From contig CAIMXQ010000039.1 in assembly GCA_903845465.1 (NCBI GenBank), forward strand, positions 1 through 39,110: a stretch of 39,110 nucleotides of DNA, written 5' to 3'. Of the stretch, positions 1-39,110 are shown one piece after another. Position 1 is the stretch's first letter. Each line of letters opens with the position of its first letter. The DNA is from an uncultured Actinomycetes bacterium (GTDB lineage Bacteria > Actinomycetota > Actinomycetes > Nanopelagicales > Nanopelagicaceae). The translations under genes were made by a program, and so were the position numbers. A model generated the notes under the pieces. The model worked only from the letters and a program-made list of their open reading frames with translations. It ran no database searches and was not told the origin of the DNA.

Positions 1-534
1 CACGATGGCATAGAAGTTTCCACCATAGGCCATGTCATAGGTCAGTTTTCCGAATCCTGGAACATCGACCACTTGATCAAGCGCGTAGGAAAATGATGGA
101 ACGTTTGTCAAAGTGACATTCTTTGCGCGTCCATCTTCAACTGCAACATCAACTACGACAAGTCCTGCCGGAGTATCAAGGCGAATTGTTGTTACGGGTT
201 CAACAACAGGTACCAACTTCTTCTCAACAAGAGCGGTTGCAACGCCAATAGTGCCGTGGCCGCACATCGGAAGACATCCTGATACTTCTATATAGACAAC
301 TCCCCAATCAGCATCGGGACGAGTTGGTTTCTGCAAAATTGCACCGCTCATAGCGCTATGGCCGCGAGGTTCGAAAGTCAGCCACTGGCGCCAGAAATCC
401 ATATGTTCCATAAAGTGAAGGCGCTTATCGAACATAGTCGCACCTGGAATCTCGCCGATTCCTGAAGTTACAACGCGAGTTGGCATACCTTCGGTATGAG
501 TCTCAACTGTTGTAACGGTGCGAATGCTATTCAT
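1..534 (-). CDS. Proline racemase / 4-hydroxyproline epimerase family protein, C-terminus cut by window edge
   Basis: Reverse-strand translation from ATG at 534 reads MNSIRTVTTVETHTEGMPTRVVTSGIGEIPGATMFDKRLHFMEHMD...GCLPMCGHGTIGVATALVEKK..., open to base 1. The MCGHG motif and ETHTEGMPTR N-terminus are typical of the family. Confidence 0.9.
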   Translation of the reverse strand, partial: MNSIRTVTTVETHTEGMPTRVVTSGIGEIPGATMFDKRLHFMEHMDFWRQWLTFEPRGHSAMSGAILQKPTRPDADWGVVYIEVSGCLPMCGHGTIGVATALVEKKLVPVVEPVTTIRLDTPAGLVVVDVAVEDGRAKNVTLTNVPSFSYALDQVVDVPGFGKLTYDMAYGGNFYAIV

Positions 535-539
535 GGGTA

Positions 540-1442
540 TTAGCGATTCTTGAAGTACGCCAGTGCAACATCCATCTCGCGATGGATCTGCTCCTGTTCA
601 TGCTTAGGCAGAGGAAGACGTGGAAGACGTGTAGGTCCACCGTAGCGACCGACATGATCCATACCTAACTTAATGGCTTGGATAAACTCTTTCTTGGAAT
701 CCCAGTGGAAGACGTCGTGGAGCGCTGCATACATCGGCGCCGCTTCTTTGAAATTGCCAGAGGTGGCAAGGTTATAGAGCTCCATCGATTCTTTAGGAAG
801 CGCGTTGGGAAATCCTGCAATCCACCCTGCGATACCAGCGGTTGATAGCTCGAGGAATACATCATCTGCACCGACGATGACATCGATGCGTGGAGCTAAA
901 CGCTTTATCTGCCAGATACGACGAACATCGCCAGAAAATTCCTTGATAGCAACAACAGTGGGAACTTCCTCTGCGATACGTGCGACGAGCTTTGGCGTGA
1001 GATCGACTTTTGTATCAAAAGGATTGTTGTAGGCAATGATCGGAATTCCTACTTTGCCAACCTCTTTGTAATGCGCAAGAACCTCATCATCAGATGCGCG
1101 ATATGCATTAGGTGGAAGGAGCATCACAGCTCCAGCGCCCGCCTTCTGTGCGTGTTCTGCCCACTTACGTGATTCAGCTGCACCATATGCGGCCACACCC
1201 GGAACAACGTTGAATCCTTTAGGCGCTGCAGCGACTGCAACCTCAACCATCTTCGCGCGCTCTTCTGCAGTAAGAACTTGATACTCACCGAGTGAACCGT
1301 TGGGAATAACACCATGGGTTCCGTTAGCTGCTAGCCATGAAACATGTTCAGCATATTTGTCATAATCGATAGAGAGATCTGCTTTAAAAGGTGTTGCTGT
1401 TGCTGTCAATACGCCATTCCATGGGTTACTCATGTCGCACAA
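540..1442 (-). CDS. Dihydrodipicolinate synthase/N-acetylneuraminate lyase family protein (candidate pyrroline-4-hydroxy-2-carboxylate deaminase)
   Basis: 300 aa; GVIPNGSLGEYQVLTAEER, Schiff-base region VVAIKEFSGD; position inside hydroxyproline-type cluster. Confidence 0.85.
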   Translation of the reverse strand: MCDMSNPWNGVLTATATPFKADLSIDYDKYAEHVSWLAANGTHGVIPNGSLGEYQVLTAEERAKMVEVAVAAAPKGFNVVPGVAAYGAAESRKWAEHAQKAGAGAVMLLPPNAYRASDDEVLAHYKEVGKVGIPIIAYNNPFDTKVDLTPKLVARIAEEVPTVVAIKEFSGDVRRIWQIKRLAPRIDVIVGADDVFLELSTAGIAGWIAGFPNALPKESMELYNLATSGNFKEAAPMYAALHDVFHWDSKKEFIQAIKLGMDHVGRYGGPTRLPRLPLPKHEQEQIHREMDVALAYFKNR

Positions 1443-1450
1443 GGTATCCC

Positions 1451-2794
1451 TTAACGAGAGTTTTTTCCATCAGAGAGCTGACCCAGCGAAATAGGTGCCG
1501 CAATTGGCCTATTGCTCGCAGCGATTCGTTCGCCATCGGTGACAGCGCATTGTGTAATTCCCGAGACAATCTCTGAAACATTTCTCGAACACATGCGACC
1601 TTGACATAGACCCATACCTGCGCGGGTGAATAGCTTTGAAGTACGTGAATCCTCTGCCCCAAGGTCGCTCACTGAATCCTTAATCTCTTGAGACTTCACC
1701 TCTTCGCAACGACAAATCGTCGTATCGGATGTGATCCACTCTCTCCAACCATCTCGAACCGGATAAGTACGTTTGAGAGCATCAGCGAAACGCTGCTTAC
1801 GAACTCGTTTTCTTAGAAGCGCTTTCTCGATCGTTTGACCCGAAGCTGCAAGTCCCGCAATCTCACCTTCAACCAGCGAAAGATCTGCTCCCCCGATACC
1901 TGTTGCTTCTCCTGCAATCCAGATGTGTGGCTGCGAACTCATTTGATTTTCATCTACCTCAAAGATGACAGTTCCATCTGAATCAACTCTTTGCGCGCAT
2001 CCCAAAATTCCACCAAGAGATAGGTCGGGCACAAAACCCCAACCAACGGCTACGACATCAGCTCGCATTGTCTGGGACTTACCTGGTTTGATGTGAAAAC
2101 GTGAATTGATTGCAGAAATTGTTGCAACGCCATCTTCGTACGCTGTGACAGCTCGTCTAAATTGCGGTCGGATCCGATATTTACGAATGAGTCGGGCGTA
2201 ATACATAAGTTCAGAGAATTTAGCGATATTCGTAAGCAGCGCTAGTGGAGATAGCGACCAGCGCAATGGCGAATTGGCATCAATTAGTGCAACTATGTCA
2301 GCGCCAGCTTCTGCAAGGCCAGTTGCAACAGGTAAGAGAAATGGTCCCGTTCCTGCAATGATAATTCTTTTGCCTGCCAGAACTCCTTGTCCTTTGAGAA
2401 GAGATTGCGCAGCACCGGGTGTCATCGAACCAGGTGTATCCCATCCCGGGAATGGCAGAGTGCGATCGTAGGCACCTGTAGCAATAATGACTTTCTCTGC
2501 AGTGAGCGAACTTTCTATTCCACCCTGAAGATAATTGACTCTGATGAGTCCGCCTTCACGTTCAGCGCTCCAAATATTTGCCTCAGAGATATGGGTAATC
2601 GATTGCGCAGAAGATACTTTTGCGAAAATCTCATCAGCACGATTACTGCGATAACCACTCACGGCAGCCCGATGTCTCCAATACTGACCTCCCATACGAG
2701 ATGCCGAATCAAAGAGCGCAACTTCACTTCCGTTGCGAGATGCTGCTTCAGCTGCGGCTAGACCCGCAGGGCCTGCACCAATAACGATAATCAT
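1451..2794 (-). CDS. FAD/NAD(P)-binding oxidoreductase, alpha subunit of OoxA / D-hydroxyproline dehydrogenase type
   Basis: N-terminal VIGAGPAGLAAAEAASRNG FAD motif; C-terminal BFD-like cysteines CRCEEV...GMGLCQGRMC. Confidence 0.85.
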   Translation of the reverse strand: MIIVIGAGPAGLAAAEAASRNGSEVALFDSASRMGGQYWRHRAAVSGYRSNRADEIFAKVSSAQSITHISEANIWSAEREGGLIRVNYLQGGIESSLTAEKVIIATGAYDRTLPFPGWDTPGSMTPGAAQSLLKGQGVLAGKRIIIAGTGPFLLPVATGLAEAGADIVALIDANSPLRWSLSPLALLTNIAKFSELMYYARLIRKYRIRPQFRRAVTAYEDGVATISAINSRFHIKPGKSQTMRADVVAVGWGFVPDLSLGGILGCAQRVDSDGTVIFEVDENQMSSQPHIWIAGEATGIGGADLSLVEGEIAGLAASGQTIEKALLRKRVRKQRFADALKRTYPVRDGWREWITSDTTICRCEEVKSQEIKDSVSDLGAEDSRTSKLFTRAGMGLCQGRMCSRNVSEIVSGITQCAVTDGERIAASNRPIAAPISLGQLSDGKNSR

Positions 2795-3042
2795 TGTGCG
2801 CTCTCAACAATCATTCCATCGTGCGCTTCAACGAGACAAGACCGTTGGTTGGCCACACCATTGATTAGAACCACACAGTCAAAGCAGATTCCAATTCCAC
2901 AAAATATGGAACGTGGTTCATCACCAAATCGGGTTCTTCGCAGTTCACGCTGATTGCTATTGATTAGAGCTGCAGCAATACTTTGGCCTTCTTCGCATTG
3001 AATTGCATTCCCGTTGAATGTAAATGTAATGGTGTGCGTCAT
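2791..3042 (-). CDS. Small (2Fe-2S)-binding subunit
   Basis: 83 aa; CGIGICFDC-x12-C pattern; start and stop overlap neighbours by 4 bp on both sides. Confidence 0.88.
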   Translation of the reverse strand: MTHTITFTFNGNAIQCEEGQSIAAALINSNQRELRRTRFGDEPRSIFCGIGICFDCVVLINGVANQRSCLVEAHDGMIVESAQ

Positions 3043-4181
3043 GATTTCACTCTCCCAAATCGTGCGGGTGAGAATGCAGCCGCGTCCATAAAGGAATCTC
3101 TTCCGAGGATTGCATCGGTAATCAGCGCAGCAGAACCTGGAGCTAATCCAATTCCCGCACCTTCATGTCCTGCTGAATGCCACAAACCTTTCACTTTTGC
3201 ATCTTGGCCGATGACAGGCAGATGATCTGGCGCATATGGCCTAAAACCACGATAGGCGCGGAGTAATTGCACATCACGAAGAACCGGAAAGAGAGATGTT
3301 GCCTGCGCTGCCAAAGTGCGCAGAATTTCATAATTCATCGCGCCATCAAATCCCACACGTTCGCGACTGGCGCCTATGAGTATGGTGCCGCTTCTGGTTC
3401 CTTCGACAACGGTGCTCGTCTGCAAATCTGCATCGCTACTTGCAACATTTGCAACATAGTCGGAGTCATAGACCTTATGAAAGATGTACTTCTTCGTAGG
3501 TTCAGTGACGAGAATAAATCCCTTACGCGGTGCAATAGGAAGGTGCGACCCTGCAAGCTCAGCTAACTCCCCCGCCCAAGTACCCGTTGCATTTACGATG
3601 ATGGGAGCGTTGAAGGTTCCGCGAGTTGTTTCGATTCCGGTCACTGCTCCGTTTTCTACATTGATACGCGTCACCTTCGCTTGTGAGATGAACTCACCGC
3701 CACGTTGCACAACAGTACGAATCACATGAGCGGCTGCAAGCATCGGCTGACATTGGGCATCTTGCGGATAGAAGACCCCGGATGAGATATCAGGATGAAG
3801 ATATGGTTCAAGTTCGTGAAGGCGAGATTGATTGCATTTTTCTATCATCACGCCATGTTGGCTCTGCTCTGATGCGAGCTTCATAAGCGGCCCATCGTCA
3901 CGTCGAGCAACAACCACCCCACCTTTGGCCTCTAGCTCGAAGCTATCGCCTACATCGTCTTGCATCTCAAACCACAAGTTACGAGAGTGCAGAGCCAGCG
4001 CAAGTTCAGGGCCAGGATCTTTATCCGACACGAGAATATTTCCTTCGCCTGCACCGGTAGTGCCACTTGAAACCGCACCTCGATCTATGACAAGAACTTT
4101 CAGACCTGCGTTTGTCAGTGAAAGCGCCGACGATGCCCCAACAATTCCTGCGCCAATAACTATCGCGTCAGGGTTTTTCAT
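3039..4181 (-). CDS. FAD-dependent D-amino-acid oxidase-like subunit (beta subunit of hydroxyproline/opine-type dehydrogenase)
   Basis: 380 aa; DAIVIGAGIVGASSALSLTNAG; C-terminal RGFRPYAPDHLPVIG...GLWHSAGHEGAGIGLAPGSA. Confidence 0.87.
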   Translation of the reverse strand: MKNPDAIVIGAGIVGASSALSLTNAGLKVLVIDRGAVSSGTTGAGEGNILVSDKDPGPELALALHSRNLWFEMQDDVGDSFELEAKGGVVVARRDDGPLMKLASEQSQHGVMIEKCNQSRLHELEPYLHPDISSGVFYPQDAQCQPMLAAAHVIRTVVQRGGEFISQAKVTRINVENGAVTGIETTRGTFNAPIIVNATGTWAGELAELAGSHLPIAPRKGFILVTEPTKKYIFHKVYDSDYVANVASSDADLQTSTVVEGTRSGTILIGASRERVGFDGAMNYEILRTLAAQATSLFPVLRDVQLLRAYRGFRPYAPDHLPVIGQDAKVKGLWHSAGHEGAGIGLAPGSAALITDAILGRDSFMDAAAFSPARFGRVKS

Positions 4182-4195
4182 GTGTCGAGTCTGCT

Positions 4196-4600
4196 CTACT
4201 TCGTGATTTGTTGCGCGATATCAATGAGAGATTCTTCTGAGGCGGGTGCGATATCCCAAGGTTTATGTAGCCCATCGTTATCCCAGCGAGGAATGACGTG
4301 CATATGGAGATGGAAAACTGTCTGCCATCCTGCTTCGCGACTCATTTGGAAGATGGTTGTGCCATCAGAGCCGAGCTTGGTTGCGAGTAAATCCGCAACT
4401 TCTTTTGCAGCCGAAGCAACGTTCGAATAAGTAATTGCATCTGCTTCATGGATATCTTTGACATGCTTCTTTGGAATCACCAATGTGTGGCCACGATTGG
4501 CAGGAAATATGTCTAAGAATGCATAGCAATTCTCATTTTCAAAAATTTTGTAAGATGGAATAGACCCATCAACTATCTTGCAGAATATGCAATCAGACAT
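4196..4600 (-). CDS. HIT family protein
   Basis: HIT triad HLHMHVIP; N-terminal MSDCIFCKIVDGSIPS. Start placed at ATG 4600 instead of ORF start 4636 because a TACAGT box ends 6 nt before it. Confidence 0.92.
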   Translation of the reverse strand: MSDCIFCKIVDGSIPSYKIFENENCYAFLDIFPANRGHTLVIPKKHVKDIHEADAITYSNVASAAKEVADLLATKLGSDGTTIFQMSREAGWQTVFHLHMHVIPRWDNDGLHKPWDIAPASEESLIDIAQQITK

Positions 4601-4604
4601 GGTC

Positions 4605-5504
4605 TCACTGTAAGGCTTGGATTCTTTTACGCGCAATCTTTTGGCTTGGCGATTCGTGGCCCAACATATGCGAGAGGAAATCCAGGAACATGCGACTGAC
4701 TTTGAGCCACCCCTTCGATCTCTTCTTCACTCCAAGGACAGATAGAAATGGTTCATCGATAGTGGAAATCGCAGCATTTGCGAGAATGCGGTAGAAGAAA
4801 AGTCCACCTCGACTAAATGGGGGCTTGAGAATAAATCCCACAATCGGTGGTGTCATTGTTATTGATGCAACTTCGGAGGCGGCGAAATTCTTCATTACCT
4901 CTGCTAGTTCCTGCTTTGATAACGGAGCCTTCTCTAACCCAAGTGGTTGTGCACTCTTAGCCCATTCGCGTACATAACTATCTGCGCCTTGAGGCAATTC
5001 GTAACCTAACTCCTCATGTGCCCGAAGAAATGAATCTGTAAAGGCGCAATGCACCCAGAGGAGGTATCGAGGATCTGAGGCGCTGTAATGCGCATGTGCG
5101 CCCAACTTGGTTTCAAATTCTCCAGATACCCGTTTATGCATCTCACGAACTCTTCGGGCTTCAGATTCAATCGCCTCTGTTGACCCAAAAGATGTAATCG
5201 TCAACCAACGTGTTGTTCGCTCTAATCGACCTAATGGATCGGTGTCATATGCAGAATGTTCTGCAACACCCGTGAGAGCTGCAGGATGCGCTGCCTGCAT
5301 TAATAGCGCGCGAATACCACCGACTAACGTCGCGATACATCCATGGACTTCCCAGACAGCGCTACCGGGACCGAAGAGTCCAATGTCATTTCCAATCGCC
5401 ATCTGTTGCGCCCATTCGGGTGCACCAGTGGGATCTCCTGAAACTGTCTTGCGAAATGCATCGGCTGCCTTATTGCCACCGAGCGCACCCAATACCTTAT
5501 TCAT
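4605..5504 (-). CDS. Oxygenase MpaB family (DUF2236) protein
   Basis: 299 aa; GPGSAVWEVHGCIATLVGGIRALLMQAAHPAALTGVAEHS is characteristic of DUF2236/MpaB. Confidence 0.82.
   Translation of the reverse strand: MNKVLGALGGNKAADAFRKTVSGDPTGAPEWAQQMAIGNDIGLFGPGSAVWEVHGCIATLVGGIRALLMQAAHPAALTGVAEHSAYDTDPLGRLERTTRWLTITSFGSTEAIESEARRVREMHKRVSGEFETKLGAHAHYSASDPRYLLWVHCAFTDSFLRAHEELGYELPQGADSYVREWAKSAQPLGLEKAPLSKQELAEVMKNFAASEVASITMTPPIVGFILKPPFSRGGLFFYRILANAAISTIDEPFLSVLGVKKRSKGWLKVSRMFLDFLSHMLGHESPSQKIARKRIQALQ
4607..4612 (-). promoter_or_regulatory. Putative -10 box of leaderless HIT gene
   Basis: TACAGT-gagacc-ATG. Confidence 0.6.
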
Positions 5505-5510
5505 GTGGTA

Positions 5511-5516
5511 ATCCTA
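5511..5516 (-). promoter_or_regulatory. Putative -10 box of leaderless MpaB-like gene
   Basis: TAGGAT-taccac-ATG. Confidence 0.6.
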
Positions 5517-5546
5517 GAGCGATTTCCGTTTCCTGCAGCGAGGAAA

Positions 5547-6314
5547 TTACGAGTGAGATTCGATGAAGATGCGAGAGTTCTCGAAAATAATTTCTTGGTC
5601 GTAATCGAGAGTAGCCACATGGTAGCTATTGACTAACTCAATGCGATTTTTTTCGCGTGAATTTATGCCGGCCATAATGATCTCGGTATTGGTAACTGGC
5701 AACGTATGGTCCTCAACGCTATGGAAGAGTTGCAGAGGGGCTGTGACATCATGCAATCTCTTTCTCGTATACGAAAGCATCTTCAACAGTTGATAGACAC
5801 CAACCGCAGGAAGTGAGTCATAGCCCCATTCGGTAATACCGGGACGCTTGATGTCATCTCCTACAGAATCACGCATCTTTTGAAAACGAGAAATCACCCA
5901 AGCAAGTTGGTGAGGAACTAATTTCACATGCATCATTGGATTCACCAGAATGATTCCTGCAAGTTGTTGCGAATAGCGAGTCGCCACATTCAGTACCGTG
6001 CCACCGCCCATCGACAACCCGCAGATAAAGACCTTCTCGCAGCTCTGCAGTAAAGCGTTGAGATCATTCTCAACTTTTGCGGGCCACTCTTGCCATTTCA
6101 CAATGTTGAGATCTTCGGGACGTGTTCCGTGTCCGGGAAGCAAAGGAACAGTGACGGTGTAACCGAGTTGATTGAGGTACTCCGCCCATGGCCGCATCGA
6201 CGCAGGAGATCCAGTGAATCCATGAACCAGAAGTACTCCTACCCTTTTATTGGCACCCTTGCCCTCTGCATGCCAATCCAGTAGATACCCTGCCGGTGCT
6301 CCATGTACGCCCAT
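5547..6314 (-). CDS. Alpha/beta hydrolase (carboxylesterase-like)
   Basis: VLLVHGFTGSPASMRPWAEYL; nucleophile elbow GLSMGGG. ORF extends to TTG at 6335; ATG 6314 preferred because of TAGTCT-N7-ATG. Confidence 0.85.
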   Translation of the reverse strand: MGVHGAPAGYLLDWHAEGKGANKRVGVLLVHGFTGSPASMRPWAEYLNQLGYTVTVPLLPGHGTRPEDLNIVKWQEWPAKVENDLNALLQSCEKVFICGLSMGGGTVLNVATRYSQQLAGIILVNPMMHVKLVPHQLAWVISRFQKMRDSVGDDIKRPGITEWGYDSLPAVGVYQLLKMLSYTRKRLHDVTAPLQLFHSVEDHTLPVTNTEIIMAGINSREKNRIELVNSYHVATLDYDQEIIFENSRIFIESHS

Positions 6315-6321
6315 ATGCACG

Positions 6322-6327
6322 AGACTA
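6322..6327 (-). promoter_or_regulatory. Putative -10 box of leaderless hydrolase gene
   Basis: TAGTCT-cgtgcat-ATG. Confidence 0.5.
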
Positions 6328-6355
6328 TTACTCAAACAATGTCATAGCAATCATC

Positions 6356-6361
6356 TACTGT
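6356..6361 (+). promoter_or_regulatory. Putative -10 box of leaderless exonuclease gene
   Basis: TACTGT-tgacac-GTG. Confidence 0.6.
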
Positions 6362-6367
6362 TGACAC

Positions 6368-7030
6368 GTGGTTGACGATTCAGTGAATTCTTCGTGGCAG
6401 AGCACTCTGCAAGAGCTTGGTCGACCACTGAAGGAGACAACCTTTGTCGTGTTAGACCTTGAAACCACCGGTGGCGCTGCGCATCGTGGAGCGGCTATAA
6501 CTGAAATCGGTGCAGTCAAAATTCGCGGCGGAGTAACGCTCGGCGAATTCAAAACATTCATCGACCCAGGACATCCCGTCCCTGCATATATAACTGAACT
6601 AACCGGAATCACCGATGAGATGGTCTTTCAATCCCCAACAATTGATCAGGTTTTCCCTTCCTTTCTCGAATTCCTGGGCGGCGCAGAAAGTACGGTATTG
6701 GTCGCGCAGAATGCACCCTTTGATCTCTCATTCCTTACCTTTGCAGCACGCACCCACGGATATCAATGGCCCAGATATCACGTCCTTGATACGGCGATAA
6801 TCGCTAGAAAAGTTCTATCCCGAGATGAAGTCCCCAATTGCAAGCTAGGGACTCTCGCTCAATTCTTTGGCACTTCTACAACACCCAATCATCGGGCGCT
6901 CGATGATGCGCGAGCTACAGTCGATGTATTCCATGGATTACTCGAAAGGCTTGGTACGCACGATATTTACACTCTCGAAGAGCTAACTAACTTTGGAAAA
7001 CGCGTTAAGAAAGTGCAATCTCCTGAGTAA
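6368..7030 (+). CDS. DEDDh 3'-5' exonuclease (DNA polymerase III epsilon-like)
   Basis: VLDLETTGG, NAPFDLSFL and HRALDDARAT exonuclease motifs; GTG start. Confidence 0.9.
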   Translation: MVDDSVNSSWQSTLQELGRPLKETTFVVLDLETTGGAAHRGAAITEIGAVKIRGGVTLGEFKTFIDPGHPVPAYITELTGITDEMVFQSPTIDQVFPSFLEFLGGAESTVLVAQNAPFDLSFLTFAARTHGYQWPRYHVLDTAIIARKVLSRDEVPNCKLGTLAQFFGTSTTPNHRALDDARATVDVFHGLLERLGTHDIYTLEELTNFGKRVKKVQSPE

Positions 7031-8057
7031 GCGCTGCCCACTTAGCCAATAGCTCTCGCGCCGCACCCGAATCAACTGCCGCCTCTGCCCTGCGCACTCC
7101 AGCGCTAATTCTCTCTTTGATATCCGAATCTAAGTCACCTTCAAAAGCGGCAATCGCAGCACCTGCGTTAAGAATCACCGCATCGCGTGGTGCGCCACGT
7201 TCGCCAGCAAAGATCGCAGTACTTATACGTGCATTCTCTTGGGAATCTCCACCAACAATTGCTTCAATCGGAGCGTTCGACATTCCAAAGTCCCTCGCAT
7301 CGATTCGGTCACTCTTTATCTCCGCATTTCCAATCGAGAGCACAGAGGTCGTAGTTGTAAGCGTTATCTCATCTAGTCCGTCGTCGCCTCTAAAGACAAA
7401 GCCGTCGCATCCCTTTTCAGAGAGCACTTGAGCCATAACAAGGTGCATTCGTTCATTTGCTACACCGATTGCTGCTGCTTGTGGTCGGGCAGGATTGGCA
7501 AGGGGGCCCAAGATATTAAATACAGTGGATGTTGCTAGCTCTTTACGAGCAGGTGCTGCAAAACGCATCGCTGGGTGAAATACCGGCGCAAAGCAGAATC
7601 CGATTCCGAGTTCGCGAACAGTGCGTTCAACTCCCGATGCATTTATTCCGGGAACAACTCCCAAAGCTTCAAGAAAATCTGAAGCACCTGATTTTGATGA
7701 GACTGCGCGATTACCATGTTTGACGACACGTGCCCCAGCCGCGGCAGCAATGATCGCTGCCGTGGTTGAGATATTGATGGTGTGCGCACCATCGCCGCCA
7801 GTACCGACCGTATCGACTGCTCGTTCACTAATCGAGATTGGCGTGGAATGTTGATACATCTCAGCGACAAGAGCGCCAACCTCGTCCGAGGTCTCGCCCT
7901 TACTTTTCAATGAGAGAAGAAATCTTTTGATGTTTTCAATATCGCTCTCGCCGCCAAGAATTGCACGCATAATCTCTTGGATTTCCGAGACTTCAAGGTC
8001 TAAACCTGCATCCATCTTTGCGATAGCGATATCCCACTGGGGTTCTTTAAGAGACAT
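7005..8057 (-). CDS. trpD: Anthranilate phosphoribosyltransferase
   Basis: VGTGGDGAHTINISTTAAIIAAAAGARVVKHGNRAVSSKSGASDFLEALG; FNILGPLANPARP. Confidence 0.95.
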   Translation of the reverse strand: MSLKEPQWDIAIAKMDAGLDLEVSEIQEIMRAILGGESDIENIKRFLLSLKSKGETSDEVGALVAEMYQHSTPISISERAVDTVGTGGDGAHTINISTTAAIIAAAAGARVVKHGNRAVSSKSGASDFLEALGVVPGINASGVERTVRELGIGFCFAPVFHPAMRFAAPARKELATSTVFNILGPLANPARPQAAAIGVANERMHLVMAQVLSEKGCDGFVFRGDDGLDEITLTTTTSVLSIGNAEIKSDRIDARDFGMSNAPIEAIVGGDSQENARISTAIFAGERGAPRDAVILNAGAAIAAFEGDLDSDIKERISAGVRRAEAAVDSGAARELLAKWAALTQEIALS

Positions 8058-8074
8058 CGAAATTCCTAGAGACG

Positions 8075-8518
8075 TTAAGCAGTAGTTGCCACAGTGTGTG
8101 ATCGAAGAAGATCTGCAACAGTGTGAGACAAGGTAAATGGGTCAATGGGATGTAGAACATTTGCCTCAGCACGTGACCAGGCAGCAAGCCATGCATCTTC
8201 CTTGCGGCCAGTGATGACCATTACTGGAGGACAGTTGAAGACTTCGTCCTTCAATTGACGAGCCATTCCAAGTCCACCTTCGGGCACCGCTTCACCATCA
8301 AGGATGAAGAGGTCGATGGGGCTATCGCTTCCGGGTTTCTTCGCATCGACAAAGAGCCGAAGAGCGGCGGCTGTAGCAAACTCGTGGATGACATGTTCGG
8401 CCATATCGACGGCAACTCGATTTCCAAGTGCACTGATAACTGCATCTCGCACCGAAGAATCATCTGAATACAAGACGATCGAGTACTTGCGCTCTCGGGC
8501 GCCCTCGTTCTGTGTCAT
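8075..8518 (-). CDS. Stand-alone receiver (CheY-like) domain protein, atypical
   Basis: 147 aa; acidic YSDDS, DLFILDGE phosphoacceptor region, VMVITG; the usual C-terminal K-P is H-P (VLHPIDP). No output domain visible. Confidence 0.7.
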   Translation of the reverse strand: MTQNEGARERKYSIVLYSDDSSVRDAVISALGNRVAVDMAEHVIHEFATAAALRLFVDAKKPGSDSPIDLFILDGEAVPEGGLGMARQLKDEVFNCPPVMVITGRKEDAWLAAWSRAEANVLHPIDPFTLSHTVADLLRSHTVATTA

Positions 8519-8525
8519 ATCGCGA

Positions 8526-8531
8526 AGTCTA
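8526..8531 (-). promoter_or_regulatory. Putative -10 box of leaderless receiver-domain gene
   Basis: TAGACT-tcgcgat-ATG. Confidence 0.6.
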
Positions 8532-8670
8532 ATGTCCCATCGAGTGATTGCTAGACGAGCAAATCGAGTGGATCTGCGTGACCCTTTTCACCTCATTTGA
8601 GCGGCAAATCCAACCTCGATGACCCCGTCTAAATAGGTTAGTGAGCCCCTTTTCGGGAATAATGCCACCC

Positions 8671-9300
8671 ATGACAAGCACCAGCGTGAGCGCTCACCAC
8701 AAGATCACCCGCCCCAATTTGGTAGCTGTCGGAACCATTGTCTGGCTGGCAAGTGAACTCATGTTCTTTGCAGCGCTCTTCGCAATGTACTTCACCACAC
8801 GCGCTGTACAAGGTCCGAAGATCTGGCTTGAATCAACGGGAATGCTCAATGTCCATTTTGCAGCAATCAATACAACTGTTCTCGTCTTATCTTCTGTCAC
8901 ATGCCAATTCGGTGTGTTCGCTGCTGAGCGATATCAAGCACGTCGCACAGGTTCACTTTTTAATTTTAGATCGTGGGGAATGCGCGAGTGGTTTGCCATG
9001 ACATTCCTTATGGGCGGCTTCTTTATTGCCGGTCAGATTTATGAATATGCCTCACTCGTTCGTGAAGGTCTGACGCTCTCATCTGTTGCTTACGGTTCAG
9101 TCTTCTATATCGCAACCGGTTTCCATGGACTTCACGTAACAGGCGGGCTCATTGCATTCCTAATCGTTCTAGTTCGTGTCTCAAAGGCGCGTCGATTCAC
9201 CCAAGGCCAAGCTACGACAGCGATCGTTGTTTCGTATTACTGGCACTTTGTAGATGTTGTATGGATCGCCCTCTTCTCTGCCATTTATCTCATTAAATAA
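8671..9300 (+). CDS. ctaE: Cytochrome c oxidase subunit III
   Basis: [57 protein letters not shown] is open from 8641 (GTG); start could be 8641, 8662 or 8671. Confidence 0.95.
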
Positions 9301-9326
9301 TTGACACCCCAACCGAAAGGAAAACA

Positions 9327-10121
9327 GTGAAGCGCCTCTCGCGTCTACGCAGACATCGTGCAGCAGGACCAATACTTTTGATCTTTGCTCTCTTCACCAT
9401 CGGAACTACTTTCCAAGTTGCAAGTGCTGTCAATAACGACACCACCACCACAGTAGCTTCACGTTCTGCGACCGTCGATGAAGGTAAGCAACTCTTCCTC
9501 AAAGGTTGTTCTTCCTGTCACGGTATCAACGCCGAGGGCGGACAAATTGCGCCATCACTTATCGGCGTGGGTGCAGCAGATGTAGATTTCCAAGTTGGTA
9601 CAGGGCGCATGCCTATGGCCGATATGAGTACGCAGGCAATGCGAAAGACACCTGTTTATAACCCTGAACAGGTGAACGCCCTTGCAACATATGTTGCATC
9701 CCTTGCTCCCGGCCCCGCCGTTCCAACTGATTCAGTTCTCAATTACGAACGTGATGGCTCGGTTGCACAAGGTGGACAACTCTTCCGCACCAACTGCGCA
9801 ATGTGCCACAACTTCGCAGCACAAGGTGGAGCACTTACCCAAGGTAAATACGCACCAACTCTGATGGGCGTACAACCAAAACATATTTATGAAGCGATGA
9901 TTACGGGCCCTCAGTCAATGCCAGTATTTAGCGATAAGACAATTACTCCAGCAGAGAAGCTATCGATCATTAAGTGGATTAAATCAACAGAAGCAGAACC
10001 ACAGTTAGCAGGTTCATCTTTAGGGCGTGTTGGTCCGGTAACTGAAGGACTACTCGTTTGGACACTCGGAATAGGACTGCTCATCGGTGTTGCAGTCTGG
10101 CTAGCGATGAAGGCGAGATAA
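9327..10121 (+). CDS. qcrC: Diheme cytochrome c subunit of bcc complex
   Basis: Two CxxCH motifs (CSSCH, CAMCH), N- and C-terminal transmembrane segments, followed by qcrA and qcrB. Confidence 0.95.
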   Translation: MKRLSRLRRHRAAGPILLIFALFTIGTTFQVASAVNNDTTTTVASRSATVDEGKQLFLKGCSSCHGINAEGGQIAPSLIGVGAADVDFQVGTGRMPMADMSTQAMRKTPVYNPEQVNALATYVASLAPGPAVPTDSVLNYERDGSVAQGGQLFRTNCAMCHNFAAQGGALTQGKYAPTLMGVQPKHIYEAMITGPQSMPVFSDKTITPAEKLSIIKWIKSTEAEPQLAGSSLGRVGPVTEGLLVWTLGIGLLIGVAVWLAMKAR

Positions 10122-10124
10122 CCC

Positions 10125-11117
10125 ATGGCACATGAGATAGAACCAATCAAGGATCCCGGGTTACCAGCTCACGTACATCGTCGCGCCGATTCAGATCCAA
10201 TTGCAGCGCAACGAGCTGAACGACAAGTTGCAATCCTCTTTGGACTCTCTGCAGTCGGCACTCTTCTTCTTATCTACTCTTACATCTTTATCAAGAGCAA
10301 CACATCGATATTCATTCCAATCATTGGCAACACCGGTGCACAACAACTTGGTCTCGGTATGGGAATGGCAATTGCCCTCTTCTGTATCGGTGCAGGAGCA
10401 ATCCACTGGGCTAAAACCCTGATGCCAGATGAAGAAGTAATTGCACAGCGCCATGAATTTCGTTCTGATGACGAAGATCGCTCAGAGTTTGTGAAGACGG
10501 TAAAAGCTGGGGCTTCTGCCGCTGGATTGGGTCGACGTCCTCTCATCAAACGTTCACTTGGAGTTGCACTTGGTTTATCAGGACTAACACCACTTCTCCT
10601 ACTTCGCGATTTGGGTCCTCTTCCAAAGGATAATTTGCAGAAAACTTCGTGGAAGCCTGGAACGCGTTTGGTGACAGATCCAGGAGATCGTCCGATCCGT
10701 CCAGAAGATTTAGAAGTAGGTGCAGTTGCACAGACTCTTCCGCAACTAGCACCCGGTGAAGAGCGAACTCTCAATAACATCGGGAAAGATGCAGTACTTC
10801 TGATTCGTCTTCGCCCTGAAGAATTTAACTTAACCCCTGAGCGCCTTTCATGGACGCACGAAGGCATCATCGCATTCTCGAAGATTTGTTCTCACATGGG
10901 ATGCGCTGTTGCTTTGTACGAGCAACAGACAAAGCACCTTCTCTGCCCATGTCACCAATCGACATTCGATGTCACGCGCGCTGCAAAGGTGATTTTTGGA
11001 CCTGCGGCTAGACCACTTCCACAGTTAAATATCACCGTGGATTCTGAAGGTTTCCTCGTAGCCCGCACACCATTTACAGAACCAATTGGACCTAGCTTCT
11101 GGGAGCGCTCATCATGA
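10125..11117 (+). CDS. qcrA: Rieske iron-sulfur subunit of bcc complex
   Basis: CSHMGC...CPCHQSTFD Rieske ligands; N-terminal transmembrane segments. Confidence 0.95.
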   Translation: MAHEIEPIKDPGLPAHVHRRADSDPIAAQRAERQVAILFGLSAVGTLLLIYSYIFIKSNTSIFIPIIGNTGAQQLGLGMGMAIALFCIGAGAIHWAKTLMPDEEVIAQRHEFRSDDEDRSEFVKTVKAGASAAGLGRRPLIKRSLGVALGLSGLTPLLLLRDLGPLPKDNLQKTSWKPGTRLVTDPGDRPIRPEDLEVGAVAQTLPQLAPGEERTLNNIGKDAVLLIRLRPEEFNLTPERLSWTHEGIIAFSKICSHMGCAVALYEQQTKHLLCPCHQSTFDVTRAAKVIFGPAARPLPQLNITVDSEGFLVARTPFTEPIGPSFWERSS

Positions 11118-12703
11118 CAGCACGCGAAAGAATCGCCGGCAACGTCGCAGGATATGTAGACGATCGCACAGGTGCAGCTAAATGGATGAAGAAGAATCTG
11201 ACCAAAGTCTTCCCCGATCATTGGTCCTTCCTTCTCGGTGAAATCTGCTTGTACTCATTTATTATTCTTCTGCTTTCAGGCACGTTCCTCACATTCTGGT
11301 TTGACCCTTCACAGCGCGAAGTCATTTACGACGGTGGATACCAACCACTTTCTGGTTTGAAGATGTCTGCGGCGTACGCATCAACTCTCCATATTTCATT
11401 TGAAGTACGCGGCGGTCTTTTGATGCGCCAGATTCACCACTGGGCAGCGCTCATCTTCATGGTTGGAATCGTCGTTCACTTACTCCGTGTTTTCTTCACT
11501 GGCGCATTCCGCAAGCCACGCGAATTCAACTGGATTATCGGTGTTGGTCTTCTTACGCTAGGAATCGTTGAAGGTTTCTTGGGTTACTCACTTCCAGATG
11601 ATCTTCTCTCTGGTACTGGTATCCGAATCGCAGAAGCAATTATCCAAGCGATCCCACTAGTAGGTTCGTATATCGCCTTCTTTGCATTCGGTGGAACATT
11701 CCCAGGTGAATCATTTATCCCACGTATCTACACAGTTCACGTACTACTTTTGCCGGGTATCTTCCTCGCGCTCATCACAGTCCACTTAATGTTGGTCTGG
11801 TACCAGAAGCACACACAGTTCCCAGGCCCCGGTCGTACAGAGAAGAACGTTGTTGGATATCCATTGATGCCTGTCTACATGGCTAAAGCAGGTGGATTCT
11901 TCTTTATCGTCTTCGGTGTCACTGCATTCTTAGGTGCAGTTGCATCCATTAACCCAATCTGGCTTTATGGTCCCTACACACCAGGACAAATTTCTGCGGG
12001 ATCGCAGCCCGATTGGTACATGGGCTGGCTCGATGGTTTGGTACGTATGTCACCGCCGCTCGAAACTCACGCATTCGGCCACACAATCTCTTGGAATATC
12101 TTGCTACCTGGATTGATCTTGCCTGGTCTGATGTTTACTGGACTTGCTCTCTACCCATTTATTGAAAGCTGGGCTACTGGCGATAAGCGCGAACATCACC
12201 TGCTTGATCGTCCACGTAACACTCCAAACCGCACAGCTATCGGTGTTATGGCTCTCACCTTCACAATGGTCTCGCTCCTCAACGGTGGTAACGACATCAT
12301 TGCTCAACAATTCCACCTGACAATTAATCAGATGATGTGGTTCTCGCGAATCGGCGTTGTGGTACTTCCTCCGATTGCATTCGTCATTACCAAGCGACTC
12401 TGTCTCTCATTGCAGCGTGCTGATCGTGATCTTGTCTTGCATGGTCGAGAAACAGGCCGACTTGTGCGTATGCCAAGTGGTGAGTTTGTAGAAGTCCACG
12501 AGCCAATCTCTGCCGAGAAAGCTTGGACGTTAACCTCACACGAGCAGATTGCCCCTCTTGAACTTCCATTAGAAGATGGCGCTGGAGTTCGTAACCCAGG
12601 TGTACTTAAGAACAAACTTCGTAATCGAATCTCACGTGCAACAGCAGTTGCAGTTCCAAAGGCTACTGAGACAGATCGCCGCGAACTAGACGGTCACCAC
12701 TAG
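11114..12703 (+). CDS. qcrB: Cytochrome b subunit of bcc complex
   Basis: 529 aa multi-pass protein; HISFEVRGGLLMRQIHHWAALIFMVGIVVHLLRVFFTGAFRKPRE; GYSLPDDLLSG. Confidence 0.96.
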   Translation: MTARERIAGNVAGYVDDRTGAAKWMKKNLTKVFPDHWSFLLGEICLYSFIILLLSGTFLTFWFDPSQREVIYDGGYQPLSGLKMSAAYASTLHISFEVRGGLLMRQIHHWAALIFMVGIVVHLLRVFFTGAFRKPREFNWIIGVGLLTLGIVEGFLGYSLPDDLLSGTGIRIAEAIIQAIPLVGSYIAFFAFGGTFPGESFIPRIYTVHVLLLPGIFLALITVHLMLVWYQKHTQFPGPGRTEKNVVGYPLMPVYMAKAGGFFFIVFGVTAFLGAVASINPIWLYGPYTPGQISAGSQPDWYMGWLDGLVRMSPPLETHAFGHTISWNILLPGLILPGLMFTGLALYPFIESWATGDKREHHLLDRPRNTPNRTAIGVMALTFTMVSLLNGGNDIIAQQFHLTINQMMWFSRIGVVVLPPIAFVITKRLCLSLQRADRDLVLHGRETGRLVRMPSGEFVEVHEPISAEKAWTLTSHEQIAPLELPLEDGAGVRNPGVLKNKLRNRISRATAVAVPKATETDRRELDGHH

Positions 12704-12713
12704 TTCACCTTCG

Positions 12714-14204
12714 TTAGTTCTGCGGAAATCCTAAGTTGATTCCGCCATGGCTTGGATCAAGCCAGCGGCTGGTGACAACTTTTCCTCGGGTAAAGAAGTG
12801 GAAACCTTCACTGCCGTGGGCATGCGTATCTCCGAAGAGTGATGCCTTCCAACCACCGAATGAGTAATACGCAGCTGGTACTGGGATAGGAACATTGATT
12901 CCAATCATTCCAACTTGAATTTCATTCTGGAATCTGCGCGCTGCTCCCCCATCATTGGTGAAGATTGCAGTGCCGTTTCCATAGATATGACCGTTGATGA
13001 GATTGACGCCTTCTTCATAGGACTTCACGCGTACAACGCTAAGAACAGGGCCAAAGATTTCATCTGTATAAATGCTCATCTGTGGTTTCACATTGTCAAA
13101 GAGAGTTGGTCCAAGCCAGAAACCATTTGAAGCTCCATTTACCTCGGGGTTGCGACCATCGACAACTACTGTGGCGCCTTCCTTTATGCCGGCTTCAACG
13201 TAACTGGCCACCTTGTCGCGATGAACACGAGTAACGAGTGGTCCCATATCTGCACCTTTGGTGCCATCACCGGTGCTTAGTTTGAGCATGCGCTCTTTGA
13301 TCTTTGCGATAACAGCATCAGCAACTGGTTCGAGCGCAACAAGTACTGAGATTGCCATACATCGTTCGCCGGCTGAACCGAAGCCAGCATTTACTGCCGC
13401 ATCTGCTGCAAGATCAAGATCGGCGTCGGGAAGTACGAGCATATGGTTTTTGGCGCCACCGAGTGCTTGCACTCGCTTTCCATTCTTCGTTGCTGTCTCG
13501 TAGATATATCGCGCAATGGGAGTAGAGCCAACAAATGAGATTGAAGCGATACCTGGATGTTCCAGCATCGCATCAACGACGACTTTGTCGCCATGAACAA
13601 CGTTAAAGACTCCATCGGGCAAGCCTGCCTGCTTCCACATTTGCGCAATGAGCATGGATGCAGAAGGGTCTTTCTCCGACGGTTTGATGATGACGGCATT
13701 TCCCGCAGCAATTGCAACAGGGAAGAACCACATAGGAACCATCGCCGGAAAATTAAATGGAGAAATAATTCCAACAACGCCAAGTGGCTGACGAATCGAG
13801 TAGACATCGATTCCATTGGATACGCCTTCGGAGTACCCGCCCTTCAGCAGATGTGGAAGTCCGCAAGCGAACTCAACGACTTCTAGACCGCGGGTAACTT
13901 CTCCGAGCGCATCGCTAAGAACCTTGCCGTGCTCGGCTGTAATAAGAGCGGCTACCTCTTCCTTACGAGCATTGAGGATCTCGCGAAAGGCAAAGAGTGT
14001 CTGAACTCGCTTAGTCAGGGATGTCTGCGCCCACTCTCTACCTGCCTTGGTTGCAGCTTGTACAGCTTCGTCGAGAACAATGGGAGTGGCAAAAGCGACA
14101 TGTGCACTGACTTCGCCAGTTGCTGGATTGAAGATTTCACCTGTTCGATCCGTTGTGCCTTTATAGATAGATCCATTAATGAAATGGTTGATAGTTGTCG
14201 TCAC
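12714..14204 (-). CDS. mmsA: CoA-acylating (methyl)malonate-semialdehyde dehydrogenase
   Basis: 496 aa aldehyde dehydrogenase; FVGSTPIARYIYETATKNGKRVQALGGAKNHMLVLPDADL; catalytic Cys in GERCMAISV. Confidence 0.9.
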   Translation of the reverse strand: MTTTINHFINGSIYKGTTDRTGEIFNPATGEVSAHVAFATPIVLDEAVQAATKAGREWAQTSLTKRVQTLFAFREILNARKEEVAALITAEHGKVLSDALGEVTRGLEVVEFACGLPHLLKGGYSEGVSNGIDVYSIRQPLGVVGIISPFNFPAMVPMWFFPVAIAAGNAVIIKPSEKDPSASMLIAQMWKQAGLPDGVFNVVHGDKVVVDAMLEHPGIASISFVGSTPIARYIYETATKNGKRVQALGGAKNHMLVLPDADLDLAADAAVNAGFGSAGERCMAISVLVALEPVADAVIAKIKERMLKLSTGDGTKGADMGPLVTRVHRDKVASYVEAGIKEGATVVVDGRNPEVNGASNGFWLGPTLFDNVKPQMSIYTDEIFGPVLSVVRVKSYEEGVNLINGHIYGNGTAIFTNDGGAARRFQNEIQVGMIGINVPIPVPAAYYSFGGWKASLFGDTHAHGSEGFHFFTRGKVVTSRWLDPSHGGINLGFPQN

Positions 14205-14209
14205 GTCTC

Positions 14210-15568
14210 TTACTTGTCGCTTCCGGTGTAGTGATGGGCAATCGATGCAAAAGCCTGATCCAAGATTGCAAAACCTTCACGTATCTCAGCTTCTGACACA
14301 TTACATGGTGGACAGATATGCATTCTGTTGTAATTATTAAATGGCATAAGACCAAGTTTCTTACATGCTGCTACGAGTTCGTTCATAGCAGGGCTAGATG
14401 AGCCATACGGAGCAAGAGGTGCACGAGTCTGGCGATCTGTGACAAGGTCCAGCGCCCAGAAAACACCCTTTCCGCGAACTTCGCCTATGACTTTATGTTT
14501 TAACATCAGCTCGTTGAGTAGAGGTTTGATTACGTTCTCACCGATATGAGCTGCGTTTTCAACCATCTTCTCTTCAGCCATAACATCGAGAGTTGCAACC
14601 GCCGCAGCCGTTGCAAGCGGATGTCCGCTGTATGTAAGACCACCAGGGAATACGCGATCGTTAAATGTTGCAGCGATTTCATCACTGATAATGACTCCAC
14701 CGAGTGGAACGTAGCCGCTATTGACACCTTTCGCGAAGACAATGAGATCTGGTTCTGCCTTGCTATGTTGATATGCGAACCACTTACCTGTTCTACCAAA
14801 ACCTGACATAACTTCATCCGCAATCCATTTAATCCCGTACTTATCGCATAGCGCTCTTACGCCCTCAAGGTAACCGACAGGTGGAATCAAAACTCCAGCA
14901 GTTCCCACAACTGATTCGATAAGGATTGCAGCAATCGTTGCTGGGCCTTCAAAGATGATGACTTGCTCAAGGTGTTCGAGAGCGCGCTTGCACTCTTCTT
15001 CCTCACTCTGTGCCCAAAAGGCTGTGCGGTAGAGATATGGACCAAAGAAATGTACATGTCCGTATGCGAACTCATTTGGCCAACGACGCGGATCGCCTGT
15101 AGCTGTAATCGCAGCGCCGGTATTGCCGTGGTAACTGCGAAAGAAGGAAAGAACTTTGTGGCGATTGGTATGAAGTCGCACCATACGAATTGCATTCTCG
15201 ACAGCATCTGCTCCTCCGTTGGTAAAGAAGACCTTATTGTGATGAGCACCAGCACGTTCGGTGATTCGCTTAGCAGCTTCTCCACGCGCTTCATTAGCAT
15301 GTTGTGGTGCAACTGCCGTAATAAGAGCTGCCTGCTCCTGAATCGCCTTCACAACTTTGGGGTGTTGGAAACCAATATTGGTAAATACCAACTGACACGA
15401 AAAGTCTAGATACTTCTTTCCATCAAAATCCCAGAAGTAGCTGCCTTCTCCGCCAGCAACAGGAAGAGGAGAAATCTGTGATTGCGCAGACCAGGAGTGG
15501 AATACATGAGCGCGGTCGAGATCAAAGACTTCTTTGCCGCGCTCTGGATTTGCAGGAGGTTGAGTCAT
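14210..15568 (-). CDS. Class III aminotransferase (beta-alanine/omega-amino-acid:pyruvate type)
   Basis: 452 aa; IKWIADEVMSGFGRTGKWFAYQHSKAEPDLIVFAKGVNSGYVPLGGV with the PLP lysine; 5 bp upstream of mmsA. Confidence 0.88.
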   Translation of the reverse strand: MTQPPANPERGKEVFDLDRAHVFHSWSAQSQISPLPVAGGEGSYFWDFDGKKYLDFSCQLVFTNIGFQHPKVVKAIQEQAALITAVAPQHANEARGEAAKRITERAGAHHNKVFFTNGGADAVENAIRMVRLHTNRHKVLSFFRSYHGNTGAAITATGDPRRWPNEFAYGHVHFFGPYLYRTAFWAQSEEEECKRALEHLEQVIIFEGPATIAAILIESVVGTAGVLIPPVGYLEGVRALCDKYGIKWIADEVMSGFGRTGKWFAYQHSKAEPDLIVFAKGVNSGYVPLGGVIISDEIAATFNDRVFPGGLTYSGHPLATAAAVATLDVMAEEKMVENAAHIGENVIKPLLNELMLKHKVIGEVRGKGVFWALDLVTDRQTRAPLAPYGSSSPAMNELVAACKKLGLMPFNNYNRMHICPPCNVSEAEIREGFAILDQAFASIAHHYTGSDK

Positions 15569-15606
15569 GGCTGTATCTAATCAGGTAAGTCTAAGAAAAG
15601 TCAGGG

Positions 15607-16479
15607 TTAAGTACGTATGACAAGTGCTACACCCGCAGCGGTCATGACTATTCCTAGTATCTCCTGTGGGCTCACCTTTTCATGGAATAGAAGGAAAGCT
15701 TGCAAAACAGCCATCGGTGGAACCAGGTAGAGCAAGCTTGAAACTTTTGCGGCCGACCCTCTGTTCAATTGCCATAGAAGCAGTAGAACAGCTGCGATTG
15801 AAGTGATTAAGACCGCCCAGGTCATTGCCCAGATTGAAGTGTGTGTTACTTCAAATCGCGTCTTACCGCGAATGAGAGATATCGCTAGCAATCCAAAACC
15901 TGCAATGGCAAATTGATAGGTGGTTCCGATCATGAGCGGAATTGAGTGACCAACCTTCTTCTGCAACAAGGTAGCAATGGTGCTTCCAGCAAGTGCCAAG
16001 AAGAGAAAGGCGAGAGTTTCTACAGTAAATCCGCCGGACTTCGACAACTTAGGTAGCACCACGAGGATTACTCCCGATAAGCCACAGAAGAGTCCGCCCA
16101 ATTGCTTCTTAGTCAATGGCTCATTGAGAAAACGTACGGCAAGCAGAGATACCACGATTGGTTGCATACTTGTGATCACTGAAGAGAGACCCGATGGCGC
16201 ACCACGTTCGATTGCATACCAGACCCCTGCTAAATACAGTCCGTGCAGCGCGACTCCGATAACTAGCGATGCGAGTAAATCTTGACCCGATAATCGGATC
16301 GGTTGCCGTAAGACGAGAGTCAAAATGAGCAATATGGCGGTCGCGAGCAAGAGACGTATCGCTAAGAAATAGAGAGCATCCGCATCCTTGAAGGCGTAGC
16401 GCGCAACAACAAAACCCGAGCTCCAAATTACAATGAAGAACCATGGGGCTATGGCAGTTAGTTTCTTCATGCTGCCCAA
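15607..16479 (-). CDS. EamA/DMT-family transporter
   Basis: 290 aa, about ten hydrophobic segments; IVIWSSGFVVARYAF N-terminus. Confidence 0.85.
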   Translation of the reverse strand: MGSMKKLTAIAPWFFIVIWSSGFVVARYAFKDADALYFLAIRLLLATAILLILTLVLRQPIRLSGQDLLASLVIGVALHGLYLAGVWYAIERGAPSGLSSVITSMQPIVVSLLAVRFLNEPLTKKQLGGLFCGLSGVILVVLPKLSKSGGFTVETLAFLFLALAGSTIATLLQKKVGHSIPLMIGTTYQFAIAGFGLLAISLIRGKTRFEVTHTSIWAMTWAVLITSIAAVLLLLWQLNRGSAAKVSSLLYLVPPMAVLQAFLLFHEKVSPQEILGIVMTAAGVALVIRT

Positions 16480-16493
16480 GCGGAATCTATTAC

Positions 16494-16898
16494 TTAGTGA
16501 GTTGGAATCGAGACTGGTTTTTCATACTCAGTGACCATGCCGATAATACTGATGACTAATGAGCCGACAGCGATAAGTGTGAGCCACCAACCTATGATGA
16601 GTCCAAGTCCCATAGCTGTGGCGCTTAGTGCAACTGGTAGCGGCCACCATGAATGGGGGCTATAGAAACCAAGTTCGCCCGCATCATCTGCGATTTCTGC
16701 GAAGTCATTATCTGATGGGATTTCAGTGCCGATTCGCTTCTGGGTAAACCAAATATAGAAACCGATCATGCCGGCAAGACATGCAGCAAGTGTCATTCCA
16801 GTAATACCAACTGCTTCTCCACCGACTGAGTAATAGACGACGGCCATGATTACATAGAAGATTGAAAGTCCTGAAAAGAGTTTCCAATTAGCTTTCAT
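16494..16898 (-). CDS. ctaF: Actinobacterial cytochrome c oxidase subunit IV
   Basis: 134 aa membrane protein directly downstream of ctaD; FYSPHSWWPLPVALSATAMGLGLIIGWWL. Confidence 0.9.
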   Translation of the reverse strand: MKANWKLFSGLSIFYVIMAVVYYSVGGEAVGITGMTLAACLAGMIGFYIWFTQKRIGTEIPSDNDFAEIADDAGELGFYSPHSWWPLPVALSATAMGLGLIIGWWLTLIAVGSLVISIIGMVTEYEKPVSIPTH

Positions 16899-16900
16899 GG

Positions 16901-18559
16901 CTAGTGACCTTCTGTCGTGATGTGTGGGTGGTGCAGATCAAATGCTGGACGCTCTGAACGTATACGTGGCATTGATGTGAAGTTGTGTCGCGGTGGCGGA
17001 CATGAAGTTGCCCATTCGAGAGAAGCTCCATAACCCCATGGATCATCCACTTCGACCTTGGGAGATTTGCGCGTAATCCACACATTGATAAAGAACGGAA
17101 TCATCGATAGCGCTAAAAGGAATGAGCCGATCGTTGAGACTGTATTCATCCATGTAAAGCCGTCGGTCGAAAGGTAATCTGCATAACGGCGAGGGAAACC
17201 CTTGATACCGAGCCAGTGCTGAATCAAGAATGTGAGGTGGAATCCGAAGAAGAGAGTCCAGAAGTGAATCTTTCCTAGTCGCTCGTTGAGCATACGTCCG
17301 GTCATCTTTGGCCACCAGAAATAGAACCCAGCGAACATTGCAAAGACCACTGTTCCGAAGAGTACGTAGTGGAAGTGCGCGACGACGAAGTACGAAGCAG
17401 ATACGGCGAAATCCATTGGAGGCGATGCCAAAATAATTCCAGTCAATCCACCGAAGAGGAATGTCACGAGAAATCCCATAACCCACAACATCGGTGTTTC
17501 GAAGGTGACATGGCCGCGCCACATGGTGCCGATCCAGTTAAAGAATTTCACACCCGTCGGTACACCAATCAGGAAGGTCATAAAGGAGAAGAACGGCAGA
17601 AGTACCTTGCCCGAAGCGAACATGTGGTGGGCCCACACAGCAACAGAGAGCGCGGAGATTGCGATTGTGGCTGCGATCAAACCCTTGTAACCAAAGATTG
17701 GTTTGCGGCTAAAGACCGGCAAGATTTCTGTTGCAATTCCAAAGAACGGAAGCGCGAGAATGTAAACCTCGGGGTGGCCGAAGAACCAGAATAGGTGTTG
17801 CCATAACATCGCTCCACCATTTGCTGGGTCGAAGAGATGCGTGCCAAATAATCGATCAGACTCGAGTCCAAGTAGCGCTGCAGCAAGTGGTGGGAATGCA
17901 AGTAGCACCAAGATGGATGTAAGTAATACGTTCCAAGAGAAGATCGACATACGGAACATCGTCATTCCTGGGGCGCGCATAGTGAAGATCGTCGTAATGA
18001 AGTTGACGCCGCCAAGAATTGTTCCAAGTCCGGAAATTGCAAGTCCCATTACCCAAAGGTCTCCACCAATTCCAGGTGAATATGTCGAGTTAGCAAGAGG
18101 TGCATATGCAGTCCAACCAAATGACGCCGCTCCTCCTGGAGTTAAGAAACCAATGGTTGCTTCGATTGATCCAAAGAAGTAAAGCCAGAACGAGAGCATG
18201 TTCAAACGAGGAAATGCAACATCAGCTGCGCCGATTTGAAGCGGCATGATGACGTTAGCAAATCCAACGAAGAGCGGTGTAGCAAACATCAAGAGCATGA
18301 TGGTTCCGTGCATTGTAAAGATCTGGTTGTACTGCTCGACGCTAAGGAACTGAAGTCCGGGGCGAGCTAGCTCGACGCGGAGTAATAGCGCTAAGAATCC
18401 ACCAATGAGGAACCATGAGAACGAAGTCGCAAGGTAGAGATAGCCAATGCGCTTGTGATCTGTTGAGGTAATCGTCTTAACGAATTGACTGCCTCGCGAA
18501 GTCTTTTCGACTCCTTGACGTGGAATTGAAACTGTTGGACGGTCTGCGATTATCGTCAT
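16901..18559 (-). CDS. ctaD: Cytochrome c oxidase subunit I
   Basis: 552 aa; [51 protein letters not shown]. Confidence 0.97.
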
Positions 18560-19329
18560 GCTGCACTCGCCTTCAATGAGTCAAGATACGTTTGATACTG
18601 CGCTGGAGTTACTACCTTCACCTTAAAGATCATCTGCGAGTGGTTACGTCCGCAGAGAATGTTGCATCGTCCTGGATATTCGCCAAGTTTCTTAGCTGTA
18701 AATTGCAGATGGTTGGTCTCGCCTGGCAAGTTCTGCATTTGAATCATAAAGGCTGGAATCCAGAAACCATGAACCACATCATTTGAAGTCAGAGTAAAGC
18801 GAACGGATTCACCTTGTGGAAGGTAGAGAGTCGGTGGGTTCGACGGAGTTCCGGTTACCACGGCTTGAGAACCAGCTTCGGGGTAAGCGAATTGCCATGA
18901 CCACTGAATGCCCTCTACTGAAATTTCGTGTTTAACCGGAGTGGTCTTATCGGTGACCTTGTTCTCCTTAACTGCGGTGAAAAAGAAAAGAACTGCAACA
19001 ATCAGAAATGGAATTATTGTGTAGAGAATTTCAACAGGGATGTTGTATTGAGTCTGCTTAGGGAATTCACCTTTACTCGCATGTGCGCGATGAAAGACCG
19101 CGGGCCACAAAATGAGAATCAAAGTGATGACACCAACTACTCCGGCAGCGATCCAGGAGTACTGCCACAGTGAGAGAGAAATATCGTTGATACTCGAAAC
19201 GCCCTTTGGAAATCCCAGACCAGAAAGATGTTGAGAGTCGAAGGAGCATCCGCTCAAAAGTAGAAGCGCCGGCGCGATGAGAGCCACGACAAAGACTGGG
19301 CGCAATTTGCGCGGAGCGTGAGGAGACAT
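18556..19329 (-). CDS. ctaC: Cytochrome c oxidase subunit II, lipoprotein
   Basis: Lipobox LLLSGC; two TM segments; CuA region [15 protein letters not shown] and [17 protein letters not shown] 19329 preferred over 19362 (TATCCT-N7-ATG). Confidence 0.93.
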
Positions 19330-19336
19330 GGGGATA

Positions 19337-19342
19337 AGGATA
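19337..19342 (-). promoter_or_regulatory. Putative -10 box of leaderless ctaC
   Basis: TATCCT-tatcccc-ATG. Confidence 0.6.
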
Positions 19343-19352
19343 GTGGCGCGAT

Positions 19353-20438
19353 GTGCATGCACCAGTCGGAGCGAGTAGCGTTCGGCCGGTGGTTCGTGTC
19401 ACAGGAAATTTCACATCAGAGTCCCCACTGCATCCTGCCGCCAGAGAGGCGCTTTTAGCCGCTTTTGACCAAGGGTGGGCCGATCCTAAAAAACTTTCCC
19501 AGAGTTCTGCCAAGGCTGCGATTCTTCGCAATCAATCTATCGAAAATATCGCCACTCGACTTGGCCTCCGAGCAGATTCCATCGAGGTATTGGGCGAACC
19601 AGCCTTTGGCCACTTCCTAGCAATTGCAGGGCTCCTTCGACCAGATAGAACATTTGCGTTTTCTGCAATTGATAAAGGAAAGATTCGAGCCATTGCTCGA
19701 TCACATAAGGGAGCTATCTGCGAACTGGATGTTAACCACTCTGGTCAGATTAATTTTCTCGACGGCAAGCTAGAGAACACCGTTATCTCTTTGCAACTTG
19801 GCAATGGAGAAACTGGAGTAATTCAAGAAATCACTTCTCTCGCGGGATCCCAAAATTTTATCTCTATTGACGCCACTGCATCTGGTCCACGAATACCTCT
19901 TCCATCTCAATGGGATACGGCTCTCTTCGATTCGCAGTCATGGATGGGGCCTAGCGGTTTAGCAATAATGTCCATCAACAATGCAGATGAATATTCATAT
20001 CCGCTTCCTCGGATTGCGCCAATCAAATCTCCCGGGAGTTACTCACTTCCGTTGCTCTTGGCCTCAGCTGTCGCCTTAGAGAATTTTGCTCCCGAAGATT
20101 CAGGAATCAGAAGTTATGCGATTTCCCAATGCGCTGCGATTGAAGGATGCCAGGTCGTAGCACCAGAATCGCCTGCTCTCCCTCACATCTTCTCGGTCAC
20201 CATCGATGGAGTCGCTGCAGAAAATCTTGTGCGAACATTGGCAGAGCGCGAACTCAACGTTGATTCAGGCTCAGCATGTACTCCTGAAGACCTACAACCA
20301 AGCCATGTACTTGCTGCGATGGGCTATGCAACCGATGGACATCTACGATTTACATTACATCCAGGTACAACGAAGAACGATATAGACCAACTCGTAGTTG
20401 GAATTTCAGAAACAGCTGCACACCTACGCAGCAGGTAG
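19353..20438 (+). CDS. NifS/IscS-like (aminotransferase class V fold) protein with degenerate PLP site
   Basis: C-terminal SGSACTPEDLQPSHVLAAMG and RFTLHPGTTKNDID match cysteine desulfurases, but the SxHK-GPKG region reads DSQSWMGPSG. See finding. Confidence 0.82.
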   Translation: MHAPVGASSVRPVVRVTGNFTSESPLHPAAREALLAAFDQGWADPKKLSQSSAKAAILRNQSIENIATRLGLRADSIEVLGEPAFGHFLAIAGLLRPDRTFAFSAIDKGKIRAIARSHKGAICELDVNHSGQINFLDGKLENTVISLQLGNGETGVIQEITSLAGSQNFISIDATASGPRIPLPSQWDTALFDSQSWMGPSGLAIMSINNADEYSYPLPRIAPIKSPGSYSLPLLLASAVALENFAPEDSGIRSYAISQCAAIEGCQVVAPESPALPHIFSVTIDGVAAENLVRTLAERELNVDSGSACTPEDLQPSHVLAAMGYATDGHLRFTLHPGTTKNDIDQLVVGISETAAHLRSR

Positions 20439-21404
20439 ATGTGCCGAAATCTCAGAGGCAGCATCAGCCCCGTAGGCATCTGTAAACCGGGTTACGAACT
20501 CTTCTTTTGTGAATCGATATTCCTGAGTACCAGTTGTCTCAATAACGTAGGTCGCAATCATTGAACCTAATTGCGCGCATCGTTCAAGTGAGAGACCCCA
20601 TGCCAATCCCGCAACAAAACCAGAACGGAAGGAATCGCCGACACCTGTTGGATCAATCTTTGCCTTCTCTTTCGCGCAACCAACTTTGAAGAATGTTCCA
20701 TCAACACTTTCCACACGTGCACCTTCTGAACCCAGTGTGACGATGCGATATTTAACTTGCTCAAGAATTTCATGGTCACTCCAGCCTGTCTTCTGAATCG
20801 CAAGAGCGAGTTCGTACTCGTTCATAAAGAGATAGGTTGCACCAGAAATAAGTCTCTTAATTTCTTCACCACTCATACGAGCCATCTGTTGTGATGGGTC
20901 GGCCGCAACAGCAACGCCAGTAGCGAGGGCTACTTCGGTATGGCGAAGCATCGCTTCGGGGTCATCCGGTGAGACCACCAAGAGGTCAAGTTTTCCGACC
21001 TTATCCATAATGGGTTGGAGCTCGATATTGCGGGCTTCAGACATTGCACCGGGGAAGAATGATGCAATCTGATTGAGTTCGGTATCGGTCGTCACGGTGA
21101 AATGCGCCGTGTGTTGCGATGTAGAAACAAGAGCATGAGATGTGTCGACACCATGTCGAGTCAACCATGCGTCGTAATCAGCGAAGTCTTTTCCTACGGC
21201 TGCGATCAACATTGGATTGAGACCAAGGACCCCGAGACCAAAAGCAATATTGGCTGCACATCCACCGCGTCGAACATCTAGACCATCTACGAGGAATGAG
21301 AGCGAAACTTTTTCCAGTGAACCAGCTACGAGGGAATCAGTGAACTTCCCAGGAAAGGTCATGATGTGATCGAGACCAACCGAACCAGCTACACCAATTT
21401 TCAT
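20424..21404 (-). CDS. PfkB-family carbohydrate/nucleoside kinase
   Basis: 326 aa; GGCAANIAFGLGVLG; signature DPTGVGDSFRSGFVAGL. Confidence 0.9.
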   Translation of the reverse strand: MKIGVAGSVGLDHIMTFPGKFTDSLVAGSLEKVSLSFLVDGLDVRRGGCAANIAFGLGVLGLNPMLIAAVGKDFADYDAWLTRHGVDTSHALVSTSQHTAHFTVTTDTELNQIASFFPGAMSEARNIELQPIMDKVGKLDLLVVSPDDPEAMLRHTEVALATGVAVAADPSQQMARMSGEEIKRLISGATYLFMNEYELALAIQKTGWSDHEILEQVKYRIVTLGSEGARVESVDGTFFKVGCAKEKAKIDPTGVGDSFRSGFVAGLAWGLSLERCAQLGSMIATYVIETTGTQEYRFTKEEFVTRFTDAYGADAASEISAHLPAA

Positions 21405-21410
21405 AGCTGG

Positions 21411-21416
21411 AATCTA
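21411..21416 (-). promoter_or_regulatory. Putative -10 box of leaderless PfkB kinase gene
   Basis: TAGATT-ccagct-ATG. Confidence 0.6.
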
Positions 21417-21443
21417 ACTGCAGCAGTGTCTATTTGACAGCTA

Positions 21444-21806
21444 TTAGTTAAATGAATCGCCGCATGCACATGAACCTTGTGCATTTGGATTGTCGATTGT
21501 GAAACCTTGCTTCTCGATTGTGTCGACGAAATCAATTGATGCACCCATGAGATATGGATCGCTCATCTTGTCTACAACAACTTTTACTGCACCGAATTCG
21601 CGAGTGACATCGCCATCTTGATTGCGATCATCAAAGTAGAGCTGGTAACGAAGACCAGAACAGCCACCTGGTTGCACTGCAACGCGGAGGTAAAGATCAT
21701 CGCGTCCCTCTTGTGCAAGGAGGGCAGATACCTTTGCTGCTGCGACATCGGTCAGAGTGATGCCAGTAGTAATCTCGACTGGAGTTGTAGTTGTTTCAGT
21801 AGTCAT
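21444..21806 (-). CDS. erpA: A-type iron-sulfur cluster insertion protein (ErpA/HesB family)
   Basis: QPGGCSGLRYQLYFDD and C-terminal GSCACGDSFN. ATG 21806 preferred over 21812 because of TATTCT-N7-ATG. Confidence 0.92.
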   Translation of the reverse strand: MTTETTTTPVEITTGITLTDVAAAKVSALLAQEGRDDLYLRVAVQPGGCSGLRYQLYFDDRNQDGDVTREFGAVKVVVDKMSDPYLMGASIDFVDTIEKQGFTIDNPNAQGSCACGDSFN

Positions 21807-21813
21807 GTGCACA

Positions 21814-21819
21814 AGAATA
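21814..21819 (-). promoter_or_regulatory. Putative -10 box of leaderless erpA
   Basis: TATTCT-tgtgcac-ATG. Confidence 0.6.
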
Positions 21820-21868
21820 CCCGCGTCGGGTTGCTCTGGCTAACCCAAACGCATGACACTCGGGCTAT

Positions 21869-21874
21869 TAGTAT
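21869..21874 (+). promoter_or_regulatory. Putative -10 box of leaderless nadA
   Basis: TAGTAT-gagcac-ATG. Confidence 0.6.
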
Positions 21875-21880
21875 GAGCAC

Positions 21881-23026
21881 ATGTCTATCAGCCTCAGCGA
21901 ACTCCTGATTTTGGGCCAAGGCTCTGATCTGGCATCTGAGCGCGGAGTCTCATGTGCTGGAGAGCTTCCACCTGCAAGTGACCCACATTTAGTCGAACGT
22001 GCAATCGCCGCAAGGGCTGCTCTCGGTTCTCGTGCTTTGATCTTGGGCCATCACTATCAGCGCGATGAAGTCATTCAATTCGCTGATATCACAGGAGATT
22101 CTTTTAAATTGGCACAATCAGCGGCAGCCCAGAGCGATGCTGAATTCATCTTCTTCTGCGGCGTTCACTTTATGGCCGAGAGCGCGGACATCCTTACTTC
22201 ATCGAAGCAGCGCGTGATCCTCCCCGACCTCGCTGCAGGTTGCTCAATGGCCGATATGGCAACAGCCAACCAAGTCAATCAATGCTGGAAAGATCTTGAA
22301 CGAATCGGCGTTGCATCGCGAACTGTTCCTGTTACCTATATGAACTCATCGGCTGCAATCAAAAGTTTCACAGGCGAGCATGGCGGAACAATCTGTACTT
22401 CATCGAATGCACAGAAGAGTTTGGAATGGGCATTTGCTAAAGCTGAGAAGGTTCTCTTCCTTCCAGACCAGCACCTAGGACGAAACACAGCAGTTCTATC
22501 TCTGGGTTTATCTATTGATGATTGCGTTGTGTGGAATCCCTGGAAGCCAATGGGTGGGCTCACGGAAGATCAGATTAAGAACGCAAAGATGATTTTGTGG
22601 CGTGGACATTGTTCAGTACATGGCCGCTTTACTCGCGAGACTGTCGATGAAGTTCGTGCACGCATTCCTGGCGTTAACGTCATTGTTCATCCTGAATGCC
22701 AACATGAAGTTGTCCTGGCTGCTGATGTCGTAGGCAGTACTGAAAAGATTATTCAGGCCGTCACTTCATCTCCCGCCGGAAGCAAGTGGGCAATTGGAAC
22801 TGAGCTCAATCTTGTCTCACGCCTTGCACAGAACAACCCTGATAAAGAGGTCGTATTCCTCGATAAGACGGTCTGCTACTGCTCGACCATGAACCGCATC
22901 GATCTTCCCCATTTGGTATGGGCGATGGAATCAATCGTTTCCGGCCATATCGTCAATGAAATTAAGGTTGATGAGCGTGTGGCGAAATATTCAAAGTTAG
23001 CGCTCGAGCAGATGCTCGCTCTATAG
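21881..23026 (+). CDS. nadA: Quinolinate synthase A
   Basis: ALILGHHYQRDEVIQFADITGDSFKLAQ; FFCGVHFMAESADIL; HPECQHEV; VCYCSTMNRIDL. Confidence 0.97.
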   Translation: MSISLSELLILGQGSDLASERGVSCAGELPPASDPHLVERAIAARAALGSRALILGHHYQRDEVIQFADITGDSFKLAQSAAAQSDAEFIFFCGVHFMAESADILTSSKQRVILPDLAAGCSMADMATANQVNQCWKDLERIGVASRTVPVTYMNSSAAIKSFTGEHGGTICTSSNAQKSLEWAFAKAEKVLFLPDQHLGRNTAVLSLGLSIDDCVVWNPWKPMGGLTEDQIKNAKMILWRGHCSVHGRFTRETVDEVRARIPGVNVIVHPECQHEVVLAADVVGSTEKIIQAVTSSPAGSKWAIGTELNLVSRLAQNNPDKEVVFLDKTVCYCSTMNRIDLPHLVWAMESIVSGHIVNEIKVDERVAKYSKLALEQMLAL

Positions 23027-23027
23027 T
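23022..23027 (+). promoter_or_regulatory. Putative -10 box of leaderless DUF3043-like gene, overlapping the nadA stop codon
   Basis: TATAGT-tcgaccc-ATG. Confidence 0.6.
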
Positions 23028-23034
23028 TCGACCC

Positions 23035-23574
23035 ATGTCCGAAGCAACTGATAATAAAAAAGGTCGACCAACTCCCAAGCGTAAAGAAGCCGAAGCTGCT
23101 CGCAAGATTTCATCTATTGCACCTGCTTCTACGAAGGCCGAGAAGCAACGTGCGAAGGAAGCGGCTAAGACTGCCCGCATTGCCCAACGAGCGGCATTTA
23201 TGCGTGGTGATGAAAGTGCCCTACCTCTTCGTGACAAAGGCCCCGTCAAAAAATTCGTCCGTAACTATGTCGATGCTCGTCGCTCAATCGGTGAATATTT
23301 TCTTCCCGTAATTTTTATCGTTCTATTTTTAACTTTGATTCCTTCTAAGATATTTCAACTTGGCAGTATTGCAGTGATGTACACAGTCCTTCTGGTATCT
23401 GTGGTTGATGGATTTCTGCTGACTCGCAAGATCAAGCGCGAAGTTGCTGCCAAGTTCCCCGGAGCCGAGCTCAAGGGCCTAGGCATGTATGGCTGGCTTC
23501 GATCAACTCAGATGCGCAGAATGCGCACACCGAAGCCTGCAATCAAAGCTGGCCAATCCTTCTCAAGTAATTAA
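23035..23574 (+). CDS. DUF3043-like membrane protein with basic N-terminus
   Basis: K/R/A-rich N-terminus KKGRPTPKRKEAEAARK, RNYVDARRSIGEYFLP, two hydrophobic segments. Confidence 0.75.
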   Translation: MSEATDNKKGRPTPKRKEAEAARKISSIAPASTKAEKQRAKEAAKTARIAQRAAFMRGDESALPLRDKGPVKKFVRNYVDARRSIGEYFLPVIFIVLFLTLIPSKIFQLGSIAVMYTVLLVSVVDGFLLTRKIKREVAAKFPGAELKGLGMYGWLRSTQMRRMRTPKPAIKAGQSFSSN

Positions 23575-24572
23575 GCGCGAGGGTTTGGGCTCTCGTTCTT
23601 CTTAGGATCGCGCTCTGGCAAATTTCCTAGCGCGTTATCAATTGCCTTGATGACATCTGCTGAAAGTTTTACACCCGATGCTTTTACGTTCTCTTTAACC
23701 TGAGATGGCTTTGTAGCTCCCATGATTGCTGACGAGACATTGTCATTGCTCAATACCCACGCCAAGGCAAGTTGGGACATAGAGAGATCTAAGCCTTCGG
23801 CGATTGGTTTCAGATTCTGCACCGCAGTAAGAATCTCATCTGACATCAATCGTGAAATAAAGTTGGCGCCACTTTTCTTATCCGTAGCTCGTGAACCAGC
23901 AGGTGGCTTCTTACCCGGAAGATACTTTCCGGTCAGTACGCCTTGAGCCATTGGTGACCATACGATCTGGCCGATTCCTTCTTTTCTGGATAGTGGCACA
24001 ACTTCGGCTTCAATCACACGCCATAGCGCTGAGTATTGAGGTTGGCTAGAAACAAAACGGTTGTAACCACGAGCATCTTGAATTTTAAGGGCAGCTGAAA
24101 TCTGCTGTGCATTCCATTCGGAGAATCCAATGTAACTAACTTTGCCCTGACGAATCAGATCATCAAAGGCGCTGAGTGTCTCTTCTAGCGACGTCTCAAC
24201 ATCAAAACGATGGGCTTGATACAGATCGATGTGATCAGTATTCAGGCGCTTGAGCGATGCGTTACAGGATTCCATAATGTGCTTGCGCGACAGGCCACGA
24301 TCATTCTTTCCAGTACCAGTTGGCCAGTAGACCTTTGTAAAAAGTTCGTAGGACTCTCGACGAACACCTTTAAGCGCCTTTGCGAGTACTACTTCTGCCT
24401 TGGTGCCTGCATATACATCTGCTGTATCGAAAGTTGTGATTCCTTGGTTCAGTGCTTCTCGCACACATTTAACGGCCGCTTCAGTCTCTACTTGGGATCC
24501 GTGAGTGATCCAGTTTCCATAAGAGATTTCAGAGACATACATACCGGTACTGCCAAGGCGTCTATATTCCAT
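23571..24572 (-). CDS. Aldo/keto reductase
   Basis: 333 aa; MEYRRLGSTGMYVSEISYGNW, TTFDTADVYAG, DLYQAHRFD. Confidence 0.92.
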   Translation of the reverse strand: MEYRRLGSTGMYVSEISYGNWITHGSQVETEAAVKCVREALNQGITTFDTADVYAGTKAEVVLAKALKGVRRESYELFTKVYWPTGTGKNDRGLSRKHIMESCNASLKRLNTDHIDLYQAHRFDVETSLEETLSAFDDLIRQGKVSYIGFSEWNAQQISAALKIQDARGYNRFVSSQPQYSALWRVIEAEVVPLSRKEGIGQIVWSPMAQGVLTGKYLPGKKPPAGSRATDKKSGANFISRLMSDEILTAVQNLKPIAEGLDLSMSQLALAWVLSNDNVSSAIMGATKPSQVKENVKASGVKLSADVIKAIDNALGNLPERDPKKNESPNPRA

Positions 24573-24578
24573 AGCGAT

Positions 24579-24584
24579 ATCTTA
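24579..24584 (-). promoter_or_regulatory. Putative -10 box of leaderless aldo/keto reductase gene
   Basis: TAAGAT-atcgct-ATG. Confidence 0.6.
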
Positions 24585-24648
24585 GGCATAAGCGTGGTGA
24601 GTTGCCAACACCTATCTGCTGTGGTTTCCTTCGCAAACAACTTCATAG

Positions 24649-24789
24649 ATATCTCTGTAGGGGAAGTTCGGTGCAATTCCGACGCTGACCCGCAACCGTA
24701 AGACTTTTCACCAACGTGAACTGTTCAAGTCGGATTACCTACATAGATATTTGTACTTGACCAACACCCGCCGAGGTTTGCGGGGTGTA
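24649..24789 (+). promoter_or_regulatory. Cobalamin (B12) riboswitch
   Basis: GGGAAGTTCGGTGCAATTCCGACGCTGACCCGCAACCGTAAG ... AAGTCGGATTACCTACA (B12 box) closed by ATATCTCTGTAGG (24649-24661) / CCTACATAGATAT (24738-24750), one mismatch; followed by hairpin ACACCC...GGGTGT (24764-24788). Confidence 0.93.
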
Positions 24790-24867
24790 GTCCAAAGGTA
24801 TTTGGCGCAATCAGCCGACCGCTAGCGAGCTACCCCTGTGAGACTCTTCTTTTTAGGAGTTCACACT

Positions 24868-25404
24868 GTGAAAGCACCACATAAGAAGATTGCAATTGCA
24901 CTTCTTCTCATCTCCACTCAACTCATCTCAATTCCCACATCGCATGCTGCAACAAAGGGCTGGCGATATTGGGGCTACTTCCAATCAGCGCCAGGTACAT
25001 CTCATTGGAAAGCTGCAATGACTGGACCCACCGTTGATATCGCCGATGGCGCTGTCGAAGGATGGTCATTTGTCTTTAGTAGCGATGACGTTCCATCGGT
25101 TGCACCCACAACAAAACCAAGTTTCGCAGCGATTTGTGGTGGCACGAAAGCGGATTCAGATACGAAACGAATCGCACTTGTTATCGAATTTGGAAATCCT
25201 GCTTATACACCCAAGGGCGAGAAAGTTCAGAAGCCGATAGTGCAATGTGTAACTACAGCCAAGAGTTCTCAAGGTATTGATGTTCTTGCACAGGTCATTA
25301 AGGTTCGCTCAAATTCCTCTGGCCTCATCTGCGGACTCAATGGATATCCAAAGAAGGAGTGCGGCGTAGAAATTCAAACACCAGCCGCACTTGTGAAGAA
25401 GTAG
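24868..25404 (+). CDS. Secreted protein of the SCO2322-like type, ECF-transporter associated
   Basis: Signal peptide MKAPHKKIAIALLLISTQLISIPTSHAATKGWRYWGYF; GTG 24868 is preceded by AGGAG. First gene of the riboswitch-controlled operon. Confidence 0.72.
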   Translation: MKAPHKKIAIALLLISTQLISIPTSHAATKGWRYWGYFQSAPGTSHWKAAMTGPTVDIADGAVEGWSFVFSSDDVPSVAPTTKPSFAAICGGTKADSDTKRIALVIEFGNPAYTPKGEKVQKPIVQCVTTAKSSQGIDVLAQVIKVRSNSSGLICGLNGYPKKECGVEIQTPAALVKK

Positions 25405-25408
25405 TTAT

Positions 25409-26152
25409 ATGAGAAAGCCACTGCATCCACTGACCTTGTGGATTGCGGCGATACTCCTGGCATTTGGAGTAGTCGCACTCGATAGCGCCTATATCGCTCT
25501 TGCGATCGTGGGTGCAGTGGCAATCTTTGTCTATATTCGCCGTGATGGATCTCCCTGGAATATGAGCTTTGCCCTCTCATTACGAATTGGTGCAACGATC
25601 CTTGCAATTCGTACAGTGGTTGGAGTTTTGATTGGTGTTCCGATACCCGGACGAACTCTCTTTACGATTCCAATTCTCCATCTTCCAACATGGATGCCCG
25701 GAATTCGTATCGGTGGCGCAGTCACTATAGAGAGACTTTCATCTTCCTTACACGAGGGTGTCATCATCGCAGCGATGATCGCCCTCTTCGGAGCGGCTAC
25801 TTCACTGACAAGCCCTCATAGATTGCTTCGCGTAACGCCGTCATTTATCTATGAAATTGGAATCACTCTTGTGATTGCAACATCTCTCTTTCCTCAATTG
25901 GCGACAAGTGTTAGACGTATTCGTACAGCACAAAGATTGCGTGGAACCGAGAAGGTACATCTACGTTCAATCGCTCTTCCGCTTCTGGAAGAGTCACTCG
26001 CACAATCTCTGCAATTGGCGGCATCGATGGATGCCCGCGGTTACGGCATCAGTCGCAAGCGATCTCGATATCGTCCGCAGCAATGGTTATTCAGAGATAG
26101 CGCTTTCGTAGCTGTCACCACGTTGATCACTCTTGCGATGGTGGCGCAATGA
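25409..26152 (+). CDS. ECF transporter transmembrane (T) component, CbiQ/EcfT family
   Basis: Multi-pass protein; RRIRTAQRLRGTEKV and ...SMDARGYGISRKRSRYR coupling motifs. Confidence 0.88.
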   Translation: MRKPLHPLTLWIAAILLAFGVVALDSAYIALAIVGAVAIFVYIRRDGSPWNMSFALSLRIGATILAIRTVVGVLIGVPIPGRTLFTIPILHLPTWMPGIRIGGAVTIERLSSSLHEGVIIAAMIALFGAATSLTSPHRLLRVTPSFIYEIGITLVIATSLFPQLATSVRRIRTAQRLRGTEKVHLRSIALPLLEESLAQSLQLAASMDARGYGISRKRSRYRPQQWLFRDSAFVAVTTLITLAMVAQ

Positions 26153-27753
26153 TTACATTCTCAAATGTCTCACTTCTCTACCCACGCTCAACCAAGACAA
26201 TTCTTGAAGACCTATCTTTTGAAATTGAGGAAGGTGAAATGGTTCTCGTTATGGGCGAAACGGGATCTGGGAAATCTTCACTCTTAAGGCTCGTCAATGG
26301 ACTAGTCCCCCATCACACAGGAGGAATCCTTGCTGGAGATATCTCTGTCGATGGAATCTCCACACGTACTGTTAAGCCTGGCGCTTTTGCACACCTTGTA
26401 GGAATTGTTGGTCAAAATCCCTTAAACGGTTTTGTCACAGATATCGTTGAAGAAGAGCTCGCTTTCAGTATGGAGGCGCTCAATTTCGCACCCGATGTCA
26501 TGCGTAAGAGAGTGGAAGAAGTTCTGGACATCCTTGGATTAACAGCAATACGCCATCGTTCGATCGCAACGCTAAGTGGTGGAGAACAACAGCGAGTGGC
26601 AATCGGAACTGCACTTGTGATGCATCCCAAGGTATTGGTTCTCGATGAACCAACAAGTGCTCTTGACCCAATCGCAGCAGAAGAAGTTCTATCTGTTCTG
26701 CACAGATTGGTCCACGATTTAAGTGTCACTGTGATTATCGCTGAACATAGACTCGAAAGAGTAATTCAATTTGTAGACCGCATCATTCATATTGAAGGAA
26801 ATGGCGAAACATCCATTGGCTTAGCCGAAGACATTTTGAAGCGTGCAGAACTAGTCCCGCCGATTATTCGACTTGCTCGCGCCTTAAACTTAGATGAAAT
26901 CAAAACAAGTGTGCGAGAAGTCCGTAGACAGACTGAAGAAATTCGCACACGGGACTTTCCTGCCACCGTATCCAACGCTCGCGCTTCAACACCCGCGATC
27001 GTTGTCTCTGATATTTCGCATTCCTATAACGGCAAAATTGCGCTGCACAAGACGAGTACGACGATTGGTCACGGAGAAATTGTCGCAATCATGGGCCGTA
27101 ACGGTGCAGGCAAGAGCACTCTCCTGCACGCCATTGTGGGACTACATTCTCCAGATTCGGGTTCAATCACAGTCAATGAGATTGATCCAGTCACACTTAA
27201 AGGTGCCAATCGTCGACGAGCAATTGGCTATGTGCCACAGGAACCTAGTGATCTGCTCTTTTCCCAGAGCGTTGGTGATGAATGTGCGCAAGCCGATCGC
27301 GATAACGATTTAGCGCCGAATGCGACGTGGAAACTTCTCAATTCTCTCGTGCCAAATATTTCTCTCAACACGCACCCCAATGATTTATCTGAGGGTCAGA
27401 GGCTTGCCTTGGTACTGAGCATTGTTCTATCTGCGAGCCCTGAAGTACTTGTCTTAGATGAACCGACTCGAGGTTTGGATTACCGGGCCAAGAATCTCTT
27501 TGCCCTTGCGCTAAAGGAATATGCAACTCAATCAAATCGCCCAGTACTTCTTGCAACGCACGATGTTGAACTTGTGGCAGAGCTTGCAGATCGCGTTCTC
27601 TTCCTCGCTGAAGGTGAAATCGTTGCAGATGGTTCAACTCTCGATGTCCTGCTCTCATCCCCCGCCTTTGCCCCCCAGGTAGCAAAGATTATGTCGCCAA
27701 AGCCTTGGCTTACTGTCTCTGATGTAGTTACAGCGATTGGCAATGCAGAGTGA
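26149..27753 (+). CDS. ECF transporter fused double ATPase (EcfA1-EcfA2)
   Basis: Two ATPase halves: GETGSGKSS/LSGGEQQR/LDEPTSALD and GRNGAGKST/LSEGQRLAL/LDEPTRGLD. Confidence 0.94.
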   Translation: MITFSNVSLLYPRSTKTILEDLSFEIEEGEMVLVMGETGSGKSSLLRLVNGLVPHHTGGILAGDISVDGISTRTVKPGAFAHLVGIVGQNPLNGFVTDIVEEELAFSMEALNFAPDVMRKRVEEVLDILGLTAIRHRSIATLSGGEQQRVAIGTALVMHPKVLVLDEPTSALDPIAAEEVLSVLHRLVHDLSVTVIIAEHRLERVIQFVDRIIHIEGNGETSIGLAEDILKRAELVPPIIRLARALNLDEIKTSVREVRRQTEEIRTRDFPATVSNARASTPAIVVSDISHSYNGKIALHKTSTTIGHGEIVAIMGRNGAGKSTLLHAIVGLHSPDSGSITVNEIDPVTLKGANRRRAIGYVPQEPSDLLFSQSVGDECAQADRDNDLAPNATWKLLNSLVPNISLNTHPNDLSEGQRLALVLSIVLSASPEVLVLDEPTRGLDYRAKNLFALALKEYATQSNRPVLLATHDVELVAELADRVLFLAEGEIVADGSTLDVLLSSPAFAPQVAKIMSPKPWLTVSDVVTAIGNAE

Positions 27754-28559
27754 AGACTTCGCCCATATTTGCCTTCCGCGGTGCAACAGCATTCGCACTT
27801 CTCACAACAAGTGCAATAAGCGCCCTTGGTTTTCTCTGGCCATTTTTCACTTCACACAAAGAGGGCCATCCACAATGGATATTCCTCATTGCAACACCTT
27901 GTGCGCTATTACTCCTATTTATAGGCGTAAGTAATAACGAGTTGGATTCGAAATCAATTGCACTCTTGGCAGTACTTGCAGCACTAATTGCAGCCCTTCG
28001 TCCTATGGGAACAGGCGCAGTAGGTATCGAACCGATGTGGTTCATTCTTATTCTCTCAGCCAGAGTCTTCGGCCCATCTTTTGGATTTCTCTTAGGTGCA
28101 CTCTCAATGTTTCTCTCGGCTTTTATTACAGGTGGCTTTGGCCCGTGGCTTGCCTACCAATCATTTGCAGCAGGATGGATTGGACTTGGTGTTGCTCTCA
28201 TTCCAAAAGCGTTGCGCGGAAAGAAGGAAATTCTCGCTCTCACCTTGTATGGAATTCTCGCCGCTGAATTCTTTGGAATAGCAATGGATCTGCAATTCTG
28301 GCCGTGGGCGCTCGGTGGGGATTCACAACTTTCTTATCTAGCCGGTGCTTCGTTTGCTAGCAATTTTGGCCACTTTTTTACTTACCATTTCTTATCCTCA
28401 ATGGCGTGGGACATTCCACGTGCCTTGTTCACCGTGACACTGATAACTGTCACTGGAATTCCAGTGTTGCACACGCTGCGCCGGGCCTATACCCGAGCAG
28501 CATTTATGACTCCGATCGAATTTATCGAACGTGCGAAGGCACAAGAGGCAGCGCAGTAA
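27750..28559 (+). CDS. ECF transporter substrate-binding (S) component, putative cobalamin or corrinoid specificity
   Basis: 269 aa multi-pass protein overlapping the ATPase stop by 4 bp; RVFGPSFGFLLGALSMFLSAFITGGFGPWLAYQSFAAGWIGLG is S-component-like. Confidence 0.82.
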   Translation: MKTSPIFAFRGATAFALLTTSAISALGFLWPFFTSHKEGHPQWIFLIATPCALLLLFIGVSNNELDSKSIALLAVLAALIAALRPMGTGAVGIEPMWFILILSARVFGPSFGFLLGALSMFLSAFITGGFGPWLAYQSFAAGWIGLGVALIPKALRGKKEILALTLYGILAAEFFGIAMDLQFWPWALGGDSQLSYLAGASFASNFGHFFTYHFLSSMAWDIPRALFTVTLITVTGIPVLHTLRRAYTRAAFMTPIEFIERAKAQEAAQ

Positions 28560-29610
28560 CTGTCACGGAAGATTGTCTGCCTCGAACATCGATAGTGACC
28601 AGATCGCCTTCGACGTAGCGAGGCTCAATCAGAGCTAAAGCTATTCCGACCTTTAAAGTTGGAGAGAAAGTTCCACTTGTCACCAATCCGATTGCATTTC
28701 CATCGTTATCCATGACAGTCATACCAGCACGTGGAATGGCACGATCATTTGATTTCAGAGCGCGTAGTGAGCGAACTGTGCCTTCTGCGCGTTGAGTGCG
28801 CAGCACTTCAGAGCCACGGAAGGAGTCTTTCTTCCAACCAATGGCCCAGCCTGCACTTGCTTGAACAGGAGTAATTTCAAGCGATAACTCGTGTCCATGC
28901 AGTGGGTAACCCATCTCAGTGCGCAATGTGTCGCGAGCTCCGAGTCCGCAGACAAGTCCATTGAATGGTTGCATCGCAAGAACAAGTGCATCCCATACTG
29001 TGCTTGCATCTTCCCAGCGCGGAACAATTTCATATCCATGTTCGCCTGTATATCCAGTGCGACAGAGAATTACTTCGCACCCTGCAATAGTTACGTAAGA
29101 AAAGGCCATGTAATCCATCGTGGGATTAATTCCAAAACTCTGAATAACGCTATGTGCATCTGGCCCTTGAAGAGCGAGTACTGCAAATTTCTCATGCAGG
29201 TTCTCAACTGTGATTCCCGATGGAAGGTTCTCTTTCAGAACTCGTACGACATCCGTTGTATTGGACGCATTCGGAATTAGAAAGAAGTCTGATGCAGAAT
29301 TTCGGTATGCGATGAGGTCATCTACTACGCCACCATCTGGATTGCAGAGAAGCGTGTATTGAGCTTTCTCATCGGTGATTCGGTTGAGATCGTTGGTAAA
29401 CATCTGATTGAGAAACTCGAGAGCACCATCACCCTTGACGCTTGCTTTACCGAGGTGTGAGACATCAAAGAGACCAACGCGCTCACGCACGCTTGCATGC
29501 TCAGCAAGAACTCCAGAACCTGGATATTCAATTGGCATCAGCCAACCACCGAAATCGGCCATCTTGGACTCGAGGTTGATGTGCTTCTGGTGTAAAGGTG
29601 AGTTTTTCAC
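28522..29610 (-). CDS. gcvT: Glycine cleavage system aminomethyltransferase (T protein)
   Basis: FGGWLMPIEYPGSGVLAEHASVRERVGLFDVSHLGK; RTGYTGEHGYEI; GLGARDTLRTEMGYPLHGHEL. Confidence 0.95.
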   Translation of the reverse strand: MKNSPLHQKHINLESKMADFGGWLMPIEYPGSGVLAEHASVRERVGLFDVSHLGKASVKGDGALEFLNQMFTNDLNRITDEKAQYTLLCNPDGGVVDDLIAYRNSASDFFLIPNASNTTDVVRVLKENLPSGITVENLHEKFAVLALQGPDAHSVIQSFGINPTMDYMAFSYVTIAGCEVILCRTGYTGEHGYEIVPRWEDASTVWDALVLAMQPFNGLVCGLGARDTLRTEMGYPLHGHELSLEITPVQASAGWAIGWKKDSFRGSEVLRTQRAEGTVRSLRALKSNDRAIPRAGMTVMDNDGNAIGLVTSGTFSPTLKVGIALALIEPRYVEGDLVTIDVRGRQSSVTVTALPLVPSHVR

Positions 29611-29616
29611 AACGAC

Positions 29617-29622
29617 AACTTA
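29617..29622 (-). promoter_or_regulatory. Putative -10 box of leaderless gcvT
   Basis: TAAGTT-gtcgtt-GTG. Confidence 0.6.
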
Positions 29623-29677
29623 CACTTACGCTTCGCTAGTACCGAGCATGAGTTGGGCCAAACCCTAAGGAGTCGCA

Positions 29678-31192
29678 ATGACCGCCATCCGCCTTTCAGA
29701 CGGAATTGTTAAAGATGAAGTTATCGTGGTGGGTTTGGCCTTCAAGGCAGGTAAGTCAGCAAAGCTCGGTTCTTCAACTCTGCAGATCGAATCCGGTGAC
29801 TTAGCAATCGACACCAAAGTTCTCATGCAAGCACTCGTGGATTTGGGTGCAACAGGAAAAGTTGATGAAGTAATCAAGGTTACAAATTCCACTACTCGTC
29901 TTGTGGTCTTCACTGGACTTGGTAAGTCAGCTTCAACGTATGACAATGAAACTTTGCGGCGCGCAGCCGGTGCTGCATCTCGCGCACTAGCCGGAAATCC
30001 CAGCGCTACTTTCGCACTCCCTACCAAAAGCATCTCAGCTCTAAGAGCCATCTCGGAGGGCGCAACCCTTGGTTCATATAACTTCGATCGATTCAGAGGC
30101 TCTACGAAGTCGGAGCAGAAGGCTCCTCTCAAGATAGTCACAATCCATTCTGATTTAGCATCGCAATCTGCGGCAAAGCAGGCAATCAAATCTGCTGAAA
30201 TTATTGGAACATATACAAATCTTGTTCGTGATTTGATCAACACTCCCCCAAGCCATCTCACTCCCGATACCTTCTGCAAGGCGATCGCTGATGCAGTAAA
30301 GAAGGCAGGCGGCGCAGCAGCTGGTCTCAAAGTGACAGTTATGACAGATGCGCAACTGCGATCAAAAGGCTATGGCGGAATCATCGGCGTGGGACAAGGC
30401 TCTGTGAACCCGCCACGTCTTCTCAATATTTCTTACACTCCTAAAGGTGCCAAGGCGAAGAAGAAATATGCCTTCGTCGGCAAGGGAATTACTTTCGACT
30501 CTGGTGGCCTTGCTCTCAAACCCGCGAAGGGAATGGAAGCGATGAAATGCGATATGAGCGGAGCAGCTGCTGTTTGTGCTGCAACTATTGCAATCGCTCT
30601 GTTGAAGTTACCTGTTGCGATTGAAGCTTGGGCGCCATTGGCTGAAAATATGATTAGCGATACTGCAACTCGACCTAGCGATGTCATCACTATGTACGGC
30701 GGTAAGACTGTTGAAGTTCTCAATCCCGATGCAGAAGGTCGCCTTGTTCTTGCGGATGCACTTGTACGAGCACAAGAGACAAAAGATCTCGATGGGATTG
30801 TCGATGTAGCAACGCTGACAGGCGCACAAGTTGTAGCACTTGGCACTCGTACTAGCGCGGTCATGACTAATAATTCAGATTTCTCATCTCACTTTATGAA
30901 TGTGACGAAGGAGACAGGGGAGGCGTTCTGGCCGATGCCACTTCCCACCGAACTTCGCGCATCTCTTGATTCACCTATTGCAGATCTTGCAAATATTGGA
31001 GAACGCATGGGCGGAATGCTTGTTGCAGGTCTGTTTTTGAAAGATTTCGTTGCAGATGAACTGCCTTGGCTGCATCTAGATATCGCAGGACCTGCATATA
31101 ACGAGAGCCAGCCCCACGGTTACACCCCAGTAGGCGGTACTGGAGTGGCTCTTCGTTCTCTCGTTCAACTCGCAGTTTCAGTTAGCTCCTGA
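29678..31192 (+). CDS. pepA: Leucyl aminopeptidase (M17)
   Basis: VGKGITFDSGGLALKPAKGMEAMKCDMSGAAAV; NPDAEGRLVLADAL; AAGGAG SD before ATG. Confidence 0.95.
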   Translation: MTAIRLSDGIVKDEVIVVGLAFKAGKSAKLGSSTLQIESGDLAIDTKVLMQALVDLGATGKVDEVIKVTNSTTRLVVFTGLGKSASTYDNETLRRAAGAASRALAGNPSATFALPTKSISALRAISEGATLGSYNFDRFRGSTKSEQKAPLKIVTIHSDLASQSAAKQAIKSAEIIGTYTNLVRDLINTPPSHLTPDTFCKAIADAVKKAGGAAAGLKVTVMTDAQLRSKGYGGIIGVGQGSVNPPRLLNISYTPKGAKAKKKYAFVGKGITFDSGGLALKPAKGMEAMKCDMSGAAAVCAATIAIALLKLPVAIEAWAPLAENMISDTATRPSDVITMYGGKTVEVLNPDAEGRLVLADALVRAQETKDLDGIVDVATLTGAQVVALGTRTSAVMTNNSDFSSHFMNVTKETGEAFWPMPLPTELRASLDSPIADLANIGERMGGMLVAGLFLKDFVADELPWLHLDIAGPAYNESQPHGYTPVGGTGVALRSLVQLAVSVSS

Positions 31193-31286
31193 CCCGGCTC
31201 AAGCTGGTTATGCATCTTGGTATATAGGCTGGCAAGATAGGGTCGTTAAGCTCGGGAAAGCGGATGGCTTCGAGCGAGGGAGTGTA

Positions 31287-32657
31287 TTGGTGGCAAATTT
31301 TGATCTCGTAGTTCTTGGTGGCGGAAGCGGCGGATATGCAGCAGCGCTTCGTGCTTCGCAACTTGGTTTAACAGTTGCTCTCATCGAGAAAGATAAGGTC
31401 GGCGGTACCTGCCTCCACCGCGGATGTATCCCAACTAAGGCGTTGCTTCACGCGGGCGAAGTTGCAGATAGCGCACGCGAATCAGAGCAGTTCGGCGTAA
31501 AGGCGACTTTCAACTCGATTGATATGGCTGGGGTCAACTCATATAAAGATGGAGTCATCGCTGGCCTCCATAAGGGTCTGCAGGGTCTCGTTAAATCTCG
31601 CGGAATTACATATATCGAAGGCGTTGGTCGCCTCGTTTCCAATAACACTATTGAAGTAAATGGCGAGCGGTACGTTGGCAAGAATATTGTGCTCGCAACA
31701 GGCTCATATGCACGAACACTTCCTGGTCTAGATATCGATGGCAAGCAAGTCATCACGTCAGATCAAGGCACACATATGGATTACGTACCCAAGAGCGTCA
31801 TCGTTCTTGGCGGCGGAGTCATTGGTTGCGAATTTGCATCAGTGTGGAAATCATTTGGTTCAGAAGTAACAATCATCGAAGGCCTGCCACACCTCATAGC
31901 TTTAGAAGATGAGTCTTCAAGCAAGTTGCTCGAGCGCGCTTATCGCAAGCGTGGAATCAACTTCGAACTTGGTGTCCGCTTTAAATCTCATCGCGTAGAT
32001 AAAAAGGGCGTGACGGTTACTTTGGAAGATGGCCGCGAATTCACTGCAGATGTACTCCTTGTCTCTGTCGGCCGTGGCCCTGTCACAGATGGCGTTGGAT
32101 ACCAAGAAGTTGGCATCGCAATAGATCGCGGATATATCACCGTTGATGATCATTGCCGCACAAATATTCCAGGAATCTTTGCTGTAGGAGACATCATTCC
32201 TACATTGCAGCTAGCTCACGTTGGCTTCCAAGAAGGAATCCTCGTTGCTGAAACAATTGCTGGACTTAACCCTCGTCCGATTAATTACGACGGTGTTCCA
32301 CGCGTTACGTACTCAGAGCCAGAAGTTGCATCTATGGGTCTTACAACGAAGATCGCAAAAGAGCGTGGCTATGATGTTGTAGAAGTTGATTACAACCTTG
32401 CAGGAAATGGAAAGGCACAAATTCTTAAGACCGCGGGCTCAATCAAACTTGTTGCACAGAAGAATGGTCCAGTACTTGGAATCCATATGGTCGGTGCACG
32501 CGTTGGCGAATTGGTATCTGAAGCTCAATTGATCTTTAACTGGGAGGCATCAGCAGATGATGTTGCGCCTCTCCTTCATGCACACCCAACACTGTCAGAA
32601 GCAATGGGCGAAGCTCATATGGCTCTTGCAGGCAAACCACTTCACTCGCACGGTTAA
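31287..32657 (+). CDS. lpdA: Dihydrolipoyl dehydrogenase
   Basis: LVVLGGGSGGYAAALRASQLG; GGTCLHRGCIPTKALLH; C-terminal HAHPTLSEAMGEA. Start may be TTG 31287 or GTG 31290. Confidence 0.96.
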   Translation: MVANFDLVVLGGGSGGYAAALRASQLGLTVALIEKDKVGGTCLHRGCIPTKALLHAGEVADSARESEQFGVKATFNSIDMAGVNSYKDGVIAGLHKGLQGLVKSRGITYIEGVGRLVSNNTIEVNGERYVGKNIVLATGSYARTLPGLDIDGKQVITSDQGTHMDYVPKSVIVLGGGVIGCEFASVWKSFGSEVTIIEGLPHLIALEDESSSKLLERAYRKRGINFELGVRFKSHRVDKKGVTVTLEDGREFTADVLLVSVGRGPVTDGVGYQEVGIAIDRGYITVDDHCRTNIPGIFAVGDIIPTLQLAHVGFQEGILVAETIAGLNPRPINYDGVPRVTYSEPEVASMGLTTKIAKERGYDVVEVDYNLAGNGKAQILKTAGSIKLVAQKNGPVLGIHMVGARVGELVSEAQLIFNWEASADDVAPLLHAHPTLSEAMGEAHMALAGKPLHSHG

Positions 32658-32676
32658 GTAAGAGGAGAAAATAACC

Positions 32677-34362
32677 ATGTCATTCTCAGTAACAATGCCC
32701 GCTCTCGGTGAGAGCGTCAGTGAAGGAACAGTTACACGTTGGCTTAAGAATGAAGGCGACATGGTCGCTGTCGATGAACCGCTCCTCGAAGTTTCTACAG
32801 ATAAGGTCGATACAGAGATTCCTTCACCCGTTGCCGGAATACTTTCAAAGATTGTTGTCGGTGTAGATCAGACCGTTGCAGTCGGTGCAGAACTTGCAGT
32901 GATTGCTACAGAGGCTGCTTCAACTCCAGCACCTGTTGTGTCCGAACCCGTAGCTCAGGTCCAGGTGGCAGAGGTTCCAGCTCAAGTTGTGACTCCGGCA
33001 GTTGTGTCCACTCCACCTCCTGCACCAGCCGCTCCAGAAGCAGCACCAACTGGTGGCGGAACAGTCATCACAATGCCTGCCCTTGGTGAATCAGTTAGCG
33101 AAGGAACTGTTACTCGCTGGCTTAAGAACGTTGGGGATTCAATTGCAGTTGATGAGGCTCTTCTTGAAGTATCCACCGATAAGGTTGATACAGAAATTCC
33201 TTCACCAGTTGCCGGAACACTTCTCGCGATCGATGTCGCAGTAGATACAACTGTTCCAGTTGGCGCTCGTCTTGGACTCATTGGAATTTCAGGCTCTGCA
33301 CCCGTTGCAGTCACGCCACCAGCTGCGCCAACTCCTGCTCCAGTGGCTGTCGCACCAGTAACACCAGTAGCTCCTCAAGTTTCTACTCCAGAGGCAATGC
33401 CTGTAGCGCAAGCTCCAGCATCACAACCGCAAGATGCGTATGTAACTCCGATTGTTCGCAAGCTTGCCAATGAACTTGGTGTCAATCTTGCGTCTGTTCG
33501 TGGAACAGGAATCGGCGGACGTATTCGTAAAGAAGATGTTGAAAGTGCTGTGTCCAAGCCAGTTACATCTGCACCAGTCGCATCTGCTCAAGTAGCAACA
33601 TCTACGCCATCAACTCCTCGACCAGCAGCTGTGGCTACTTCCCCACTTCGCGGAACCACTGTGACCATGTCCCGCCTTCGCAAAGTAATCGCAGCACGAA
33701 TGGTCGAATCCCTCCAGGTCTCTGCTCAACTCACAACCGTGATTGAAGTAGATGTCACAAAGATTGCGCGACTTCGCGATCGCTCAAAGCCAACATTTGA
33801 AGCACGTGAAGGCGTCAAACTTTCATTTCTTCCATTCTTTGCAGTTGCAGTGTGTGAAGCGCTCAAGCAACATCCGGTACTTAACTCATCTGTAGAAGGC
33901 GATCAGATTATTTATCACGGTGCAGAACACCTTGGAATCGCAGTCGACACCGAACGCGGCCTCTTGGTTCCAGTAATTCACAATGCTGGCGACCTCAATA
34001 TGGGTGGCGTTGCTCGCAAAATTGCTGATCTTGCGGCGCGCACACGCGATAACAAGGTAACTCCAGATGAGCTCGGTGGTGGAACATTTACTCTGACAAA
34101 TACAGGTTCACGTGGAGCGCTCTTCGATACTCCGATCATCAATCAGCCACAGGTAGCAATTCTTGGCCTTGGTGCAGTTGTGAAACGTCCAATGGTTGTT
34201 AAGGGTGAAGATGGTGGCGAGACAATTGCAATTCGCTCAATGGTCTATCTCGGACTTTCATATGATCATCGCGTTGTCGATGGCGCCGATGCTGCTCGTT
34301 TCTTGGTCACTCTGAAAGAGCGCCTCGAGGGTGGAGCATTCGAGTCTGATTTGGGTCTCTAG
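32677..34362 (+). CDS. sucB: 2-oxoglutarate dehydrogenase E2 (dihydrolipoamide succinyltransferase), two lipoyl domains
   Basis: Two near-identical lipoyl domains ([17 protein letters not shown] twice), Ala/Pro linkers, E3-binding domain, catalytic C-terminus [15 protein letters not shown]. Confidence 0.94.
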
Positions 34363-34367
34363 CTTTT

Positions 34368-35258
34368 ATGCCAGTTCCACAGAGAATTGCAATCACTGGC
34401 GCTTCAGGCCTTATCGGCACAGCACTCGTTGGTCATCTCAAGAGCGAAGGCCACACCGTTCAGCGTTTTGTTCGCCGCCCTGTCGTTGCATCCGATGAGA
34501 TTCAGTGGGATCCAAAGACTGGCTATGTTGATATCGATGCACTTCGTGGGGTCGATGCAATCATCCACTTAGCAGGCGTCGGCGTTGGAGATAAGCGCTG
34601 GAGCAAGAAATATAAAGCTGAGATTCTCAATTCCCGATTGCTCGGTACTACAGCAATCGCCAATGCAGCTAATGAAGTGAAACCTCAAGTATTTATCTCA
34701 GCTAGTGCAATAGGTTGGTATGGAGAATCGGGTAACCGTGCGGTCATCGAAACCGATCGAGTAGGAGATGATTTCCTTGCAGCGGTCTGTCGAGAATGGG
34801 AAGGTGCAGCAGACCTTGCGACGGGTACACGTGTAGTGAAGATTCGTACAGGCCTTGTTCTAGATCCAACTGGTGGAGCGCTCGGCAAGATGCTTCCGCT
34901 CTTTAGATTAGGACTCGGTGGCAAACTTGGAAATGGTAAGCAATGGTGGTCATGGATTACCTTGCACGATCAAATCCGTGCAATTACATTCTTGCTTGAA
35001 AACAATATTTCAGGGCCAGTCAACATAACGTCGCCTAACCCAGTGACAAATCAGGAATTTACATCCGCACTTGCCCGAGCAATGCATCGTCCGGCTCTAT
35101 TTCCCGCGCCAGCGATCGCGCTCAAGATTGCACTCGGTGGATTTTCAAGCGAAATTCTTGGAAGTAAGAAGGTTATGCCTCACGCCCTAACCAAAGCCGG
35201 ATTTAGTTGGGATTACCCGCACATCACGAGCGCTCTTACCGCACTAATTCCCAAGTAA
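34368..35258 (+). CDS. TIGR01777-type NAD(P)-dependent epimerase
   Basis: IAITGASGLIGTALVGHLKSEGHTVQRFVRR; AIGWYGESGNRAVIETDRVGDDFLAAVCREWE. Confidence 0.92.
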   Translation: MPVPQRIAITGASGLIGTALVGHLKSEGHTVQRFVRRPVVASDEIQWDPKTGYVDIDALRGVDAIIHLAGVGVGDKRWSKKYKAEILNSRLLGTTAIANAANEVKPQVFISASAIGWYGESGNRAVIETDRVGDDFLAAVCREWEGAADLATGTRVVKIRTGLVLDPTGGALGKMLPLFRLGLGGKLGNGKQWWSWITLHDQIRAITFLLENNISGPVNITSPNPVTNQEFTSALARAMHRPALFPAPAIALKIALGGFSSEILGSKKVMPHALTKAGFSWDYPHITSALTALIPK

Positions 35259-36377
35259 TTCCAGAGCTGCGAGGCGTCCTGAAAGTAGCGCTCCGTTTTG
35301 CGAAGGTGCAGTTCTGTAATCCCCGGCAATAAATACTCTTTCAGAAAATTTCGCTGATTGTGCGCCTGCTGAACCAATGCCAAATATCGGTAGTGACTTT
35401 GGAATTTCATACTTTGCGATGAGCGACCATTGCGTAGTTGATCTTCCCCACATGAGAGCCAGATGTCGTCGCACTTCGGATTCAGAGGCAACATCGATTG
35501 TCGTACTCGATAGCAACATCTTTCCTTGTGGTGAATAAGTTGGAACCATATTTGAAATCGCAATTGAGTTAATCACTGGGCCACGAGCCTGCCCATCAAT
35601 TAATAGCCGTGATGACTGAGTCATATCGCTCGGTACCTCGTGATACCAGGTTGTACTACTTGCCAGTTTTGGAACGTTAGGAATATCAAGAAGTTGTGCC
35701 GCAGTCGTTAAGTCCGTGGCAACGATAACTTTAAGATCTTTCAGTTGCGAAAGAGAGTCAATACGTGAGTTCAATTCGATCGAATCAACTCGCGAGGCAA
35801 GCGCTTGTGAGAATGCATCAACGCCTCGAGATGGAAGGCCAGGTTTTCCAGTAATGAATGAGCGCACAATCTCCTTACCGCTAATTGCATCTACATTGGC
35901 GGGCGAGGTGAGGAAAACTCCTGTCAGAAATGGTTTTAATACACGGGTATAGAGCTGGCCCAGTGAGCGCATCTCATCTTCAACTGAAATTCCAGCCTTT
36001 GATTTATGAGTTAAGTAAGCTAAAAAAGTTACCTTTTCTGAGAGTTTCCCTGTCGCCGGATTGAGTGCTGAAAATGGATGTGATCGGGGATCTCCTAGCG
36101 CGTATCGCTTATCCCCCACTGCTACATCAATCGTTGGCGTCGCTGTGATGAAATCAAGTTCGCTCATAATTCCGAGCCTTCGAATCTCAGGGTACTTCGC
36201 ATTGATTAATTGAAAGCCGCGATCTAAACGGAAGCCATCGATGACATCAGTGGTAACTCTTCCACCTACTCGATCACTTGATTCATACACTTCAACTTCA
36301 ACGCCAGCTTCTTGCAAAGTAATTGCAGCGCTTAACCCTGCAAGGCCAGCTCCAATGACAGCGACCTTATCGGGCAC
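35244..36377 (-). CDS. FAD-dependent amine oxidase/desaturase-like oxidoreductase
   Basis: VAVIGAGLAGLSAAITLQEAGVEVEVYESSDRVGGRVTTD; C-terminal FIAGDYRTAPSQNGALLSGRLAA. Confidence 0.88.
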   Translation of the reverse strand: MPDKVAVIGAGLAGLSAAITLQEAGVEVEVYESSDRVGGRVTTDVIDGFRLDRGFQLINAKYPEIRRLGIMSELDFITATPTIDVAVGDKRYALGDPRSHPFSALNPATGKLSEKVTFLAYLTHKSKAGISVEDEMRSLGQLYTRVLKPFLTGVFLTSPANVDAISGKEIVRSFITGKPGLPSRGVDAFSQALASRVDSIELNSRIDSLSQLKDLKVIVATDLTTAAQLLDIPNVPKLASSTTWYHEVPSDMTQSSRLLIDGQARGPVINSIAISNMVPTYSPQGKMLLSSTTIDVASESEVRRHLALMWGRSTTQWSLIAKYEIPKSLPIFGIGSAGAQSAKFSERVFIAGDYRTAPSQNGALLSGRLAALELLGN

Positions 36378-37374
36378 TTATTTCACGCGCCTCATCAATG
36401 ATTCGTGAAACTTCGAGAATTTGTTCAGTTGATATCGGCCACTGACCTTTACCTTCAAGGGCATCACGCACTGCAAGATAGAAGTGTCCATAATTTCCGG
36501 GGACAGTCTGTATCTCTTCCCTGGTATCGCCGCGTTGGATATATGCCTTAGAACTCGTTGGAACACTCCATGTTCCCCCTTCGGGAAATTCACCGGCTCG
36601 CAGAAGTGCTTCCTGCGGATCGAGATCTTCAACGATGAGTGCACCTTCAGTGCCCAGCAAGCGAATGCGTGGTCCAGGAGATCCAGCGATAGCGCTGACT
36701 GCTAAGTAAGAATCAACGCCTGAATCGTGAACGAGATTGAGTACGACATCATCTTCTGAATCTCCACGGATACTGCGCACATTTGCATAGGCAAGCTTTG
36801 CGGGCCCAAACCAATCGATGGCAGTTGATAGTAAGTGCGTTTGAAGATCGAGAAGTAGCCCTCCGCCGTTTTCAGCGCTCTCGGATTCACGCCATGATGC
36901 CAAATTCAGTTGTGGGCGGAAACGTTCAAAACGTGAATCTAAACGAAATGGTTTACCAATAAGACCGTTGGCAACAATTTTCTTAATCGTCAGCGCATCG
37001 CTATCCCATAAGCGATTGAAGAATGAGGTGACTGGGACCCCTGCCTTCTGTGCTGCGTGAATGATCAATTCACTCTCTTGAACTGATCTGCCCATCGGTT
37101 TGTCGACAACGACTGGAATTCCAGCCTTAATTGCGGCAAGTGATTGTTCTGCGTGCGCCATATTTGCAGATGCAACTACAACAAGATCGAGATCCTCTTT
37201 TAGGAAAACATCCAGATTATCTACAACTTTTGTGAGAGGAAAATCTTCTTTCGCTTGGCGAGCACGAGTTGAATTGCCGGTAAGAACTTTGGCGATTTCA
37301 AAACCACACCCTTTAAGAAGTGGTGCGTGAAATGAACGCCCAGCCAATCCATATCCAGCAATGCCAACGCGCAT
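36367..37374 (-). CDS. Gfo/Idh/MocA-family oxidoreductase
   Basis: MRVGIAGYGLAGRSFHAPLLKGCG; VVVDKPMGRSVQESE; overlaps upstream start of the FAD gene by 11 bp. Confidence 0.92.
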   Translation of the reverse strand: MRVGIAGYGLAGRSFHAPLLKGCGFEIAKVLTGNSTRARQAKEDFPLTKVVDNLDVFLKEDLDLVVVASANMAHAEQSLAAIKAGIPVVVDKPMGRSVQESELIIHAAQKAGVPVTSFFNRLWDSDALTIKKIVANGLIGKPFRLDSRFERFRPQLNLASWRESESAENGGGLLLDLQTHLLSTAIDWFGPAKLAYANVRSIRGDSEDDVVLNLVHDSGVDSYLAVSAIAGSPGPRIRLLGTEGALIVEDLDPQEALLRAGEFPEGGTWSVPTSSKAYIQRGDTREEIQTVPGNYGHFYLAVRDALEGKGQWPISTEQILEVSRIIDEAREISAR

Positions 37375-37376
37375 AT

Positions 37377-39110
37377 TTACTTATCCTGCAGCTTTGAAGG
37401 CCACCAGATTTTTGGACCAATTTCATGAACAATCGCTGGTACCAAAATCGAACGCACGATGATGGTGTCGAGCAATACACCGAAGGCCACTGCAAATCCA
37501 AGCTCTGCAAGTGGGACGAGAGGTAGGAGTCCAAGGACTGCGAATGTTGAAGCAAGGACGATTCCAGCCGAAGTAATAACAGCGCCAGTTACGGTTACGC
37601 CCTTAATGACTCCTGCTCGAGTACCAATCTTCTGAGATTCCTCACGGACACGGGTCATCAAGAAAATGTTGTAATCGATGCCGAGTGCAACCAGGAAGAT
37701 GAAAGCAAAGAGTGGGAATGAGTTATCTCCCCCAGCAAATCCGAAGATGTGGTTGAAGACCAACGCACACACTCCGAGAGTTGCGAAGTAAGAGAGAACT
37801 ACGGTTCCCAGTAGAACAACAGCGCTTAAAGCACTTCGAAGTAGTAAACCTAGAATCAAAGTGATTACTAAGAGAATAATTGGAATGATTGTGTGGTTAT
37901 CGCGACTATTTGCAGTTCGTACGTCGAAGTACGTGGCACTTGTTCCACCCACGAGCGAAGAAGGATCTGCAGCATGAGCAAGGCGACGAATCTCAGGAAT
38001 ATCTCTTCCTGCATCGACGCTATCTGGAGCCTTGTTAAGCGTGAGATCGAGAATTGCGCGGTTGTTAACAATCTTCACGGCTGGTAAAGGTTTGCCTGGT
38101 ATAGGAATTCCATCGAGTTGAGGCACGATATTTGAGACGCCAGGAGCATTCTTTAGCGCTGCTGTCACCGCATCGATCTTGTCTGCGCTAATTACAACTT
38201 GCGTCGGATCACCCTGACCTCCCGGGAAGTGCTTGAGCAACAATTTTTGACCAACAACTGATTCGGGATGTCCCGTAAATGTATCGACGGTTCCGATGCC
38301 ATCTGCTTTAAGGGTCGATGACGCTGCTGCAAAGAGTAAGAGGATGATTCCTGCAGTAACCCAAGCACGACGAGGATGGTTGCCAATTGAGCCTGCAACC
38401 TTTGACCATGGACCTGACATCACATGGTCATCGCCATCGTTGCGCGGAATACGTGGCCAAAAAATCCAACGACCAAAGACAAGAAGTAGGGCTGGCAGCA
38501 AGGTAAGAATTGTGAACATCGAAGAGACGATGCCTATTGCACCGATAGGTCCAAGCCCCGCTGTATTCGATAACTTACTGAAGAGAAGAATAAGAAGTGA
38601 GATCGAAACTGTTGAACCGGATGCAAGGATTGGTTCCCAGACTCCCTTATATGCAGCACGCATCGCATCGAAACGGTTTTCGTTGTGGTGAAGTTCTTCA
38701 CGGTAGCGAGCAATTAAGAGCAGCGCATAGTCAGTTGCTGCACCAATAACAAGGACGGAGAGAATTCCTTGCGACTGACCATCGACTTTTAGTACTCCGT
38801 TCTTTGCAAGCAGGTAGACAATTCCACCTGCAGTTGAAAGGGCAAAGAGCGCCGAAAGCAAAGGAATGATCCATAGGACTGGTGAGCGATAGACAACAAT
38901 CAAAATAATTGCGACCACTCCGAGAGTTGTTAGGAGAAGTGATGAATCGAGAGTTCCGAACGCACCGAAGAGATCGCCGAGTAAGCCAGCCGGACCGGTT
39001 ACGTAGTGGGTAACCCCATTTGCTTGAGCAAATGGCTTGATATCAGTTCTGAGTGCTTCGACGACTGCAGGAAGAACTGGCTTGTCATTTGGCAGAGTCT
39101 TACCGATTGA
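37377..39110 (-). CDS. MMPL/RND-family membrane transporter, N-terminus cut by window edge
   Basis: Listed ORF starts at an internal GTG (38918), but the frame stays open to 39110 (SIGKTLPNDKPVLPAVVEALRTDIKPFAQANGVTHYVTGPAGLLGDLFGAFGTLDSSLLL...). GIDYNIFLMTRVREE and ATDYALLLIARYREE repeats are MMPL signatures. Confidence 0.92.
   Translation of the reverse strand, partial: SIGKTLPNDKPVLPAVVEALRTDIKPFAQANGVTHYVTGPAGLLGDLFGAFGTLDSSLLLTTLGVVAIILIVVYRSPVLWIIPLLSALFALSTAGGIVYLLAKNGVLKVDGQSQGILSVLVIGAATDYALLLIARYREELHHNENRFDAMRAAYKGVWEPILASGSTVSISLLILLFSKLSNTAGLGPIGAIGIVSSMFTILTLLPALLLVFGRWIFWPRIPRNDGDDHVMSGPWSKVAGSIGNHPRRAWVTAGIILLLFAAASSTLKADGIGTVDTFTGHPESVVGQKLLLKHFPGGQGDPTQVVISADKIDAVTAALKNAPGVSNIVPQLDGIPIPGKPLPAVKIVNNRAILDLTLNKAPDSVDAGRDIPEIRRLAHAADPSSLVGGTSATYFDVRTANSRDNHTIIPIILLVITLILGLLLRSALSAVVLLGTVVLSYFATLGVCALVFNHIFGFAGGDNSFPLFAFIFLVALGIDYNIFLMTRVREESQKIGTRAGVIKGVTVTGAVITSAGIVLASTFAVLGLLPLVPLAELGFAVAFGVLLDTIIVRSILVPAIVHEIGPKIWWPSKLQDK

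Follow-up and report, generated by a model that had tools for sequence, protein, structure and literature searches.

The window (the whole stretch of DNA that was analysed, 39,110 nucleotides from a freshwater-type actinobacterium) encodes an IscS/NifS-fold protein without the PLP lysine, which we call PSD. Its frame (19353 to 20438, plus strand) is uninterrupted over 361 aa in an ORF scan. The true start is probably GTG 19389 (VVRVTGNF...) rather than 19353, because the orthologous frames L015 and L024 open only there; this start also removes the overlap with the ctaC open reading frame. The features of the locus are the following:

18556 to 19362, minus strand: ctaC, the divergent neighbour, which marks the conserved slot (class-wide synteny)
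19389 to 20438 (longest frame from 19353), plus strand: PSD (open reading frame, orthologous frame starts, AlphaFold2 fold that of IscS)
19938 to 19940, plus strand: Ser codon TCA where E. coli IscS has Lys206, the PLP Schiff-base lysine (alignment)
20277 to 20279, plus strand: Cys codon TGT of the sulfur-carrying loop, Cys328 of E. coli IscS (alignment; invariant in orthologues)
20424 to 21404, minus strand: PfkB-family kinase (adoK-like), the convergent neighbour, retained when PSD is lost
21444 to 21812, minus strand: erpA, A-type Fe-S carrier (117.2 bits against an ErpA cut-off of 117), retained when PSD is lost
21881 to 23026, plus strand: nadA, quinolinate synthase, a [4Fe-4S] enzyme (TIGR00550, E=3.3e-98), lost together with PSD

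The gene order of this slot is conserved, with ctaF-ctaD-ctaC reading away, then PSD, adoK and erpA on the opposite strand, nadA and a DUF3043 gene. Elsewhere in the window (25409 to 28559), there are genes whose translations resemble an ECF-type transporter cassette (membrane component, double ATPase and substrate-specific subunit).

PLP site and fold of PSD

Alignment to E. coli IscS, whose numbering is used below, places Ser196 of the 361-aa frame at the Schiff-base lysine Lys206. In addition, His205 is replaced by Gln, Ser203 by Asp, His104 by Lys, Thr76 and Gln183 by Ala, and Asn155 by Gly, and retained are Glu156, Asp180 and Cys328 (Cys309 of the frame). Among the PLP contacts, Thr76, His104, Gln183, Ser203 and His205 are thus all replaced and only Asp180 remains. 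PSD lacks the Schiff-base lysine and other PLP contacts of an active desulfurase but has the sulfur-accepting loop cysteine. The initial annotation had described exactly this combination in an intact frame. Upon re-reading the sequence, its Ser and Cys assignments proved exact to the codon, and its motif readings hold in the ORF scan and in the alignment.

The Pfam profile Aminotran_5 (PF00266) covers only residues 238-347 of PSD, towards the C-terminus (E=1.2e-12, 47.9 bits versus a cut-off of 21.5), and no NCBIfam model for IscS, NifS or SufS reaches its curated cut-off on PSD, the best being NifS with 64.7 bits versus 530.75. An AlphaFold2 model built with 77 sequences has a mean pLDDT of 94.2; values drop chiefly at the N-terminus and across model residues 291-310, which cover the Cys loop. 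The IscS fold is fully kept in this predicted structure (Foldseek probability of 1.00 to IscS), and the closest match in the PDB, both in sequence and in fold, is the IscS of Archaeoglobus fulgidus, the fold match being to its complex with IscU. Profile and fold together place PSD in the aminotransferase class V fold superfamily.

Orthologues in the host family and across the class

Orthologues were taken from the same genus, 14 further genera of the host family and many families of the class. Residues were counted in 145 class-wide sequences (73 from the family and 72 from other families, with a few genomes represented twice). Cys328 and Glu156 are invariant in all of them. Within the family, the Schiff-base position is never Lys (Ser in 53 sequences, Ala in 13, others in 7), Asp180 is invariant, Ser203 is Asp in 64 and His104 is always replaced. 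The initial annotation had left open whether the two key positions are conserved among orthologues; a lysine in 0 of 73 and a cysteine in 73 of 73 family sequences are far from chance. A Schiff base with a different lysine was also considered. The residue that takes the place of His104 is no general substitute, because it is Lys in 21 family sequences but Arg in 49. Together with Asp203, this Arg or Lys may form a salt bridge in the former PLP site.

Pairwise dN/dS values of PSD lie at about 0.07-0.2; the three pairs of lowest dS (0.13-0.39) give 0.11-0.13. The orthologues and these values rule out a one-off pseudogene. Judged from sequence comparison, PSD is a real, maintained protein, neither a one-off nor a decaying gene. 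The whole host family shares the loss of the PLP site and the retained Cys loop; this combination recurs elsewhere in the class, and purifying selection is evident. PSD diverges much faster than its neighbours (about 65% identity among near relatives, versus 90% or more for adoK and erpA), which could reflect a weakly constrained role. Two genomes (G158, L083/L084; G170, L085/L086) contain two differing PSD copies on separate contigs, which could be mixed assemblies or real duplicates.

Most orthologues of the class keep the lysine (57 of the 72 sequences from other families). These lysine-bearing proteins occupy the same ctaC/adoK/erpA slot, often beside or fused to tusA. Losses outside the host family were found in families coded f22, f23, f29, f33, f34, f40, f42 and f46, and also in the named Actinotalea ferrariae, Cellulomonas pakistanensis and Phycicoccus sp. 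Root101. On a quick tree with weak support in places, the lysine was lost at least about five times. The cysteine is kept in all 19 lysine-less proteins from outside the family. The change of Ser203 to Asp is convergent and accompanies lysine loss: it occurs in none of 105 sequences with the lysine and in nine of the 19 without it outside the family (Fisher p=7e-9, a value that ignores relatedness). In some orthologues (L171, L182, L184, L203 and L237), the PLP lysine is kept and the preceding His is lost (AAK, SAK or ARK); these are possibly intermediates toward lysine loss.

Co-occurrence with NadA, TusA and canonical desulfurases

In an order-level sample, 117 genomes encode both PSD and NadA, 32 encode neither and none encodes PSD without NadA; the single genome with NadA and no PSD (G187) has its NadA near a contig end. 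The distribution of nadC nearly follows that of NadA in this sample. Outside the family, all 161 PSD-bearing genomes of the class sample have NadA, and all 13 NadA-less genomes (from families f6, f9, f14, f15, f20, f21, f33 and f39) have no PSD; the Fisher p-value of 4e-6 is an overstatement, because genomes at the class level are not phylogenetically independent. The class counts were made by hand from tables (E<=4e-87), plus G200, which was confirmed by its locus.

The loci without PSD are informative about the neighbours. In 16 PSD-less genomes, ctaC adjoins adoK and erpA adjoins the DUF3043 gene; PSD and nadA are gone, whereas adoK and erpA, which lie between them, stay. The proximity of NadA pointed out in the initial annotation thus gains meaning from co-occurrence, while the adjacency of ctaC, to which it had also drawn attention, tells little, and we rejected a ctaC-linked function, since ctaC persists in PSD-less genomes. 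The joint loss of PSD and nadA within the genus of the window is a single event. A clade of this genus (G063, G015, G073, G074 and others; L110-L125) has lost both nadA and nadC, with no more than weak nadC matches in G136 and G160, which implies dependence on outside NAD precursors.

We inspected 20 genomes that have NadA but gave a weak PSD signal or none. Apart from G200, where PSD is present, and G309, which runs into a contig end, they are of two kinds. The first kind has a nadA-nadC-NifS cluster with a lysine-bearing NifS type and a NadA that is 51-54% identical to that of the window. The second has a distant NadA (28-37% identity) and no desulfurase nearby at the inspected loci. Thus, one NadA type appears to be accompanied by a NifS-family protein, which sits at one of two locations. 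In some actinobacterial genomes (L291-L296, L298-L302 and L305), the gene for the distant NadA often shares a cluster with nadC and has no NifS-type gene close by, and the two NadA types therefore differ in travelling with a desulfurase. By score, G200, G248 and G281 resembled cases of weak or missing PSD, but their loci hold a diverged lysine-less PSD with TusA; G187, G309 and G327, with NadA or adoK close to a contig end, were left unjudged.

A TusA-like gene with a CPxP motif lies directly 3' of PSD, or is fused to it, in much of the class, several genera of the host family included. Fusions include a 516-aa frame (L093) with TusA at 446-513, and are also present at Streptomyces loci. Within the family, TusA was found in 18 of 63 genomes, always immediately 3' of PSD and never in a PSD-less genome; it has been lost in the clade of the window. 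The genome itself encodes a canonical lysine-bearing SufS within a suf cluster (L104), which answers a question raised in the initial annotation. Of an IscS type, the same genome shows an N-terminal fragment where a contig ends (L105); in a close relative this type is complete and lies beside mnmA (L106). Since SufS and the MnmA-linked IscS exist separately, general sulfur supply and tRNA thiolation need not depend on PSD. NadB-like and nadC genes are also present (L308).

Possible role of PSD in NadA maturation

Several known systems resemble PSD in part. A. fulgidus IscS (4eb5, 4hvk) and IscS1 of Methanosarcina acetivorans resemble it in sequence and fold: both have the IscS fold, a replaced PLP lysine and the loop cysteine. 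According to PMC7585200 (citing Marinoni, 2012; Pagnier, 2014; Yamanaka, 2013), the lysine of A. fulgidus IscS is replaced by Asp, desulfurase activity is absent and the cysteine ligates the [2Fe-2S] cluster of IscU. A protein of the PSD kind is therefore not without precedent. The two archaeal proteins are, however, paired with IscU, whereas PSD is bacterial and NadA-linked, has most residues of the PLP pocket replaced, and belongs to a class in which the lysine was lost repeatedly. A tie to NadA is shared with NadS of Corynebacterium glutamicum, a NifS-family protein connected to NadA and its [4Fe-4S] cluster (PMC11995493), and with Bacillus subtilis NifS, whose gene is essential for NAD synthesis by the account in PMC6522883 (citing Sun and Setlow, 1993). 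As in NadS, the occurrence of PSD is tied to NadA, in both the order and the class samples. NadS and B. subtilis NifS are described as PLP desulfurases, and the operon-type NifS proteins that we examined keep HKxGxPKG, whereas PSD has no lysine and is located in the ctaC/adoK slot rather than in a nad operon.

The actinobacterial desulfurase/TusA pairs or fusions (Streptomyces, Microbispora) are direct orthologues of PSD at the same locus, but they keep HKWGGP and other PLP residues, and the clade of the window has no TusA. E. coli IscS (3lvm; IscS-TusA complex 3lvj) shares the fold, the Cys loop and the TusA partnership, but is a PLP-dependent general desulfurase. Plant SufE3 is a fusion of SufE and NadA in which the SufE domain is needed for activity (PMC5890173). 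In line with the role proposed for PSD, it handles sulfur without PLP and is dedicated to quinolinate synthase, but its fold is unrelated and the analogy concerns the role only. We found no earlier description of a lysine-less NadA partner in the literature consulted, which included few subscription papers.

The functional clue that weighs most is the link to NadA. We consider it probable that PSD is a PLP-free Fe-S maturation factor dedicated to NadA, with a cysteine that relays sulfur or ligates a nascent cluster. PSD would descend from a NadA-associated desulfurase of the NifS/IscS type that abandoned PLP chemistry and kept the fold and the mobile Cys loop, and would be devoted to NadA, maturing or repairing its oxygen-labile [4Fe-4S] cluster. 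The invariant cysteine could accept a persulfide from SufS or the MnmA-linked IscS, or through TusA in genomes that have it, and pass it onward; alternatively, it could be a transient ligand of the nascent cluster. The remainder of the fold might dock either NadA or a carrier of Fe-S clusters, for instance ErpA. The residue losses, the invariant cysteine, the purifying selection, the conserved locus and the co-occurrence with NadA are observations; we infer the contact with NadA, the transfer of sulfur or cluster and the absence of PLP binding. Of the roles suggested in the initial annotation (relay, scaffold or regulator), that of a relay, or else of a cluster ligand, dedicated to NadA agrees best with the data. 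Points against this reading are the single loss within the genus, the fast divergence of PSD, the loss of TusA in the clade of the window and the co-loss of NadC. Because NadC is lost with NadA, the link may concern de novo NAD synthesis in general.

Other readings were weighed against a NadA factor. PSD might instead relay sulfur elsewhere (to tRNA thiolation, the molybdenum cofactor or cytochrome oxidase), with TusA as its natural partner and an incidental NadA link. In favour of this are the TusA that adjoins PSD or is fused to it across much of the class, and ctaC as the immediate neighbour. We regard it as rather unlikely, given that the canonical IscS type adjoins mnmA in a close relative, that ctaC, adoK and erpA stay upon loss of PSD whereas nadA goes, and that genomes with a different NadA type have no PSD. 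Non-covalent PLP binding, or binding via another residue, with some remaining desulfurase activity, is improbable. PSD keeps Asp180, whose counterpart in PLP-dependent enzymes of the IscS fold touches the pyridine nitrogen, but the replacement of the five other contacts in the PSD of the window means that those to ring and phosphate are gone too. PDB entry 4eb5 of A. fulgidus IscS, itself lysine-less, is drawn with PLP (PMC9769115), yet for this very protein an absence of desulfurase activity is reported (PMC7585200).

IscS-type enzymes form dimers that share active sites, and PSD, with its fully kept fold, might be a pseudo-subunit that heterodimerises with a canonical IscS or SufS as regulator, its cysteine being structural or regulatory. 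We give this little likelihood, since a strictly invariant cysteine in a flexible loop suits chemistry better than structure, and canonical IscS-type enzymes persist in PSD-less genomes (L107, L108). That PSD is a slowly decaying remnant heading for loss appears very improbable: the nested series from lysine-bearing with TusA, through lysine-less with TusA and lysine-less alone, to a missing gene fits such a course, but dN/dS values of 0.07-0.2 are also found in tusA-less clades, frames are intact and the cysteine is invariant family-wide.

More tentatively than for the NadA role itself, we propose that a desulfurase fold has repeatedly dropped PLP chemistry within one class, becoming a purely cysteine-based Fe-S factor for NadA, and that the convergently rebuilt pocket (Ser203 to Asp) may serve a new ligand or docking. 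If true, two jobs that are usually joined have been separated here, namely the extraction of sulfur from cysteine and the passing on of sulfur or holding of a growing cluster. A family of actinobacteria with small genomes, and strains of the cultured genera Cellulomonas, Actinotalea and Phycicoccus, appear to keep only the second. It would make testable why NadA so often has its own NifS-type or SufE-type helper, and it cautions that an annotation as cysteine desulfurase at this locus is often untenable.
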